Made by a program: the position numbers and the translations under genes. From Lachnospiraceae bacterium (lineage in GTDB: Bacteria > Bacillota > Clostridia > Lachnospirales > Lachnospiraceae): 64,000 nt of DNA. Under the pieces are notes generated by a model, which ran no database searches, was not told the origin of the DNA, and was given only the letters and a program-made list of their open reading frames with translations. Every line of letters begins with the position of its first letter. Within the stretch, counting starts at the first letter, position 1. The DNA lies in contig JAFZZY010000007.1 of NCBI GenBank assembly GCA_017615545.1, positions 1 to 64,000 on the forward strand. Direction: 5' to 3'. Positions 1 to 64,000 of this stretch are shown here, piece by piece.

Positions 1-327
1 ACCCCTGTCCGAAAACCCATTCATCGCAAGTTCTCCCATCACAGTCATTCTTTAGATTTCCCTCTTACATGCACAGAATGACAGGCGCACATAAAAGGTA
101 GCTTCATCAATGTTCCTGTCCCGCAAAGCTTAGGGGCAGGAGTGGCGCATCAAGTCGATGCCGGTTCGTAAGCGATGCGAGACCTACGGCCGACAACTGC
201 CATTAGGCAGCGTAAGCAAAATTATTATCTTCTGCGTTTATATTTAAGTTTTCCGTTTTGATATGCAGTCACGGTCTGCAGATGGCTGTCACGATTGCAA
301 AATCCCCGTCGAAACCAGTACAACCCC
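1..327 (-). ncRNA. ssrA: tmRNA (transfer-messenger RNA), 3' end cut by the window edge
   Basis: tmRNA rescues stalled ribosomes: it acts as alanyl-tRNA and then as mRNA for a degradation tag. Read on the minus strand, the 5' end (327 downward) starts GGGGTTGT and continues into the hallmark tRNA-like segment CTGGTTTCGACGGGG. The tag frame starts at the GCA resume codon (235-233) and runs to TAA (205-203), encoding AEDNNFAYAA, a normal Clostridia-type tag ending in Tyr-Ala-Ala. The last bases in the window, GGACAGGGGT, are the start of the T-arm, so only about the final 30 nucleotides (rest of T-arm, acceptor strand, CCA) lie outside. A consensus promoter sits just upstream. Identification is firm; the exact 5' end is inferred from family structure. 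Confidence 0.95.
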
Positions 328-365
328 GTTGTAAGGTTTATGCAAAAGATATTGTTCGCGAAGGT

Positions 366-394
366 AGTATAAGGGATTTCCCGGAAAATGTCAA
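366..394 (-). promoter_or_regulatory. sigma-A promoter of ssrA
   Basis: On the minus strand TTGACA (394-389) is followed after exactly 17 bp by TATACT (371-366). This is a near-perfect vegetative promoter about 40 bp upstream of the mature tmRNA 5' end. It begins only 10 bp beyond the stop codon of the glycosidase gene, so the two minus-strand genes are tightly packed but tmRNA has its own start. Confidence 0.85.
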
Positions 395-403
395 TATACT
401 GGA

Positions 404-1879
404 TCATTTTCCGAGAAGTTTTTCCGGTTTCGCATCCATGATCGGTGCGAAACGCAGGCGAACGGTCGGAAGTTTCGGAAGCACGGAATAGTAGTTGGTC
501 TGCCAGTCCTGACCCTGGGATGGATCGTTCTCACCGCTGGCAGGCGGTGCAAAGATATTCAGACGCAGTTCGCAGGCCTCGGTCAGAGGCTTTTCGAAAA
601 ACGCGGGCATGAGGTCAATGCATTTCGTGCCGGGGGCTTTGTAGAACCAGCGGCCGTTGATCTCCATCATCAGGTTAAGCGGAAGCAGTTCCTCGTCGAA
701 ATAGACTTCGGCGAAGTGAGGATTGGCCGAAAACGTGAGCGGTACGGAAACACCGTCGGAATCCTCGGAGCCGCCCCAGCGAAGCTTTGCAGGGAAGCTT
801 ACCTCGTCCTGCACCTCGATCGAGGGAGAGAAGAAGGGATCCGCGATGATATCTTTGTATGCCGAAAGGATCGGCTGCTCGATGCCGACCGAGGCGTTGT
901 TCGGATCGGAGACCTCCAGACCGAGACGACCGTCGTCACGGAACTGGTAGAAGGTGAAACCGGAAAACCAATGGACAGGATCGCGCTTGATACATTCGCA
1001 GAAGTTGCGGATCATATCGACCTGATCATAAGGACCGGTCACGTCGCCGTCGGCGTTGCATTCGCTCATGACCATGGGCTTTTCCTTGCCATCGCAGAGG
1101 TATTTGAAACGCTCATAACTACGGCGAGTCATCTCGTAAACTTCGGAAGCGCTTTCGCGTTTGTGCGACTTGCCGCCGGGCTCGGCGATGTCGTAGGGCC
1201 AGCCCCAGTGCAGCGCCATGTATTTGTCAACGGACCAGATATCGGTCGCGCGCACGGCCTCGGCGAACTCTTTTTCCATCACGATCTCTTCACTCTTCGG
1301 GTTTTCGATGCCGCCGATGCAGAGGATGGTGGAAACGTTCGGTGCGTATTGCTTGATGATCTTATGGAAGCGCACGTAGAAATCGGCAACTTCCTGGTAG
1401 GTGCAGCGTCGGTTAAAAGAGAACCAATTGCCCGTTGCCTCGTGATTGATGCGCAGAGAGACACGGCCGAAGGTCGTCAGATCCTTCGCGATCGCGATCA
1501 GATGCTCATCACTGACATGCGGGTCGATGGTCAATGTAAGCAGGACATCCTGTCCGTGGCGGCGAATGTCACGCATATAGGTGAACGGCTCGTCATCCTT
1601 ATCGCCTATGAGACCGCCCTTGTATGTGAAATAGTCATCGTACGGATAATCCCACGCAAAGGAGACCGAAGGGTTCGCATGTACCACGCTGGCCCGTCCC
1701 GGGAAACCTTCATCCAGAGGATAGTAGCAGTACATCAGATTGATGGCACGGTGCGGCCGGCCGAGCTTTTGCAGGATGTAATCCTGGTTGATATAGGGGC
1801 CGCGCTCGCTACCGTCACCGAGATCGACGGCGCAGGATGCAGGTCCTAAATGAATTTGATTTGCCTTGTAGGATTCCAT
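404..1879 (-). CDS. GH-A clan glycoside hydrolase, GH26-like
   Basis: 491 residues, no signal peptide, so probably a cytoplasmic glycosidase acting on imported oligosaccharides. The (beta/alpha)8-type catalytic part covers roughly residues 40-360. The segment RINHEATGNWFSFN around residues 143-156 resembles the acid/base motif of GH26 mannanases (candidate acid/base Glu147, preceded by His146). MVMSECNADG around 269-278 carries a candidate nucleophile, Glu273. A beta-sandwich-like tail follows from about residue 370. Start chosen at 1879 because a strong GGGGAGG Shine-Dalgarno lies just upstream. The gene has its own promoter between it and the upstream acyltransferase gene. Clan membership is a reasonable inference from the two Glu motifs; family and substrate are uncertain. 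Confidence 0.7.
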   Translation of the reverse strand: MESYKANQIHLGPASCAVDLGDGSERGPYINQDYILQKLGRPHRAINLMYCYYPLDEGFPGRASVVHANPSVSFAWDYPYDDYFTYKGGLIGDKDDEPFTYMRDIRRHGQDVLLTLTIDPHVSDEHLIAIAKDLTTFGRVSLRINHEATGNWFSFNRRCTYQEVADFYVRFHKIIKQYAPNVSTILCIGGIENPKSEEIVMEKEFAEAVRATDIWSVDKYMALHWGWPYDIAEPGGKSHKRESASEVYEMTRRSYERFKYLCDGKEKPMVMSECNADGDVTGPYDQVDMIRNFCECIKRDPVHWFSGFTFYQFRDDGRLGLEVSDPNNASVGIEQPILSAYKDIIADPFFSPSIEVQDEVSFPAKLRWGGSEDSDGVSVPLTFSANPHFAEVYFDEELLPLNLMMEINGRWFYKAPGTKCIDLMPAFFEKPLTEACELRLNIFAPPASGENDPSQGQDWQTNYYSVLPKLPTVRLRFAPIMDAKPEKLLGK

Positions 1880-1889
1880 GAGAAAAAAC

Positions 1890-1949
1890 CTCCCCGATGC
1901 ATGATCGATCGGACCAGCCGATCATTGACCTAAGTATAGCATCGGGGAG
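1890..1949. promoter_or_regulatory. Inverted repeats over the glycosidase promoter (candidate operator)
   Basis: CTCCCCGATGC (1890-1900) and GCATCGGGGAG (1939-1949) form a perfect 11-bp inverted repeat 38 bp apart. One arm covers the Shine-Dalgarno of the glycosidase gene and the other lies in the spacer between its -35 and -10. Inside sits a second palindrome, GATCGG-accag-CCGATC (1907-1923), right at the expected transcription start. The positions fit a repressor that bridges or occludes the promoter, as is common for carbohydrate genes. The function is inferred. Confidence 0.45.
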
Positions 1950-1961
1950 ATATACGGTAAA
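1933..1961 (-). promoter_or_regulatory. Promoter of the GH26-like gene
   Basis: Minus strand TTTACC (1961-1956), 17 bp, TATACT (1938-1933). Expected start near 1926 gives a leader of about 45 nt. Confidence 0.7.
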
Positions 1962-1979
1962 TGTATTTTATGAGTGTGT

Positions 1980-3056
1980 TTATGTGTTTATTGATGTTTG
2001 ATCTTTCTCTTCGGGTTGCTTTGTAAACTTCTCGGCGAACCATTTCCGGAGGTTTTTCACGATGGCATCGGTGCCGTTCTGCGTGATGACGGCGATCAGG
2101 AAGGTGATCACGAAACCGAAGACCATGTAGAACGCATATTTGAGGAAGGAGAGTTCCTGACCGGCGTGCGGCTGAAGCATTTGCTGCTGGATCACGTGAT
2201 GGAAGAGATACATGGCAAATGAATATTTCGAGATCGTGTTGATCACGAAAGCGATCGGGTGGAAGCGACGGCCCGTGTTTTCCTTCGGAGCGGGAATCAG
2301 CGAGCAGAGTTTGTACAGGCCGAAGAACAGGCCGATCGTAGCGATCAGATTGCCGTGCATGACGCACCACGGATATTCCCAAAAGGTAAGCGCGATAAAG
2401 ATCACGCCGCCCAGGCAGGCCGTGAGCGCATTGACCTTTTTAACGTACATCGCAAAATAGATACCGAGGACGAACTCGGGAAGACGTACGAGGACCGAAC
2501 ATCCCTGGTCAAACGGGAAGGGATAGAACGGGATGAACAAAGCATAGAAGACGAGCAGACCGACGCCGAAGATCAACGGAGCCTTTTTGATCGCGTAGTA
2601 CAAGAGCGGGAAGATCAGGTAGTAGATCAGGATCACACCCATGTACCATTCGCCGACACGGTAACTGGTCGTGACGCCGCGCATGGACAGGAAGCCATCC
2701 ATTCCGATCACGCTCCAGATCATGTTTTTGGAGAGGAGATGACCGGACGGTATATCGAACCAAAGGTAGACGATGAAATATGCGGCGTAGAACAGAGGGA
2801 AGATCGAAAAGAAGCGTTTCTTATAAAAGGTGGAAAGCTTCTTGCCGGAACGTTCGAAACTGTTGACCAGCACATAACCGGACAGGATCAAAAACAGGCC
2901 GACACCGATCAGGCCGAGAGTCTGGCTTTTGGTCTTGACGATCAGCTTGAACGATGTTTGGATGGAAAAACTTTGGACCATCAGATTGAAATGAAACAGA
3001 AAGATCATCAGAAAGGCCAGAGTCCTTATGATGTCCAGTTCATATCGACGTTTCAT
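1980..3056 (-). CDS. Acyltransferase family 3 membrane protein (OafA/WecH-like)
   Basis: 358-residue polytopic membrane protein that probably transfers an acyl group from acyl-CoA to a cell-surface sugar or polymer. The N-terminal RYELDIIRTLAFLMIFLFHF and the GVGLFLILSGYVL segment near residues 50-63 are the usual start of the family, in which an early Arg and His are functionally important. About ten hydrophobic segments follow, with a short charged C-terminal tail (KQPEEKDQ). Length is normal for a stand-alone member without an SGNH domain. A GGAGG site precedes the ATG at 3056, and a separate promoter lies upstream. The acceptor substrate cannot be told from sequence. Confidence 0.85.
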   Translation of the reverse strand: MKRRYELDIIRTLAFLMIFLFHFNLMVQSFSIQTSFKLIVKTKSQTLGLIGVGLFLILSGYVLVNSFERSGKKLSTFYKKRFFSIFPLFYAAYFIVYLWFDIPSGHLLSKNMIWSVIGMDGFLSMRGVTTSYRVGEWYMGVILIYYLIFPLLYYAIKKAPLIFGVGLLVFYALFIPFYPFPFDQGCSVLVRLPEFVLGIYFAMYVKKVNALTACLGGVIFIALTFWEYPWCVMHGNLIATIGLFFGLYKLCSLIPAPKENTGRRFHPIAFVINTISKYSFAMYLFHHVIQQQMLQPHAGQELSFLKYAFYMVFGFVITFLIAVITQNGTDAIVKNLRKWFAEKFTKQPEEKDQTSINT

Positions 3057-3097
3057 GTTAACCTCCGTAATACGGTAATTGTGTATTTATCCCCTTC

Positions 3098-3126
3098 ATT
3101 TTACCATTCTGCCCTCGGGCTTGCAA
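3098..3126 (-). promoter_or_regulatory. Promoter of the acyltransferase gene
   Basis: Minus strand TTGCAA (3126-3121), 17 bp, TAAAAT (3103-3098). The leader contains a small perfect palindrome CCGTAATACGG (3064-3074) next to the GGAGG ribosome site. Confidence 0.65.
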
Positions 3127-3183
3127 GCCTTTTCCGTCATGGGAACCCATACACAATTCGTTGCAATTTTTAAGAAAACCGTA

Positions 3184-3212
3184 TTGAAGTTCGCCAACGG
3201 TTGTGATATGAT
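3184..3212 (+). promoter_or_regulatory. Promoter of mscL
   Basis: TTGAAG (3184-3189), 17 bp, TATGAT (3207-3212), about 55 bp before the mscL start codon. Confidence 0.7.
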
Positions 3213-3267
3213 GAAACTATCAAACAAATTCATGCTTTTATTACAAAGCAGAAAGGTCAGGTGGAAA

Positions 3268-3669
3268 ATGATAAAAGAGTTTAAGGAGTTTATCTCCAAG
3301 GGTAATGTTATGGATATGGCCGTTGGTATCATCATCGGCGGAGCATTTACTGCGATCGTAAACGCATTGGTTGCGAATATCCTGATGCCGCTGATCGGTC
3401 TCATCGCAGGCGGCAGCGCTGTTTCGGATCTTTCCTTCTCGATCAAAGATACCGTATTCAACTACGGAGCTCTGTTACAGGCGATCATCGACTTCGTGCT
3501 TATCGCATTCGTACTGTTCCTGATCATCAAGGCTATGAACAAGATGCGTAAGAAGAAGGAAGAGGGTCCTGCTACAACAAAGAAGTGCCCGTACTGCATC
3601 ACAGATATCGCGATCGAAGCAACCCGTTGCCCGAATTGTACTTCTGAGTTACCTGCAAAGGCTGAATAA
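3268..3669 (+). CDS. mscL: Large-conductance mechanosensitive channel with C-terminal zinc ribbon
   Basis: 133 residues. MscL opens under membrane tension and releases solutes during osmotic downshock. The N-terminal MIKEFKEFISKGNVMDMAVG is the family signature, followed by TM1 (about 18-45), a short periplasmic loop, and TM2 (about 70-90). The usual cytoplasmic helix is replaced or extended by a tail with C107-P-Y-C110 and C121-P-N-C124, a rubredoxin/zinc-ribbon-like knuckle. Start set at 3268: the open frame extends upstream, but the MIKEF start matches the family and follows a purine-rich site, and the promoter lies inside the upstream extension. Monocistronic: own promoter, strong terminator after. 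Confidence 0.93.
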   Translation: MIKEFKEFISKGNVMDMAVGIIIGGAFTAIVNALVANILMPLIGLIAGGSAVSDLSFSIKDTVFNYGALLQAIIDFVLIAFVLFLIIKAMNKMRKKKEEGPATTKKCPYCITDIAIEATRCPNCTSELPAKAE

Positions 3670-3700
3670 TCCGATCATTGATCGAAACATAAACACTGAT

Positions 3701-3744
3701 CAAGCGGCATACGTGTAAAAACGTATGCCGCTTGTTACGTTTTT
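3701..3744 (+). terminator. Intrinsic terminator after mscL
   Basis: Perfect 13-bp stem (3701-3713 with 3722-3734), 8-nt loop, then TTACGTTTTT. Confidence 0.9.
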
Positions 3745-3765
3745 ATTACATTTAATAACATCCGG

Positions 3766-3794
3766 TTGAAATTTGTATGGCTAAGTGCTAAAAT
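3766..3794 (+). promoter_or_regulatory. Promoter of purL
   Basis: TTGAAA (3766-3771), 17 bp, TAAAAT (3789-3794), about 60 bp before the start codon. No purine riboswitch is visible in the short leader. Confidence 0.7.
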
Positions 3795-3855
3795 GGTTTA
3801 GGAGTGCGGCTTGGTGGCCGCATCTATTGAAATGCAAATAAACCGGAGGTTGTTC

Positions 3856-6800
3856 ATGAGTGTAAAAAGAGTTTATGCTGAGAAAAAAACACCTTTTGCC
3901 GTTGCGGCGAAAGAACTGCAGGAGGAGATCGGAAGTTATCTGAATATCGGCGGCGTTACGGCTGTCCGCGTTCTGATCTGCTACGACATCGAGAATCTTT
4001 CGGACGAAGTGTATAAGAAAGCACTGACGACTGTATTCTCGGAGGCTCCGGTAGATACATATTACGAAGAGTCGTTCCCGCACAACGCTGATGACCGTAT
4101 TTTCACGGTTCAGTCCCTGCCCGGACAGTTCGACCAGCGCGCTGACTCTGCAGAGCAGTGTGTGAAGCTTTTGAAAGAGGATGAGGAACCTGTCATCCGT
4201 TCTGCGACTACGTACGTGATCTCCGGTAAGATCACCGACGAGGAGTTTGATAAGATCAAGCACCACTGCATTAACCCCGTAGATTCGAAGGAGATCCCGC
4301 TCGAGAAGCCGCAGACTTTGATCACGAAGTTTGACGATCCCGCAGACGTTATCATCTTCGATGGTTTCTGCTCCATGAACGATACCGATCTGAATGCTCT
4401 GTACAGTTCTTTGGGTCTGGCGATGACCTTTAAGGATTTCAAGCACATTCAGAACTACTTCCTGAACGAAGAGAAGCGTGACCCGTCTATGACGGAGATC
4501 CGTGTTCTCGATACCTACTGGTCGGATCACTGCCGCCACACCACATTTAATACCGAACTCAAGAACGTTACCTTCCTGGATGGCGATTACAAGAAGCCGA
4601 TGCAGGAGACCTATGAGCGTTACGTAAAGGATCATAAGGAGATCTTTGCAGGACGCAACGATAAATTCATCTGCCTGATGGATCTGGCTCTTATGGCGAT
4701 GCGTCGTCTGAAGAAAGAGGGTAAACTGGACGATCAGGAAGAGAGCGATGAGATCAACGCATGTTCGATCGTAGTTCCCGTTACCATCGACGGAGTGACC
4801 GAAGAGTGGCTGATCAACTTTAAGAACGAAACACACAACCACCCGACCGAGATCGAGCCTTTCGGTGGCGCTGCAACTTGCTTAGGCGGCGCGATCCGCG
4901 ACCCGCTGTCGGGACGTACCTATGTATATCAGGCAATGCGTATCACCGGCGCTGCCGATCCTACAAAGCCTCTGGATCAGACCCTGAAGGGTAAGCTTCC
5001 GCAGAAGAAACTCGTTCGCGGAGCAGCGCATGGTTACAGCTCTTACGGAAACCAGATCGGTCTGGCTACCGGTTATGTAAAAGAGATCTATCATCCGAAC
5101 TACGTTGCAAAGCGCATGGAGATCGGTGCCGTTATGGGCGCTGCTCCGAGAAGCGCAGTGGTTCGTCTGACCTCCGATCCCGGAGATATCATCGTCCTTT
5201 TGGGTGGCCGTACCGGCCGTGACGGCTGCGGCGGCGCAACCGGTTCTTCGAAGGCACACAACGAGGCATCCATCGATACCTGTGGCGCAGAGGTTCAGAA
5301 GGGTAATGCGCCTACCGAGCGTAAACTGCAGAGACTGTTCCGTCGTCCGGAAGTCAGCCATTTGATCAAAAAGTGTAATGACTTCGGTGCCGGCGGTGTT
5401 TCCGTTGCCATCGGTGAGCTGGCGGACGGCCTGATGATCAACCTGGACCGCGTTCCGAAGAAGTACGCAGGTCTGGACGGAACGGAGATCGCCATCTCCG
5501 AATCCCAGGAGCGTATGGCAGTCGTTGTAGATCCTAAGGATCTTGACGCTTTTATGGCATATGCAGCAGAAGAAAACCTCGAGGCTACGACCGTTGCTAC
5601 CGTAACGAAGGAGCCCCGTCTTGTAATGCAGTGGAGAGGCAAGACCATCGTTGACCTGTCCCGTGCATTCCTCGATACCAACGGCGCACATCAGGAAGCC
5701 GACGTTGTCGTTTCTGCGCCTTCCGCTAAGGATACCTATTTCACCGATGTACCGGTGACCAATATAGAAGAGAAGTGGTCCTCCATGTTGTCGGATCTCA
5801 ATGTTTGCTCGCAGAAGGGTCTGGTCGAGATGTTCGACGGCTCTATCGGCGCAGGCAGCGTATTTATGCCTTATGGTGGTAAATATCAGCTGACCGAGAC
5901 CCAGGCTATGGTTGCAAAACTTCCGGTACTTAAGGGTAAGACCGATACCGTTACCATGATGGCTTACGGTTTTGATCCGTACCTTTCTTCCTGGAGCCCG
6001 TATCACGGCGCGATCTACGCCGTAGTTGACTCCATCGCAAAGATCGTTGCCAACGGCGGTGATTATTCCAAGATCCGCATGACCTATCAGGAGTACTTCC
6101 GTCGTATGACTGAGGATCCTGCAGGTTGGGGTGAGCCGTTCTCCGCACTGCTCGGCGCTTATGACGCTCAGCTCGGTTTCGGCCTTCCGTCCATCGGCGG
6201 TAAGGATTCCATGTCCGGTACCTTCAACGATATCTCGGTACCTCCGACACTGGTTTCGTTCGCGGTCGATGTAGCGTCCGATAAGACGATCATTTCCCCT
6301 GAATTCAAGAAGCCCGGTCACAAACTGGTTGTGGTTCATATCCATAAGAATGAGTATGATCTGCCTGAGTACGAGCAGATCAAGGCTACCTATTCCGCAG
6401 TATTCAATGCGATCAAGAATAAGGCAGTCGTTTCCGCATATGCACTCGGTGCCAACGGTTACGCAGAAGCAGTCAGCAAGATGGGCTTCGGTAATCACCT
6501 GGGCGCAGAGTTGTTCCTGCGCGTGATCCCGAGCGAGCGTCTGTTTGCTCCGGCATACGGCGACCTGATCCTCGAAGTAGCAGATGATCTGTCTTACGCT
6601 ACCTATCTCGAGGATTGCGATTACGAAGTAGTCGGCGAAGTTATCGAGAAGCCCATCTTCATCTACGGCGAGGCATCCATTCCGATGTCACAGGCTCTGG
6701 AGTGCTGGAAGAAGCCTTTGGAGAAGGTATTCCCGACCCGTACGGCAAAACTTACACAGCCCGTTGAATCTAACCTGTATAAGGCACCTTCGATCTATGT

Positions 6801-7617
6801 TTGCAAGAATAAGGTTGCTAAGCCTACCGTATTCATTCCGGCATTCCCCGGTACGAACTGCGAGTATGACAGCATGAAGGCATTTGAGCGCGCTGGCGCT
6901 AACGTGAACATCAAGGTTCTGCGCAACCTGACTGCCGACGACATCCGCGATTCAGTTGATGTATATGAGAAGGCGATCAAGGAAGCACAGATCGTTATGT
7001 TCCCCGGCGGTTTCTCCGCAGGTGACGAGCCGGAGGGTTCCGCGAAGTTCTTTGCGACTGCTTTCCGTAACGAGAAGTTGAAGGAAGCGATCCTGGATCT
7101 CATCAACAACCGTGACGGACTGATGCTCGGTATCTGCAACGGTTTCCAGGCATTGATCAAACTCGGCCTGGTTCCTTACGGAACGATCGCTGTTCAGAAG
7201 GAAGATTCACCGACACTTACTTACAACACGATCGGCCGCCATATTTCCAAGATGGTCTACACTAAGGTAGTTTCCAATAAGTCCCCTTGGCTCGCGAAGG
7301 CAAAGCTCGGTGGCGTTTACTGTAACCCCGCATCGCACGGCGAGGGCCGCTTCGTAGCGAACGAAGAGTGGATCCGCAAGTTGTTTGCAAACGGACAGGT
7401 CGCTACCCAGTACACCGATCCCGAGGGCAATGCTTCCACGGATGAAGAGTGGAACGTAAACGGTTCCTACGCTTGCATCGAGGGTATTACCAGTGAGGAC
7501 GGACGTATCCTCGGTAAGATGGCTCACTCCGAGCGTCGCGGTGATTCCGTTGCGATCAACATTTACGGTGATCAGGACATGAAGATCTTCGAGTCCGGCG
7601 TTGAGTATTTCCGCTAA
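3856..7617 (+). CDS. purL: Phosphoribosylformylglycinamidine synthase, single-chain form
   Basis: 1253 residues. Catalyses ATP- and glutamine-dependent conversion of FGAR to FGAM, the fourth step of purine synthesis. The N-terminal part is the PurS-like and linker region. ETHNHPTEIEPFGGAATCLG near residues 325-345 is the substrate/ATP-binding signature of the synthetase core. The C-terminal third is a class I glutamine amidotransferase: AFPGTNCEYD at its start, the nucleophile Cys in MLGICNGFQAL and the His in SHGEGRF. All parts are fused in one chain, the large form found in many Clostridia and streptococci rather than the split PurS/Q/L of Bacillus. Start set at ATG 3856 (GGAGG 8 nt upstream; an in-frame upstream ATG lacks a site). 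No other pur genes are nearby. Confidence 0.96.
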   Translation: MSVKRVYAEKKTPFAVAAKELQEEIGSYLNIGGVTAVRVLICYDIENLSDEVYKKALTTVFSEAPVDTYYEESFPHNADDRIFTVQSLPGQFDQRADSAEQCVKLLKEDEEPVIRSATTYVISGKITDEEFDKIKHHCINPVDSKEIPLEKPQTLITKFDDPADVIIFDGFCSMNDTDLNALYSSLGLAMTFKDFKHIQNYFLNEEKRDPSMTEIRVLDTYWSDHCRHTTFNTELKNVTFLDGDYKKPMQETYERYVKDHKEIFAGRNDKFICLMDLALMAMRRLKKEGKLDDQEESDEINACSIVVPVTIDGVTEEWLINFKNETHNHPTEIEPFGGAATCLGGAIRDPLSGRTYVYQAMRITGAADPTKPLDQTLKGKLPQKKLVRGAAHGYSSYGNQIGLATGYVKEIYHPNYVAKRMEIGAVMGAAPRSAVVRLTSDPGDIIVLLGGRTGRDGCGGATGSSKAHNEASIDTCGAEVQKGNAPTERKLQRLFRRPEVSHLIKKCNDFGAGGVSVAIGELADGLMINLDRVPKKYAGLDGTEIAISESQERMAVVVDPKDLDAFMAYAAEENLEATTVATVTKEPRLVMQWRGKTIVDLSRAFLDTNGAHQEADVVVSAPSAKDTYFTDVPVTNIEEKWSSMLSDLNVCSQKGLVEMFDGSIGAGSVFMPYGGKYQLTETQAMVAKLPVLKGKTDTVTMMAYGFDPYLSSWSPYHGAIYAVVDSIAKIVANGGDYSKIRMTYQEYFRRMTEDPAGWGEPFSALLGAYDAQLGFGLPSIGGKDSMSGTFNDISVPPTLVSFAVDVASDKTIISPEFKKPGHKLVVVHIHKNEYDLPEYEQIKATYSAVFNAIKNKAVVSAYALGANGYAEAVSKMGFGNHLGAELFLRVIPSERLFAPAYGDLILEVADDLSYATYLEDCDYEVVGEVIEKPIFIYGEASIPMSQALECWKKPLEKVFPTRTAKLTQPVESNLYKAPSIYVCKNKVAKPTVFIPAFPGTNCEYDSMKAFERAGANVNIKVLRNLTADDIRDSVDVYEKAIKEAQIVMFPGGFSAGDEPEGSAKFFATAFRNEKLKEAILDLINNRDGLMLGICNGFQALIKLGLVPYGTIAVQKEDSPTLTYNTIGRHISKMVYTKVVSNKSPWLAKAKLGGVYCNPASHGEGRFVANEEWIRKLFANGQVATQYTDPEGNASTDEEWNVNGSYACIEGITSEDGRILGKMAHSERRGDSVAINIYGDQDMKIFESGVEYFR

Positions 7618-7639
7618 TAGTCAGGTTTGAGGATTTGTC

Positions 7640-8359
7640 ATGGTTCGATTACGAAAACTGATCGAGAGGTTCATGCCGATCTATGCGGTATTACCTCTGA
7701 TCTGTTGCTTTGTATTTAATACTCTGATCTACACAGGCACGCGGTTGCTTTCCGCAGGACGGAAGCATTATGACATGACCCTGGAGATCGACCGGAACAC
7801 TCCTTTTGTGCAATGGACGGTCCTGATCTATTTCGGGTGCTTCGCCTTTTGGGCGTTGAACTACATCCTCATCGGCAGCATCAGCCGGGAACATTGTTAC
7901 CGGTTCTGCGTTGCAGATATGATGTCACGTGTTGTCTGTGCAGTCTTCTTTATCTTTACTCCGACCACGAACGTGCGTCCGGAAGTAGTGGGAGAAGGTT
8001 TTATCCCCATGTGTATGCATTTCCTGTATTGGATCGACCCTGCGGATAACCTGTTCCCGTCCATTCATTGCCTGGTCAGCTGGTTCTGCTACATCGGCAT
8101 ACGTGGCCAGAAAAAGATCCCGGTGGCATACCGGATCTTCTCGTTAGTCGTTGCATTTGCCGTGTTCGTTTCGACGCTCACGACGAAGCAGCATGTTATA
8201 GTGGATGTGATCTCCGGCGTTCTCATCGCCGAGATCCTGTACCGGCTCTCACAGCATTTCAACTGGTGGGAGAAGTATGCGAAAGTTGCCGACCGCGTGA
8301 CGGAATTTGTGTTCCGTTGCAAGGTAGTGGGGGATGAAAGTGAAAGCAAAGATATTTAA
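7640..8359 (+). CDS. PAP2-family membrane phosphatase
   Basis: 239 residues with about six membrane segments. PAP2 enzymes dephosphorylate lipid phosphates such as phosphatidate, PG-phosphate or undecaprenyl pyrophosphate, or act as lipid phosphotransferases. The family motifs are partly visible: NLFPSIHCLVSW around 138-149 (PSxH, catalytic His) and TKQHVIVDVISG around 175-186 (second catalytic His with downstream Asp). It starts 22 bp after purL and overlaps the next gene by 26 bp, so it leads a tightly packed membrane-lipid cassette. Because pssA and psd follow, a role in phospholipid metabolism is the natural guess, but the substrate is not determined. Confidence 0.8.
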   Translation: MVRLRKLIERFMPIYAVLPLICCFVFNTLIYTGTRLLSAGRKHYDMTLEIDRNTPFVQWTVLIYFGCFAFWALNYILIGSISREHCYRFCVADMMSRVVCAVFFIFTPTTNVRPEVVGEGFIPMCMHFLYWIDPADNLFPSIHCLVSWFCYIGIRGQKKIPVAYRIFSLVVAFAVFVSTLTTKQHVIVDVISGVLIAEILYRLSQHFNWWEKYAKVADRVTEFVFRCKVVGDESESKDI

Positions 8360-9380
8360 AATCCTCTTCTTTGTCGTTGTATTTGCGGTTACTATTTATA
8401 GCGTACTGAAGGGGAAGGATCTTAAATCCATATGGAACGCCATTTTGGGCGCCAGAAAACGATGGATCTTTCTGGCTTTGCTTCTGACTGTTTTGTTCAT
8501 CTGCAGCGAGTCTGTGATCATTTCCTACATGTTACGGGTGCTTAAATCGCCGGTCAAACTTTGGAAATGCATTCTGGTATCCTGGATCGGGTTCTTTTAC
8601 TGTTACATCACCCCGTCCGCTACCGGCGGCCAGCCCATGCAGATGTACTATCTGAAACGCGAAAACGTGGATTACAGTGTCAGCATGCCCGTCATCATGG
8701 TCGTAACGATCACTTACAAATTGATCTTGGTCGTGATCGGTATACCGCTGGTGATCTGGGGACGCCCCTATGTGCAGGAGCATGTCGGTGCCGCGGCGTT
8801 TTGGTTGTACCTCGGTGTACTGCTGAACATCATCTGCGTAGGCTTTATGTTGCTTCTTTTGTTCCGCATCAACTGGGCAGGTAAGATCCTATATCTGGGC
8901 CTGCGTTTCCTGAAGAAGATCCATCTGGTCCGCAATTATGAAGCGGCCGAAGCGAAACTGGTAGCTTTCATGAAGAGTTATCAGGATACGGCCAATTCCA
9001 TCGGCGGCCACTGGAAGATGTTGGGCAATGTAATGTTGATCACCATCCTTCAGCGTTTGTTTTATTTCAGTATTTCCTGGTGCGTCTATAAGTCGTTCGG
9101 GCTGTCGGGAACCGGTTTCTGGACCATTATCTTCCTGCAGGCCCTGATCGCGACTGCCGTAGACATGCTGCCGTTCCCCGGCGGAATGGGCATCACAGAA
9201 CATATGTTCGAGTTTTGTTTTGCCGCTATTTATCCTGCAGCATTGCTTACACCGGCAAACCTGTTGATGCGTGGCGTAACGTTTTACTCCATCGTATTCA
9301 TCGGTGCAGTTGTCACGTTTGTTTCCGCCTTTGTTTTTAAGAGAAGAGATCATAGATCAAACCAAGGAGTTTCTACATGA
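8334..9380 (+). CDS. UPF0104 / lysylphosphatidylglycerol-synthase-type flippase domain protein
   Basis: 348 residues, about eight to nine membrane helices, no soluble synthase domain. The family corresponds to the N-terminal flippase half of MprF (also called YbhN-like or UPF0104). Seen: the conserved SATGGQPMQMYYLKR segment around residues 96-110, and PFPGGMGITEHMF around 281-293 near the C-terminus. Overlaps the upstream PAP2 gene by 26 bp and the downstream pssA by 4 bp (ATGA), so it is translationally coupled to phospholipid synthesis genes. The most economical role is moving a lipid across the membrane, possibly the phosphatidylethanolamine made by the next two products. That cargo is inferred from context only. 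Confidence 0.8.
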   Translation: MKVKAKIFKILFFVVVFAVTIYSVLKGKDLKSIWNAILGARKRWIFLALLLTVLFICSESVIISYMLRVLKSPVKLWKCILVSWIGFFYCYITPSATGGQPMQMYYLKRENVDYSVSMPVIMVVTITYKLILVVIGIPLVIWGRPYVQEHVGAAAFWLYLGVLLNIICVGFMLLLLFRINWAGKILYLGLRFLKKIHLVRNYEAAEAKLVAFMKSYQDTANSIGGHWKMLGNVMLITILQRLFYFSISWCVYKSFGLSGTGFWTIIFLQALIATAVDMLPFPGGMGITEHMFEFCFAAIYPAALLTPANLLMRGVTFYSIVFIGAVVTFVSAFVFKRRDHRSNQGVST

Positions 9381-9997
9381 TAGGCTATTATGATTATACG
9401 ATCGTCACGACCTTTCTGAGTCTGTTTTCTTCGATGCTCGGCATCTTTCTGACATCGCAGTCGAATTACAAATTCGCGATCCTTTGTCTGGCATTGTCCG
9501 GTTTCTGTGATATGCTCGACGGTAAGATCGCGCGTACCAAAAAGAACCGCAGCGAAGAGCAGAAGAGCTTCGGTATCCAGTTGGATTCTCTTTGCGATAT
9601 CGTTTGCTTTGGCGTTTTCCCTGCATATTTTGCATACAGGAACGGCATGGACGGTATCGTTGGCATCGTGATCCTTCTGTTCTATGTTATGAACGGCGTA
9701 ATCCGCCTGGCATACTATAACGTGATGGAAGAGAAGCGCCAGAAAGAAACGGAAGGCTGCCGTAAGTTCTATTCGGGTCTGCCGATCACTTCGATCGCCA
9801 TTGCTTTGCCGATCTTTTATCTGGTCGGAAGTCTTTTGGAACATAAGTTTTACGTACTTTTGATCCACATCTGCATGACATCCGTCGGTGCTCTGTTTGT
9901 CGTAGATTTTAAGGTTAAGAAGCCTAACAACGCTCAGCTGGCAGTCATCGTCATCGTTGTTGCCATGGTCGTATTGTCCCTGTTGAAATTGATCTAG
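9377..9997 (+). CDS. pssA: CDP-diacylglycerol-serine O-phosphatidyltransferase
   Basis: 206-residue membrane enzyme of the CDP-alcohol phosphatidyltransferase family, probably making phosphatidylserine from CDP-diacylglycerol and serine. The catalytic signature is present: Asp45, Asp48-Gly49, Ala52-Arg53, Gly66, Asp70 and Asp74. The spacing between AR and the following Gly is 12 residues rather than the usual 8, a small insertion (TKKNRSEEQKSF). Start overlaps the flippase gene as ATGA. The assignment as a serine (not glycerol or inositol) enzyme rests on the adjacent phosphatidylserine decarboxylase gene 11 bp downstream. Confidence 0.88.
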   Translation: MIGYYDYTIVTTFLSLFSSMLGIFLTSQSNYKFAILCLALSGFCDMLDGKIARTKKNRSEEQKSFGIQLDSLCDIVCFGVFPAYFAYRNGMDGIVGIVILLFYVMNGVIRLAYYNVMEEKRQKETEGCRKFYSGLPITSIAIALPIFYLVGSLLEHKFYVLLIHICMTSVGALFVVDFKVKKPNNAQLAVIVIVVAMVVLSLLKLI

Positions 9998-10008
9998 GAG
10001 GTACATTC

Positions 10009-10926
10009 GTGCAGTATTACACCAGAATGACCAATTGCATATCCCGGGATCGTTATCCTTCGGCCGAACTGGTCGTAGACGACAGCAGCACGCAGGAGAA
10101 GATGCTTGGTTTTCTTTACGGGACCATGATCGGACGCGCTTTGCTGAAACCTTTGGTATCTCCGTTGGTATCGAAGTCTTGCGGCCGTTTCCTGGACAGC
10201 GGGCTTTCGAGAAAACTGATCCCTATCTTTATCAAAAAGTGCGGACTCGATATGACCTTCGTGAACCGCGAAGTCGACGATTTCAAATCGTACAATGATT
10301 TCTTTACCCGCGAACTCGTTGCCAATGCGAGACCGGTCGATCATACGAACGATCATCTGATCAGTCCGTGTGATTCTAAACTGCTGGTCTATGATATCGA
10401 TGAGGATCTGCGTGTACAGATCAAAAACACGACGTACACAATGCATGAACTCCTGCGGGATCAGCGTCTCGCAGAGAAATATAAGGGCGGATCGATGTTC
10501 ATTTTCCGCCTGTCTGTGGATGATTACCACAGATACTGCTATATCGATGACGGGATCAAGACGCATAACCGGCGGATCCCCGGAGTGTTCCATACGGTAC
10601 ATCCGGCGGCCGGCGATCTCTATCCGATCTACAAGCAGAACACCAGAGAGTATTGCATGATGCGCACCGATCATTTTGGTGATGTCATCATGATGGAGGT
10701 CGGCGCCCTGAATGTCGGCCGTATCGTAAATTACAAACAAAAAGGTCATTTCTCGCGCGGCGAGGAAAAGGGTCGCTTTGAATTCGGCGGTTCAACGATC
10801 GTTTTGTTCTTCGAAAAAGACCGGGTCGTGCCGGATCCGGATATCATGCTGCACAGTCAGTTGGACATTGAGACGAAGGTGAGCATGGGTGAAAAAATCG
10901 GCGTTGGAGGAGTAGGAAATGTTTGA
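10009..10926 (+). CDS. psd: Phosphatidylserine decarboxylase proenzyme
   Basis: 305 residues. Decarboxylates phosphatidylserine to phosphatidylethanolamine using a pyruvoyl group made by self-cleavage. The cleavage motif is FGGST, with the pyruvoyl-forming Ser at residue 262, in a C-terminal position normal for the family; FFTREL near residue 100 and HRYCYIDDG near 175-183 are further conserved blocks. Starts at GTG 10009 behind a strong AGGAGG site. Follows pssA by 11 bp and overlaps the next ORF by 8 bp. Together with PssA it completes the PE pathway. Confidence 0.93.
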   Translation: MQYYTRMTNCISRDRYPSAELVVDDSSTQEKMLGFLYGTMIGRALLKPLVSPLVSKSCGRFLDSGLSRKLIPIFIKKCGLDMTFVNREVDDFKSYNDFFTRELVANARPVDHTNDHLISPCDSKLLVYDIDEDLRVQIKNTTYTMHELLRDQRLAEKYKGGSMFIFRLSVDDYHRYCYIDDGIKTHNRRIPGVFHTVHPAAGDLYPIYKQNTREYCMMRTDHFGDVIMMEVGALNVGRIVNYKQKGHFSRGEEKGRFEFGGSTIVLFFEKDRVVPDPDIMLHSQLDIETKVSMGEKIGVGGVGNV

Positions 10927-12052
10927 AGCACAAGTGCAGGAGTTCAATCAGAAACTCGAGGGTGTGGTTGAACTTGCAAAGCAGGATCTCGAAGCGGCTA
11001 CAAATTCGTTAGAGGAACTTGCGAAAGAACTGGATAATATCGTACCCATGGAAAGTAACGAATACTATGAGTGCCGATATAATGCATACGAGATCCTTTC
11101 GGATTTCAAACTGATGGCGCGTAAGTTCCCGCAGTGTGAGGCAGATCTGAAAGAGATGATCAAAGCTGCCATGGAACTGTATAAGCGTGACGAGGAGGAT
11201 TATTCCCTTCATGTTTCCACCGCTTATTTCAAACTCGGTGCTTTGGGCCGCATCTGCAATAATATGGCGACCATGACCGAGCCTCGCGTCTTAAACGAGG
11301 AAGAGCAGAAGGTCTTTGATACGATCCTGAATTACTACAAATTGGCGATCCGTTATACGATCGAGGAACTGAAGACCGGACATATCAAGATCGTGACCCT
11401 GCATGCTACCGCTTTGGAGCATATGGGCGTTATGTATGCCAACGTGGGCAATAATAAAGATGCCATCACCGCTTTGGAGCAGTCGATCAATTTCCAGAAG
11501 GCCGTTTACGATAAACGTGACGACCGTACGAGCGGTATCCAGCTTGCCATGCGCATGAACATGATCTCGAATGTCTACAATCGCATGCATGACATGCAGA
11601 AGGTCGTAGATACTTTGGAGGACTCCATCTTCGTTCTGGAGGAACTGGAGGATGCAGACCCCGTCAACATCAAGATCCTGCTGTGCCGTCACTGCCTGAA
11701 TCTTGCCGGTGCTTATGCACGTGTCCGCGAGGAGGCTGCGAAGGCGCCCGCAATGTATCAAAAGGGTGTTGCAAAGGTAGAAGAGGCTTGCAAACTCAAC
11801 GATAAAGAAGCGATCCCGGATGTGATCATGGCCAATTATCTCGCGGCGCAGTATTTCTTCGTGTGCAAGCGTAACGAGATCTGCAAGCGTATGCTCAGAC
11901 GCGCGATCGAGGCAGGAACCTATTTCAAAGAGAATTCCGGATCCGATGAGTATGATAACTTCGTAAGCATCAGTAAGAACCTGTTGGCTCGCCTCGAGGA
12001 AGAAGAAGCGAAAGCAAAAGAGCCGAAGAAGGCCGACGAGACGAAGAAGTAA
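10919..12052 (+). CDS. TPR-like helical repeat protein, unknown function
   Basis: 377 residues, soluble, predominantly helical, with tetratricopeptide-like repeats in the middle (for example AITALEQSINFQKAVYDKR around residues 180-200, and helices to about 300). N-terminal region is coiled-coil-like with Leu/Glu heptads; the C-terminus is a lysine/glutamate-rich tail. No signal peptide or catalytic motif seen. The ATG at 10919 lies inside the end of psd with GGAGG upstream, so it is coupled to the lipid cassette and may be a scaffold or regulator for it, but nothing in the sequence proves that. Confidence 0.7.
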   Translation: MFEAQVQEFNQKLEGVVELAKQDLEAATNSLEELAKELDNIVPMESNEYYECRYNAYEILSDFKLMARKFPQCEADLKEMIKAAMELYKRDEEDYSLHVSTAYFKLGALGRICNNMATMTEPRVLNEEEQKVFDTILNYYKLAIRYTIEELKTGHIKIVTLHATALEHMGVMYANVGNNKDAITALEQSINFQKAVYDKRDDRTSGIQLAMRMNMISNVYNRMHDMQKVVDTLEDSIFVLEELEDADPVNIKILLCRHCLNLAGAYARVREEAAKAPAMYQKGVAKVEEACKLNDKEAIPDVIMANYLAAQYFFVCKRNEICKRMLRRAIEAGTYFKENSGSDEYDNFVSISKNLLARLEEEEAKAKEPKKADETKK

Positions 12053-12081
12053 AAATCCTGATAAAAATACATAAAATCCTA

Positions 12082-12110
12082 TTGCCTTCCCGCTTAAAGT
12101 GTGGTATGCT
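12082..12110 (+). promoter_or_regulatory. Promoter of the first nrdD operon
   Basis: TTGCCT (12082-12087), 17 bp, TATGCT (12105-12110), about 100 bp before nrdD. Confidence 0.65.
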
Positions 12111-12121
12111 AAGCATGTTAA

Positions 12122-12137
12122 ACACGATATCTTGTGA
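12122..12137 (+). promoter_or_regulatory. NrdR-box-like site
   Basis: ACACGATATCTTGTGA matches 13 of 16 positions of the NrdR consensus (ACAC-wATATATw-GTGT style) and lies just past the expected transcription start. NrdR is the usual repressor of bacterial ribonucleotide reductase genes. Only one good copy is visible here, whereas pairs are usual. Confidence 0.55.
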
Positions 12138-12213
12138 TTTGTATTCGTAATTGTTACTAGATGTAGTTGTTACAGGCTAACGCTATCGGACATAAAAGCA
12201 GGGAGGTATTTTT

Positions 12214-14343
12214 ATGTTACAGGGTGTAAAAGTTATAAAAAAGGACGGAACGAAGGAGGACTTTAATGTCCAGAAGGTCGTCGTTGCCGTCAATAAATCC
12301 GCATACCGCGCTCTGGTCAAATTTACACAGCAAGAGCTGGATTTCATTTGCCAGTTTGTAGAAGAGAAGGTAGAGGAGCTGGGCGTCAAAGAGATCGCCA
12401 TCGCCCAGATGCATAATGTTGTTGAGGGCGCTTTGGAGCGTGTGAACCCTGTGGTAGCGAAGTCGTACCGCGACTACCGCAACTATAAGCAGGACTTCGT
12501 TCAGATGCTGGATGAGGTTTATAAGGCCAGCCAGTCCATCATGTACATCGGTGATAAGGAGAACTCCAACACCGACAGTGCGCTCGTTTCCTCCAAGCGC
12601 AGTCTGATCTTCAACGAGCTGAATAAGTCCCTGTATAAGAAGTTCTTCCTGACAACGGAGGAACTGCAGGCGATCCGTGAAGGTTACCTCTATATCCACG
12701 ATATGGCGGCGCGTCGTGACACCATGAACTGCTGTCTGTTCAACGTCGAAGAGGTGCTGCGTGGCGGTTTCGAGATGGGTAATCTTTGGTATAACGAGCC
12801 GAAGACGCTGGATGTTGCTTTCGACGTTATCGGTGATATCGTTCTTTCGGCTGCAAGCCAGCAGTACGGCGGTTTCACCATTCCGCAGGCAGATAAGATC
12901 CTCGAGCCTTACGCGGAAAAATCCTATGTGAAATATATCAAGAAATATACCGACCTCGGCATCAGCGAGGAACGTGCAAAGGAAGAAGCGATCAAAGATA
13001 TTGAGCGCGACTTCGAACAGGGCTTCCAGGGCTGGGAGTATAAGTTTAACACCGTTGCATCTTCCCGCGGCGACTATCCCTTCATTACAGTGACGGCAGG
13101 TATCGGAACCGGTCGTTTCGCGAAGATGGCGACCATCAAGATGCTGCAGGTGCGTCGCAAAGGTCAGGGTAAGGCGGAGTGTAAGAAACCCGTTCTCTTC
13201 CCGAAGATCGTTTTCCTATACGATGAGAATCTGCACGGCCCCGGCTGCGAGCTAGAGGATGTTTTCGAGGCAGGTATCGAGTGCTCTTCGAAGACCATGT
13301 ATCCCGACTGGCTCTCATTGACCGGAAAGGGTTACATCGCCAGCATGTATAAAAACTACGGAGAGGTCATCTCCCCGATGGGATGTCGTGCGTTCCTGTC
13401 GCCTTGGTATGAGCGCGGCGGCATGCATCCGGCGGATGATAAAGATAAGCCCGTATTTGTCGGCCGTTTCAATATCGGCGTTGTCAGCCTGCATTTGCCG
13501 ATGATCCTGGCGAAATCCCGTCAGGAATCCAGAGATTTCTATGAAGTGCTGGATTACTACCTGAACCTGATCCGTCAGCTGCACATCCGTACTTATGCTT
13601 ATCTGGGCGAGATGAAGGCTTCCACAAACCCGCTGGCATACTGTGAGGGCGGTTTCTACGGCGGCCATCTGGGTATTCATGATAAGATCAAGCCGGTCCT
13701 GAAGGCTGCGACCGCATCCTTTGGTATCACGGCGTTTAATGAACTCCAGCAGCTCTACAATGGCAAATCGCTCGTAGAGGACGGAGAGTTCGCTCTGGAA
13801 GTCCTGACCTACATCAATAAAAAGATCGAGGAGTTCAAAGAGGCCGATGGCCATCTGTACGCGATCTATGCGACACCGGCTGAGAACCTCTGTGGCCTGC
13901 AGGTAAAGCAGTTCCGTAAGAAGTACGGAATCGTGGAAAATGTATCCGACCGTGAATATGTAAGCAATGGTTTCCATTGCCACGTTACAGAGAATATCAC
14001 GCCGATCCAGAAGCAGGATCTCGAGTATCGTTTCTGGGAACTTTCGAACGGCGGTAAGATCCAGTATGTAAAGTACCCGATCGACTACAACAAAGAGGCG
14101 ATCAAGACGCTGGTGCGCCGCGCCATGAAGATGGGCTTCTACGAGGGTGTTAACATGTCCCTGGCGTACTGTGATGACTGCGGTCACCAGGAACTGGAGA
14201 TGGATGTATGTCCGAAGTGCGGCAGCCGCAATCTGACGAAGATCGATCGTATGAACGGTTATCTTTCCTACTCGAGAGTTAAGGGTGACACCCGTCTGAA
14301 CGCTGCGAAGATGGCTGAGATCGCCGAAAGAAAATCAATGTAA
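12214..14343 (+). CDS. nrdD: Anaerobic (class III) ribonucleoside-triphosphate reductase
   Basis: 709 residues. Reduces ribonucleoside triphosphates to deoxy forms using a glycyl radical. An ATP-cone regulatory domain covers about residues 1-95. The catalytic barrel follows. Near the end is a four-cysteine zinc ribbon (C-D-D-C and C-P-K-C) and the glycyl radical loop RMNGYL with Gly682. The radical is installed by NrdG, encoded 14 bp downstream. Start at ATG 12214 with GGGAGG upstream. The second nrdD at 19008 has a different C-terminus, so this is one of two distinct class III enzymes. Confidence 0.94.
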   Translation: MLQGVKVIKKDGTKEDFNVQKVVVAVNKSAYRALVKFTQQELDFICQFVEEKVEELGVKEIAIAQMHNVVEGALERVNPVVAKSYRDYRNYKQDFVQMLDEVYKASQSIMYIGDKENSNTDSALVSSKRSLIFNELNKSLYKKFFLTTEELQAIREGYLYIHDMAARRDTMNCCLFNVEEVLRGGFEMGNLWYNEPKTLDVAFDVIGDIVLSAASQQYGGFTIPQADKILEPYAEKSYVKYIKKYTDLGISEERAKEEAIKDIERDFEQGFQGWEYKFNTVASSRGDYPFITVTAGIGTGRFAKMATIKMLQVRRKGQGKAECKKPVLFPKIVFLYDENLHGPGCELEDVFEAGIECSSKTMYPDWLSLTGKGYIASMYKNYGEVISPMGCRAFLSPWYERGGMHPADDKDKPVFVGRFNIGVVSLHLPMILAKSRQESRDFYEVLDYYLNLIRQLHIRTYAYLGEMKASTNPLAYCEGGFYGGHLGIHDKIKPVLKAATASFGITAFNELQQLYNGKSLVEDGEFALEVLTYINKKIEEFKEADGHLYAIYATPAENLCGLQVKQFRKKYGIVENVSDREYVSNGFHCHVTENITPIQKQDLEYRFWELSNGGKIQYVKYPIDYNKEAIKTLVRRAMKMGFYEGVNMSLAYCDDCGHQELEMDVCPKCGSRNLTKIDRMNGYLSYSRVKGDTRLNAAKMAEIAERKSM

Positions 14344-14356
14344 ACGGAGACAGAAG

Positions 14357-14854
14357 ATGCGTTATCATAACATAACGAAGGACGATATGCTGAACGGAGA
14401 CGGGCTCCGCGTGGTCCTTTGGCTGAGCGGTTGCTCACATTGCTGCGAGGGATGCCAGAACCCCATTACCTGGGACAGCGAAGGCGGACTTCCCTTTGAT
14501 GCGGCGGCCAAACAGGAAATATTCGATGAACTGGATAAAGACTATATCTCCGGCATTACATTCAGCGGCGGCGATCCGTTGTTCTACAAAAACCGGGCCG
14601 ATGTAGCGGAACTGATCGATGAGATCCGCGAGAAATATCCGGATAAGACCATCTGGCTCTACACCGGTTACGAGTGGGAAGCGATCCGCGACCTGCCCAT
14701 GATGCGTAAGATCGACGTCGTGATCGACGGCTTGTTTGTGCTCAGCCTACTGGATAAGCAGCTGAAGTGGCGCGGAAGTTCGAATCAGAAGGTCATCGAC
14801 GTACAGAAGAGCCTGCAGAACGAGGATAAAGAAGCAGTTTTGTTCTGTGATTAG
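14357..14854 (+). CDS. nrdG: Anaerobic ribonucleotide reductase activating protein
   Basis: 165 residues, radical SAM. Generates the glycyl radical on NrdD from S-adenosylmethionine. The cluster motif is C-x3-C-x2-C in SGCSHCCEGCQNP near residues 29-41; ITFSGGDPL around 63-71 is the SAM-binding GGE-like segment (here GGDP), typical of activases. Length is normal. 14 bp after nrdD, same operon. It is the only activase gene in the window, so it may also have to serve the second NrdD. Confidence 0.94.
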   Translation: MRYHNITKDDMLNGDGLRVVLWLSGCSHCCEGCQNPITWDSEGGLPFDAAAKQEIFDELDKDYISGITFSGGDPLFYKNRADVAELIDEIREKYPDKTIWLYTGYEWEAIRDLPMMRKIDVVIDGLFVLSLLDKQLKWRGSSNQKVIDVQKSLQNEDKEAVLFCD

Positions 14855-14891
14855 GCTGATATGATAGATTAATAACAGGAAGGTTATTCAA

Positions 14892-15341
14892 ATGCAAAAG
14901 GAGATCATGGCAAAGATCAAGATCCGGTATGTATCCGATCAGATCGAAAAGCTGACGTATATCGACGGGAAGTCGGACTGGATCGACCTTCGTGCAGCGG
15001 AGGATGTAGTGCTGAAGGCGGGCGAGTTCAAACTGATCAGCCTGGGCGTGTGCATGCAACTGCCGGAAGGATATGAGGCACACATTGTCCCGAGAAGTTC
15101 GACCTTTAAGAACTTCGGAGTGCTTCAGGCAAACCATATGGGCGTTGTGGACTGCTCATATTGCGGTAATAATGACATCTGGCGCTTTCCGGCGCTGGCC
15201 ATGCGTGACACCGAGATCCACGTCGGAGACCGCATCTGCCAGTTTCGCATCATGGAGAACCAGCCGAAGATCGTGTTTGAAGAGGTCGATAACCTCGAGG
15301 GCGCCGATCGCGGTGGTTTCGGTAGCACCGGCATCGTATAA
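14892..15341 (+). CDS. dut: dUTP diphosphatase
   Basis: 149 residues. Hydrolyses dUTP to dUMP, preventing uracil incorporation and feeding dTMP synthesis. The trimeric dUTPase motifs are in order: [43 protein letters not shown] and the C-terminal Gly-rich DRGGFGSTG. The third motif carries an unusual pair of cysteines (D-C-S-Y-C) in place of common residues around the uracil-binding hairpin. Start at 14892 is supported by AGGAAGG with 8-nt spacing; the in-frame ATG at 14907 is only 3 nt behind its own GGAG. Probably transcribed with nrdDG, 37 bp upstream. Confidence 0.93.
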
Positions 15342-15344
15342 AAA

Positions 15345-15380
15345 TACGGCTGATCCGTCGTATGCGACGGGTCAGCCGTA
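15345..15380 (-). terminator. Terminator between convergent dut and degV
   Basis: Sixteen-base stem (15345-15360 with 15365-15380, one G-T pair) with a TATG loop. The T-run (TTTTTAT) lies on the minus-strand exit side, so it terminates degV; on the plus strand it is followed by mixed sequence and may only slow dut transcripts. Confidence 0.85.
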
Positions 15381-15400
15381 GGTTATTCATTCGAACGGTT

Positions 15401-16264
15401 TTATCGTTTCTCGCCCATGAAGAAGAGAGCAACGGTTCCGGGACCGGAATGTGCTCCGATGGTCGGAGAGATGTAATTGATGATCTTGCAGTCGATGCCG
15501 AAGCGGCTCTTTACCTGAGCGGCAACATATTTAGCGTCATCGAGGCAGTCGCCGTGACCCAGGAAGATCGTATCGTTCTCCCAGTCACCGAGGGAAGCGC
15601 CCATGTTGTCGACCAGAGCGTTCAGAGACTTCTTACGGCCGATGGACTTGCCGACGGGCTTCAGAAGGCCTTCGTCATCCACGTGAAGGACAGGCTTCAG
15701 GCTGACCAGGGTACCGACGATCGCTGCGGTCTTCGAAACGCGGCCGCCACGGTGCAGGTGGAAGAGGTCATTGACCGTGAACTGATGGCAGAAGTGTGTG
15801 ATGTTGGCTTTGAGCCACTCGGCGATCTCCTCCATGGATTTGCCCTGCTCCTTCATCATTACGGCCTTATATACAACGAGGCCCTGACCCAGGGAAGCGG
15901 AGAGTGAGTCGATCACGATGATCTTGCGATCGGGGAATTCCTCCATCAAGGTGTTTGCTCCGGCAAATGCATTCTGGCATGTGGAGCTTAAGCCGGAAGA
16001 AAAAGCTATATGCAGGATATCATATCCTTCCGCCACGTAAGGGCGGATCTTCTCGATAAAGTTTTCCGGATTCATTGCGTTTGTTGTGGGCAATAATCCG
16101 TCACGCATCTTTGCATAGAAGGTCTGCGGTGCCATCTGGCAGTCCGGACCGTAAGAAATGCCGTCCATGATATAGTAGAGGCTGACAACGGGAATGTTGT
16201 ATTCCTTTAAGAAATCGTCCGGCAGATCGCATGTGGAGTCGGTAGTGATCAAAAATCGTTTCAT
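15401..16264 (-). CDS. DegV family fatty-acid-binding protein
   Basis: 287 residues. DegV/FakB proteins bind a fatty acid in the cleft between two domains and present it to the kinase FakA for phosphorylation and entry into phospholipid synthesis. Conserved blocks: TDSTCDLP near the N-terminus, FSSGLSST around 89-96, HRGGRVSKTAA around 170-180, and the C-terminal PTIGAHSGPGTVALFF. Single gene with own promoter and terminator, divergent from the TPR lipoprotein gene. No FakA homologue is in the window, so whether it is a true FakB is unproven. Confidence 0.92.
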   Translation of the reverse strand: MKRFLITTDSTCDLPDDFLKEYNIPVVSLYYIMDGISYGPDCQMAPQTFYAKMRDGLLPTTNAMNPENFIEKIRPYVAEGYDILHIAFSSGLSSTCQNAFAGANTLMEEFPDRKIIVIDSLSASLGQGLVVYKAVMMKEQGKSMEEIAEWLKANITHFCHQFTVNDLFHLHRGGRVSKTAAIVGTLVSLKPVLHVDDEGLLKPVGKSIGRKKSLNALVDNMGASLGDWENDTIFLGHGDCLDDAKYVAAQVKSRFGIDCKIINYISPTIGAHSGPGTVALFFMGEKR

Positions 16265-16312
16265 AAGGACCCTTTCTGAACTGTGTTTCTGTACATATCG
16301 TACGCATGGATT

Positions 16313-16341
16313 ATTGTAGCACAGAATATAGAAGGATACAA
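16313..16341 (-). promoter_or_regulatory. Promoter of degV
   Basis: Minus strand TTGTAT (16341-16336), 17 bp, TACAAT (16318-16313). Confidence 0.65.
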
Positions 16342-16361
16342 GGGTAACTCGGGAGATAGTT

Positions 16362-17552
16362 ATGAGGAAAAATACAAGGATCGTAATATCGCTGGTCGCC
16401 GCGATGCTTTTATGCGGTTGCAGTTCTGAGGCGATGATGCTGAAGTCGGACGGTATTACGCTGTATAGATCGAAGAATTATAAAGAGGCTGAGAAGATCT
16501 TTCTGCAGGCCATCTCGTTGGATGACGATAATGCGTCCATCTACAGCGACCTGGGTATGAACTATATCGAGATGAAGGATTACGAGAAAGCCATGAAGGC
16601 TTTTGATACCTCAATCGAACTGGATGGCGGCCAGCAGGAGGCTTATCGCGGAAAAGGTCTGATCTATCTGGAGCAGAAGAACTACGATGCCGCGATCGGT
16701 GAGTTCACGCAGGCGATCAAAAACACGGGGACCCGCGTCGGCGCGATCGACTATGACATTTTGTCGTACCGCGCACAGGCAGAAGCCGCCGGCGGTTTCT
16801 ACCAGGAGGCCTTGTCGACGCTGAACGCATTGGTCGAACTCGATGTCCATAAGGCAGATTCCCTGTTCCTGCGTGGAACGGTTTACATCCGAAGCGGTTC
16901 GTTTGATAAAGGGGTCAATGATCTCAAGACCTGCGCCGATCTGTCATCCGATCCTTTTCTGGACTATAAGATCTACGAAACATTGGCCGAACTCGGATAT
17001 GCCGAAGCCGGTGTCGAATTTCTGAATAAGATCTTCGAGAGCACGGAGGATACCGACGAGCTGCATTTGCTCAAGGGAAAAGCATATTATCTGCTCGGAA
17101 AATATACCAACGCTCTGCCGGAACTGGCAGCACCGATCAAAAACAATAATGCATCGGCTGTCCTTTATGCAGGCTTGTGTCATGAGAACCTAGGTGATTA
17201 TAAGAGAGCAGAGTCGGTCTACAAGAGTTTCCTGCAGACCAATTCCAAGGGACGCAATGACGCTGATACACAGGCGATCTGGGCACAGTGCGCTTATACA
17301 CAATACGAGTTGTGCGACTACAGCAATGCCAAGCACAGCATTTCCTCCGCGATCGCGATGGGGGATCATGGCCGTATGGACGACTTGTACTGGAATGAGA
17401 TCATGATCCTGTATCAACTCGGAGAGTTCCAAAACGCCTATGATAAGGCATTGAATTATAAAGAAATGTTTCCGGAGGATACCCGAATCGAAGCAGAGAT
17501 CTCGTTGCTTTCGATGAAGATACCGCAGCCGGAAAACGGAGTGATTGAATGA
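16362..17552 (+). CDS. TPR-repeat lipoprotein
   Basis: 396 residues. N-terminal signal with a lipobox-like MLLCGCSS (lipidated Cys about residue 20; the Cys at -2 is unusual), so probably anchored on the outer face of the membrane. Then about eight tetratricopeptide repeats, for instance residues 28-60 (LYRSKNYKEAEKIFLQAISL) and 62-95 (IYSDLGMNYIEMKDYEKAMK). TPR arrays bind partner proteins; no enzyme motif is present. Its stop overlaps the hflX start as ATGA, so the two are co-translated. Function unknown. Confidence 0.8.
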   Translation: MRKNTRIVISLVAAMLLCGCSSEAMMLKSDGITLYRSKNYKEAEKIFLQAISLDDDNASIYSDLGMNYIEMKDYEKAMKAFDTSIELDGGQQEAYRGKGLIYLEQKNYDAAIGEFTQAIKNTGTRVGAIDYDILSYRAQAEAAGGFYQEALSTLNALVELDVHKADSLFLRGTVYIRSGSFDKGVNDLKTCADLSSDPFLDYKIYETLAELGYAEAGVEFLNKIFESTEDTDELHLLKGKAYYLLGKYTNALPELAAPIKNNNASAVLYAGLCHENLGDYKRAESVYKSFLQTNSKGRNDADTQAIWAQCAYTQYELCDYSNAKHSISSAIAMGDHGRMDDLYWNEIMILYQLGEFQNAYDKALNYKEMFPEDTRIEAEISLLSMKIPQPENGVIE

Positions 17553-18796
17553 TCGAATTAAAAGAAGAGATAAAAAGGTTTGTGCTGGTCGGAGTCAGCA
17601 CGGGCGACACTGAGAGCCTGCAGGATTCCCTGGATGAGTTGGAGGAACTGCTGAAGACGGCCGGCGGTATCGCCTGTGGGCGATTGGTGCAGAATCTGGA
17701 CCGCATCCATCCGGTGACCTATGTCGGCAGCGGTAAGCTCGATGAGCTTCGCATGCTGGTGCAGGCGCATAACGCGGCCGGTGTCATCTGCGATGATGAA
17801 TTGAGCCCCATTCAGTTTCGCAATATGGAGGATGCTTTAGACTGCGCCGTGCTGGACCGTACGATGCTGATCCTGGATATATTTGCCGCGCATGCTGCTT
17901 CGGCGGAAGGCAAACTTCAGGTTGAACTGGCTATGCAAAAGTATCGTGCGGCGCGCCTGGTCGGACTTCGCAAGAGCCTGTCGCGACTGGGTGGCGGTAT
18001 CGGTACCCGTGGACCCGGTGAGAAGAAACTGGAGACCGACCGAAGACTCATCCATGAGCGGATCGGTTTTCTGAAGCAGGAACTGAAGAAGGTCGTGAAG
18101 AACCGTGAGGCACAGCGGAAAAACCGGGAGAGGAGTCTGCATATGTCGGCGGCGCTGGTCGGTTATACAAATGCCGGCAAATCCACTTTGTTGAACCTGC
18201 TTACGGGAGCAGATGTGCTCTCGGAAAATAAACTGTTTGCCACCTTGGATACGACAACACGTGTTCTGAAGTTTGAAAACAAGGAGGAACTGCTCCTGAC
18301 CGATACGGTAGGGTTTATCCGTAAATTGCCCCATGACGTGATCGATGCGTTTAAGAGTACGCTCGAGGAAGCGGTGCACTGTGATCTCATACTACATGTT
18401 GTGGATGCGTCGTCACCGACGATGGATGTGCAGATGCAGGTCGTGAAGGACACCTTACGCGAACTGAACGCCGGAGATAAGCCTGTCATTATGGTATTCA
18501 ACAAATGCGATGTCGTTCGTGAGAAGAACGGCGGTGAACTCCCGAAGATGAAGGACTTCTCGGCGGAGGCTTCCGTGATGATCAGCGCCAAGACCAACGA
18601 GGGCGTAGATGAACTGAAGGAACTGCTGGCTTCGTACATGCATAAGGATATGGTGTACCGCGAGGGCCTGATCGCATTTGCCGATAGTGCGAAGCTTACC
18701 TTGATCCGGAAGTATGGAAGGCTGATCAGCCAGGAGTATCGCGAAGACGGAATTTTTGTATGCGCATATCTTCCGAAGGAGCTGAATCTCCAGTAA
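17549..18796 (+). CDS. hflX: GTPase HflX
   Basis: 415 residues. HflX is a ribosome-associated GTPase that splits stalled or hibernating 70S ribosomes. The N-terminal HflX domain contains YVGSGKLDEL; the Gly-rich linker is GGGIGTRGPGEKKLE near 149-163. The G domain shows G1 GYTNAGKST, G3 DTVGF, G4 NKCD and G5 SAKT. Length and order are normal. ATGA overlap with the upstream lipoprotein gene. Confidence 0.96.
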   Translation: MIELKEEIKRFVLVGVSTGDTESLQDSLDELEELLKTAGGIACGRLVQNLDRIHPVTYVGSGKLDELRMLVQAHNAAGVICDDELSPIQFRNMEDALDCAVLDRTMLILDIFAAHAASAEGKLQVELAMQKYRAARLVGLRKSLSRLGGGIGTRGPGEKKLETDRRLIHERIGFLKQELKKVVKNREAQRKNRERSLHMSAALVGYTNAGKSTLLNLLTGADVLSENKLFATLDTTTRVLKFENKEELLLTDTVGFIRKLPHDVIDAFKSTLEEAVHCDLILHVVDASSPTMDVQMQVVKDTLRELNAGDKPVIMVFNKCDVVREKNGGELPKMKDFSAEASVMISAKTNEGVDELKELLASYMHKDMVYREGLIAFADSAKLTLIRKYGRLISQEYREDGIFVCAYLPKELNLQ

Positions 18797-18820
18797 AATC
18801 AAGCGAAAATACATGGAATC

Positions 18821-18860
18821 TACACTTGGAGCAGAGCATTTCCGCCCCAAGTGTATTTAT
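18821..18860 (+). terminator. Probable intrinsic terminator after hflX
   Basis: TACACTTGG (18821-18829) pairs with CCAAGTGTA (18847-18855) across a 17-nt loop, followed by TTTATTT. It directly precedes the regulatory region of the second nrdD. Confidence 0.6.
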
Positions 18861-18868
18861 TTCAGTAC

Positions 18869-18884
18869 ATACCATATATTGTGT
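18869..18884 (+). promoter_or_regulatory. NrdR box 1 of the second nrdD
   Basis: ATACCATATATTGTGT matches 14 of 16 consensus positions for NrdR boxes; lies just upstream of the -35. Confidence 0.7.
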
Positions 18885-18893
18885 TTTTACCTG

Positions 18894-18922
18894 TTGACAC
18901 CCACCATATTGTGTGCTACAAT
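18894..18922 (+). promoter_or_regulatory. Promoter of the second nrdD
   Basis: TTGACA (18894-18899), 17 bp, TACAAT (18917-18922). The spacer is filled by NrdR box 2, so NrdR binding would block RNA polymerase. Confidence 0.85.
18899..18914 (+). promoter_or_regulatory. NrdR box 2 of the second nrdD
   Basis: ACCCACCATATTGTGT lies exactly 30 bp downstream of box 1, about three helical turns, as is typical for paired NrdR boxes. The right half ATATTGTGT is strong, the left half weaker. Confidence 0.6.
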
Positions 18923-19007
18923 AAGGCATAACAACACAAAACATACTCCTTTTGACGGTATTTTGTCGGGAGAGCTCGAAAAAAGATATAAAAAAGAGGG
19001 AACTATT

Positions 19008-21398
19008 ATGATCAAGGTTATTAAGAGAGATGGGGAAACAGCGGAATTTCAGATCGCGAAGATCGAGGCAGCGATCGAAAAGGCCTTTGTTGCAACCGAG
19101 AAACTGGTAAATAAGGACATCATCCAGCTTCTCGCTCTGCGCGTTACGGCAGACTTCCAGACGAAGCAGAAGGACGGATGCATCACCGTCGAACAGATCC
19201 AGGACAGCGTTGAGCACGTGCTCGAGCAGTCCGGATACACCGACGTTGCAAAGGCATACATCCTGTACCGTAAGCAGCGTGAGAAGATCCGTAACATGAA
19301 GTCCACGATCCTGGACTATCGTGATGTCGTTAACAGCTACGTAAAGGTAGAAGACTGGCGTGTTAAGGAGAACTCTACCGTTACCTATTCGGTCGGCGGT
19401 CTGATCCTTTCCAACTCCGGTGCCGTTACCGCGAACTACTGGCTGTCCGAGATCTACGACGAAGAGATCGCGAAGGCACACCGTGAGGCGGATATTCACA
19501 TCCATGATCTGTCCATGCTGACCGGTTACTGCGCAGGCTGGTCCCTGAAGCAGCTCATCGTGGAAGGCCTCGGCGGTATCCCCGGTAAGATCACATCGGC
19601 TCCTGCAAAGCACCTTTCCGTTCTTTGCAACCAGATGGTAAACTTCCTCGGTATCATGCAGAACGAGTGGGCAGGCGCACAGGCATTTTCCTCGTTCGAC
19701 ACCTATCTGGCACCGTTCGTTAAGGCAGATCACCTGACCTATCCGGAAGTTAAGAAGTGCATCGAAGCTTTCGTATATGGTGTAAATACACCTTCCCGTT
19801 GGGGTACACAGGCTCCGTTCTCGAACATCACCTTAGACTGGACCGTACCGAACGACCTGGCAGAACTTCCTGCGATCGTGGGCGGTAAGGAAATGGATTT
19901 CAAGTATAAGGATTGTAAGCCTGAGATGGATATGGTGAACCGTGCGTTCATCGAGACCATGCTCGAAGGCGATGCAAACGGTCGCGGCTTCCAGTATCCG
20001 ATCCCGACCTACTCGATCACCCGGGATTTTGATTGGTCCGACACCGAGAACAACCGTCTGCTGTTCGAGATGACTTCTAAGTATGGTACTCCGTATTTCT
20101 CGAACTATATCAACAGCGACATGCAGCCTTCGGACGTTCGCAGTATGTGCTGCCGTCTGCGTCTGGATCTGCGTGAGCTTCGTAAGAAGACCGGCGGTTT
20201 CTTCGGTTCCGGCGAGAGCACAGGTAGCGTAGGCGTTGTTACGATCAATATGCCTCGTATCGCTTACCTGTCGGCCAATGAAGAGGAGTTCTATGCTCGT
20301 CTCGATCGCCTGATGGATATCTCTGCGCGTTCTTTGAAGATCAAGCGTGGCGTTATCACGAAGCTTTTGAACGAAGGTCTGTATCCTTACACCAAGCGTT
20401 ACCTGGGTACCTTCGATAACCACTTCTCGACGATCGGTCTGGTCGGCATGAACGAAGCAGGTCTGAACGCTAAGTGGATCAAGGCTGATATGACCGATGT
20501 GAAGACACAGGAATTCTCCAAGCGTGTTCTGAACCACATGCGTGAGCGCCTGTCCGATTATCAGGAGCAGTACGGTGATCTCTACAACCTCGAGGCAACC
20601 CCTGCCGAGTCGACCGCTTATCGTCTGGCTCGTCACGACAAGAAGAGATTCCCTGACATCATCAGCTCCGGCATGAATGGTGAGCCTTACTATACCAACA
20701 GTTCTCACCTGCCTGTAGGTTACACAGAGGATATCTTCGAAGCACTGGACATCCAGGATAAGCTTCAGACCCTGTACACCTCCGGTACTGTATTCCATAC
20801 GTTCCTGGGTGAGCGTCTGCCCGACTGGAAGGCAGCTGCGAAGCTGGTTCGTACGATCGCAGAAAATTACGAGCTTCCGTACTATACATTGTCCCCGACC
20901 TACTCCGTATGTCAGTCACACGGCTACATCAATGGCGAAGTCGAGATGTGCCCGATCTGCGGCAAGAAGGCCGAGATCTACAGCCGTATCACCGGTTACT
21001 ATCGTCCGGTTCAGAACTGGAACGAAGGTAAGCGTGCGGAGTTCAACGATCGTCTGGTCTACAAGATCGACGCGGAAAGAGTTGCTGCGAAGAACGCGCA
21101 TCCGATGCAGGCAGTGGCTGCTGTTGACAAGCTTGAAGTAAGCGAAGACACTGCTTCCGCAACGACCGAGAAGCGCATGCTGTTCACCACGAAGACCTGC
21201 CCGAACTGCAAGATCGCTAAGACCATGCTCGGCGATATGGACTACGAGGTCATCGACGCTGAGGAAAATGCGGACCTGGTTTCCAAGTACGGAGTAATGC
21301 AGGCACCGACCTTCATCGTAACGAACGGAGAGCACACGGATAAATATACCAATGCTTCCGAGATCAAGCGTTACGTAGACAGCCTTGCGAAAGGTTGA
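19008..21398 (+). CDS. nrdD: Class III ribonucleotide reductase fused to a C-terminal glutaredoxin-like domain
   Basis: 796 residues. N-terminal ATP cone (about 1-95, starting MIKVIKRDGE), a glycyl-radical catalytic barrel, a zinc-binding Cys group (with C-P-I-C) and the radical loop SRITGYYRPVQNW with Gly663. After an Ala/Glu/Thr-rich linker (about 700-720), residues 722-796 form a thioredoxin-fold domain with the redox pair Cys731-Pro-Asn-Cys734 and a cis-Pro-like QAPTFIV. This looks like a built-in reductant in the style of NrdH. No nrdG follows; activation probably depends on the nrdG at 14357 or another activase. Start at 19008 because the promoter and NrdR boxes lie within the longer open frame. 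Confidence 0.93.
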   Translation: MIKVIKRDGETAEFQIAKIEAAIEKAFVATEKLVNKDIIQLLALRVTADFQTKQKDGCITVEQIQDSVEHVLEQSGYTDVAKAYILYRKQREKIRNMKSTILDYRDVVNSYVKVEDWRVKENSTVTYSVGGLILSNSGAVTANYWLSEIYDEEIAKAHREADIHIHDLSMLTGYCAGWSLKQLIVEGLGGIPGKITSAPAKHLSVLCNQMVNFLGIMQNEWAGAQAFSSFDTYLAPFVKADHLTYPEVKKCIEAFVYGVNTPSRWGTQAPFSNITLDWTVPNDLAELPAIVGGKEMDFKYKDCKPEMDMVNRAFIETMLEGDANGRGFQYPIPTYSITRDFDWSDTENNRLLFEMTSKYGTPYFSNYINSDMQPSDVRSMCCRLRLDLRELRKKTGGFFGSGESTGSVGVVTINMPRIAYLSANEEEFYARLDRLMDISARSLKIKRGVITKLLNEGLYPYTKRYLGTFDNHFSTIGLVGMNEAGLNAKWIKADMTDVKTQEFSKRVLNHMRERLSDYQEQYGDLYNLEATPAESTAYRLARHDKKRFPDIISSGMNGEPYYTNSSHLPVGYTEDIFEALDIQDKLQTLYTSGTVFHTFLGERLPDWKAAAKLVRTIAENYELPYYTLSPTYSVCQSHGYINGEVEMCPICGKKAEIYSRITGYYRPVQNWNEGKRAEFNDRLVYKIDAERVAAKNAHPMQAVAAVDKLEVSEDTASATTEKRMLFTTKTCPNCKIAKTMLGDMDYEVIDAEENADLVSKYGVMQAPTFIVTNGEHTDKYTNASEIKRYVDSLAKG

Positions 21399-21410
21399 TT
21401 AATCCAATAG

Positions 21411-21455
21411 AACAAAGGACCCGGTACCATGTGGATACCGGGTCCTTTGTTTTAT
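21411..21455 (+). terminator. Strong terminator after the second nrdD
   Basis: Perfect 16-bp stem (21411-21426 with 21436-21451), 9-nt loop, then TTATAAA. It lies between convergent genes. Confidence 0.92.
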
Positions 21456-21471
21456 AAAACGATCAATATAA

Positions 21472-22089
21472 TTACGGTTCAAAAGTGATCAGGTCGGCCG
21501 CATAGGGCAGGGACTCGATCCAGTCGCAGAACACATGCCATTCTGCAAGTTTGTGATGTCTGCGGGCGCGATAGATGTTGATCGCCGTCTCATAGTTGAA
21601 GGTCAATGTACGCATCTGGTTGTACGAAGAGGGGAGCAGCTGGATGAGATCATACCAGTCCTCCTTGGATTTTGTCTCCAGATAGCGCTTACGGATCTCT
21701 TCGAGTTTATCCACGATGGTCTGCATGAAAGCAAGGGTATCGGGGCTCATCTGGTCGCAAGAGAACTGCGAAAGATCGAAGGGAGCCGAGTGGATCTTAT
21801 GCATAGTGCTGGTGGAGTTCGCTACGGTTGCGACTTTATAAGTGTCATATTCCTTCCACCAGTAGAGCGGAGCCGTCACATCGACACTGATGAAGATCAT
21901 GCGGAGAAATTTGCGGTGATCGGTACCTGCGCGTGCCAGACGCTTCGCGAGGTCGAGATCATTTTCCCCGAAAACAAAGCCGTCTTCGGTCGTTGTGCTG
22001 TCCATGCGAGCCCAGCTGTTCATCGGATTACGGGCGCCGCGGATGGCGTTTTCAAAATTCATTACGGATGTGTTTTCTATGGTTAACAT
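21472..22089 (-). CDS. Conserved protein, possibly ThyX-like (flavin-dependent thymidylate synthase fold)
   Basis: 205 residues, soluble. I do not firmly recognise it. The segment LYWWKEYDTYKVATVANS around 73-90 and the C-terminal stretch LPSSYNQMRTLTFNYETA then IYRARRHHKLAEWHVFC recall the layout of ThyX, whose late region has an NxxS/LR...AQ pattern, but the diagnostic RHRx7S motif is absent. Context supports nucleotide metabolism: a class III reductase gene converges on it and dihydrofolate reductase is divergent from it. The start ATG at 22089 has GAAGGAG upstream and a consensus promoter. Alternative: a conserved protein of unknown role. Confidence 0.45.
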   Translation of the reverse strand: MLTIENTSVMNFENAIRGARNPMNSWARMDSTTTEDGFVFGENDLDLAKRLARAGTDHRKFLRMIFISVDVTAPLYWWKEYDTYKVATVANSTSTMHKIHSAPFDLSQFSCDQMSPDTLAFMQTIVDKLEEIRKRYLETKSKEDWYDLIQLLPSSYNQMRTLTFNYETAINIYRARRHHKLAEWHVFCDWIESLPYAADLITFEP

Positions 22090-22123
22090 GGCAACTCCTT
22101 CACAGTTTCAAATTCTATGGTTT

Positions 22124-22152
22124 ATTATATACGATGGACGGATTTCTTACAA
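22124..22152 (-). promoter_or_regulatory. Promoter of the ThyX-like gene
   Basis: Minus strand TTGTAA (22152-22147), 17 bp, TATAAT (22129-22124). Confidence 0.75.
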
Positions 22153-22170
22153 GTATTAATCGGTTGGCAC

Positions 22171-22199
22171 TTGTCATTTTCCAATGATTTTGCTATAAT
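22171..22199 (+). promoter_or_regulatory. Promoter of folA
   Basis: TTGTCA (22171-22176), 17 bp, TATAAT (22194-22199); back to back with the divergent promoter, the two -35 boxes being 18 bp apart. Confidence 0.8.
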
Positions 22200-22259
22200 A
22201 TCATACATACAGTAAGACGATGAAGCTGCATAAAATCGTGGAAAGGAAGGGGAGCGTTT

Positions 22260-22766
22260 ATGAAGATCATTGTTGCTGCAGATTTGAAGAACGGTATCGG
22301 AAAAAACGGAAATCTTTTGGTGAGGATCCCCGCGGACCAGCGTCGGTTTCGCGAGATCACCATGGGGAAGATCGTCGTTATGGGGCGCAAAACGTTTGAA
22401 TCGCTTCCCGGACAGACCGGACTGTATGGTCGAAAGAATATCGTGATCAGTTACAATCCCGATTACAGGGCGAAAAATGCCGAAGTCGTATCCTCGTTTA
22501 AGGAGGCGATCGCGTATTTGAATGAGTGCCTGAATGAGGGATATACCGGAGATGACATCTACATCATCGGCGGCGAGAGCATCTATAAACTGTTTCTCCC
22601 GCTGTGTGATACGGTCTACATGACGAAGATCATGTATGAGTACGAGGCGGACACCTTCTTTCCGGAACTGAAGGAAGAGGACGGATGGAAGATGATCTCA
22701 GAGAGCGACGAAGAGACCTATTTTGATATTGAGTATTTCTACAGGGAATACCGAAGAGAATTATAG
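22260..22766 (+). CDS. folA: Dihydrofolate reductase
   Basis: 168 residues. Reduces dihydrofolate to tetrahydrofolate with NADPH. MKIIVAADLKNGIGKNGNLL is the standard N-terminus with the NADPH loop; MGRKTFESLPG around 40-50 and the IYIIGGESIYKLFL segment around 100-113 are diagnostic cofactor-binding motifs. In the usual acidic position after the Leu-Pro-like stretch the protein has IPADQRRFR, with Asp available for pterin binding. Starts the transcript shared with the kinase-like gene 14 bp downstream. Confidence 0.93.
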   Translation: MKIIVAADLKNGIGKNGNLLVRIPADQRRFREITMGKIVVMGRKTFESLPGQTGLYGRKNIVISYNPDYRAKNAEVVSSFKEAIAYLNECLNEGYTGDDIYIIGGESIYKLFLPLCDTVYMTKIMYEYEADTFFPELKEEDGWKMISESDEETYFDIEYFYREYRREL

Positions 22767-22780
22767 AAGGAGGATATGCT

Positions 22781-23428
22781 ATGAAGAAACAACAACACTA
22801 TGTCATCACATTGGGCCGCAAGTACGGTTCCGGCGGCGGTGAAGTCGCTAAGAAACTTTCAGAAAAACTGGGCATCCCGTATTATGACAAAGAGATCCTC
22901 CAGATGGTCGCTGATGAGAGCGGTATCAAGGAGAGTTATTTCCATTTGGCAGACGAGCGTGCCGGCGATAAGATCCTGTATAAGGTTATGAAGTCCATGT
23001 CTCCGAAGATCTCCAGCCCTTCCGTGGACGGAAATATCCTTTCCGACGACAACCTTTTTATGTTCCAGTCCCAGGTCATCCAGAAGCTGGCGGAGCAGGA
23101 GTCCTGTATCATCATCGGACGCTGCGCGGACGTTGTCCTGAAGGATCATCCGAGACTGTGCCGTATCTTTATCAATGCCGATAAGATCCCGCGTATGTTC
23201 CGTCTGAAGGAGCGTTTGGGCGTCGACACGAATAAAGAGATCGAGAAACTGATGAAGAAGACCGATAAACAGCGGTCGGATTATTATAATTACTATACAG
23301 GTAAAAAGTGGGCAGATATGGATAACTATGACATGATCCTGGACAGTGGTGTTCTCGGGATCGATACCTGTGTAGATGTGATCGCGGCGTATGTCGAGAT
23401 CCGAGGTTTCCTGGAAGCCGGAAAATAA
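22781..23428 (+). CDS. Cytidylate-kinase-like family protein
   Basis: 215 residues, P-loop kinase fold. ITLGRKYGSGGGEVAKKLSE at residues 9-28 is the phosphate-binding loop in the form GxxxGSGG found in the Cytidylate_kin2 family, common in Clostridia and distinct from true Cmk. CIIIGRCADVVL around 108-119 and a lid-like RLKERLG with DKQRSDYYNYYTG follow. The expected role is phosphorylation of a nucleoside monophosphate or related small molecule, but the substrate is unproven. GGAGG precedes the ATG at 22781; 14 bp after folA. Confidence 0.85.
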   Translation: MKKQQHYVITLGRKYGSGGGEVAKKLSEKLGIPYYDKEILQMVADESGIKESYFHLADERAGDKILYKVMKSMSPKISSPSVDGNILSDDNLFMFQSQVIQKLAEQESCIIIGRCADVVLKDHPRLCRIFINADKIPRMFRLKERLGVDTNKEIEKLMKKTDKQRSDYYNYYTGKKWADMDNYDMILDSGVLGIDTCVDVIAAYVEIRGFLEAGK

Positions 23429-23446
23429 ACAACAGACAGGTATGAG

Positions 23447-26101
23447 ATGAAAAAAAAGTCAACACGGTTTACGATCCTGGTCATAAGTCTGGTCCTTACG
23501 GTCCTGCTTGTGGTCGGTGTCCTTATTTTCCTGGCCGTAAAGGCCGGAGTTCTTCCGATCGGCAACGATCATGAGACGAAGTCGGTAGCCGTTCTGGGTG
23601 ATAAGACCACGCAGGCGCCGCCTGTCGAGGCCTCGGACACGGAACCCGATTCGGAAGTCGTTTCTCCGGAAGCTCCTGTTACAGAGCCTTCGGTAGCAAC
23701 GGATGATGAGAGCACAGAGGATAAGACCGAAGAGAATACAACCGAAGAAAGCGAAGATGTCTGGCCACACGAGCGAGAGGGAGTGTGGGCGGCTTTTTCG
23801 CATGCAGAAAAAGAGGCAGATCTGGATGGTTCCATGTCTGTTTTTTCGGATGCTTCCGTTTCCGGAAAGACTGCCCTTCGTCTGTTCGGTGGCCAGAAGA
23901 ACCGTTTGGTATTCTACAACGATTCGGATGCTCATTGTGATATCTATTTTTTCACCTCTGTTTCCGACGAAGATGACGATCCTTCATTTACCCTGAAGGC
24001 CGGCGAAGAAAAAGAATTCCGGTTTTCCGTGAAGGAAAATACGACTGTTTCGTATGTCCTCGCATACTCCGGCGAAGCGGGCAATGCATGCTATATCCCG
24101 GATAATGAGAGCCTGAAGCAGCTGAATAAAGAGTTTAAGATCTCGTCCGGTTCCGTGATCCACCTGGAAGGCGCGGCATCGGAATATGATGTGGATGAAT
24201 TATATAAACTGCCCGAATGTGAGATCGTATGGAAAGGAAATGGTGTCACGGGTGAGTTCATCGCCTTATATACGTTTGCGACCAAATGGAACGACGAGGA
24301 TATCCTCGGGAACTATGAGGTCGGCGGTTCTGCTGATGTTAAATTGAACGGCGTTTCGATCCTGCCTGCCCAGAATTCATTTGCCACAAAAGAACTGAAA
24401 TATGAGCAGAGCGGCAATTCCTTTAAAGTTAAGTTGCCGATCGAAGTGAACAAAAACACGACGACGAATACGCGTCTCAGTATAAGCGCGAACGGGAATG
24501 TCGAGCTCTCCGGTGAGGGCTTGAATCCCGATGGTACCGTGAATATCTTTAAACCGGTCATCTGTAAGGTGACGGACGCGAACGGTCAGACCCACGGATA
24601 TCGGCTTTCTGCAACCTATGAAAGCTATAATGTTCCAGTGGTCTACATCACGACCTCGAACGGGAAGATGGTGTCGAGTAAAAGCACATATATTACCGGC
24701 ACATTTTCCATGGATGCAGATCATGTGCCCGGCATCGACTCGATCCCGGAGATGACCATGCAGATCAAAGGCCGCGGTCACAGCACATGGAAGAAGGAAA
24801 AGAAGCCGTTTAACATCAAGTTCGATCAAAAGGTCAGCATTTTGGGGCTGCCTTCGAACCGAGATTGGGTCATGCTGGCCAATTATTTCGACCCGACGAT
24901 GTCCCGAAATTATATTTCGTTTGAACTCGCGCGGCAGATGAATTTTGATTTTACACCCTCGACATTCCCGGTACAGGTCATTTATAATGGCAAATATATC
25001 GGCATGTATTGTATCGGCGATAAGGTCGAGATCGCAAGCGGACGCGTGAATCAGACAAAGCATTCCTCGGAAGTGGATCGCGATTACCTGATCGAGGTAC
25101 GCGGATATGAGTCCGGTTATCGGATGGGTCATTCTGCGTTTACCGCAGGGCTGCTTCGCGATGTTGCGATCAAAAACCCGGAGCCCGAAGAGATCACCGC
25201 GGCTCAATACAAATATATCTATGATTATGTTATGGCTGCCAACGACGCAGTTGTGAACCTGTCGAACTACGAAGACTATATCGACATAGATTCTCTGGTC
25301 GACTGGTTTATCATTACGGAGCTCACGTATAACTGCGACGGCGCGTTCAACCGTAGCGTTTACATCGAAAAACGGGCAGGACAGAAACTGAAGTTCCAGC
25401 CGGTTTGGGATTTCGATCTGGCACTGGGCAATGTCGGAAACCTGACGCCGGAATACGACAGCTGGGCTTGCTCACAAAACGGTTTTACCGATACGGAGAT
25501 CACTTGGGGAACCTACCTGGTACAGGATCCTAAGTTCATGGCTCGCCTTGAAAAACGTTGGAAAGAAGTCAGAGGCATCCTGCGCTCGACTGCGACCGAA
25601 TCGCTGAAGACCATGCGCCATTTGATGTATAAAGTCGGTGACGCAAACTTCAACATGTGGGTGATTCCGGGAGAACGCCAGGGCTGGGAGTGGTCGTTTG
25701 TTTCCGACTACCTGGATTACAAACAACACATGGATTACATCGAGGTCTTCCTGGAGAAGAGATTCAATGTTATGGATAAGGTCCTCATTGACCATGCTTC
25801 CATGCGATATTATGCAGATGGCAAACTGCACGGTGATCCGATCCTTACCGATACGACCTATCCGGTTTCCAGCCTGACACTGGAAAAAGCTACGGCCGAA
25901 TCGACCGAAGAGACGGAGAATCCGGAGGAGACTACGCCGGACGAATCGGATCCGGAGGAACCTGATACACAGGCTCCGGAGGAAGAAACACAGCCTGCCG
26001 AAGAAACAGGGCAGGAGAACCCCGGCGGGGCCGAGGTTCCGGAAACTGCGGCGCCTCAGGAAACTGAGCCGCAGACTATGGAGGAGGCTTCCTCCGACTG
26101 A
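23447..26101 (+). CDS. Membrane-anchored CotH-type kinase protein
   Basis: 884 residues. One N-terminal membrane helix (about 8-32) with the bulk outside the cell. An acidic Thr/Glu/Pro-rich stalk (about 45-105) leads to a beta-rich region and then a CotH domain (about 395-800). CotH marks: QIKGRGHSTW beginning at residue 439 and W654-D-F-D-L-A-L-G-N, the metal-binding segment of this atypical protein kinase fold. A Pro/Glu/Thr-rich tail closes the chain. In Bacillus CotH phosphorylates spore coat proteins, but no sporulation genes lie nearby, and membrane-anchored CotH proteins are common in non-sporing Clostridia. Target unknown. The Shine-Dalgarno is weak (ACAGG). Confidence 0.85.
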   Translation: MKKKSTRFTILVISLVLTVLLVVGVLIFLAVKAGVLPIGNDHETKSVAVLGDKTTQAPPVEASDTEPDSEVVSPEAPVTEPSVATDDESTEDKTEENTTEESEDVWPHEREGVWAAFSHAEKEADLDGSMSVFSDASVSGKTALRLFGGQKNRLVFYNDSDAHCDIYFFTSVSDEDDDPSFTLKAGEEKEFRFSVKENTTVSYVLAYSGEAGNACYIPDNESLKQLNKEFKISSGSVIHLEGAASEYDVDELYKLPECEIVWKGNGVTGEFIALYTFATKWNDEDILGNYEVGGSADVKLNGVSILPAQNSFATKELKYEQSGNSFKVKLPIEVNKNTTTNTRLSISANGNVELSGEGLNPDGTVNIFKPVICKVTDANGQTHGYRLSATYESYNVPVVYITTSNGKMVSSKSTYITGTFSMDADHVPGIDSIPEMTMQIKGRGHSTWKKEKKPFNIKFDQKVSILGLPSNRDWVMLANYFDPTMSRNYISFELARQMNFDFTPSTFPVQVIYNGKYIGMYCIGDKVEIASGRVNQTKHSSEVDRDYLIEVRGYESGYRMGHSAFTAGLLRDVAIKNPEPEEITAAQYKYIYDYVMAANDAVVNLSNYEDYIDIDSLVDWFIITELTYNCDGAFNRSVYIEKRAGQKLKFQPVWDFDLALGNVGNLTPEYDSWACSQNGFTDTEITWGTYLVQDPKFMARLEKRWKEVRGILRSTATESLKTMRHLMYKVGDANFNMWVIPGERQGWEWSFVSDYLDYKQHMDYIEVFLEKRFNVMDKVLIDHASMRYYADGKLHGDPILTDTTYPVSSLTLEKATAESTEETENPEETTPDESDPEEPDTQAPEEETQPAEETGQENPGGAEVPETAAPQETEPQTMEEASSD

Positions 26102-26114
26102 TTAGGAGCACATT

Positions 26115-27500
26115 ATGGGATACGAAAGAAATCGGTTCAGGAGCGGAAAGGAAAAAATGATCTTCCGCAGGAACCTGATCATTGCATTTTCGTTCATGAT
26201 CATCGTCGGACTGATCATCTATTTTGCGATCAAAACGCGAAACGATCATTCCGATATCACTCCGACGCTGGATGTTGATGAAGTCAATGGACCGGAACCG
26301 GATACAACGTTATTCGATACGGATGCGAAACTTAAACAGCATGTAAACGAGGTGATCGAAAAAGCAAACCGCATGATCCTCGGTTATGATTATGAGGGCG
26401 CGATCAAATACATCAGTTCCGATCCCGACTATAAAGAGACGCTGGAACTGCTGGAACTGGTTGAACACCTGGAGATGGAAAAAACGTCGTTGCCTACCTG
26501 GAATAAGGCGGATAAGGTCACCTGTTTGGCGTTTAACGCGATCATCCACGAGAGCCGTTTTGCTTTCGATGGTGATGAAAATGCAAAGAAATACAACAAC
26601 AACAATTTGACGGAAAAAGAGTTCCGCGCCATTCTTCAAAAACTGTACGACTCGAACTACATATTGGTGAACATGCATCAATTGACCGAGTTCACCGATA
26701 AAGTACAGGAAGACGGGACGATCAAGACCACACGCACTAAGAAGACACTTTACATTCCGGAGAATAAGACGCCGATCGTATTTGTACAACAGGATCCGAG
26801 CTTTTTAAAGAGTATGAGCGGTGATGGTTTTGCCTCAGGCTTGCAACTGAAAAAGGGCGTGCTGTCTGCACGTTATGACAATGAGGACGGTACGACATAC
26901 GGCGCTTTCGACTATATCACGATCCTGAATGAATTCATTGACGAGCATCCGGATTTCTCCTACTGCAACGCGCATGGTGTGCTGGCGATCTCGCCGACTG
27001 ACGGCATTTTCGGATACGATATCTCCGATCCGTCGGCAGAAGATTATGCGGACAATATCAAGCAGATCCAAAGCATTCGCGATTACCTGACTGAAAACGG
27101 TTATGAGATCGCGAACGGCAGTTACTATAACAAGGTGATCTACGATTACTCGATCAGTGATTTCAAGGTCGATTTTCTAAACTGGCAGAAGACCGCAGGC
27201 GTGTTGCTCGGCGACAGCGATATCTACGTATGGCCGACCGGTAAGGACAGCGGATGGAAACTTTACTCGGATGATAAATACCAGTACCTGAAGAGTAAAG
27301 GATATCATTTCTACTGCAGCCTGATCAACGTACAGGAACCTTATTGGGTCCAGATCACCGATAATTATTATCGCATGGGTTGGATCGACGTGACTGGCGC
27401 CCGCCTGTACAACGATATGAAAAATAACAAAACCATTTTGAAATTCTTATTTGATGCTTCCGAGATTTACGACACTGCCGGACGGCCGTTCGTTTTCTAG
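26115..27500 (+). CDS. Membrane-anchored polysaccharide-deacetylase-like protein, apparently degenerate
   Basis: 461 residues with one N-terminal membrane helix (about 20-39) and an extracytoplasmic body. The body recalls the NodB-type deacetylases of Lachnospiraceae: an early helical part with HESRFAFDGD and YNNNNLTEKEFRAILQKLYD, a TPIVFVQQDPSF strand where active enzymes have a metal-binding Asp-Asp, and EFIDEHPDFSYCNAHGVLA. The catalytic Asp pair appears replaced by Gln-Gln-Asp and the usual HxxxH is not seen, so activity is doubtful. It starts 13 bp after the CotH gene, so the two probably form an operon. Assignment is by pattern only. Confidence 0.55.
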   Translation: MGYERNRFRSGKEKMIFRRNLIIAFSFMIIVGLIIYFAIKTRNDHSDITPTLDVDEVNGPEPDTTLFDTDAKLKQHVNEVIEKANRMILGYDYEGAIKYISSDPDYKETLELLELVEHLEMEKTSLPTWNKADKVTCLAFNAIIHESRFAFDGDENAKKYNNNNLTEKEFRAILQKLYDSNYILVNMHQLTEFTDKVQEDGTIKTTRTKKTLYIPENKTPIVFVQQDPSFLKSMSGDGFASGLQLKKGVLSARYDNEDGTTYGAFDYITILNEFIDEHPDFSYCNAHGVLAISPTDGIFGYDISDPSAEDYADNIKQIQSIRDYLTENGYEIANGSYYNKVIYDYSISDFKVDFLNWQKTAGVLLGDSDIYVWPTGKDSGWKLYSDDKYQYLKSKGYHFYCSLINVQEPYWVQITDNYYRMGWIDVTGARLYNDMKNNKTILKFLFDASEIYDTAGRPFVF

Positions 27501-27518
27501 AAGAAGAAAGGATGAAAC

Positions 27519-28664
27519 GTGCCGAAACCTTTGATCAAATGGCCGGGCGGTAAGGCCTCCGAGCTGGAACAATTCATACATCTGATACCGCAGTTTGATC
27601 GTTACATCGAGCCGTTTTTCGGCGGCGGTGCTTTGTATTTCGAGCTTACGCCGAAGAGAGCGCTGATCAATGATGTATCGGAATCTTTGATGGATTTTTA
27701 CATCCTGCTCCGGGATCGTGATGAATCGCTGTATCAGTACCTGCTGTCGTACGATAATTCGTTTCAGAATATCCAGACGGTCGCGATGCAGCATTACGAA
27801 GACCTGTATCAGCTCTTCTTCGAGCAGATCAATCTGGACACCGATAAGGAGAAATTGACCGAAGCGGTGCATGGCCTGGTCTACCTTATGGCCGACGATA
27901 TCATTGCCGGCTTTACGAAGCGACTCGTTCCGGACCTGGACCTGTTTTTTGAAACCTTGGTCTACTACCTGACCGATAAGATCATCCGTCTGGCGGCGAA
28001 CTATAAGAAATCCCCGATGTCGCAGGAGGATGTGGAAGATAACCTGATCACGGGTCTGACCAGCGGATACTACATGTATTTCCGCAATGTGTTCAACGAT
28101 CTTTTGTTGAACCGCGGCGCGCGTGAATCCATGTCGTATCGTTGCGCGAACTTCTACTTCATCCGTGAATATTGTTACGGTTCGATGTTCCGTTACAACG
28201 CGAAGGGTGAGTTCAACATCCCGTACGGCGGTATCTCGTACAACAAGAAGAATTTCCGCCAGAAGGTCGATTATCTCTTCTCTGAGGAGATCACTTCTGT
28301 GTTTGAGAAGACCTCTGTCTATTGCCAGGATTTTGAAAGCTTCCTGGAGCGCATTGCCCCTGCGGAAAATGACTTCATGTTCCTGGACCCGCCTTACGAT
28401 ACCGAGTTCTCGGATTACGAGGGCAAGGCATTCACCAAGAAGGATCATGAACGCTTGGCGGCAGTCCTGAAGACGACGAAGGCGCAGTTCCTGCTCGTCA
28501 TCAAAAACACGGAGTTCATTTACAACCTCTACAGCGAGGGCTTCAACATCCTGCGGTTCCATAACCACTACCTGTACAACGTGAAGAGCCGCAACGACAG
28601 GGAGGCGGAGCACCTGATCATCACCAACATGGATGTTTCGGGCATCGCCATCCCGAATCCATAA
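27519..28664 (+). CDS. DNA adenine N6-methyltransferase, D12 (Dam) class, orphan
   Basis: 381 residues. Motifs: IKWPGGK near residue 6 (SAM binding), EPFFGGGALYFEL near 31-43, and the catalytic DPPYD near 288-292. D12 enzymes methylate adenine, most often in GATC. No restriction endonuclease gene is adjacent, so it is likely a solitary epigenetic or replication/repair methylase. At 381 residues it is longer than E. coli Dam (278), mainly through a helical insert around 85-170. Starts at GTG 27519 behind AAGGA; no other site fits. Lies alone between two unrelated operons. Target not provable from sequence. Confidence 0.85.
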   Translation: MPKPLIKWPGGKASELEQFIHLIPQFDRYIEPFFGGGALYFELTPKRALINDVSESLMDFYILLRDRDESLYQYLLSYDNSFQNIQTVAMQHYEDLYQLFFEQINLDTDKEKLTEAVHGLVYLMADDIIAGFTKRLVPDLDLFFETLVYYLTDKIIRLAANYKKSPMSQEDVEDNLITGLTSGYYMYFRNVFNDLLLNRGARESMSYRCANFYFIREYCYGSMFRYNAKGEFNIPYGGISYNKKNFRQKVDYLFSEEITSVFEKTSVYCQDFESFLERIAPAENDFMFLDPPYDTEFSDYEGKAFTKKDHERLAAVLKTTKAQFLLVIKNTEFIYNLYSEGFNILRFHNHYLYNVKSRNDREAEHLIITNMDVSGIAIPNP

Positions 28665-28671
28665 TAAGTAT

Positions 28672-28700
28672 TTGATTTTACGTTTCATATCCGCTATAAT
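28672..28700 (+). promoter_or_regulatory. Promoter of the 109-residue protein / asp23 / nusB operon
   Basis: TTGATT (28672-28677), 17 bp, TATAAT (28695-28700). The leader carries a small hairpin, TTCCGTG-aaata-CACGGAA (about 28723-28741). Confidence 0.8.
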
Positions 28701-28764
28701 GGAGGCAGTATAGATATCATTTTCCGTGAAATACACGGAACACTGAGGAAATGGAGGTATAACC

Positions 28765-29094
28765 ATGGATTTTAATTCGATCAAAGAAGGCGCTATGAAC
28801 ATCGCGAAGTCGGTCGGCAAGAAGACCACTGACACCGTTGAGTCTGTAAAAGTTAAAGGCAAGATCACATCCGAAGAAAAGGCCATCAAAGCTACCATGC
28901 TTGAGATCGGTCAGTTCGTTTGGGATCGTTTTGAAGAAGGCGAGATCGTTTCCGAGGATCTGATCTCTCTGTGCGAGACCATTCGCGACCATTATCATAA
29001 TATCGAGACGTTCAAGAAGGACCTTGAGGATAAGAAGGCCGGAAATGTACCGGAGGAAGAGCCCGAGGTAACCGATTCCGAGGACGCCGAGTAA
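28765..29094 (+). CDS. Small acidic protein of unknown function
   Basis: 109 residues, soluble, helical. An amphipathic N-terminal region (FNSIKEGAMNIAKSVGKKTT) and a central stretch (residues 38-85) likely to form helical hairpins; the C-terminal 20 residues are almost all acidic plus Pro. No motif recognised. It has a clear start (GGAGG, 8 nt) and heads the operon with asp23, nusB, xseAB, ispA and dxs, occupying the place where sporulating Clostridia carry the end of the spoIIIA operon. It does not resemble SpoIIIAH (no membrane helix). Confidence 0.7.
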   Translation: MDFNSIKEGAMNIAKSVGKKTTDTVESVKVKGKITSEEKAIKATMLEIGQFVWDRFEEGEIVSEDLISLCETIRDHYHNIETFKKDLEDKKAGNVPEEEPEVTDSEDAE

Positions 29095-29107
29095 CAGGAG
29101 GACGGAC

Positions 29108-29485
29108 ATGCCCGTTGAATTGAACAACAGTATCTATAAGTCGCCGGAGGACGCAAAGATCGCGGAAGTTAAGATGGCTAACGACGTCATCTCCATGATC
29201 GCAGCAATCGCGGCAGAAGAAGTAGAAGGCGTGGATTCCCTTTGGGGCAATACAGGCCATGAATTGATCGAGAAACTGAGTAAGAAGAACCTTGCGAAGT
29301 GCATCATCCTGAACGTAAAGGATGGTAATATCCGTATCCGTGTGCGCATCGTGATCAAATACGGTTACGTTGCTCCGGAAGTATGCGCTGAGGTTCAGGA
29401 GCGCGTGAAGACAGCGATCACAAATATGACCGGCATGAATGTTCAGGCGGTCGATGTTTCCGTTTGCGGAATGGAATTATCCTAA
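29108..29485 (+). CDS. Asp23/Gls24 family envelope stress protein
   Basis: 125 residues. Asp23 proteins form membrane-associated assemblies linked to envelope stress. The core is intact: [20 protein letters not shown] at about 28-47, a basic strand region [12 protein letters not shown], and the C-terminal [13 protein letters not shown]. Sits 13 bp after the small acidic protein and 14 bp before nusB, the standard Clostridia arrangement. No amaP-like membrane anchor gene is adjacent. Confidence 0.92.
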
Positions 29486-29499
29486 GGAGTCCTGCTACG

Positions 29500-30006
29500 A
29501 TGAAAGCGACTATTCTCAGAACACACCTCTTTAACCTTTTGTTCCATTTGGGATTTTATAAGGATCCCGAAGAGGTGGAGCGTCAGCTGCAGTTGTATCT
29601 GCAGCCGGCCGACAAAAAGAAGACAAAGAAGCAGGATGACGAAGAAACTGCGGAAACGACCGATGCGAAGGTGCACTGGTGGAGGATCGACGAAGAGGAG
29701 CTTCCCGACCTGACGGAAGATGAGTTCGGCATCGTTGAGCAGCGCTTCAACGACGTGCGTTCCCATCTGGACGAGATCGATCAGATGTTGTCCGGGTATC
29801 TGGCCGCAGGCTGGAAGATCGAGCGCATCAGTAAGGTCGACCTGTCAATCCTGCGCCTTGCGATCTACGAGATCCGTTTTGATGATAACATCCCCGTAAA
29901 GGTAGCGATCAACGAAGCGGTCGAACTTGCAAAACGTTACGGCGGCGACGAGTCCTATAAGTTCGTCAACGGCGTTCTTCATAAGGCTGTCTCGGAGACG
30001 GAGTAA
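29500..30006 (+). CDS. nusB: Transcription antitermination factor NusB
   Basis: 168 residues. NusB binds the boxA element of rRNA leaders with NusE (S10) and promotes antitermination. The first helix reads [16 protein letters not shown]; the second half has [20 protein letters not shown] and [14 protein letters not shown], diagnostic for the family. A long charged insert (about 35-65, [12 protein letters not shown]) separates the two halves. Start set at 29500 with AAGGAG; a longer frame begins inside asp23 but would be redundant. Confidence 0.95.
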
Positions 30007-30009
30007 TAC

Positions 30010-31359
30010 ATGCAGCAAAACGTATACAGTGTGTCCCAGGTGAATAATTACATCAAGGGTTTGTTCCGCCAGGATGTGATCTTATCGCATGTCTGCGTTC
30101 GCGGAGAGATATCCAATTGCAAATATCACTCCTCGGGGCACATTTACTTTACATTGAAAGAGGGAAGTATATCCGGCGCGGGCTTTGAAGCCGGCGCTTC
30201 TTCCTATGGTTCGGGTATTTCTGCTCTTTCGTGCATTATGTTTGCCAGCCGCCGCGCAGGCCTGAAGTTTGCGCTTCGTGACGGCCAGAATGTAAAGGTG
30301 ACCGGCTCGGTCAATGTATACGAGCGTGACGGGACATACAGCCTCTATGCCGACAGCATCGAGTTTGACGGCAAGGGCGACCTGTACCAGCGATATCTGG
30401 AGATCAAAGAGCAGCTCGAAGAGATGGGGATGTTCTCGGAGATCTATAAGAAACCGATCCCGAAGTACTGTCGGAAGGTCGGTATCGTTACGGCTCAGAC
30501 CGGTGCGGCGGTCCAGGATATCATCCAGATCGCGACACGGCGAAATCCGCATGTAGAGTTGTTTTTATATCCGGCTTTAGTGCAGGGGGAAGGCGCTGCG
30601 CAAAGCATTGTCCGAGGGATCCAGATGCTGGATTCGATGGGCATGGATTGTATCATCGTAGGCCGCGGCGGCGGTTCCATCGAGGATCTGTGGGCGTTTA
30701 ATGAGGTGGCGGTCGCCGAGGCGATCTTTGCCGCGCAGACGCCGGTCATTTCCGCGGTCGGTCACCAGACCGATTATACGATCGCGGATTTTGTGGCGGA
30801 TCTTCGCGCCCCGACACCTTCGGCAGCGGCGGAACTGGCCGTATTTGATCTGCGGGATTTCATGGATCTGCTGGAGGGCTATCGACGGGATATGGACTTC
30901 ACGATGGGCCAGAAGATCGACCGTTGCAAGCATAGTTTGAATGAAAAGTATCTGGGCCTGAAGGCGATGCATCCCGGGAAGATCCTGGAGCGCCGGAAGG
31001 ACAAATTGAACCATATACGGGAGATGCTGGATCAGAAGATGAATGCGAAAATCCTGCAGACATCCCAAGACCTGAAGCAAAAGAACGAACGGATGCAGAC
31101 GCAGATCCAACGGTCGGTCGAGGCATCGAAGCATCGCTTGTCGATCGTGATCCGGACGCTGGAGGAGGCATCACCATTGAAGAAGATGTCGGCCGGTTTT
31201 ACCTATGCGGCAGACGCTGACGGACGTGGCATCAAGAGCATTGACCGAATCCGGACCGGCGATCTGGTGAAACTGTATTTTGCGGACGGCGAGGCGAAGG
31301 CAGAAGTTAAGGAAACACAGAGGAGAAGTCAAAATGACGATACAGGAAACATTGAATGA
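30010..31359 (+). CDS. xseA: Exodeoxyribonuclease VII large subunit
   Basis: 449 residues. Catalytic subunit of exonuclease VII, which degrades single-stranded DNA from both ends. N-terminal OB fold (about 5-105, VRGEISNCKYHSSGHIYFTL), catalytic domain with VIVGRGGGSIEDLWAFN-type motif around 215-232 and SAVGHQTDYTIADFVAD around 248-264, then a long coiled coil (about 270-400) that binds XseB. The OB region includes a Gly/Ser-rich insert (GAGFEAGASSYGSG, about 55-68) not usual in the family. 3 bp after nusB, and overlaps xseB. Confidence 0.96.
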   Translation: MQQNVYSVSQVNNYIKGLFRQDVILSHVCVRGEISNCKYHSSGHIYFTLKEGSISGAGFEAGASSYGSGISALSCIMFASRRAGLKFALRDGQNVKVTGSVNVYERDGTYSLYADSIEFDGKGDLYQRYLEIKEQLEEMGMFSEIYKKPIPKYCRKVGIVTAQTGAAVQDIIQIATRRNPHVELFLYPALVQGEGAAQSIVRGIQMLDSMGMDCIIVGRGGGSIEDLWAFNEVAVAEAIFAAQTPVISAVGHQTDYTIADFVADLRAPTPSAAAELAVFDLRDFMDLLEGYRRDMDFTMGQKIDRCKHSLNEKYLGLKAMHPGKILERRKDKLNHIREMLDQKMNAKILQTSQDLKQKNERMQTQIQRSVEASKHRLSIVIRTLEEASPLKKMSAGFTYAADADGRGIKSIDRIRTGDLVKLYFADGEAKAEVKETQRRSQNDDTGNIE

Positions 31360-31543
31360 ACTGGATGCGATCACGAAGCGCATGAGTGAGACCGATTCGC
31401 TGGAGCAGTCTTTTGCCGAGTATGAAAAGGGAATGAAACTGATCCGTGAGTGCGCTGCGCAGATCACCGAGATCGAGAATAAAGTAAAAGTACTCCAGGA
31501 GAAACCGGCGGATGAAGCCGGCGATCTGACGACCGGAGAATGA
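31334..31543 (+). CDS. xseB: Exodeoxyribonuclease VII small subunit
   Basis: 69 residues, helical, binds the XseA coiled coil. Characteristic pattern: IQETLNELDAITKRMSETDSL with SLEQSFAEYEKGMKLIREC. Start at ATG 31334 after GGAGAAG, inside the last 26 bp of xseA, so translation is coupled. Length is normal for the family. Confidence 0.93.
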   Translation: MTIQETLNELDAITKRMSETDSLEQSFAEYEKGMKLIRECAAQITEIENKVKVLQEKPADEAGDLTTGE

Positions 31544-31547
31544 TGAT

Positions 31548-32426
31548 ATGAGCACAAATACCGAATATATCGAGGAGATGATCCGGGAGTTCCTTCCGAA
31601 GGAGAAGGGCTTTCAGAAGACCATCCTCGAAGCTTTGAATTACAGTATACTAGTGGGCGGAAAGCGGCTGCGTCCTCTGATCATGCATGAGACCTACCGC
31701 CTTTTTTCCGATGGTCCCGTTACGAATGACCTGAAGGCGATGATGGTCGCTTTGGAGATGATCCATTCGTCCAGCCTGGTCCATGACGACCTGCCTTGCA
31801 TGGATAATGACCGTTTCCGCCGTGGCAAACTGACTACGTGGGCGAAATATGAGAGTGAAGCGACGGGCGTGCTCGCCGGCGACGCTTTGATGATCTATGC
31901 GTTTGAAGTGGCTTCGTCTGCCTATGCGAAGACGAAGAATCCCGAGCGCCTGTGTAAGGCGATCCATATCCTGGCCAATAAGACCGGCATCTATGGTATG
32001 ATCGGCGGCCAGACGGTCGATGTGGAGTTGACAGGACGGCCTATGTCCGCAGAGGAACTGGATTTTGTTTTCCGTTTGAAGACCGGAGCACTGTTGGAAT
32101 CCGCGATGATGATCGGTGCAGTATTGGGCGGCGCTACTTTGAAAGAGGTCGAGATCTGCCGTAAGATCGCCGAAAACGTCGGTGTGGCCTTCCAGATCCG
32201 CGATGACATCCTTGATGTGAGCGGGGATGAGGCGACGATCGGAAAACCTCTGCATAGCGATGAAAAGAATAATAAGACAACCTATGTTTCTCTTTATGGC
32301 CTGAAGAAAGCACAGGAGGATGTGGAAGCATTGACCGCGGAAGCGATCCGCCTGCTCGATGAACTTCCGGGAGACTCCGGAACGTTAAAAGAATTATTTA
32401 CTTCCATGGTTTCCAGAAACAAATAG
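31548..32426 (+). CDS. ispA: Polyprenyl diphosphate synthase (farnesyl/geranylgeranyl type)
   Basis: 292 residues. Condenses isopentenyl diphosphate with allylic diphosphates to make C15 or C20 precursors. First Asp-rich motif DDLPCMDND at about 84-92, second RDDILDVSGDE at about 223-233. Between them: lysine and SARM-like residues typical of IspA (GGQTVDVE). 4 bp after xseB and 16 bp before dxs, matching the standard Clostridia cluster. Chain length is assumed from the cluster rather than proved. Confidence 0.93.
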   Translation: MSTNTEYIEEMIREFLPKEKGFQKTILEALNYSILVGGKRLRPLIMHETYRLFSDGPVTNDLKAMMVALEMIHSSSLVHDDLPCMDNDRFRRGKLTTWAKYESEATGVLAGDALMIYAFEVASSAYAKTKNPERLCKAIHILANKTGIYGMIGGQTVDVELTGRPMSAEELDFVFRLKTGALLESAMMIGAVLGGATLKEVEICRKIAENVGVAFQIRDDILDVSGDEATIGKPLHSDEKNNKTTYVSLYGLKKAQEDVEALTAEAIRLLDELPGDSGTLKELFTSMVSRNK

Positions 32427-32442
32427 GTTCGGAGGCATTTGC

Positions 32443-34326
32443 ATGTATTTGGAGAAAATACGAAAACCGAATGACATCCAAAGAGTATCTCCGAAGAATT
32501 ATAAGGTTTTAGCCAGGGAGATACGGGATTTCCTGATCGAAAGCGTGAGCCGCACGGGTGGTCATCTTTCGTCTAATTTGGGTGCTGTCGAACTGACTAT
32601 GGCGATCCATCTCGTGTTTGACCTTACGAAGGATAAGGTGATCTGGGATGTCGGTCACCAGTCGTATACACATAAACTTTTGACCGGCCGCAGGGATGGT
32701 TTTGCTAACCTGCGTTCTTTTGGTGGGATGAGCGGTTTTCCGAAGCGCGCGGAGAGTCCGTGCGATGTGTTCGATACCGGACACAGTTCAACCTCGATCT
32801 CTGCGGGAGTCGGTATGGCACATGCACGTGACCTGAAGAGTGAGGACTACCATGTGATCTCCGTGATCGGTGATGGCGCATTGACCGGAGGCCTGGCTTT
32901 TGAAGCCCTGGACAATGTTTCCTCGGTGAAAGGAAATTTCATCATCGTTTTGAACGATAACACCATGTCCATCTCGGAAAATGTCGGTGGCGTCAGCAAT
33001 TTCCTCGGAAAGCTTCGTACGTCGAAGATCTACACCGGTATTAAGGAGAGTATTACCGGGAACCTGCGTCGTATCCCTTCGGGTGATGATATCCACGATG
33101 TCATCTCGAACGCTAAGGATAGTATCAAACAACTGGTCGTACGTGAAGGTATGATGTTTGAGGACATGGGCATAACCTATCTGGGACCGTTTGACGGCCA
33201 CAATATCAATCAGCTGGTTAAGGCGTTTCGTACCGCAAAGCAGGCGAAAGGCCCGGTTTTGTTACACATTTTGACGAAAAAAGGCAAGGGCTATCCGTTC
33301 GCAGAAGCGAATCCCGGAAAGTTTCACGGCATCGATCCTTTCGATCCGAACACCGGAAAACTGCTCCGTCAGGAGAACCCTGCTACCTATACAAAACTGT
33401 TTTCCGACTGTATGATGCAGCTCGGTAAGCAGAACGAGAAAGTTGTTGCGATCACCGCAGCGATGGCGGACGGGACCGGACTCAGCCGGTTCTCCAGACA
33501 TTTTCCGGAACGTTTTTTCGATGTAGGTATCGCCGAGGCGCATGCCGTTACTTTTGCCGCAGGACTTGCGGTATCGGGCATGAAGCCCTATGTAGCGATC
33601 TATTCGTCGTTCCTGCAGCGCGCCTACGACTCGATCCTGCATGATGTCTGCATGCAGAAACTGCCGGTTACCTTTGCGGTGGATCGCGCAGGTATCGTCG
33701 GAAAAGACGGAGAGACGCATCAGGGTGTATTTGATCTTTCGTATCTGACATCCATGCCGAATCTGACGGTCATGGCACCCAAGAATGCATATGAATTTGC
33801 TCAGATGTTCCTGTTTTCTTCGACGTTTGAAGGCCCGCTGGCCATCCGCTATCCGCGCGGAGAGGCTCTGCTGAGTTATAAAAGTTGCAATTCCAAAATC
33901 GTTTATGGTAAGGCCGAAGTGATGAAAAAAGCTTCGGACAGCACGATCGCATTGGTCGCGATCGGCTCCATGGTGAAGACGGCGATGGAAACCGCGGAAC
34001 GTCTGGCTGAGGAAGGCATCGAAGCGACTGTGGTGAACCTGCGTTTTGCGAAGCCGCTGGATCTGGAATGCATCCGTTCGCTAAAGAACTACAAGAATAT
34101 CTTTACACTGGAAGAGAACGTCAAAGCCGGCGGTATCGGCGAGCAGATCGCCGCCTACCTGATGGAACAGCGTTCCCGCGCGAAGGTCCGTATCTTTGCC
34201 GTTCCGGATCGGTTTATCCCACATGGCTGCGTCGATGTTTTGATGCGCGAACTGGGACTGGATACCGACCATGTATATGAAGAGGCTTTGAAAGCTGTGA
34301 AAGGATCGAAGGCAGATCATGAGTGA
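32443..34326 (+). CDS. dxs: 1-deoxy-D-xylulose-5-phosphate synthase
   Basis: 627 residues. First step of the MEP isoprenoid pathway: pyruvate plus glyceraldehyde 3-phosphate gives DXP, with thiamine diphosphate. TPP-binding motif GDGALTGGLAFEALDN around 143-158 with the distal NDNTMSIS; transketolase pyrimidine-binding part from about 315 (IAEAHAVTFAAG); C-terminal domain after about 500. Overlaps tlyA by 8 bp. The pathway's other genes are not in the window. Confidence 0.96.
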   Translation: MYLEKIRKPNDIQRVSPKNYKVLAREIRDFLIESVSRTGGHLSSNLGAVELTMAIHLVFDLTKDKVIWDVGHQSYTHKLLTGRRDGFANLRSFGGMSGFPKRAESPCDVFDTGHSSTSISAGVGMAHARDLKSEDYHVISVIGDGALTGGLAFEALDNVSSVKGNFIIVLNDNTMSISENVGGVSNFLGKLRTSKIYTGIKESITGNLRRIPSGDDIHDVISNAKDSIKQLVVREGMMFEDMGITYLGPFDGHNINQLVKAFRTAKQAKGPVLLHILTKKGKGYPFAEANPGKFHGIDPFDPNTGKLLRQENPATYTKLFSDCMMQLGKQNEKVVAITAAMADGTGLSRFSRHFPERFFDVGIAEAHAVTFAAGLAVSGMKPYVAIYSSFLQRAYDSILHDVCMQKLPVTFAVDRAGIVGKDGETHQGVFDLSYLTSMPNLTVMAPKNAYEFAQMFLFSSTFEGPLAIRYPRGEALLSYKSCNSKIVYGKAEVMKKASDSTIALVAIGSMVKTAMETAERLAEEGIEATVVNLRFAKPLDLECIRSLKNYKNIFTLEENVKAGGIGEQIAAYLMEQRSRAKVRIFAVPDRFIPHGCVDVLMRELGLDTDHVYEEALKAVKGSKADHE

Positions 34327-35152
34327 GAAAAAACGATTGGACCTGCTGTTGGTCGAGAAGGGATTGGTGAGTTCGCGACCGCGTGCTCAGGAATTGATCA
34401 AAAGCGGTGCCTGCGTGGTTGATGGTGTTTTGACCACGAAGCCCGGAACTTTTGTATTTGATACCTGCGATATCCATTTGGACCGAGGAGAGATCCCCTA
34501 TGTCAGCCGTGGAGGCCTGAAACTGAAGAAGGCGATCGATACCTTCGGGATCGACTTGAACGGTCGTGTATGTCTCGATATCGGCGCATCGACCGGAGGA
34601 TTTACCGACTGTATGCTTCAGGAAGGCGCTACGTTTGTGTACGCGATCGATTCCGGCCACGATCAGCTCGATCCGAAGTTGCGTGCCAATGTCAATGTAT
34701 GCTCGATGGAAGGCTTTAATGTCAAAGATCTGAAGCCTGAGAGCCTGCCGGATCGCGAGAGCCGCAAACAGCCGGATTTCGCGGCGATGGATGTATCTTT
34801 TATATCGATCACGAAGTTACTAATCCCCGTGTGCCAAACGCTTTCCGAAGACGGGGAGCTGGTATGCCTGGTCAAACCGCAGTTCGAAGCCGGACCCGCA
34901 GCGGTCGGTAAGAAAGGCATTGTCCGCGACCGAAAAGTACACTTGGATGTACTCATACAAATATTCAATTTCATCCGGAGCATGCCGGATGAGATACGAC
35001 CCGAATTTCTTTCTGCCACGTACTCGCCCGTGCTTGGCGGTGATGGAAATACAGAGTTTCTGTTCCACTTAAAGAAAGGCGTGAAAGGCGCCGAATCGCT
35101 CGCGATCCTCGATCGCGTGGTGGACGAAGCTCATACCTTTTACGATCTGTAA
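34319..35152 (+). CDS. tlyA: TlyA family rRNA 2'-O-methyltransferase
   Basis: 277 residues. N-terminal S4 RNA-binding domain (KKRLDLLLVEKGLVSSR..AQELI, 4-60) and an FtsJ-like methyltransferase domain with SAM motif CLDIGASTGGFTDCML around 85-100 and the catalytic-site segment AAMDVSFISITK. TlyA methylates ribose in 16S and 23S rRNA; some act as haemolysins in name only. Start overlaps dxs by 8 bp. Confidence 0.93.
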   Translation: MSEKKRLDLLLVEKGLVSSRPRAQELIKSGACVVDGVLTTKPGTFVFDTCDIHLDRGEIPYVSRGGLKLKKAIDTFGIDLNGRVCLDIGASTGGFTDCMLQEGATFVYAIDSGHDQLDPKLRANVNVCSMEGFNVKDLKPESLPDRESRKQPDFAAMDVSFISITKLLIPVCQTLSEDGELVCLVKPQFEAGPAAVGKKGIVRDRKVHLDVLIQIFNFIRSMPDEIRPEFLSATYSPVLGGDGNTEFLFHLKKGVKGAESLAILDRVVDEAHTFYDL

Positions 35153-35177
35153 AATAGTTTAAACTAGGAGAATAGCC

Positions 35178-36029
35178 GTGAAGAATATCGGTCTGATCGT
35201 CAACCGCTCAAAAGATGTTGATTACACGATCACAAACACGATCACCGCATATCTGAAGGAACATGGCGTGAACTGCCATGTGTTTGATATGCCTGTGACA
35301 TATGAGGAACGTGGCTCGAAGACTGCCGAACTGCCGGAGGATACCGATTGTGTGATCACTCTCGGCGGTGATGGTACGCTGCTTCAAACGGCGCGCGATC
35401 TTTACCGGAAAGATATCCCGATCATGGGTGTGAACCTGGGTCATCTCGGCTTCCTGGCCGAGATCGACAGGGACGGAGTGATCCCTGCCCTGGACCGCCT
35501 GCTTTCCGGAGATTACGAGATCGAAGAGCGCATGATGATCCGCGGTATCATTTATAACCAGGGAAAAGAGATCGTCAATGATATCGCTTTGAACGACATT
35601 GTTATCAATCGTTTCAGCCATATGCACGTGATCGATTTTGATGTTTATGTCAACGGGGCTTACCTGATGAATAACCGTGCGGACGGCATCCTGCTTTCGA
35701 CCCCGACCGGTTCAACGGCGTATAATCTCTCTGCCGGCGGACCGCTGGTCGTTCCGACGGCACAGGTGGTCGCAATGACGCCGATCTGCGCCCATGCATT
35801 GAATTCGCGTTGTGTGATCGTCGATGCTTCGAGCACGATCGAGATCCACATCCGTTCTACGGCTACGGCGGACGGAAGAGAGGGCTGCGTCGTTGCTTAC
35901 GACGGTGATCATGTCGTAGATCTGAATGACGATGATGTGATCCGTATCATTCGGTCCGATCGCCCCGTGCGTCTGATCAAATTCGCCCAGACCAGCTTTA
36001 TTGAATTGCTCAGGAATAAGATGCAATAG
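35178..36029 (+). CDS. nadK: NAD kinase
   Basis: 283 residues. Phosphorylates NAD to NADP. Signature GGDGTLLQTARDL around 57-69 with the catalytic GGDG; the second conserved block NNRADGILLSTPTGSTAYNL around 160-180; DGREGCVVAYDGD near 233-245. Starts at GTG 35178 with AGGAG 8 nt upstream. 25 bp after tlyA and 9 bp before argR. Confidence 0.95.
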   Translation: MKNIGLIVNRSKDVDYTITNTITAYLKEHGVNCHVFDMPVTYEERGSKTAELPEDTDCVITLGGDGTLLQTARDLYRKDIPIMGVNLGHLGFLAEIDRDGVIPALDRLLSGDYEIEERMMIRGIIYNQGKEIVNDIALNDIVINRFSHMHVIDFDVYVNGAYLMNNRADGILLSTPTGSTAYNLSAGGPLVVPTAQVVAMTPICAHALNSRCVIVDASSTIEIHIRSTATADGREGCVVAYDGDHVVDLNDDDVIRIIRSDRPVRLIKFAQTSFIELLRNKMQ

Positions 36030-36038
36030 GAGACTGCC

Positions 36039-36536
36039 ATGAAGGAAAATGCGCGTCAGAAGAAGATACTGGAACTGCTTTCGTCAGGTCCGGCCCAGAC
36101 ACAGGAGGAGATCGTGAACTACCTTCAGAAGGAAGGGTTTTCCGTCACTCAGGCTACGGTGTCGCGCGATCTGCAGAAACTCAATCTGAACAAAGTGTCC
36201 GAGAAGGGCAAAAAAAGCGTTTATAAGATCGATGAGAGCAGCGCAAGCGGTGTTCTCACGGAAGATATCAGGAAGATGCCGGAAGATACGCGGCGTCTTC
36301 TTCGTGTGTTAAAGGAAGGTTTTTCACACGCAGATGTCGCGCAGAATATCCTGGTCATCAAGACCGCGTCCGGCATGGCGATGGCTGTGGCGGCTGCGCT
36401 GGATTCCCTGCATTTCAAAGAGATCGTCGGTTCGATCGCCGGTGACGATACGATCTTTTGTGTGGCCAAGACTGGCGAGGAAGCTGTTTTACTCCGAAAA
36501 AGGATTCAGGATATCATCAAAACTGCCTTGGCTTAA
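36039..36536 (+). CDS. argR: Arginine repressor ArgR/AhrC
   Basis: 165 residues. N-terminal winged helix (about 5-65) with QATVSRDLQKLNLNKV, the recognition helix signature. C-terminal oligomerisation and arginine-binding domain with GMAMAVAAALDSL and VGSIAGDDTIF (Gly-Asp-Asp pair contacts arginine). A short Ser-rich linker between. Part of the nadK-argR-recN cluster; target ARG boxes are not visible in this window. Confidence 0.94.
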   Translation: MKENARQKKILELLSSGPAQTQEEIVNYLQKEGFSVTQATVSRDLQKLNLNKVSEKGKKSVYKIDESSASGVLTEDIRKMPEDTRRLLRVLKEGFSHADVAQNILVIKTASGMAMAVAAALDSLHFKEIVGSIAGDDTIFCVAKTGEEAVLLRKRIQDIIKTALA

Positions 36537-36545
36537 GGAGGATAC

Positions 36546-38234
36546 ATGTTACATTCATTGCATATCGCAAATGTCGCTTTGATCGATGAGATCGATATCG
36601 AATTCACACCGGGCCTTAACATCCTGTCCGGTGAGACTGGTGCCGGTAAATCCGTGATCATCGGTTCGGTCTCGATCGCGCTCGGCGGCAAACTGCCCAA
36701 AGATATATTAAAAGATCCGCAGAAGAGCGGATTTATCGAGTTGGGATTCTCGATCGTTGAGCCCGACCGTTCATTTATTGATTTGTTGGAAGAGAAGCAG
36801 ATCGATGTTCCCGAGGACGGAGAACTGCTAATCTCAAGGAAGATCACCGGGACGAAGTCAGTCTGCCGTATCAATGGTGAGACGATCTCAGCGTCGGATC
36901 TTCGGGATATCACGGACTGTCTGCTGGACCTGCACGGTCAGCACGAGCACCAGTCCCTTTTGAAAAAATCGAAACATCTGGAGATCCTGGATGAGTTTGG
37001 TAAGGCGAAGATCGCTCCGACGAAACAGAAGGTTGCAGATCTATATGCCACCTATCGTGAAACTCTGCGTGAACTGTCCGAGATGGATCTGGACGACATC
37101 AAACGTTTCCGCGAGATGGATTTCTGCGAGTATGAGCTCAATGAGATCGATGCGGCCCACTTGATCGAAGGGGAAGAGGAAGACCTGATGGCGCAGTTTA
37201 AGAAGGCGAATTCCGCCGCTACGCTGGTACAGGGGCTGTCTGAGATCTATGACGAGATCAATGCTTCCCGCACCTCGGCTTCCGAGGCGGTCGAGCGCTC
37301 CCTGAAGGTGATCTCGCATCTGGTGACGCTAGATGAGGGTTTGACCGCGATCCATGATGAATTGATGGACCTGGAGAGCCTGCTCCACGATGTTTCCCTG
37401 GATGTTAATTCCTATCTGTCCGGCATTTCACAGGATGAGGAATTGCTGAGCAGCCTGCAGGGACGTTTAGACCTGATCCATGACATGAAACGCAAATACG
37501 GTAACACGTATGAAGAGATCATGGCGCACAGAGATGAATGTGAGAAACGTCTGGCATTCCTGCGAAACTACGAAGAGAAGAAGAATACATTGACCGCACA
37601 AAAAGCACGACTGGAGAATGATCTGACGATCGCTTCGGACGAGCTTTCGAAAGTGCGCAAAACCTACGCAAAGAGCTTTGAGAAGGAACTGAAGGAAGGC
37701 CTCGTCGACCTGAACTTTCTGACGGTCGAATTCGAAGTTGCCTTTGCGAAGAACGAACATTTTTCCGCAAATGGTATGGATGACGTCGATTTCATGATCT
37801 CGACAAACCCGGGCTCACCGATCCGCCCGCTGTCGCAGATTGCGTCTGGCGGTGAACTGTCCCGTATCATGCTTGCGATCAAATCCATCATGGCGCGTAC
37901 CGACGATGTCGATACGCTGATCTTTGATGAGATCGATACCGGAATCAGCGGCCGCACTGCACAAAAAGTCGCAGAGCTGCTTGGTAAGATCTCAAAGGAT
38001 CGTCAGGTCATCTGCATCAGCCATCTACCGCAGATCGTATCCATGGCGGATACGCATTTCCTGATCGAAAAAGACGCGGATCAGAACGGCACGCACACCG
38101 ATATCTTCATGCTGAACGAAGAGGACAGCGTGAAGGAGATCGCCCGCATGCTCGGCGGAAAAGAGATCAACGATCTGGTGCTGGAAAATGCGCGCCAAAT
38201 GAAGAAAATGGCGAGATCCGAAACCCGCGTGTGA
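36546..38234 (+). CDS. recN: DNA repair protein RecN
   Basis: 562 residues. SMC-like ATPase recruited to double-strand breaks. Walker A GETGAGKSVIIGS at about 29-41; a central coiled coil (about 150-370); the C-terminal signature LSQIASGGELSRIMLAIKSI and Walker B TLIFDEIDTGISG at about 457-469; final CISHLPQIVSMAD. The terminator stem starts within its last codons. The usual downstream spoIVB and spo0A genes are absent. Confidence 0.96.
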   Translation: MLHSLHIANVALIDEIDIEFTPGLNILSGETGAGKSVIIGSVSIALGGKLPKDILKDPQKSGFIELGFSIVEPDRSFIDLLEEKQIDVPEDGELLISRKITGTKSVCRINGETISASDLRDITDCLLDLHGQHEHQSLLKKSKHLEILDEFGKAKIAPTKQKVADLYATYRETLRELSEMDLDDIKRFREMDFCEYELNEIDAAHLIEGEEEDLMAQFKKANSAATLVQGLSEIYDEINASRTSASEAVERSLKVISHLVTLDEGLTAIHDELMDLESLLHDVSLDVNSYLSGISQDEELLSSLQGRLDLIHDMKRKYGNTYEEIMAHRDECEKRLAFLRNYEEKKNTLTAQKARLENDLTIASDELSKVRKTYAKSFEKELKEGLVDLNFLTVEFEVAFAKNEHFSANGMDDVDFMISTNPGSPIRPLSQIASGGELSRIMLAIKSIMARTDDVDTLIFDEIDTGISGRTAQKVAELLGKISKDRQVICISHLPQIVSMADTHFLIEKDADQNGTHTDIFMLNEEDSVKEIARMLGGKEINDLVLENARQMKKMARSETRV

Positions 38235-38258
38235 TATTTACAAACCGCGGGTTTTGTG
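38221..38258 (+). terminator. Terminator of the recN operon, overlapping the recN end and the next promoter
   Basis: AAACCCGCG (38221-38229, inside the last recN codons) pairs perfectly with CGCGGGTTT (38246-38254), then TTGTGTT. The 3' arm lies in the spacer of the next promoter. Confidence 0.75.
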
Positions 38259-38265
38259 TTATAGT
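38237..38265 (+). promoter_or_regulatory. Promoter of the BaiN-like gene
   Basis: TTTACA (38237-38242), 17 bp, TATAGT (38260-38265); it overlaps the recN terminator. Confidence 0.7.
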
Positions 38266-38310
38266 TAAATGTGGCCTAGCAGTGACTCAGGCCGGATGAA
38301 GGAGGCTCCT

Positions 38311-39585
38311 ATGGGCATGGATCAAAAGCAAAAATCGACGATCTGTGTGATCGGCGGCTCGGCTGCCGGTTTGGCAAGTGCGATCTTTGCGGCCCGTGAG
38401 GGAGCAAACGTCATCCTGATCGAGGGTAATGAAAAGCTCGGACGCAAGATCTATGCGACCGGAAACGGAAAATGCAACTTCGCGAATATCGATCAGGACC
38501 GTTCGCATTTTCATACGTCTTCCGATCCTGCCTGGATCTCCGTCGCTTTGAATTCCATGGATAATGATTTCATCCTCACGTTCTTTCATGAGCTCGGACT
38601 TCCGCCGGTCGTTCGTCATGGCGGATACTTTTATCCGGCCAATGAGAGCGCAGCCACGGTCGTTACGTGTTTGGAAGATGAGATCCGACGCCTGGGTGTC
38701 GAGGTGATCCTTTCGGACCGCATGCGGACCTTGCAACAGGAGGCCGGGCGTTTTATCGTCCAGACTCGTTCGGGGCGCGTATTTGACGCAGACGCCGTGA
38801 TCCTGGCGATGGGAGGCAGCGCTTCACCCAAATTCGGAAGTGACGGTAGCGGCTATTACTACGCAAAGAACTTCGGTCATACGATCGTGGAACCATTGCC
38901 CGCATTATGTCCGTTGAAGTTGAAAGAGAACGGCGCGAGTTTTTCTGTGTGGGCAGGAACGCGCATCAGTGATGCAGCGATCACACTGATCGTGGACGAG
39001 AAGCCGACAGACACCGAAAAAGGCGAGATCCTATTTACGGATTACGGGATCAGCGGCATCCCTGTTTTTCAGGTCGCCGGAGGTGCAGCGATCGCTTTGG
39101 AGAAAGGCCAAAAGGTCAGCGTTGAGATCGATCTGGCGCCCGGCACCGATGCGGAGGATGCGATGGGAGCATTCCCCGAGTGGTGCGAGTATTTCGGTGA
39201 GAGGACCATACAGGAACAGTTGGCGCGGATCTTTCCGGTAAAACTGATCGACGCTCTGAAGACCATTCCCGACCGGAATAAAAAAATGGCGAGCATAAAA
39301 CCCGCCGTCTTTGGTAAGGCCGTTGATACGTTGAAGCACCTGCGCTTTGATGTGTTTAACACGTTGGGATTTGATCATGCACAGGTCAGCAGCGGCGGCA
39401 TAAGCCTGCCGGAGGTCGAGCCTACGACGATGGAATCCAAACTGCAGCCGGGTCTATATTTTGCGGGAGAGCTGCTGGATGTCAATGGCGACTGCGGCGG
39501 TTACAATCTGCAGTTCGCATTTACGAGCGGCGCGATCGCCGGGAAAACGGCGGCACAAAGATGTCTGCAAGGCAGGGGAGAATAA
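38311..39585 (+). CDS. FAD-dependent oxidoreductase, HI0933/BaiN-like
   Basis: 424 residues. N-terminal Rossmann motif ICVIGGSAAGLASAIFAARE with downstream acidic residue binds FAD; KLGRKIYATGNGKCNFAN around 43-60 is the hallmark of the YhiN/HI0933 family. The C-terminal block GLYFAGELLDVNGDCGGYNL and AFTSGAIAG completes the FAD site. Some members reduce bile-acid or other conjugated double bonds, but the substrate here is unknown. Start at 38311 behind GAAGGAGG. Followed 4 bp later by another FAD protein of related build. Confidence 0.88.
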   Translation: MGMDQKQKSTICVIGGSAAGLASAIFAAREGANVILIEGNEKLGRKIYATGNGKCNFANIDQDRSHFHTSSDPAWISVALNSMDNDFILTFFHELGLPPVVRHGGYFYPANESAATVVTCLEDEIRRLGVEVILSDRMRTLQQEAGRFIVQTRSGRVFDADAVILAMGGSASPKFGSDGSGYYYAKNFGHTIVEPLPALCPLKLKENGASFSVWAGTRISDAAITLIVDEKPTDTEKGEILFTDYGISGIPVFQVAGGAAIALEKGQKVSVEIDLAPGTDAEDAMGAFPEWCEYFGERTIQEQLARIFPVKLIDALKTIPDRNKKMASIKPAVFGKAVDTLKHLRFDVFNTLGFDHAQVSSGGISLPEVEPTTMESKLQPGLYFAGELLDVNGDCGGYNLQFAFTSGAIAGKTAAQRCLQGRGE

Positions 39586-39588
39586 CCT

Positions 39589-41370
39589 ATGATCCTTCTC
39601 AAACAAGTCAAACTGCCGATCGGGCACAGTAAGACCGACCTGGAGAAACTGCTCGCGGAGATCTCTCAGAAAGCGTTTCAGACGAAGTTCAGCTCTTACA
39701 AACTGCGCAGACAGTCTCTGGATGCCCGTCGAAAGGGCGGAGCGGAGATGTCGTATGTATACGAGGTCGCCCTGACGTTTGGCGGGTGGGATGCGCAGAA
39801 GCAGCAAAAGCAGGCAGAGCGCGCGTCGAAGATCAAAAAGCTCGGCGCAGACATTTCGTATCTCTCCGAGGTGGCTGAGGTCTACCGCTTTGAAGAAAAC
39901 GCTATGCTTCTGCGCTCACTTTTGGAGAAAGGCTCGGATTCCGATGCTTCGATCCCGAAGATCGCGGTCGTCGGCTTCGGACCTGCAGGAATATTTGCAT
40001 CCTACCTGTTAGCCATGGCAGGATTGAAGCCCGTCGTTTTAGAACGTGGGCAATGTATGGAGGAGCGGACGGCCACAGTCCGTGACTTCTGGAAGCGTAC
40101 CGAGGAGTACGAGACCCGGCCGGAGGAAGAATTGTCCCCGGATCCTGAGTGTAACGTTTCTTTCGGTGAGGGCGGCGCCGGAACATTTTCCGACGGAAAA
40201 CTCAACACGCTTATCAAAGCCAATAAAGATTATCACCGGTACGTTTTGGAGACACTTGTTGCCTTCGGCGCGCCGGAAGATATATTGATCAGTTCGATGC
40301 CGCACATCGGCACGGACTGCTTAAGCCGCGTGATCGTCGATCTTCGAAAGAAGATCCTCGAGCTGGGCGGTAGCGTGCGCTTTCAAACGCGCGCAGACGA
40401 TCTGACATTTGCCGGGAATCGGCTGACGTCCATTCGTCTGGCCGGCGGCGAGACACTTCCCGCAGATCGTTGCATTCTCGCTACGGGGCACAGCGCCCGT
40501 GACACGTTTCGCACTCTGTATGCGAAGCAGATCCCGATGGAAGCGAAGCCTTTCGCTGTCGGTGTACGCGTGATGCACCCGCAAAGCATGATCGACCACG
40601 ACCAGTACAAAGGCGCTGAAATGCAGTTTGACCTGCCTGCTGCTTCGTACAAACTGACCGCACAGGTCGGCGAGGGTCAGGACGCACGGAGCGTTTACTC
40701 GTTCTGTATGTGTCCCGGCGGTTATGTGGTCAATGCTTCTTCGCAGGCCGGACGACTGGCTATCAACGGCATGAGCGACCATGCGAGAAACAGTGGCGTT
40801 GCGAATAGCGCCATCGTTTGCAATGTCGATCCTTCGGATTTCCCTTCCGACGCTGTTTTGTCGGGTGTGGATTTTCAGGAAGAGATCGAGGGACGGGCAT
40901 TTCGTGCAGGACACGGAGCCATCCCGACCCAGTGTATGGGCGAGTTTCTGAAGGCGCAGGTAACTGAGCCGAACGCAGAAACTACAGTCGATGCGGAACC
41001 GATGAAGCCTATGACCAAAGGCGGTTATCATTATACGGACCTCGATGCGGTCCTTCCGGATTTCGTCGGCAAGGCGATCCGCGAAGCATTGCCCGAGTTT
41101 GAACGGAAATTACCGGGATTTACACGCCCGGATGCGATCGTATGCGCGATCGAAAGCCGGACTTCTTCGCCGGTGAGGATCCTGCGGGATCCCGACAGCC
41201 TGCAGAGCAGTTTTGCGGGTCTGTATCCATGCGGAGAGGGAGCCGGATATGCCGGCGGCATCACATCCGCCGCGATCGACGGACTGCGCTGCGCCGATAA
41301 GATCATCAGCGAAGTGCTGGAAACGATCGATAAAAAGAACCAGATGGAATTTCAGGAGCAAAAGAAATGA
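39589..41370 (+). CDS. FAD-dependent dehydrogenase (COG2509-like)
   Basis: 593 residues. N-terminal about 100-residue domain rich in basic residues, then FAD Rossmann motif IAVVGFGPAGIFASYLLAMA near 125-144, and the family segment NVSFGEGGAGTFSDGKLNT near 187-205. The C-terminal YPCGEGAGYAGGITSAAIDG is the second FAD-binding block. Close homologues of this type occur throughout Firmicutes and Bacteroidetes without a settled substrate. Its stop overlaps the proB start (ATGA). Confidence 0.87.
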   Translation: MILLKQVKLPIGHSKTDLEKLLAEISQKAFQTKFSSYKLRRQSLDARRKGGAEMSYVYEVALTFGGWDAQKQQKQAERASKIKKLGADISYLSEVAEVYRFEENAMLLRSLLEKGSDSDASIPKIAVVGFGPAGIFASYLLAMAGLKPVVLERGQCMEERTATVRDFWKRTEEYETRPEEELSPDPECNVSFGEGGAGTFSDGKLNTLIKANKDYHRYVLETLVAFGAPEDILISSMPHIGTDCLSRVIVDLRKKILELGGSVRFQTRADDLTFAGNRLTSIRLAGGETLPADRCILATGHSARDTFRTLYAKQIPMEAKPFAVGVRVMHPQSMIDHDQYKGAEMQFDLPAASYKLTAQVGEGQDARSVYSFCMCPGGYVVNASSQAGRLAINGMSDHARNSGVANSAIVCNVDPSDFPSDAVLSGVDFQEEIEGRAFRAGHGAIPTQCMGEFLKAQVTEPNAETTVDAEPMKPMTKGGYHYTDLDAVLPDFVGKAIREALPEFERKLPGFTRPDAIVCAIESRTSSPVRILRDPDSLQSSFAGLYPCGEGAGYAGGITSAAIDGLRCADKIISEVLETIDKKNQMEFQEQKK

Positions 41371-42203
41371 ACAACCGAGAACTGTTAAAGGACAAAAAGA
41401 GGATCGTTATCAAGATCGGATCCTCCTCACTGACACATCCCGAGACCGGCGATGTGAATTACAATAAAATGGAACAGCTGGTGCGTACTTTGGCGGATAT
41501 CCACGGAATGGGTAAAGATGTCGTTCTGGTATCCTCCGGCGCGATCGCAGTCGGACGCAAGTCCATGGGCATCAAGCCTGAGACCCTCAGCCAGCGGCAG
41601 GCATTGGCCGCGATCGGCCAGGCCCAGTTGATGATGACCTACCAGAAACTGTTCTCGGAATATAACCAGAAGACCGCGCAGATCCTGATGACGAAGAGCA
41701 CTATGACGGATGATCTGAACCGTAAACTGGCGCAGAACACGTTCGAGGAACTGCTCCACATGGGTGTTATTCCCGTTGTTAACGAGAATGACACCGTTTC
41801 GACCTACGAGATCCAGTTCGGTGACAATGACCGTCTGTCCGCCATCGTTGCGGCCCTGATCCATGCGGATCTGCTGATCCTGCTGACCGACCAGGACGGT
41901 ATGTACACCGACGATCCGAAGACAAACCCCGAGGCAGAGTTCATCGACATCGTGCCTTATGTAAATGAAGCCTACATGAAGATGGGTAAGTCCACATCCA
42001 GCAGCGATGTGGGTACCGGCGGAATGAAGGCGAAGATGGTAGCCGCGCGGATCGCGACCGGCTCAGGCGCAGACATGGTCATCACCAATGCTGCCCATGT
42101 AGAGAAGCTTTTAGATATCTTGAACGGCGATCAGATCGGAACCCTGTTCCTGTCCCACAAGGATCCCGACTTTGATATCATGGATTGTTTGTCGGACGAT
42201 TGA
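41367..42203 (+). CDS. proB: Glutamate 5-kinase
   Basis: 278 residues. First step of proline synthesis: phosphorylates glutamate. Motifs: IKIGSSSLTHPETG (phosphate binding), VSSGAIAVG around 52-60, VNENDTVSTYEIQFGDND and TDQDGMYTDDP (substrate and ATP sites), and the DVGTGGMKAKMVAA block. Lacks the C-terminal PUA domain found in the 367-residue E. coli enzyme, as is common in Firmicutes. The expected next gene, proA, is absent; a gene of unknown function follows. Confidence 0.95.
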   Translation: MNNRELLKDKKRIVIKIGSSSLTHPETGDVNYNKMEQLVRTLADIHGMGKDVVLVSSGAIAVGRKSMGIKPETLSQRQALAAIGQAQLMMTYQKLFSEYNQKTAQILMTKSTMTDDLNRKLAQNTFEELLHMGVIPVVNENDTVSTYEIQFGDNDRLSAIVAALIHADLLILLTDQDGMYTDDPKTNPEAEFIDIVPYVNEAYMKMGKSTSSSDVGTGGMKAKMVAARIATGSGADMVITNAAHVEKLLDILNGDQIGTLFLSHKDPDFDIMDCLSDD

Positions 42204-42263
42204 TGCCCGACGAAAACTCCGATCGGCATATCCTCAATGCATACGATCGAAAGGAATTACGGT

Positions 42264-43466
42264 ATGGATATACGCATAATCCCCAATAAGACCGATGTCG
42301 ACTGCAGAAGCCTCGATGATGAGTGGCTGCTTTTGATCAACCGGGAGAAGATCACGACCAACATCGGAACCGGAATCGTTCCGTTCAACAGGATCTTTTA
42401 CTATACATATAACGTGAAGCGCAACGTTCGTGAGGAGATTCTTCCGGACGTTTCGAAGTATGAGGTCGCGCGGTTCTCATTTGCCGAAAAAAACTGCCCG
42501 TACCTGTATTTCTTCACGATCAATTTTGAGCACTATCCGAACTCGACGTTCACGCTGTTCCGTTACAATGCGAAGGATATGACCTGTAGCGAGGTCTATC
42601 GTTTCGAAGATAACCTGAAGGATTACGTTCTTTCCAAGCATCTTTCGATCTTTGTTTTGAACGAGAACTATTTCATCATGCAGTTTGAGTACCTGAAGGA
42701 ACTATCCTCCGGGATCTCTGGCTACTATGAGTATGCGTCGTTTATGTACGATATCGCGGCGGGTAAGAAACACCAGATCCGCCAGGAGAACATCGAGAAG
42801 TACGGCCTGCAGGCAGTGCTGCCCATCGTACCCAATGTCTGTGCGTTGAAGATCGGTTACTCCGTATTCGGCCCCGGCGAAAGCAAGACCCGTCTGACGA
42901 AGACGGAGGCGGCCCAGGAGGAACTCTGCCTGGTGACGATCTCGCAGTTTATTTCCGACATCCTGATCGGCAGCACGGGGCTGACCCGCGAACTGATCGA
43001 CAGTGTGTACTACGAGGAAAGCATTGTCCAAGTCAAAAAACACGGCAAATATCTGATCTACACGAAAGCACGTCTCTTCGATAATTCCGTGGATACGGTG
43101 TTCTACCAGTTCTCCACGAAAGAAGTGATCGTGGTCCGTAAGGAAAATGCATCCGGTAAGGAGGAGAGCGCTTCGTTCTTCAGCCTGGCAGGGCGCCCAT
43201 GCGTGGGACGTTATACTTCGAAGTTCCTTGAGATCCTGGATGTAAAGAAGCAGGAGATCCTGCTCCGCCTTCCGAAGGACTCCGAGATCGTGGACATCCT
43301 GCATGATTACATTATCCTGCAAATCGGCAAGAAGGGCCTGATCTCGGCGCAAAAGAACTACGAGATCTATCAGTATCCCTCGATCAAACTGGTATCGAAG
43401 TTTAAGAGTGAATCGTTGAAATGCATCAGCCAGACCGCTTCGGATATCAATCTGCTGACGAAGTAG
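42264..43466 (+). CDS. Uncharacterised 400-residue protein
   Basis: No signal peptide, membrane helix or known motif. Composition is Tyr/Phe/Ile-rich with many beta-type stretches (LYFFTINFEHY, NYFIMQFEYL, VFYQFSTKEVIVV), suggesting a beta-propeller or repeated beta-sheet fold. Start taken at ATG 42264 with AAAGGA 8 nt upstream; an upstream in-frame ATG at 42237 has no site. It occupies the slot between proB and the folate gene where proA normally lies in related genomes, but it has no resemblance to ProA (no catalytic Cys motif). Downstream neighbours are DUF896 and 5-formyl-THF cyclo-ligase. Confidence 0.65.
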   Translation: MDIRIIPNKTDVDCRSLDDEWLLLINREKITTNIGTGIVPFNRIFYYTYNVKRNVREEILPDVSKYEVARFSFAEKNCPYLYFFTINFEHYPNSTFTLFRYNAKDMTCSEVYRFEDNLKDYVLSKHLSIFVLNENYFIMQFEYLKELSSGISGYYEYASFMYDIAAGKKHQIRQENIEKYGLQAVLPIVPNVCALKIGYSVFGPGESKTRLTKTEAAQEELCLVTISQFISDILIGSTGLTRELIDSVYYEESIVQVKKHGKYLIYTKARLFDNSVDTVFYQFSTKEVIVVRKENASGKEESASFFSLAGRPCVGRYTSKFLEILDVKKQEILLRLPKDSEIVDILHDYIILQIGKKGLISAQKNYEIYQYPSIKLVSKFKSESLKCISQTASDINLLTK

Positions 43467-43486
43467 GGCGAGGCAAAGGAGTAACT

Positions 43487-43744
43487 ATGGATGAAAAGAA
43501 GATACGCCGAATCAATGAACTGGCGCATAAATACAAGACGATCGGCTTGACTCCCGAAGAGACGGAGGAGAGAGATATCCTTCGTAAGGAGTATATCAAG
43601 GCTTACCGCGATAATCTTCGCGCGCAGCTCGAGACGATCAAGATCGTACAGCCTGACGGCACCGTGATCGACGTCAAAAAGCGTCACGATGAAAAGTACG
43701 GGACCGGCGATAGCGAACCGAAGGCAGCCGACGGAGAGTGCTGA
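43487..43744 (+). CDS. DUF896 family protein (YnzC-like)
   Basis: 85 residues. Pattern RINELAHKYKTIGLTPEETE and QRxLRxEYIKAYRDNLRAQL-type second helix are those of the YnzC/DUF896 family, small two-helix proteins of unknown function in Firmicutes. The tail from about 60 is charged. Start at 43487 after AAAGGAG. It precedes the cyclo-ligase by 1 bp. Confidence 0.88.
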   Translation: MDEKKIRRINELAHKYKTIGLTPEETEERDILRKEYIKAYRDNLRAQLETIKIVQPDGTVIDVKKRHDEKYGTGDSEPKAADGEC

Positions 43745-43745
43745 T

Positions 43746-44411
43746 ATGAGTTCGGTAACGGAAGAAAAAAAGAACCTTCGTAGCAAGATGAAGATGCTGC
43801 GTGGTGGTATTTCCGCGGAAGATCTCATAAAGCATCGCCTATGGGTGACGGACTGGTTTTGTAAGGTCTGTGATTCGGTGAGCGGCGAAGAGACAGGAGG
43901 CTGGACGAAGCCTTCGGCCCTGTTTTCATATCTTGATGTGGCCAATGAAGTCCCGACCCGCGGAGCCATTGAGATCGCGCTGCTGAAAGGCGTTCCCGTG
44001 TTCCTGCCGAAGACCTATCCGAACGGGGTAATGGTTTTCGTGAATGTCCAGAACCTGAACGATCTGCAAGACAGTAAGTATCATATCCCTGAACCACGCA
44101 TATCGGGAGAGACCCTGGTTTTAGGTCGTCCCGAGTTTGAGAAGATCGTTGCAGGTCATGTGAACGGTCCTTTGAATTTCCGGGACATCTACAGCGATGA
44201 GTATAAAGATGCGCTGATGCTGGTTCCCGGGCTCGCATTTTCCGAAGAAGGCTACCGCCTGGGCTACGGCGGCGGATATTACGACCGCTATGTGAATGAC
44301 GCGACCTTCGCGACCATGGCCATGGCCTATGATTTCCAGATCCTTCCCGAGATCCCGCGGGAAGAGCATGACGCGAAATGCGACCAAATGTATATATTAA
44401 AAACACTGTAA
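43746..44411 (+). CDS. 5-formyltetrahydrofolate cyclo-ligase
   Basis: 221 residues. Converts 5-formyl-THF to 5,10-methenyl-THF with ATP. The C-terminal motif LGYGGGYYDRYV near 176-187 is diagnostic; MLVPGLAFSEEGYRLG precedes it; N-terminal basic RSKMKMLRGG fits the substrate loop. Starts 1 bp after the DUF896 stop and 12 bp before miaB. Same cluster as in other Lachnospiraceae. Confidence 0.9.
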   Translation: MSSVTEEKKNLRSKMKMLRGGISAEDLIKHRLWVTDWFCKVCDSVSGEETGGWTKPSALFSYLDVANEVPTRGAIEIALLKGVPVFLPKTYPNGVMVFVNVQNLNDLQDSKYHIPEPRISGETLVLGRPEFEKIVAGHVNGPLNFRDIYSDEYKDALMLVPGLAFSEEGYRLGYGGGYYDRYVNDATFATMAMAYDFQILPEIPREEHDAKCDQMYILKTL

Positions 44412-44423
44412 CGAGGTCCTCTC

Positions 44424-45878
44424 ATGTTAAATGATAGAGATTTAACCGCATATGAAAACCTGCCTGTGATCCCCGAGAATGAACCGGAGCGCCAGTTTTA
44501 CTTTATGGCGCAGATCCGCAAACTCGTGAAGCAGCGCGAGGAACAACTGGGACGTCCGCTGACGGCTTATCACCTGTGCGTCGGATGTCAGATGAACGCA
44601 AAAGACTCGGAGAAACTTCTCGGAGTCCTTTTGGAGTGCGGATATGTCGAAACCGATCAGGAACTGGATGCGGACTTCGTGATCTACAATACCTGCACGA
44701 TCCGTGAAAATGCGAACCTGAAGGTGTATGGCCGCCTGGGCGTTCTAGGCAGCAAGAAGAAGCAGAACCCGGATATGATCATTGCCCTGTGCGGTTGCAT
44801 GATGCAGGAGCCGACCGTGGTCGAAAAGATCCGGAAGAGTTATAAGTTTGTTGATATCATCTTCGGCACACATAATAATTTCAAACTGCCGGAGCTTTTA
44901 TACAATCGCATGATCAACAAAGAGATGATCGTCGATATATGGGAAGATACGACGATGATCGTGGAAGACCTGCCCGCGAAGCGTGTATATCCGTTCAAAT
45001 CGGGCGTCAACATCATGTATGGTTGTAATAATTTTTGCACCTATTGTATCGTTCCTTACGTGCGCGGACGCGAGAAATCCCGTGCGCCGCAGGAGATCCT
45101 GGATGAGATCCGCAGGCTGGTCGCTGACGGCGTGGTCGAGGTCATGCTGCTCGGACAGAATGTAAATTCCTATGGAAAGAATCTAGAGACTCCGATGACA
45201 TTTGCCCAACTGCTTCAGAAGGTCGAAGAGATCCCGGGCTTGGAACGGATCCGCTTTATGACTTCCCATCCGAAGGATCTTTCGGACGAGCTCATCGAGG
45301 TCATGAAAAACTCGAAGAAGATCTGCCGGCATCTGCATTTGCCGTTGCAGTCCGGAAGCACGGAAGTTCTGAAGCGCATGAACCGCAGATACACGAAGGA
45401 GCATTATATCGAATTGGCGGAGAAGATCCGCCGCGAGATCCCCGACATCGCTTTGACGACCGACATCATCGTCGGGTTCCCGGGCGAGACGGAGGAGGAT
45501 TTCGAGGAGACCATGGATGTGGTCGAGCGCATCCGTTATGAGAGCGCATTTACGTTTTTATATTCCAAACGTACTGGTACGCCGGCGGCGAAGTTTGAGG
45601 ACCAGGTTCCGAAGGACGTCGCGCAGAAGCGTTTTGATCGTCTGCTCGAGCGGGTGCAGAGCATCGCTGCCGAGCAGTGTAAGAAGGATGTCGGAAAATG
45701 TGTGGACGTCTTAGTCGAATCCGTTTCGGAGGAAGACGGTAAGATGATGGCCACCGGCCGCATGAGCAACAACACGATGGTCCATTTTGAAGGCTGCAAA
45801 GAGCTTTACGGACGCATCGTTCCCGTGCAGATCACGGAGTCGAAGGGTTTCTATTATTTCGGGACCCTTATTTCCTGA
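44424..45878 (+). CDS. miaB: tRNA-2-methylthio-N6-dimethylallyladenosine synthase
   Basis: 484 residues. Radical SAM methylthiotransferase acting on i6A37 of tRNA. N-terminal UPF0004 domain with cysteines CVGCQMNAKDSE and NTCTIRENANLKVYG and LCGCMMQEP; radical SAM C-x3-C-x2-C in CNNFCTYCIVPYVRGRE near 196-212; C-terminal TRAM domain. Works on the product of MiaA, encoded 5 genes further on. N-terminal extension of about 50 residues before the first domain is normal in Clostridia. Confidence 0.96.
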   Translation: MLNDRDLTAYENLPVIPENEPERQFYFMAQIRKLVKQREEQLGRPLTAYHLCVGCQMNAKDSEKLLGVLLECGYVETDQELDADFVIYNTCTIRENANLKVYGRLGVLGSKKKQNPDMIIALCGCMMQEPTVVEKIRKSYKFVDIIFGTHNNFKLPELLYNRMINKEMIVDIWEDTTMIVEDLPAKRVYPFKSGVNIMYGCNNFCTYCIVPYVRGREKSRAPQEILDEIRRLVADGVVEVMLLGQNVNSYGKNLETPMTFAQLLQKVEEIPGLERIRFMTSHPKDLSDELIEVMKNSKKICRHLHLPLQSGSTEVLKRMNRRYTKEHYIELAEKIRREIPDIALTTDIIVGFPGETEEDFEETMDVVERIRYESAFTFLYSKRTGTPAAKFEDQVPKDVAQKRFDRLLERVQSIAAEQCKKDVGKCVDVLVESVSEEDGKMMATGRMSNNTMVHFEGCKELYGRIVPVQITESKGFYYFGTLIS

Positions 45879-45903
45879 CCGCGGGTAGATTTGGAGGTAT
45901 TTC

Positions 45904-48564
45904 ATGACACCGGTTTCTAAATTATCTCCTATGATGGAGCAATATATCGAAACCAAGAATAAATACAAGGATTGCATTTTGTTTTATCGTCTCGGCGATT
46001 TCTACGAAATGTTCTTTGATGATGCCCTGACTGCGTCAAAGGTGCTGGAGATCACATTGACCGGACGGGACTGCGGCCTGGAGGAGCGTGCGCCCATGTG
46101 CGGCGTCCCCTTCCATGCGGCAGAAGCATACATCAACAAACTGGTGTCGGCGGGTTATAAGGTGGCGATCGCCGAGCAGATGATCGACCCGAAGCTCGCG
46201 AAGGGACTGGTGCCGCGTGAGGTCATCCGCGTCGTTACCCCCGGAACCATCCTCAGCGCACAGGCTCTGGATGAGACAAAGAACAATTACATCATGTCCA
46301 TCGTATACACAGATCGGAATTTCGGCGTTGCCGTTTCGGACGTTTCGACCGGTGATTTTTCGATGACTGAGATCGGTTCGGAAAATGAATTGATGGACGA
46401 GATCTGCAAATTCAGCCCGTCAGAGATCATCTGTAACGAGCCGTTTTTGATGGCCGATTTTGACTTTGAGACTTTGAAGGGTCGCATGCAGGTCGCGATC
46501 AGCGCCCTGGATGTCGGCTATTATGAAGAGCACCGCTGTAAGTCTACGCTTTTGGAGCATTTTCACGTGGCTTCCCTGGACGCACTGGGACTGTCCGGCT
46601 ACGATAGCGGCATGATCGCGAGCGGCGTTCTTCTTTTGTATCTTTACGAAACGCAGAAGAACCACATGGAGCATATCACGCACATCCGTCCCTATGCGAC
46701 GGGAGGTTTTATGCTTCTGGATACTTCCACGCGTCGGAATCTGGAACTTTGCGAGACCCTGCGGGATAAGCAGAAGAGAGGCACGCTGCTTTGGGTGCTG
46801 GATAAGACGAAGACTGCGATGGGCGCGCGTCTGTTGCGCCGTTATATCGAACTGCCGTTGCTTTCCGCCGAGCTGATCCGCAAACGTCAGGATGCGGTGG
46901 AAGAACTGGTGCTGAATTACATTGACCGCGAAGAGATCCGCGAGTATTTGAACCCGATCTACGACCTGGAGCGTCTCCTCGGACGTATCAGTTATAAAAC
47001 GGCAAATCCGCGTGACCTGCTTGCATTTTTACAGTCGCTTTCGACCCTGCCTTACATTCACGATCTGCTTTCACAGCGGTCGAGCGCCCTCTTTAAGGAG
47101 ATGGCCGATAGCTTCGATGATCTGCAGGATCTGAAGGAACTGGTCGAGCGCGCGATCTGCGAGGATCCGCCGATCTCCGTGCGCGAGGGAGGCATTATCC
47201 GAGAAGGCTTCTCGGAGGAGGTCGACACCCTGCGTCTGTCGAAGACCGAGGGTAAGGACTGGCTGGCCGAGCTCGAAGCCAAAGAACGCGAGGCGACCGG
47301 CATCAAGAACCTTCGAATCAAATTTAACAAGGTGTTCGGTTACTATTTTGAGGTCACGAATTCGTACCTGAATATGGTTCCGGATTATTTCATCCGCAAG
47401 CAGACGTTGACGAATGGTGAGCGTTTCACTACGCCGAAACTGAAAGAACTGGAAAATGCGATCCTGGGCGCGGAGGATAAGTTGATCTCGCTGGAATATG
47501 AGCTGTTCTGCCAGGTGCGCGACCATATCGCTTCGATGGTCGAGCGTATCCAGACGACAGCGCATGCAGTCGCACTTACCGACGTCATCGCGTCTCTCGC
47601 GACGGTAGCACAGCAATCGAATTACATTCGCCCGAAGATCAATGAAAAGGGCCTGATCGACATCAAGGGCGGCCGCCATCCGGTCGTTGAAAAAATGATG
47701 TCGGATAAAATGTTCGTGGAGAATGACGTTCTTCTCGACAATCATAACAATCGGATCGCGATCATCACCGGTCCGAATATGGCCGGTAAATCGACGTATA
47801 TGCGTCAGGTGGCGCTCATCACGCTGATGGCGCAGATCGGATCGTTCGTACCTGCTTCGTCAGCCGATATCGGCCTTTGTGACCGTATCTTCACACGTGT
47901 CGGCGCGAGCGATGATCTGGCGAGTGGACAGAGTACGTTCATGGTCGAGATGAACGAGGTGTCGAATATTCTTCGAAACGCGACCCGTAACAGTCTGATC
48001 GTGCTTGATGAGATCGGACGCGGTACTTCGACTTATGACGGCATGAGCATCGCCTGGGCGGTCGTTGAATACATCAGCGATACCAAACAGCTAGGCGCGA
48101 AGACCTTGTTTGCGACGCATTATCATGAATTGACCGAGCTTGAGGGTGCACTCGCCGGTGTGACAAATTATTGCATCGCCGTGAAGGAACAGGGTGACGA
48201 CATAGTCTTCCTGCGTAAGATCATCAAGGGCGGTGCCGATAAGAGTTACGGTATCCAGGTTGCGAAGCTCGCCGGCGTTCCGGATGCAGTCATTCACCGT
48301 GCGAAGCAGCTGGTGGAGGAACTCACGGACAATGATATCGCCGTGCGCGCGAAAGAGATCGCGCAGGCGGGACTGGGCACGAAGGAGAAGAAGCGTATTC
48401 CGAAAGAGGACGACGTGGACTCCAACCAGCTGACCTTGTTTGATACTGTAAAAGAAGACGAGATCATCGACGAGATCCTTTCGATGGATATCGACAATAT
48501 GACGCCTCGGGATGCATTCAACGCTTTGTGCAACCTGCAAAACAAACTGAAGAATCGTATATAG
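45904..48564 (+). CDS. mutS: DNA mismatch recognition ATPase MutS
   Basis: 886 residues. Recognises mismatches and small loops. Mismatch-binding domain with GDFYEMFFDDA near 30-40 (the Phe-x-Glu motif), clamp and connector domains in the middle, Walker A GPNMAGKSTYMRQ near 623-635, the ABC signature STFMVEMNEVSNIL and Walker B LDEIGRGTSTYDG. GGAGG before ATG 45904. mutS and mutL are adjacent (10 bp), with miaA overlapping mutL. Confidence 0.97.
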   Translation: MTPVSKLSPMMEQYIETKNKYKDCILFYRLGDFYEMFFDDALTASKVLEITLTGRDCGLEERAPMCGVPFHAAEAYINKLVSAGYKVAIAEQMIDPKLAKGLVPREVIRVVTPGTILSAQALDETKNNYIMSIVYTDRNFGVAVSDVSTGDFSMTEIGSENELMDEICKFSPSEIICNEPFLMADFDFETLKGRMQVAISALDVGYYEEHRCKSTLLEHFHVASLDALGLSGYDSGMIASGVLLLYLYETQKNHMEHITHIRPYATGGFMLLDTSTRRNLELCETLRDKQKRGTLLWVLDKTKTAMGARLLRRYIELPLLSAELIRKRQDAVEELVLNYIDREEIREYLNPIYDLERLLGRISYKTANPRDLLAFLQSLSTLPYIHDLLSQRSSALFKEMADSFDDLQDLKELVERAICEDPPISVREGGIIREGFSEEVDTLRLSKTEGKDWLAELEAKEREATGIKNLRIKFNKVFGYYFEVTNSYLNMVPDYFIRKQTLTNGERFTTPKLKELENAILGAEDKLISLEYELFCQVRDHIASMVERIQTTAHAVALTDVIASLATVAQQSNYIRPKINEKGLIDIKGGRHPVVEKMMSDKMFVENDVLLDNHNNRIAIITGPNMAGKSTYMRQVALITLMAQIGSFVPASSADIGLCDRIFTRVGASDDLASGQSTFMVEMNEVSNILRNATRNSLIVLDEIGRGTSTYDGMSIAWAVVEYISDTKQLGAKTLFATHYHELTELEGALAGVTNYCIAVKEQGDDIVFLRKIIKGGADKSYGIQVAKLAGVPDAVIHRAKQLVEELTDNDIAVRAKEIAQAGLGTKEKKRIPKEDDVDSNQLTLFDTVKEDEIIDEILSMDIDNMTPRDAFNALCNLQNKLKNRI

Positions 48565-48574
48565 GAGGTTCGGT

Positions 48575-50674
48575 ATGGGAGTTATTCAAGCTCTTTCACA
48601 AGAAACGATCAATCAGATCGCGGCCGGTGAAGTTATCGAACGTCCGGCTTCGATCGTAAAGGAACTCGTGGAAAATGCGATCGATGCGAAGGCGACTTCG
48701 GTCACGGTCGAGATCAAAGAAGGCGGCATGTCGCTGATCCGCATTACGGACAATGGATGCGGCATCGATAAAGAAGATGTGCGGATCGCATTTCAGCCGC
48801 ACACAACGAGTAAGATCCGCTCGGCGCTGGATCTGCTGACGGTTTCATCTTTGGGCTTCCGCGGTGAAGCATTGTCCAGCATCGCTGCTGTATGCCAGGT
48901 GGAGCTGGTGACGAAGACCGCCGACGCGATCTCCGGTACCATGTACAACATCGAGGGCGGACAGGAGAAGTCCATGCGCGATGTCGGCGCGCCGGTCGGC
49001 ACGACGTTTTTCGTACGAAACATATTTTTCAATACGCCTGCGCGGCGTAAATTCCTGAAATCGGCGCAGACCGAGGCGGGATATATCACGTCCATCATGG
49101 AAAGCATTGCCCTGTCGCATCCGGACATTTCGTTCCAGCTGACCGTGAACGGACAGAATAAACTTTACACCAACGGCAGCGGCAAGATGGCCGATGCCTG
49201 CTACAGCGTGTTCGGCCGTAACGAAGTTGCCGATTTCCTGGAACTTCCCGAGACGACCGCGGACGACCGCCTGAAACTGAACGGTTTTATCGCGAAGCCG
49301 CATCGTTCCCGCGGCAACCGTGACATGGAGTATTATTTCATCAACGGCCGTTACGTGAAGAGCAAGATCATCGCGGCTGCGATCGAAGAGGGCTATCGCG
49401 GTTTCCTTATGCAGCACCGGTATCCAATCGTGGCGCTGAACCTTACGGTGTCGCCCGAACTGATCGATGTCAATGTTCATCCTGCGAAGATGGAACTGCG
49501 TTTCCGCAATGAGGATGAAGTGTTCCGTCTGGTCCGCGATGCGATCATAGCACGCCTGAAGCAACAGAACCTGATCCTGGATTCCGATGAGGACGAAGAG
49601 GAGAAGCAGGATACAAAACCCTCTGCGCCGGCGCCTGAGCCCTTTATGAAGGCCAGGGAGACCATGAACCGAACGCATTCGCAGAATACGCGTCCGGAAT
49701 ATGTTACTGCCGATCTAAAGCCTTCTGTGGCCGATGTCAAGAAGACGATCGCTGCTTATGAGGGCGCTGCTCCTGAACATGAAAAGCATGCACCTGCGAA
49801 GAAAGTGACTCCTTCCCTGAAGGGTGACTCGTTCCTGATCGATGATGCAGATGACGAACTTCCCGATTTCACCAAAAACAATCCGGTGAAGGAAACGAAG
49901 GTTTCTGAGCCGGAGGTGAGGAAGCCGGAAGAACAGAAACCAGAGGTAAAATCGCCCGAGGCACAGAACGTTTTCACCGAAACCCAAACGGCATATACTG
50001 CAAAACCGGTCGAGACGAAGGACGAAGAGCAGGTCACCTTATTTAACGATGAACTGTTTCGTAAGGAACTGAAATCCAAATACAAATTGATCGGCCAGAT
50101 CTTTGATACCTACTGGCTGATCCAGTTTGAGGATAAATTGCTGATCATGGACCAGCACGCGGCCCACGAGAAGGTGCTTTACGAGAAGAATGTCAAATTC
50201 TTCAAGGAGAAGAAAGCGGAATCGCAATATATCAGTCCGCCGATCGTTCTGCACATCACACATCGTGAACAACAGTGCCTGGAGCAGTATCAGTCTTACT
50301 TTGAGGAGTTCGGTTACGAGATCGAGAGTTTCGGTCCTGACGCCTACGCGATCCGCGCGGTGCCGTCGAACCTTTATAAACTCGACCAGCAGGAACTTTT
50401 TGTTTCCCTTTTGGATGAACTTTTGGATTATGCGCCACTGCGCACCGAAGAAAGCGCGAAGGAGATGGCATTATCCCTGTTCATCGACAAACTCGCGACC
50501 ATGGCCTGCAAAGCCGCCATCAAAGGTAACATGGCGATCTCATTTGCCGAGGCGGACAAACTGGTCGACGACCTGCTGAAACTGGACAATCCTTACATGT
50601 GCCCGCATGGAAGACCGACCCTGATCTCCATGTCGAAATACGAACTGGAGCGTAAATTTTCCCGAAAGATATGA
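48575..50674 (+). CDS. mutL: DNA mismatch repair protein MutL
   Basis: 699 residues. GHKL ATPase: NAIDAKATSVTVEI, DNGCGIDKEDV, GFRGEALSSIAAVC in order. A long Pro/Glu/Lys-rich linker (about 335-490) joins a C-terminal dimerisation and endonuclease domain with DQHAAHEKVLYE (metal-binding DQHAxxExxxE motif), as expected for a MutL that nicks DNA, and C-terminal CPHGRP. A Dam-type methylase exists in the window, but the endonuclease motif suggests that strand choice does not depend on MutH. Overlaps miaA. Confidence 0.96.
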   Translation: MGVIQALSQETINQIAAGEVIERPASIVKELVENAIDAKATSVTVEIKEGGMSLIRITDNGCGIDKEDVRIAFQPHTTSKIRSALDLLTVSSLGFRGEALSSIAAVCQVELVTKTADAISGTMYNIEGGQEKSMRDVGAPVGTTFFVRNIFFNTPARRKFLKSAQTEAGYITSIMESIALSHPDISFQLTVNGQNKLYTNGSGKMADACYSVFGRNEVADFLELPETTADDRLKLNGFIAKPHRSRGNRDMEYYFINGRYVKSKIIAAAIEEGYRGFLMQHRYPIVALNLTVSPELIDVNVHPAKMELRFRNEDEVFRLVRDAIIARLKQQNLILDSDEDEEEKQDTKPSAPAPEPFMKARETMNRTHSQNTRPEYVTADLKPSVADVKKTIAAYEGAAPEHEKHAPAKKVTPSLKGDSFLIDDADDELPDFTKNNPVKETKVSEPEVRKPEEQKPEVKSPEAQNVFTETQTAYTAKPVETKDEEQVTLFNDELFRKELKSKYKLIGQIFDTYWLIQFEDKLLIMDQHAAHEKVLYEKNVKFFKEKKAESQYISPPIVLHITHREQQCLEQYQSYFEEFGYEIESFGPDAYAIRAVPSNLYKLDQQELFVSLLDELLDYAPLRTEESAKEMALSLFIDKLATMACKAAIKGNMAISFAEADKLVDDLLKLDNPYMCPHGRPTLISMSKYELERKFSRKI

Positions 50675-51636
50675 TGGATAAAAGACCTTTGATCGTGCTG
50701 ACCGGCCCTACCGCCGCCGGAAAGACCGAGCTGTCGCTGCGTGTCGCCGAGCGGTACGGCTGCGAGATCATCAGTGCGGATTCGATGCAAGTATATAAAT
50801 ATATGGATATCGGTTCCGCAAAGATCGGGGCCGAAGAGATGCGGGGCATCCGCCATCATTTGATCGATGTGCTACTACCGGAGGAGGAGTTTTCCGTGTA
50901 CCGCTTCGTGCAGATGGCCAAGCAGGCCATCGACGAGATCTACAGCCGCGGGAAGATCCCGCTCGTCGTCGGCGGCACGGGCTTTTATATCCGCGCGCTT
51001 TTGTACGACGTCGAGTTTACCGAGGAGAGTGCGGACAGTAAACTCCGGGCGCGACTCGAAGCATTGGCCGAAGAGATCGGACCGGAAGCCTTGCATGATC
51101 GACTGCGCGAGGTCGACCCCGAAAGCGCGGAGATCATTCACCCGAACAATGTCAAACGTGTGATCCGGGCGTTGGAATTTTACGAGCAGAATGCCCGTCC
51201 CATCTCGGAACACAATGAAGAACAAAAAGCAAAAGAATCGCCTTATGATTTCTGCTATTTCGTCCTGAATATGGACCGGGCGGTTCTCTATGACAGGATC
51301 GAGAAGAGAGTCGACAAGATGGTAAAGGACGGTTTGAAAGCCGAAGTCGATCGGTTGCGTGGTATGGGATATTCGCGTGAGCTCGTCTCGATGCAGGGTT
51401 TGGGATACAAAGAGTATCTGGATCACCTGAACGGTGAAATAACCGAAGATGAGGCGATCTACCGCATTAAACGTGATACCAGACATTTTGCTAAGCGGCA
51501 GCTGACGTGGTTTCGCCGTGAACGTGACGTGATCTGGCTCGATAAGAATGTCTGTGCGACAAAAGAAGAGGAAGAAGCGGAGACGAAGCGACTGCTCGAA
51601 CGGATCGACGGTTACGTTCGCGCTGTGATAGATTAG
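50671..51636 (+). CDS. miaA: tRNA dimethylallyltransferase
   Basis: 321 residues. Adds the dimethylallyl group to A37 of tRNAs reading U-starting codons, using DMAPP from the isoprenoid route. P-loop LTGPTAAGKTELSL near 9-22, then DSMQVYKYMDIGSAK and VVGGTGFYIRALLYD (substrate tunnel), and RRERDVIWLD near the C-terminus. Overlaps mutL (ATGATG). Prepares the substrate for MiaB upstream. Confidence 0.96.
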   Translation: MMDKRPLIVLTGPTAAGKTELSLRVAERYGCEIISADSMQVYKYMDIGSAKIGAEEMRGIRHHLIDVLLPEEEFSVYRFVQMAKQAIDEIYSRGKIPLVVGGTGFYIRALLYDVEFTEESADSKLRARLEALAEEIGPEALHDRLREVDPESAEIIHPNNVKRVIRALEFYEQNARPISEHNEEQKAKESPYDFCYFVLNMDRAVLYDRIEKRVDKMVKDGLKAEVDRLRGMGYSRELVSMQGLGYKEYLDHLNGEITEDEAIYRIKRDTRHFAKRQLTWFRRERDVIWLDKNVCATKEEEEAETKRLLERIDGYVRAVID

Positions 51637-51646
51637 GAGAAGTATT

Positions 51647-52939
51647 TTGGATAATTCAACGGATAAGCAGTATCTGATCAATATGTACGAGAGACTCGGC
51701 ATTTCCCGCGAGGTATATGAGAGCGGGGAACGTGCTCTTGAAGCTTTGAAGGAGCGTTTTGGCCGGATCGACCGCATCGCCGAATGTAACCAGTTGAAGG
51801 TGCTGGCGGCGCTACAGGAGAATCATGTGGGAGAGAGCGACCTGCTCCCGACCACCGGCTATGGCTACAACGATGAAGGCCGTGATAAGCTGGAACGCGT
51901 CTATGCGGCGACTTTTCATACGGAAGACGCAATCGTGCGCCCGCAGCTCATTTCGGGCACACACGCGCTTACAGTGGCCTTATTCGGCATTTTACGGCCG
52001 GGGGATGTCATGCTTTCGGTCGCAGGTAAGCCTTACGATACCCTGGACGATGTGATCGGCATTTTCCGCAAGGCGGATGGTTCACTTTGTGATTTTGGTG
52101 TAAGTTACAAGCAGGTCGATCTGAATGAGAAGGGTGAGCTGGACCTGCCCGCGATCGAAGAGACGGTAAAGGAACAGCCGAAGGTCGTATATCTGCAACG
52201 TTCTAAAGGTTATGCGACGCGTAAGACCTTCTCGACGGCAGATATCGAAGAGATGGTAAAGATCGTTCGCAGAGTGCATCCGCAGGCGATCATCATGGTC
52301 GATAACTGCTACGGTGAATTCACTGAGCTGCGGGAGCCGACGGATGTCGGAGCAGACATCATCATCGGTTCGCTGATCAAAAACCCCGGCGGCGGTCTGG
52401 CACCGGTCGGCGGCTATATCGCAGGTAAGAAGAAATATATCGAGATGTGCGCGAACCGCATGACGAGCCCGGGACTGGGTAAGGAAGTCGGACCGAATCT
52501 CGGAACTATCCGCAGTTTTTATCAGGGCTTCTTCCTTTCACCGACGGTGACTGCAGGAGCGGTCAAAGGAGCGATCTTCCTTGCAAAACTCTTTGAGGAT
52601 CACGGCTTTTCCGTATTCCCTGCTTCTTCGGAGGAGAGATACGATCTCATCCAGACGGTGACCTTCCATGAGCCGCAGGGCGTGTTGGATTTCTGCCGCG
52701 GCATCCAGGCGGCTGCTCCGGTGGACAGTTACGTTACACCCGAGCCGTGGGATATGCCCGGTTACGATGCACAGGTGATCATGGCGGCCGGTGCTTTTGT
52801 ATCCGGCTCCTCCATCGAACTGTCAGCAGACGGCCCGATGAAGCCTCCGTATACCGTGTATTTCCAGGGCGGTCTGACCTTCGAACACGCGAAACTCGGC
52901 GCGCTGAAAGCACTCGAGGAAGTACTGAAGAAGCATTGA
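51647..52939 (+). CDS. PLP-dependent methionine gamma-lyase-like protein (YnbB/aluminium resistance family)
   Basis: 430 residues. Fold type I aminotransferase-like enzyme; the PLP lysine is in IIGSLIKNPGGGLAPVGGY near 240-258, followed by YIAGKKKYIE. Family members are annotated as aluminium resistance or cysteine/methionine lyases; activity is not settled. N-terminus QLKVLAALQENHVGESDLL and GYGYNDEGRDKLERVYA are highly conserved. Start at TTG 51647 with GGAG 9 nt upstream. 10 bp after miaA. A gap of 128 bp follows. Confidence 0.87.
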   Translation: MDNSTDKQYLINMYERLGISREVYESGERALEALKERFGRIDRIAECNQLKVLAALQENHVGESDLLPTTGYGYNDEGRDKLERVYAATFHTEDAIVRPQLISGTHALTVALFGILRPGDVMLSVAGKPYDTLDDVIGIFRKADGSLCDFGVSYKQVDLNEKGELDLPAIEETVKEQPKVVYLQRSKGYATRKTFSTADIEEMVKIVRRVHPQAIIMVDNCYGEFTELREPTDVGADIIIGSLIKNPGGGLAPVGGYIAGKKKYIEMCANRMTSPGLGKEVGPNLGTIRSFYQGFFLSPTVTAGAVKGAIFLAKLFEDHGFSVFPASSEERYDLIQTVTFHEPQGVLDFCRGIQAAAPVDSYVTPEPWDMPGYDAQVIMAAGAFVSGSSIELSADGPMKPPYTVYFQGGLTFEHAKLGALKALEEVLKKH

Positions 52940-52990
52940 CCTAAGAGGGTTCATACCTATTGTCATAAAACTCGGGACAAAAAATGACAC

Positions 52991-53019
52991 TATACATCCG
53001 ACCCGAAATATGATAAAAT
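52991..53019 (+). promoter_or_regulatory. Weak candidate promoter of radC
   Basis: TATACA (52991-52996), 17 bp, TAAAAT (53014-53019). The -35 is poor; an overlapping TATGAT (53009) is an alternative -10. Confidence 0.35.
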
Positions 53020-53067
53020 TAACGTTGCTGAACGACCATTTTTCCCTTTCAGAGCGAAAGGAGAAAG

Positions 53068-53763
53068 ATGAAACATATTGCTATGAAAGAGATCCCGATC
53101 GACCAGCGTCCGTATGACAAATTTGAGGCTCTGGGCGTCGCGGCACTTACCGAAGTGGAATTGCTTGCGATCCTGCTCCGTTCGGGAGATCAGACGAAGA
53201 ACTCGTTGGAACTGGCCAGGGAGGTACTCGAGCTTCCCGAAGTCAAAGGCATCGGCGGATTGATGAACGTTTCCTATCACAATCTGACTGCGATCCGCGG
53301 GATCGGCAGGGTGAAAGCCACCCAGTTGCTTTCCATTGCGGAACTGGTGCGGCGCATCATGAAATGTAACGCCGACGTCGATAATCGCGTTTTTTGCGAT
53401 CCGGATTCCATTGTTTCGCTGTACCAGGCGGAGCTGGCGTACTGCCAGGTCGAACAGGTTTGGCTGACCTGTCTGGACACGAAGAACCATTTGCTTGCGC
53501 GGGAAATGATCTCGCAGGGCACGGTCAATTCGACCATGATCTCTCCGAGAGAGATCTATCTGTCCGCCATGAAGCACGGGGCGGTAAGCATTGTCCTGGT
53601 GCATAATCATCCGAGCGGTGACTGCACACCGAGTCAGGAAGATCTGGATCTGACCTTCCGTACCATCGAGGCCGGTAGGAACCTCGGACTCGGCCTGCTG
53701 GATCACATCATCATCGGCGGAAAGAATTACTACAGTTTCAAAGAACATGGAGTGTTCAAATGA
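53068..53763 (+). CDS. radC: RadC family JAB-domain protein
   Basis: 231 residues. An N-terminal helix-hairpin-helix (ALGVAALTEVELLAILLRSG and AIRGIGRVKATQLL) and a C-terminal JAB metalloprotein domain with HNHPSGDCTPSQED near 176-189, the zinc ligands of the JAMM motif. Its biological role in repair is disputed. It heads the shape cluster; in related Clostridia mreB comes next, but here mreC follows with a 4-bp overlap. Confidence 0.95.
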   Translation: MKHIAMKEIPIDQRPYDKFEALGVAALTEVELLAILLRSGDQTKNSLELAREVLELPEVKGIGGLMNVSYHNLTAIRGIGRVKATQLLSIAELVRRIMKCNADVDNRVFCDPDSIVSLYQAELAYCQVEQVWLTCLDTKNHLLAREMISQGTVNSTMISPREIYLSAMKHGAVSIVLVHNHPSGDCTPSQEDLDLTFRTIEAGRNLGLGLLDHIIIGGKNYYSFKEHGVFK

Positions 53764-54602
53764 AAAAGAGAAGACTGGATTTCCTTTTTTCAATTAAATA
53801 CATTCTGCTTATCTTGACCATCATTTGTTTGGTTTCGTTGGTCATTACGTATTCGAAGGGCGAGTCGATCGGGGTCTATAAGACCGCGGTCTCAAAAGTG
53901 TTCTCGCCGATCTCGAACGCGATCACCGGCATCGGGGACTATTTCTCGAATCGAAGCAAGACAAAAGCAGAAAAAGAAGACCTTCTCGAGAAGATCGAAA
54001 AATTGGAAGAAGAAAACCGTCTGCTTCAGGAACAGCTCAGAAAATATCAAAGTGATTACTACTCATTGTCCGAAATGAAAGACTTACTGAATTTCAAGGA
54101 TGAGTTTTCCAATTATCCCATGGTGGGAGCGAAGGTCATAGCGAAGGATAACGGAAACTGGTTTTCCCGCTTCACGATCAATCGCGGCAGCAATGACGGT
54201 GTCAAAAAGGATATGAACGTGATCGCGGCCGGCGGGCTGGCAGGTATCGTTACGCAGGTCGGACCGGATTATGCGGTCGTAACTTCGATCCTGGATGATC
54301 AGATGAACGTCAGTGCCATCTGCCGTTCTTCGCGTGATGCGTGCATGGTCATGGGTGATATCGACGCGATGTCTGAGGGCTACATCCGTCTGATGTACAT
54401 GAAGAAGGATGCCGATATACGTGAGTTTGACGAGATCATCACCGCGCCTACCAGCAGTAAATACCTGCCGGATCTGACCATCGGTTATGCAGTGCTTCTG
54501 CAGACCGACCCGAACAACATGACGAAGTCCGGTTATCTGATCCCTGCGGTCGATTTTGAAAACATTGAAAATGTCATGGTGATCCTGAAACTGAAACAGT
54601 AA
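53760..54602 (+). CDS. mreC: Rod shape-determining protein MreC
   Basis: 280 residues. One N-terminal membrane helix (about 8-29), a coiled coil (about 60-95, EKEDLLEKIEKLEEENRLLQ) and a beta-rich extracytoplasmic domain with GANVIAKDNGNWFSRFTINRG-like segment, NDGVKKDMNVIAAGGLAGIV and SRDACMVMGDI. Scaffolds the elongation machinery. Starts inside radC (ATGA overlap). Confidence 0.94.
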   Translation: MKKRRLDFLFSIKYILLILTIICLVSLVITYSKGESIGVYKTAVSKVFSPISNAITGIGDYFSNRSKTKAEKEDLLEKIEKLEEENRLLQEQLRKYQSDYYSLSEMKDLLNFKDEFSNYPMVGAKVIAKDNGNWFSRFTINRGSNDGVKKDMNVIAAGGLAGIVTQVGPDYAVVTSILDDQMNVSAICRSSRDACMVMGDIDAMSEGYIRLMYMKKDADIREFDEIITAPTSSKYLPDLTIGYAVLLQTDPNNMTKSGYLIPAVDFENIENVMVILKLKQ

Positions 54603-54617
54603 CGAGGAGATGTTTCG

Positions 54618-55136
54618 ATGAAACGTATCATTATCCAAGGACTTCTGATGGGGCTTCTGGTCCTTCTGCAAGTCAGCGTTCTGAACCGGATCCCGTATCT
54701 GAACGCATCGCCGAATTTAATATTGATTTACACGTTTTCGGCGGGCTTGCTTCGCGGAAGTGTCAATGGTATGCTGACCGGTTTCTTCGGAGGTCTGATC
54801 ATGGACGTTATCCTGGGGCAGTATGTCGGATTTTCGTCGTTGATCTACATTGTCCTCGGTTTCCTGACGGGATTGACTTATCAGCGCCTAACGACCGATG
54901 TGCCTTTGATCCCGATCCTTATGGCGTTTTTCTGTGAGTTGTTCTATCACATGTATATCTACATTTTCCGTTTCCTCGTGCGAAACCGCATGAATTTCGG
55001 ATATTATTTTATGAACATCATCTTCCCGGAAGTGGTGATCACCGTCGTTGTCTCCATCATCTTGTTCGGCCTGTTCTATTACGGGAACAACCTGCTGGAA
55101 GAGAGTGAAAAAAGGAGTGCTTTGAAGTTTGTTTAA
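54618..55136 (+). CDS. mreD: Rod shape-determining protein MreD
   Basis: 172 residues, five membrane helices. The family pattern is visible: YLNASPNLILIYTFSAGLLRG and a GFFGGLIMDVILGQYVGF segment. Partner of MreC and the elongation PBP. Stop overlaps the pbp start codon by 8 bp. Confidence 0.88.
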   Translation: MKRIIIQGLLMGLLVLLQVSVLNRIPYLNASPNLILIYTFSAGLLRGSVNGMLTGFFGGLIMDVILGQYVGFSSLIYIVLGFLTGLTYQRLTTDVPLIPILMAFFCELFYHMYIYIFRFLVRNRMNFGYYFMNIIFPEVVITVVVSIILFGLFYYGNNLLEESEKRSALKFV

Positions 55137-58026
55137 GGAGATACTGAAGATCTGCAAGGAGATCCTGCAGCGGTTTTTCAAATCGCGTTTGTTTCCCGTC
55201 ATGCTGATCTACTTACTGTTATTCATAGTGTTGATCACGCGGCTGTTCCGGCTCCAGATCGTGGAGCAAAAGGAACACATGGATAACTATATCCAAAAAT
55301 CCTTAAATACCATCACAACAAAGAGTACTCGCGGCAATATTTATGACCGAAACGGCGTCATCCTGGCGAAAAACAACCTGGTATATTCCGTAACCTTAAA
55401 GGATACCGGCGTATATATCAAACAGGCGCAGAAAAACCAGTGGGTCTATGACCTGATCACTCTTTTGGATTCCTGTAACGAGACGTTTGAAACTTACCTT
55501 TCCCTTGGCTTATCCGGTTCGGATGTCGAAGGGGAGATCTATACTTATACTTCTTCTTCGGAGACGCAGAGACTGCGTCTGCTTCGTGATGTCTACGGTC
55601 TGCAGAGCACGAATCAGTTGGATGATGCTGCCGGTAAATATCCCTCGGATATTTCGGCGGATGAAGTCGTGAAGCTTTTGGAGAAGAAGTTTTATTTTGA
55701 GCGTTGGGTCGATGAGGACGGCCAGCCGATCCAGGTCTCGCCTGCTATGAAATTAAAGATGCTGAACATCCGTTGGGCGCTGTTCAACATGCGCTATACC
55801 AAGTATAAATCGATCGTCGTATCCAGTAACGTCAAAGACCACACGGTGGCCAGCGTTTTGGAACACGCGGATGAGATCATCGGCGTGGATGTAGAAGAGG
55901 AGTATGTGCGCGAATATCCCGACGGTCAGTATTTTGCGCATATCATCGGTTATACAGGTAAGGCAAGTACGGACCAGTTGGCTGAACTACAACTGAAAGA
56001 TCCGAACTATGAATATGGTGATATCATCGGACGAAGCGGTATCGAAGAATTGATGGAGTTGAACCTGAAGGGAACGAAGGGCGAACGCTCTATGTATCTG
56101 GATGCTGCCGGTAAGGTCATCGAAGTCATCAGTGAAGAACCTGCGCAGGTGGGCAATGATGTCTATCTGACGATCGATCACGACTTGACGATCGCATGTT
56201 ACCATATTCTCGAGCAGACATTGGCCTCCGTCCTTTTGGATAAGATCGTATTCGAAGATGTCGATACAAGTCAGATGGATTCCGATGACGTAGTCATCCC
56301 CATCAAATCGGTGTATTTCCAGTTGATCAACAACAACGTCCTTTCCACCCAGCATTTTTCGGACCCTAGGGCCGGAGAAGAGGAAAAGGCGATCTACGAG
56401 GCTTATAAGGCTGAATATGCAAAGGTCGTGACCGCGGTAAAGGAACAGCTGACTGCCGGTAAAGACCAGAAGATGAACGATCTGGACGAGACACTGAGAG
56501 ACTATATGATGTTGATCTATACTTATCTCAGTGATAACGCAAAGATCATCCAGACCGATAAGATCGAATACAATCATCCGAAATACAAACAATTTATTGC
56601 CGGAGAGTTATCCCTCCATGATTTCATCTATTCGGCGATCGCTAACGAGTGGATCAACACTGCAGCATTTTCCGATCTCGGGAAATACGTAAACGGTGAC
56701 GATGTCTACGAGATGATCCTGAAGGAATTGTTTGAAAAACTGGGGGACTATGAGAATTTCTCTAAACGTATCTATAAGAACCTGATCCGCGATGAGGTGA
56801 TCTCCGGTTCGCAGATCTGTCTGGCACTGTATTCCCAGAACGTACTGGTATATGACTCGGAAAGCATCGTTTTGCTAAAGCGGGCCACAGCCGAACAGAC
56901 ATATGAATTTATGCGTAACTGCATCAAAGAGATCAAGATCACCCCGGCGCAGCTGGCCTTGGATCCCTGTAATGCTTCCTCGGTCGTAACGGATGTTAAG
57001 ACCGGCGAGGTTTTGGCGATCGTTTCCTATCCCGGCTACGATATCAATCGCTTTTCCGGAACCGTTGAGGCCAGTTACTACAGTTCACTGCTAAATGATG
57101 CATCCAATCCGTTGTATAACTATGCAACACAGTCCCGTACGTCACCGGGTTCCACTTATAAGATGCTGACTTCGATCGCAGGTCTGGAAGAGGGCGTCAT
57201 CACCCGGGAAGAATTGATCGAATGTCTCGGTGTATATGACCAGGTATCTCCGGCGCCTCGATGCTGGATCTTCCGTCATGATAATGAGTCCACGCATGGA
57301 CCGTTGAATCTGGTCGGTGGTCTCGCGAATTCCTGTAACTACTATTTCTATGAAGTCGGTTATCGTTTGAGCACTGACGCCAACGGAAACTATAATGAGA
57401 CGCTCGGCCTGGCCAGACTGAAGACTTACGCCGAGAAGTTCGGTTTCGGTACGACATCCGGTATCGAGTTGGATGAGACGAACCCTATGGTTTCCGATGC
57501 ATTCCCCGTGCTTTCTGCGATCGGACAGGGTACTAACAACTATACGACGGTTCAGCTGGCGCGTTATGTAACTGCGATCGCCAGCAGCGGTAATCTGTAC
57601 TCGCTGTCCCTGATCGACCGGGTGGCAGATGCTGACGGCCGTACGATCGAAGATTTTACACCCGAAGTGCAGAAGATCGAAGGCGTTTCACAGGAATCAT
57701 TCCGTACGGTTCAGGAAGGTATGCGCGCCGTAGTACGTGAAGGTACGGTAAGAGAGTATTTCCGTACATCGGATATCGATATCGCAGGTAAGACCGGTTC
57801 CGCGCAGGAAGATATCCACCGTCCGAACCATGCGCATTTCGTAAGCTTTGCCCCGTATGATAATCCGGAGATCGCTGTTACGGCATCCATCCGTAACGGT
57901 TATACATCCGCTTATACGGCGATGCTGGTACGGAACATCTATGAGTATTATTACAATGAGATCACATTGGAAGATCTGATCAACCGCGGTGCTTCCAATA
58001 GTAATAGCGGCGAAGTCGGCGACTGA
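55129..58026 (+). CDS. Class B penicillin-binding protein 2 (elongation transpeptidase), large form
   Basis: 965 residues. Cross-links peptidoglycan during elongation. N-terminal membrane helix (about 20-40), dimerisation domain with RGNIYDRNGVILAKNNLVYS near 65-84 and an ELM-like DIIGRSGIEELME. Transpeptidase: S675-T-Y-K678, S735-C-N737 and K888-T-G890. Between the dimerisation and transpeptidase domains lies an extra region of about 230 residues (about 385-620), helical and charged, making it much larger than a typical PBP2 of 600-700. Starts at TTG 55129; the only GGAG is 11 nt upstream. Preceded by mreD, followed by minD. Confidence 0.92.
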   Translation: MFKEILKICKEILQRFFKSRLFPVMLIYLLLFIVLITRLFRLQIVEQKEHMDNYIQKSLNTITTKSTRGNIYDRNGVILAKNNLVYSVTLKDTGVYIKQAQKNQWVYDLITLLDSCNETFETYLSLGLSGSDVEGEIYTYTSSSETQRLRLLRDVYGLQSTNQLDDAAGKYPSDISADEVVKLLEKKFYFERWVDEDGQPIQVSPAMKLKMLNIRWALFNMRYTKYKSIVVSSNVKDHTVASVLEHADEIIGVDVEEEYVREYPDGQYFAHIIGYTGKASTDQLAELQLKDPNYEYGDIIGRSGIEELMELNLKGTKGERSMYLDAAGKVIEVISEEPAQVGNDVYLTIDHDLTIACYHILEQTLASVLLDKIVFEDVDTSQMDSDDVVIPIKSVYFQLINNNVLSTQHFSDPRAGEEEKAIYEAYKAEYAKVVTAVKEQLTAGKDQKMNDLDETLRDYMMLIYTYLSDNAKIIQTDKIEYNHPKYKQFIAGELSLHDFIYSAIANEWINTAAFSDLGKYVNGDDVYEMILKELFEKLGDYENFSKRIYKNLIRDEVISGSQICLALYSQNVLVYDSESIVLLKRATAEQTYEFMRNCIKEIKITPAQLALDPCNASSVVTDVKTGEVLAIVSYPGYDINRFSGTVEASYYSSLLNDASNPLYNYATQSRTSPGSTYKMLTSIAGLEEGVITREELIECLGVYDQVSPAPRCWIFRHDNESTHGPLNLVGGLANSCNYYFYEVGYRLSTDANGNYNETLGLARLKTYAEKFGFGTTSGIELDETNPMVSDAFPVLSAIGQGTNNYTTVQLARYVTAIASSGNLYSLSLIDRVADADGRTIEDFTPEVQKIEGVSQESFRTVQEGMRAVVREGTVREYFRTSDIDIAGKTGSAQEDIHRPNHAHFVSFAPYDNPEIAVTASIRNGYTSAYTAMLVRNIYEYYYNEITLEDLINRGASNSNSGEVGD

Positions 58027-58062
58027 TGTCGACATGATTATGAAGAAACGGAGGAAATGATC

Positions 58063-58890
58063 GTGAGTGTAGTGATTGCAGTTACATCCGGTAAAGGCGG
58101 AGTCGGTAAAACGACAATTTGTGCAAATCTCGGGTATGCTTTGGCAGTATCCGGGGCGAAGACCATTGTAGCAGATCTGGATACTGGCTTACGGAATCTG
58201 GACCTCCACATGGGAACGGATATTCAGGTGATCAATAATCTGATGGATCTGGCAGAAGAGCGCTGTGAAGCGGAACAGGCAATGGTGCCGATCAAAGATG
58301 TTCCCAATCTTTTTATGGTCGCTGCCGCCCAGACCCGGGCGAAAAGCGCGTTGACGAAGGCGAAACTTTCGATCGCATTAGATAAACTTCGGCCTCTGGC
58401 CGATGTGATCCTGCTGGACTGCCCGGCGGGTATCGATAATGGATTTCTAGAAGCGGCTGTGCTCGCGGATCGTGCCCTGGTGGTTACTACACCGGACCGC
58501 ACGTCTGTACGCGATGCGGACCGCGTGATCGGTATCCTGGGAGCAGAGCATATGCATTCGATCGATCTGGTGATCAATATGGTCCAGAAGAAATTGATCC
58601 GTAAACAGGCCTGCATGAGCGTTGAGGAGATCGAGGAGACATTGCATGCGAACCTCATCGGTGTTCTTCCCATGGAGTTGAAGATCGCGCAGGACAATAA
58701 CCTCGGTCGGTTCACTTCACGTTCTAAACACGGAAACGGTAAAACGTTCCGGAAGATCGCCCAGTTTTTGCTGAAAGACGTTGTTTCTACACAGAAAGAT
58801 GAGAAAACGGCAGAAAAAGACATTGCCCCTGTAAAAGATGAGGCAAACAATAAAAACGCCGAAAATGACGGCGAGAAAGAAAAGAAATAA
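58063..58890 (+). CDS. minD: Septum site-determining ATPase MinD
   Basis: 275 residues. Deviant Walker A SGKGGVGKTTICANLG near 9-24, AVVTTPDRTSV-like switch region, VINMVQKKLIRKQ and the C-terminal GNGKTFRKIAQFLLKDVV, an amphipathic membrane-binding helix. After that helix a highly charged tail of about 30 residues extends the protein, which is unusual because the helix normally ends MinD. Start set at GTG 58063: GGAGG is 8 nt upstream, while the ATG at 58057 is only 2 nt from it; the resulting MSVVIAVTSGKGG matches family N-termini. No minC or minE in the cluster. Confidence 0.92.
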   Translation: MSVVIAVTSGKGGVGKTTICANLGYALAVSGAKTIVADLDTGLRNLDLHMGTDIQVINNLMDLAEERCEAEQAMVPIKDVPNLFMVAAAQTRAKSALTKAKLSIALDKLRPLADVILLDCPAGIDNGFLEAAVLADRALVVTTPDRTSVRDADRVIGILGAEHMHSIDLVINMVQKKLIRKQACMSVEEIEETLHANLIGVLPMELKIAQDNNLGRFTSRSKHGNGKTFRKIAQFLLKDVVSTQKDEKTAEKDIAPVKDEANNKNAENDGEKEKK

Positions 58891-58923
58891 CATCCTATGG
58901 AAATATGACGGAAAGGAGGCCGT

Positions 58924-60078
58924 ATGTTTAAGAAGTACAACATCAAAAATCTGAATGTTCGGATCATCATCATCGTTCTGCTTCTATGCAGCATCGGCGT
59001 CCTTTTGATCCGGAGTGCCACGATGGATAACATAGACTACGAAGGCATGCCCAAACGACAGATCTTCGGTATTATTGTAGGTATCGCAGTCATGGTCGTC
59101 ATGATGCTGGTGGACTACAATCTGTTATTCAAAGCATGGCCCATCGTGTTCCTTGCGAGTTTTGTCTTGCTTTTAGCGGTGCGTGTTTTCGGTAGCACGA
59201 CGCTGGGAGCGAAGCGTTGGGTCGACCTTCCTCTGATCGGTCGTTTGCAACCTTCCGAGTTTTCTAAGATCGCTATCATATTGAATCTGGCGGCCGTGCT
59301 TCAATATCGAAGGAAGCATGTGAATTCCCCTTTGACCTGGGGCATGATCCTGGCTTTGATCGCGCCGCAACTGCTTTTGATCGTTACACAGCCGGACCTT
59401 TCAACTACGATCCTTTGTACGCTCGTGATCCTTACGATGATCTACGTGGCGAAGCTCAGTTATAAGATCATCGGTATCGCATTGGCCGTTGTCGTACCTA
59501 CCGGCATATGGTTCATCTATTCGCTTTTGAACGGCGATACGTTATTCCTGAAAGAATATCAGGTGAACCGTATCCTTTCCTTCGTGGATCCCCAGAAATA
59601 TCAGGATAAGATCTACCAGCAGGAAAATGCCGTTATGGCGATCGGAAGCGGCGGCTTCTGGGGGAAAGGCCTTAATACGACCAGTTTCGAATCCGTAAAA
59701 AATGGTAACTATCTGTCGGAGGCGCAGACCGACTTTATCTTCACCATCGGCGGAGAGGAGTTAGGCTTTGTAGGATGTATGATCCTGCTCGGCCTGGTCA
59801 TTGCGCTGATCATCGAGATCATGGTCATCGCAAAGAATGCGGACAGCCTGGGCGGACGTTTGATCTGCGTCGGCGTTTCCGGTTTCTTTGCTTACCAGAC
59901 ATTCATCCATGTTGCAGTTAATCTCTGGCTCATGCCCAACACCGGCCTTCCGATGCCGTTTGTGAGCTATGGCCTCAGTTCGATCATTAGTAGTTTTATG
60001 TTGCTGGGCCTTGTGCTTAATGTAGGCCTGCAACGAAAGAAGAAAGAAAAGAAAGAAAGCATTTTCAGCGATCTGTAA
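58924..60078 (+). CDS. rodA: Peptidoglycan glycosyltransferase RodA (SEDS family)
   Basis: 384 residues, ten membrane helices. SEDS polymerase that works with class B PBP. Motifs: LGAKRWVDLPLIGRLQPSEF around 95-115, GKGLNTTSFES and the C-terminal NTGLPMPFVSYGLSSIISSF. Basic tail RKKKEKKE. 33 bp after minD and 10 bp before mgsA, standard order for the cluster. Confidence 0.95.
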   Translation: MFKKYNIKNLNVRIIIIVLLLCSIGVLLIRSATMDNIDYEGMPKRQIFGIIVGIAVMVVMMLVDYNLLFKAWPIVFLASFVLLLAVRVFGSTTLGAKRWVDLPLIGRLQPSEFSKIAIILNLAAVLQYRRKHVNSPLTWGMILALIAPQLLLIVTQPDLSTTILCTLVILTMIYVAKLSYKIIGIALAVVVPTGIWFIYSLLNGDTLFLKEYQVNRILSFVDPQKYQDKIYQQENAVMAIGSGGFWGKGLNTTSFESVKNGNYLSEAQTDFIFTIGGEELGFVGCMILLGLVIALIIEIMVIAKNADSLGGRLICVGVSGFFAYQTFIHVAVNLWLMPNTGLPMPFVSYGLSSIISSFMLLGLVLNVGLQRKKKEKKESIFSDL

Positions 60079-60088
60079 AGGAGGAACC

Positions 60089-60484
60089 ATGAACATAGGA
60101 TTTATAGCGCACGATGCTAAAAAAGTATTGATGCAGAACCTGTGTATCGCTTATCGCGGGATCCTGCTGAAACATACATTATACGCGACGGCAACGACAG
60201 GTCAGCTGATCGAAAATGCTTCCGGCCTTTCGGTCAATAAATTCAATGCCGGCCACCTGGGTGGCGAGACCCAGCTCGGCGCAATGATCGAGAGCAATGT
60301 CATCGACATGGTGATTTTTTTACGCGACCCTCTTAATGCAAAGAGAGGAGAGCCGGACGCACATGCCGTGATCGCTCTTTGCGACGTACATAATATTCCT
60401 CTGGCCACGAATCTGGCCACAGCAGAACTTCTGATCAAAGCTTTGGAACGCGGTGATCTCGAGTGGAGGGAGGCATACAAATAA
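60089..60484 (+). CDS. mgsA: Methylglyoxal synthase homologue with altered active-site residues
   Basis: 131 residues. MgsA converts dihydroxyacetone phosphate to methylglyoxal. The fold is clear: IAHDAKK (His8, Lys12), TATTGQLIE, GHLGGETQLGA, and NIPLATNLATAELLI. With an 11-residue offset from the E. coli enzyme, the catalytic Asp71 is Glu60 and the substrate-binding His98 is Gly87, while Asp101 is kept as Asp90 and His19/Lys23 are kept. Activity or specificity may therefore differ. It sits last in the shape cluster, where mgsA is commonly found, and its stop overlaps the next start (TAATG). Confidence 0.9.
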   Translation: MNIGFIAHDAKKVLMQNLCIAYRGILLKHTLYATATTGQLIENASGLSVNKFNAGHLGGETQLGAMIESNVIDMVIFLRDPLNAKRGEPDAHAVIALCDVHNIPLATNLATAELLIKALERGDLEWREAYK

Positions 60485-61518
60485 TGCGGAAGTTCATTCG
60501 TTCTTTATACAAAAAGGCAGGGGTGATCCTCTCTGTATGCATGCTTTCAGCCTCTCTTTCCGGTTGCGCTTCAAAGGATAACATCCTTAAGCCATATGAG
60601 CCTATGGGAGCGTCTCAGGAGACCGGTTCCGCGGCTTCACCTACCGTAGCAAAAGAAGCGATCAAACGACTGGACGGTGTGTCTGAGAACACCTTGCTGA
60701 TCAAGCCTGACAGCGAGTACGATTCCACACGTATCTCGGCAGGACAGGCGCTTCTGGTCAATATCACAAGCGGGGAAGTTTTACTTAGCAAGCAGTCGCT
60801 GGCTGCGATCCCTGCCGGGAATTATACAAAGCTTTTCGCCGCCTGTGTAGTTCTGCAAAATGAAACAGGCATGGATCAGTCGATCTCGATCTCTCAGGAT
60901 ACATACAACCTGAGTGGAGACCTCGTGCGTTGCAAATTCAAAAAGGATGACGTTTTTACCGTCCGGGATCTGTTGTATGCATCTTTGCTGTATTGCGCAA
61001 ATGATGCCGTGGTCGCTCTTTCTTCTTCCAGGCCCGGCGGCAGCATTTCTTCGTTTCTGAAGGAAATGAATGCTCTTTCCGACAGCATGAACCTGAAGTC
61101 TACATGGTTTTCCAACGTATATGGTTATCCGACCGGAGGAGTGAAGCATGAGACGACCCTGCTCGACGTATACTCGGTCATTCGCGAGTTGATCGATAAG
61201 TACCCGGAGTTCACCGAGATCATAGGAAAACAGTTCTACTATTGCACTTATATGAATAGTAAGAACGAGCCTGTGAGCGCCAGCTGGAGCAGTTCGCTTC
61301 CTTATTTCAATTCTGAGGAAACCTATGAATTGCCCGAGCAACTGATATTGGTCGGAGGCATCTGCGAGCCTGCATCCTCCAAGCCCACCCAGATTTTCTG
61401 TCTGTTTCGGGATGTGTACGGCACACAATATATTGCGCTTTTAGCCGGATGTACCTCCTATGAGGACTGTTTTGAGCAGATGCAAAATCTGGTCACCTAT
61501 ATTCCGGCCATTTACTAA
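60484..61518 (+). CDS. Lipoprotein resembling D-alanyl-D-alanine carboxypeptidase (S11), catalytic motifs lost
   Basis: 344 residues. Signal with lipobox LSASLSGC, lipidation at Cys28. The overall layout is that of a DacA-like peptidase S11: motif-1 region PAGNYTK (residues 110-116, where SxxK is expected; Ser replaced by Asn113), motif-2 region YCAND (where SGN is expected), then NVYGYPTGG and SVIRELIDKYPEF, and motif-3 region LVGGICEPA (KTG expected, here VGG). All three catalytic motifs are changed, so it is probably a non-enzymatic scaffold or sensor. Start at 60484 with GGAGGG. Last gene of the operon. Confidence 0.75.
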   Translation: MRKFIRSLYKKAGVILSVCMLSASLSGCASKDNILKPYEPMGASQETGSAASPTVAKEAIKRLDGVSENTLLIKPDSEYDSTRISAGQALLVNITSGEVLLSKQSLAAIPAGNYTKLFAACVVLQNETGMDQSISISQDTYNLSGDLVRCKFKKDDVFTVRDLLYASLLYCANDAVVALSSSRPGGSISSFLKEMNALSDSMNLKSTWFSNVYGYPTGGVKHETTLLDVYSVIRELIDKYPEFTEIIGKQFYYCTYMNSKNEPVSASWSSSLPYFNSEETYELPEQLILVGGICEPASSKPTQIFCLFRDVYGTQYIALLAGCTSYEDCFEQMQNLVTYIPAIY

Positions 61519-61545
61519 CGAAATACTTAAATTTGTCTTTTTGTG

Positions 61546-61574
61546 TTGCATTCACTGCCGGTTTGATGTATAAT
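61546..61574 (+). promoter_or_regulatory. Promoter of the P-loop protein gene
   Basis: TTGCAT (61546-61551), 17 bp, TATAAT (61569-61574). Confidence 0.8.
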
Positions 61575-61634
61575 TAAACCATGGTTGAGACGTGAAAGTT
61601 GAATTCAAATTAAACGAAAACGGAGGACTAGCAC

Positions 61635-62060
61635 ATGATTGAAATTATAACCGGAAGAAAAGGAAAAGGTAAGACAAAATACCTTCTCGAGAAGGCAAAT
61701 CAAGCGATGGAAGTAACGAGCGGAACCATCTGCTATGTGGACAAATCCACCAAACACATGTACGAACTGAATAATCAGATCCGTCTTGTGAATGTTTACA
61801 ATTATCCTGTATCTTCTTATGAATCGTTTGTAGGATTTGTATCCGGCCTGATCGCACAGGATTATGACCTGGATAAGATCTTTTTTGACAGTTTTCTTAC
61901 CATTTCCGGACTGGAGAGTGATCTCAGTCGTCTTTCCGAAGCCATCAGTACTTTGTATTCCATGAGTGAAAAATTCCATGTTTCATTCGTCCTTTCCATT
62001 TCTTTGGATGAAGCGGATCTGCCTGAATACATCAAGCAGTTTGTAACATTGTCACTGTAA
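61635..62060 (+). CDS. Small P-loop protein of unknown function
   Basis: 141 residues. Walker A GRKGKGKTK at residues 7-15 and a Walker-B-like KIFFDSF near 81-87; otherwise no sensor or effector motif. Helical C-terminal part. Similar small NTP-binding proteins precede the envelope gene and yggS in related genomes, but the role is unknown. Own promoter, then a terminator. Start at ATG 61635 after GGAGG. Confidence 0.75.
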   Translation: MIEIITGRKGKGKTKYLLEKANQAMEVTSGTICYVDKSTKHMYELNNQIRLVNVYNYPVSSYESFVGFVSGLIAQDYDLDKIFFDSFLTISGLESDLSRLSEAISTLYSMSEKFHVSFVLSISLDEADLPEYIKQFVTLSL

Positions 62061-62104
62061 TCAACTATATTGGCAAAAGCAGCGCGTTTGGCGACTGCAT
62101 AGAT

Positions 62105-62134
62105 AAAGGGGTGCGGTTTCGCAACCCCTTTTCT
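62105..62134 (+). terminator. Terminator after the P-loop protein gene
   Basis: AAAGGGGTGCG pairs with CGCAACCCCTTT (one bulged A) with a GTTT loop, followed by a TTTTCT run. Confidence 0.8.
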
Positions 62135-62175
62135 AAATGATAAGGATCTATTATAATGAAAGGAGGCAGGGCGAT

Positions 62176-63633
62176 ATGAGCCGCAGTTCCGAACACCATA
62201 TCCGGCATTCCAAAAATGATCTGCGAAGCAGAAGAGCCATGAAGAACGACATGTATCTTCCGTATTGGGCGCTCATCGCTCTGGCCATCTGCATCATTTA
62301 TTTTGCGGTCCACATTTTCCGCCTGAACGATCACCGCGCGGTTTCTTCCTATCAGGTGATCAGCGGAAGCAACAGTACTTCCAATATCTATTCTGCCGTT
62401 ATCCTTCGTGATGAGACCATATTCTTAAGTCCGATGGACGGGTACATGAATTATTACACAAAAAACGGCGAACGGATCGGCGCGAACTCCATCGTTTGCA
62501 CGATGGATGCTAAAGGCGATTTCTTCAAGAAGATGGAAGAGGAGATGAAGGCCAGGGAGAACAACGAACTCTCCGAAGATACATTAAATGGCTTTCAGCA
62601 GGTCCTGTCACGGTTTAATCAGAACTTCGATATTCATGACTATTCCGAACTGTATTACGGCAAATATGATATCACGAATGATCTGATGGATCTTATGAAC
62701 ACGGATATCTACAACCTGATCTCGAAGAATTCCAAAGGCGAAGCGGTCTTTGATATGATCAAGACCACAACGCCCGGTATCATCATGTTCAGTTACGATA
62801 ATTACACGGACCTGAAGCAGACGGAAGTAAACGATAGTTTGTTTAATAAGTCCAAATACGAATTGAAGAAGATCGCAGCCGGCTCCTTCGTGGAGAGCGG
62901 AACACCTTTGTATCGTGTTGTAAAGTCGGATGCATTTTCCGTGATCTTTCCTCTGCAGGATTCCGATAAGCTTCAGTATTTCCTGAGCCAAAAGATCTCT
63001 ATTATCTTTAAAGAGCAGGGAGTGACCCTGGAAGGCGCGTATACGCACTTTACCGGCGCTGATGGCAAGAGTTACGCGAGAGTCGATTTTTCGGGCAATG
63101 GTTATCCGTTCCTCAATACCCGCTTCGTAAACATCCAGATCGCTGAGAGCAATATCTCCGGATTTAAGATCCCTGTGGGCGCCGTGACGGAGAAAGAGTA
63201 TTTCGCCGTTCCTAAGGATTATGTCAACACATCGAAAGCAACACCGTATCTGATGGTCTACACAGATACAGGGGAACTTTCTAAACGCCAGGTCTCCATC
63301 ATTCGTTCGACGGATGATGAGTATATCATTTCCGTTTCCGATGTCGAAAAGGGAGATGAACTATACTATAAACCGGATGAGGATGTAGTGTCGGCGGCGT
63401 CCGAAGCCCAGGAGGCAACTACCAACCTGCGTTATCGCCTGTTTAACACGCAGAAGATCAAAGGCGTATATAATATCGACCGCGGATATACGGTTTTCAA
63501 GCCGATCGAGATCATTTATACGACCGGAGACGGTTATTATATCATCGACAAGGACGCACCGTTCACCGTGAAGGAATATGAGCGCATTTCCAATAACGCT
63601 GCGGACTACGAAGAAGGAGATTTCGTCTACTGA
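62176..63633 (+). CDS. HlyD-like membrane protein, envelope-associated
   Basis: 485 residues. Basic N-terminus, one membrane helix (about 30-48), then an extracytoplasmic body with a lipoyl/barrel-sandwich-like segment (YSAVILRDETIFLSPMDGYM around 72-91, KNGERIGANSIVC) and a C-terminal beta region (RQVSIIRSTDDEYIISVSD). Resembles HlyD/membrane-fusion proteins found beside yggS and sepF in Clostridia, probably linked to division or envelope function. Start at 62176 with AAAGGAGG, 9 nt; an upstream frame has no site. Stop overlaps the yggS start (TGATG). Confidence 0.75.
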   Translation: MSRSSEHHIRHSKNDLRSRRAMKNDMYLPYWALIALAICIIYFAVHIFRLNDHRAVSSYQVISGSNSTSNIYSAVILRDETIFLSPMDGYMNYYTKNGERIGANSIVCTMDAKGDFFKKMEEEMKARENNELSEDTLNGFQQVLSRFNQNFDIHDYSELYYGKYDITNDLMDLMNTDIYNLISKNSKGEAVFDMIKTTTPGIIMFSYDNYTDLKQTEVNDSLFNKSKYELKKIAAGSFVESGTPLYRVVKSDAFSVIFPLQDSDKLQYFLSQKISIIFKEQGVTLEGAYTHFTGADGKSYARVDFSGNGYPFLNTRFVNIQIAESNISGFKIPVGAVTEKEYFAVPKDYVNTSKATPYLMVYTDTGELSKRQVSIIRSTDDEYIISVSDVEKGDELYYKPDEDVVSAASEAQEATTNLRYRLFNTQKIKGVYNIDRGYTVFKPIEIIYTTGDGYYIIDKDAPFTVKEYERISNNAADYEEGDFVY

Positions 63634-64000
63634 TGATTAGCGTAAAAGAAAACTTAAATGATATAAAACAAAAAATAGAAAATGCGGCATTAAAAAGCGG
63701 CCGAAACCCCGCCGAAATAACCCTTATCGCAGTCAGTAAAACCAAGCCTGTAAGCATGCTTCAAGAGGCTTATGATGCCGGCCAGAGAATATTTGGTGAA
63801 AACAAAGTTCAGGAGCTCTGCGATAAGATCCCCCAGATGCCTGAGGATACCGAATGGCACCTGATCGGACATTTGCAGCGAAACAAGGTAAAGTATATAA
63901 TAGGTCAAAATCAGCCCTCTCTTATACATTCTGTAGATTCTGAGCGTTTAGCCGCAGAGATCGATAAAGAGGCAAAAAAGAGGGGAGTAACGGTCGATAT
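63633..64000 (+). CDS. yggS: PLP homeostasis protein YggS, 3' end cut by the window
   Basis: At least 122 residues, truncated by the window edge. YggS/PLPBP binds pyridoxal phosphate and controls vitamin B6 balance. Seen: EITLIAVSKTKP near residues 29-40 with the PLP lysine in SKTK, FGENKVQEL near 55-63 and EWHLIGHLQRNKVKYI near 74-89. ATG at 63633 overlaps the upstream stop. Codon choice differs visibly from the neighbours: ATA for Ile and AAA for Lys dominate at the start of this gene, whereas upstream genes favour ATC and AAG. Confidence 0.93.
   Translation, partial: MISVKENLNDIKQKIENAALKSGRNPAEITLIAVSKTKPVSMLQEAYDAGQRIFGENKVQELCDKIPQMPEDTEWHLIGHLQRNKVKYIIGQNQPSLIHSVDSERLAAEIDKEAKKRGVTVD

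Follow-up and report, generated by a model that had tools for sequence, protein, structure and literature searches.

The window, a stretch of 64,000 nucleotides from a Lachnospiraceae bacterium, contains a row of genes that we read, with a probability of roughly two in three, as a phosphatidylethanolamine (PE) operon, in which PssA and Psd would synthesize PE, a UPF0104 protein would act as scramblase in the place of the DedA transporter PetA, and a PAP2-fold protein would act on PE. According to this reading, PssA would use CDP-DAG and serine to form phosphatidylserine, from which Psd would yield PE by decarboxylation in the cytoplasmic leaflet. The UPF0104 protein, which is of the MprF type but has no synthase, would then let newly made PE equilibrate into the outer leaflet, owing its selectivity to being made beside the PE enzymes and not to an attached synthase. 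The PAP2-fold protein would act on or with PE, probably at the outer face. The proposal of a dedicated unit for PE synthesis and translocation, made in a preliminary description of this DNA, is well supported by the UPF0104 genes linked to psd and by DedA genes occupying the same seat. Bulk phospholipid movement across the bacterial inner membrane is largely an open question.

Locus architecture and the enzymes of PE synthesis

All five reading frames are open, lie on the + strand and were confirmed at their exact coordinates, which bear out the earlier description of tight packing with overlaps or with gaps of at most 11 bp. The row begins with a gene for a PAP2_3-type membrane enzyme (7640..8359; PF14378/PF01569), which overlaps by 26 bp with the gene of the UPF0104 (LPG_synthase_TM, MprF flippase-like) protein, the proposed PE scramblase (8334..9380). 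The latter is coupled to pssA (CDP-diacylglycerol-serine phosphatidyltransferase; 9377..9997) through an ATGA overlap of 4 bp. After a gap of 11 bp follows psd (phosphatidylserine decarboxylase; 10009..10926), with a GTG start preceded by a good AGGAGG, and psd in turn overlaps by 8 bp with the gene of a TPR-like soluble protein (10919..12052). Thus, a layout of the pssA-petA-psd type, in which the gene for the putative transporter immediately adjoins the pssA-psd pair, is present at 8334-10926, and it is also found in relatives. Upstream, purL ends 22 bp before the PAP2 gene, and downstream a gene for anaerobic ribonucleotide reductase starts 161 bp past the TPR gene.

Members of the PssA family convert CDP-DAG and serine into phosphatidylserine and those of the Psd family convert phosphatidylserine into PE, both at the cytoplasmic face. 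The pssA product matches PF01066 (CDP-OH_P_transf, E=3.9e-15, 57 bits versus a cut-off of 22) and displays the CDP-alcohol motif DMLDGKIAR...G...D...D, read in the sequence at 9509-9598, with 12 residues instead of 8 between AR and G. The psd product matches PF02666 (PS_Dcarbxylase, E=9.6e-54, 182.5 bits versus a cut-off of 22) and has the self-cleavage site (L/G)GS(T/S) in the form GGST, encoded at 10786-10797. Both proteins score below the respective NCBI equivalog cut-offs (86.7 versus 107 bits for PssA with TIGR00473; 293.9 versus 371 bits for Psd).

Conservation of the four-gene core

In a neighbourhood survey of 80 psd loci of GTDB species, the order PAP2-UPF0104-pssA-psd is repeated with differing flanking genes across many genera, including Roseburia, Herbinix, Velocimicrobium, Diplocloster, Blautia, Dorea, Faecalicatena, Emergencia and others, and it extends beyond Lachnospiraceae to other families of Clostridia. 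With the window included, PAP2, UPF0104 and pssA are all found near psd in 27 of 81 loci, UPF0104 and pssA without PAP2 in six, and PAP2 and pssA without UPF0104 in three, while 36 loci, mostly from Ruminococcus, have none of the three near psd. The 4-base ATGA overlap is the commonest spacing between UPF0104 and pssA (35 of 92 pairs, not de-duplicated).

Recurrence of the core order in so many genera implies that the arrangement is not due to chance. That the five-gene row might be a fortuitous or housekeeping grouping downstream of purL is suggested by the closeness of purL, by the restriction of the purL and nrdD flanks to the same genus, and by a promoter and terminator scan of the locus, which gave no clear signal and no excess over shuffled sequences. 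For the four-gene core this explanation is refuted by the order kept across genera with other flanks, and for the row as a whole we consider it extremely improbable; the TPR gene alone fits it.

The TPR protein reaches 23.5 bits with the TPR_12 profile (cut-off 30.1), a 24% homologue of it exceeds the TPR_10 cut-off, and a PDB sequence search with the protein returned no significant chain. Among the GTDB psd loci, its gene accompanies psd in near relatives alone (~90% psd identity), and among 150 Lachnospiraceae genomes it is confined to its own genus, apart from the 24% homologue, which belongs to a psd-negative genome. The TPR protein had been cast as an organiser of the unit; this role is rejected, because the gene is genus-specific and its sole outside homologue resides in a genome without psd. 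The TPR gene is probably a local addition that lies outside the conserved function.

Association of UPF0104 with psd

The sample of 150 Lachnospiraceae genomes comprises approximately one per genus. A psd gene is present in 59 of them, and UPF0104 and DedA proteins each exceed the cut-off in 73. Both psd and UPF0104 occur in 47 genomes, psd alone in 12, UPF0104 alone in 26 and neither in 65, corresponding to an odds ratio of 9.8 (p=7e-10, which, like the other co-occurrence p-values, is indicative because the genomes are related and do not represent independent events). The earlier reading had hinged on UPF0104 being next to pssA/psd in relatives, and this proved common: in 35 of the 59 psd genomes, a lower bound owing to contig ends, UPF0104 is located within 5 kb of psd on the same strand. 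Contig ends account for a few of the other 24. In seven psd genomes, no protein of either family (UPF0104 or DedA) passes the cut-off, implying that PE synthesis strictly requires neither of them.

The UPF0104 protein from the window (348 aa) matches PF03706 (LPG_synthase_TM) over residues 14-324 (E=1.9e-38, 133.1 bits versus a cut-off of 33.4). It has no C-terminal aminoacyl-PG synthase domain and scores 21.9 bits with bifunc_MprF, for which the cut-off is 600; by its sequence, it is not the bifunctional MprF proper. Hence, the absence of a synthase domain and the ATGA coupling to pssA, both noted in the preliminary description, were confirmed by the profile search and the 4 bp overlap, respectively. 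Nor does the protein belong to the DedA family, since it has no match to PF09335 (VTT). Its AlphaFold model, built with 24 sequences (pLDDT 86.6), matches all six MprF structures with Z-scores of 17.6-20.7 over 290-302 residues, far above the next, unrelated structure (Z 6.2). The invariant residues of the group include those of TPS..GGQP and of a PxPG..G..E segment. Searches of PDB sequences with the UPF0104 and PAP2 profiles gave no significant chain.

Across 18 loci, the pairwise divergence of Psd correlates practically equally well with that of UPF0104 and with that of PssA (Spearman 0.76 and 0.77, respectively), a pattern compatible with shared descent.

The possibility that psd-linked UPF0104 proteins form one clade was rejected, as the tree displays five changes of label, at least two of them forced by well-supported branches. 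Because the psd-linked proteins fall into more than one deep branch, the link with psd must have arisen or been lost more than once. This polyphyly was counted against UPF0104 as a PE scramblase.

DedA proteins in the UPF0104 seat

In four genomes from four families (G229, G040, G600 and G346), a DedA (VTT-domain) protein is encoded beside pssA-psd, replacing UPF0104. G229, from the same family as the window, has the arrangement PAP2 (-4) DedA (-1) pssA (1) psd (spacings in brackets), and G040, from another family, has DedA-pssA-psd; neither contains UPF0104. The DedA proteins of these two genomes are 51% identical and match VTT_dom with E-values of 1.9e-19 and 1.8e-20. A search with this pair in 398 genomes of the phylum gave two best matches (E 5e-77 and 1e-70) followed by the next at 8e-47, and both top matches lie within DedA-pssA-psd, one of them with PAP2 directly after psd. 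UPF0104 is missing from three of the four genomes with DedA in the seat, the exception, G600, having one ~10 kb away. Conversely, among the 35 genomes with psd-linked UPF0104, 19 have no DedA and 16 have it elsewhere, and the 100% complete genome of the window itself carries a single UPF0104 gene, with no DedA (PF09335) gene found. UPF0104 and DedA thus exchange at one operon seat. Across the 150 genomes the negative association between the two families is weak (p=0.08), and therefore the argument for a swap rests on the operon seat. From this exchange we infer that UPF0104 would substitute functionally for the DedA protein PetA at this position.

The exchange of two transporter families at one seat, mostly in genomes without the other family, points to a specific cargo for the otherwise promiscuous UPF0104. 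The MprF of P. aeruginosa has been characterized as an energy-independent, promiscuous scramblase of many lipids, its authors suggesting that proximity to an enzyme sets the cargo and calling DedA and MprF domains ‘somewhat interchangeable’ (PMC11980842). Sharing of the seat with DedA does not on its own fix the cargo, in that some DedA proteins flip C55-P (PMC12893004).

An alternative is that UPF0104 moves another lipid (C55-P, PS, DAG or PG) and is merely co-expressed with PE synthesis. The promiscuity of MprF domains and the flipping of C55-P by DedA proteins speak in its favour, but it accounts poorly for the recurrence of UPF0104 beside pssA and psd in particular, reflected in the odds ratio with psd, and for the DedA swap at the same place; we consider it quite unlikely. 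As for the PE operon itself, an observation counted against it comes from the related HexF, in the absence of which its lipid is still made (PMC10128005).

The PAP2-fold protein and its link to PE

The PAP2 protein carries the motifs PTTNVRP, PSIH and KQHVIVD, as read in its sequence, corresponding to the invariant motifs PTTNxRP (aa 108-114), PSxH (aa 140-143) and KQHxxxD (aa 183-189). The catalytic His/His/Asp residues are invariant across 22 members, nine of which match PAP2_C. In the 150 genomes, matches to this subfamily have E-values of ~4e-59 or better, whereas all others are at 4e-38 or worse; the weaker matches represent a general paralogue that is found in most genomes, with or without psd, including the window's own (G000:C4:50763). 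Separation of the subfamily from this paralogue by the catalytic motif fails, as PSxH and KQH are shared by both. The subfamily is present in 29 of 59 psd-positive genomes and in none of the 91 psd-negative ones (p=7e-15), and in G229 it also adjoins DedA. Half of the psd genomes do without it. The PAP2 gene, to which the preliminary description had assigned no role, shows the strictest tie to PE of all the partners.

The predicted structure (pLDDT 90) is closest to SMSr (Z 14.4), IPC synthase (13.1) and Aur1 (12.5); LpxE (11.7) and PgpB (11.4) score lower, and Foldseek returned the same first three. The PAP2 fold with the catalytic His, His and Asp is present, but this fold is common to phosphatases too, so that membership is undecided by fold. 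In the reactions of SMSr, IPC synthase and Aur1, a phospho-head group is taken from PE or PI. SMSr uses PE to hand phosphoethanolamine to ceramide, and it is also able to hydrolyse phospholipids (PMC7988496). The strict link with psd together with the predicted fold suggests that the PAP2 protein acts on or with PE, and PE may be the donor of a head group that it transfers.

Alternatively, the PAP2 protein could be an ordinary lipid phosphate phosphatase that acts on PA, LPA, PGP or C55-PP and tunes the DAG/PA pool to serve PE synthesis, a reading to which we give somewhat less than even odds. Its matches to PF01569 and PF14378, the PSxH and HxxxD motifs and the proximity of its fold to LpxE and PgpB are all consistent with such an activity. 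However, the psd-negative genomes, which also need PGP and C55-PP phosphatases, all lack the subfamily, and the window's own genome has a second PAP2 protein.

The PE operon reading can also be extended: the PAP2_3 protein might take phosphoethanolamine from outer-leaflet PE, pass it to an acceptor, for which glycolipid, teichoic acid and wall glycan are candidates, and release DAG. The order of the fold matches, the invariant catalytic residues and the PAP2_C matches, the restriction to psd-positive genomes and the reaction of SMSr all argue for this extension. Nevertheless, the phosphatases follow at only a modest distance in fold, a fold does not reveal the reaction, the psd-independent paralogue has the same motifs, no acceptor gene is linked, and half of the psd genomes manage without the subfamily. 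This extension is therefore tentative, and we hold it to be rather unlikely; if true, gut and rumen Clostridia would possess a self-contained PE cassette in which UPF0104, or DedA in other lineages, exposes the PE made by PssA and Psd for the modification of a surface acceptor. More generally, the PE-linked PAP2 protein points to an unrecognised use of PE at the outer face in common gut and rumen bacteria.

Comparison with known systems

In the pssA-ybfM-psd genes of Bacillus subtilis, ybfM is petA, of the DedA family. The three genes are listed as one operon (PMC8144471), and PetA is reported to be a PE transporter (PMC12893004, citing Roney and Rudner 2023; PMC11980842). The claim in the preliminary description that no function had been established for this combination overlooked these precedents. 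As in the locus described here, a single operon unites PS synthase and PS decarboxylase with a polytopic lipid transporter, but in the window the transporter is UPF0104 (PF03706) and not DedA (PF09335), the gene order differs and PAP2_3 is added. Our literature search found no paper on UPF0104 beside pssA-psd, which does not prove that none exists.

The flippase domain of MprF and the YbhN and PplT-type proteins share the Pfam family and predicted fold of the UPF0104 protein, which, unlike them, combines the absence of an aminoacyl-PG synthase domain with linkage to PE synthesis. A stand-alone UPF0104 protein within a lipid-making operon is also known from hexSDF of Clostridioides difficile and gpgSDF of P. 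aeruginosa (PMC10128005, PMC12713373), although these operons make amino-glycolipids via a glycosyltransferase and a deacetylase, whereas here the lipid would be PE. Finally, SMSr, IPC synthase and Aur1 are the nearest solved folds to the PAP2 protein and have the conserved His/His/Asp, yet the sequence identity is 9-11%, no ceramide synthesis is known here and the reaction is a prediction. Collectively, these comparisons place the locus within a known kind of operon, one that joins PE synthesis with a transporter; what is new is that another transporter family occupies the seat and that a PE-dependent PAP2 enzyme has joined the row.

Gene neighborhoods of pssA and psd

Several psd/pssA loci from other genomes have partners of a different kind. 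In an alternative pssA–psd arrangement, represented by L187 (2681–6661) and L197 (3585–9118), a CDP-archaeol-synthase-like (CarS-like) protein is encoded upstream and a UbiA-like protein downstream, with DAGK or PPDK-like genes in addition. At a further locus, L181, a gene on the minus strand (5761–6477) overlaps pssA by 4 bp; a Pfam search with its 238-aa product returned zero matches. In G600, one of the four genomes in which a DedA protein lies beside pssA–psd in the place of UPF0104, a UPF0104 gene is present on the contig of locus L249 (C5:79711–80658), about 10 kb from the DedA–pssA–psd–PAP2 operon.

In several genomes, at loci L045 (5496–6200), L177 (3889–4518), L198 (3774–4406) and L211 (264–893), the pssA/psd genes are immediately preceded by a cytidylate-kinase-like gene (PF13189), whose product could act on CMP set free by PssA. 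The cytidylate-kinase-like gene of the window (22781–23428) is located away from pssA. An 884-aa CotH kinase family protein (PF08757) is encoded at 23447–26101 of the window, which also carries two NrdD-type anaerobic ribonucleotide reductase genes separated by ~4.5 kb, the first (12214–14343) recognized by translation only and the second (18813–21398) by its Pfam NRDD and ATP-cone domains.

In Ruminococcus, proteins with BcrAD_BadFG and DUF2229 domains (about 976–989 aa and 409–443 aa) are encoded just upstream of psd in L024 (3716–7952), and such genes occupy the equivalent position in other psd loci of this genus. These proteins resemble the products of the PlsA/PlsR plasmalogen genes, which suggests that PE made at these loci is destined for plasmenyl-PE.
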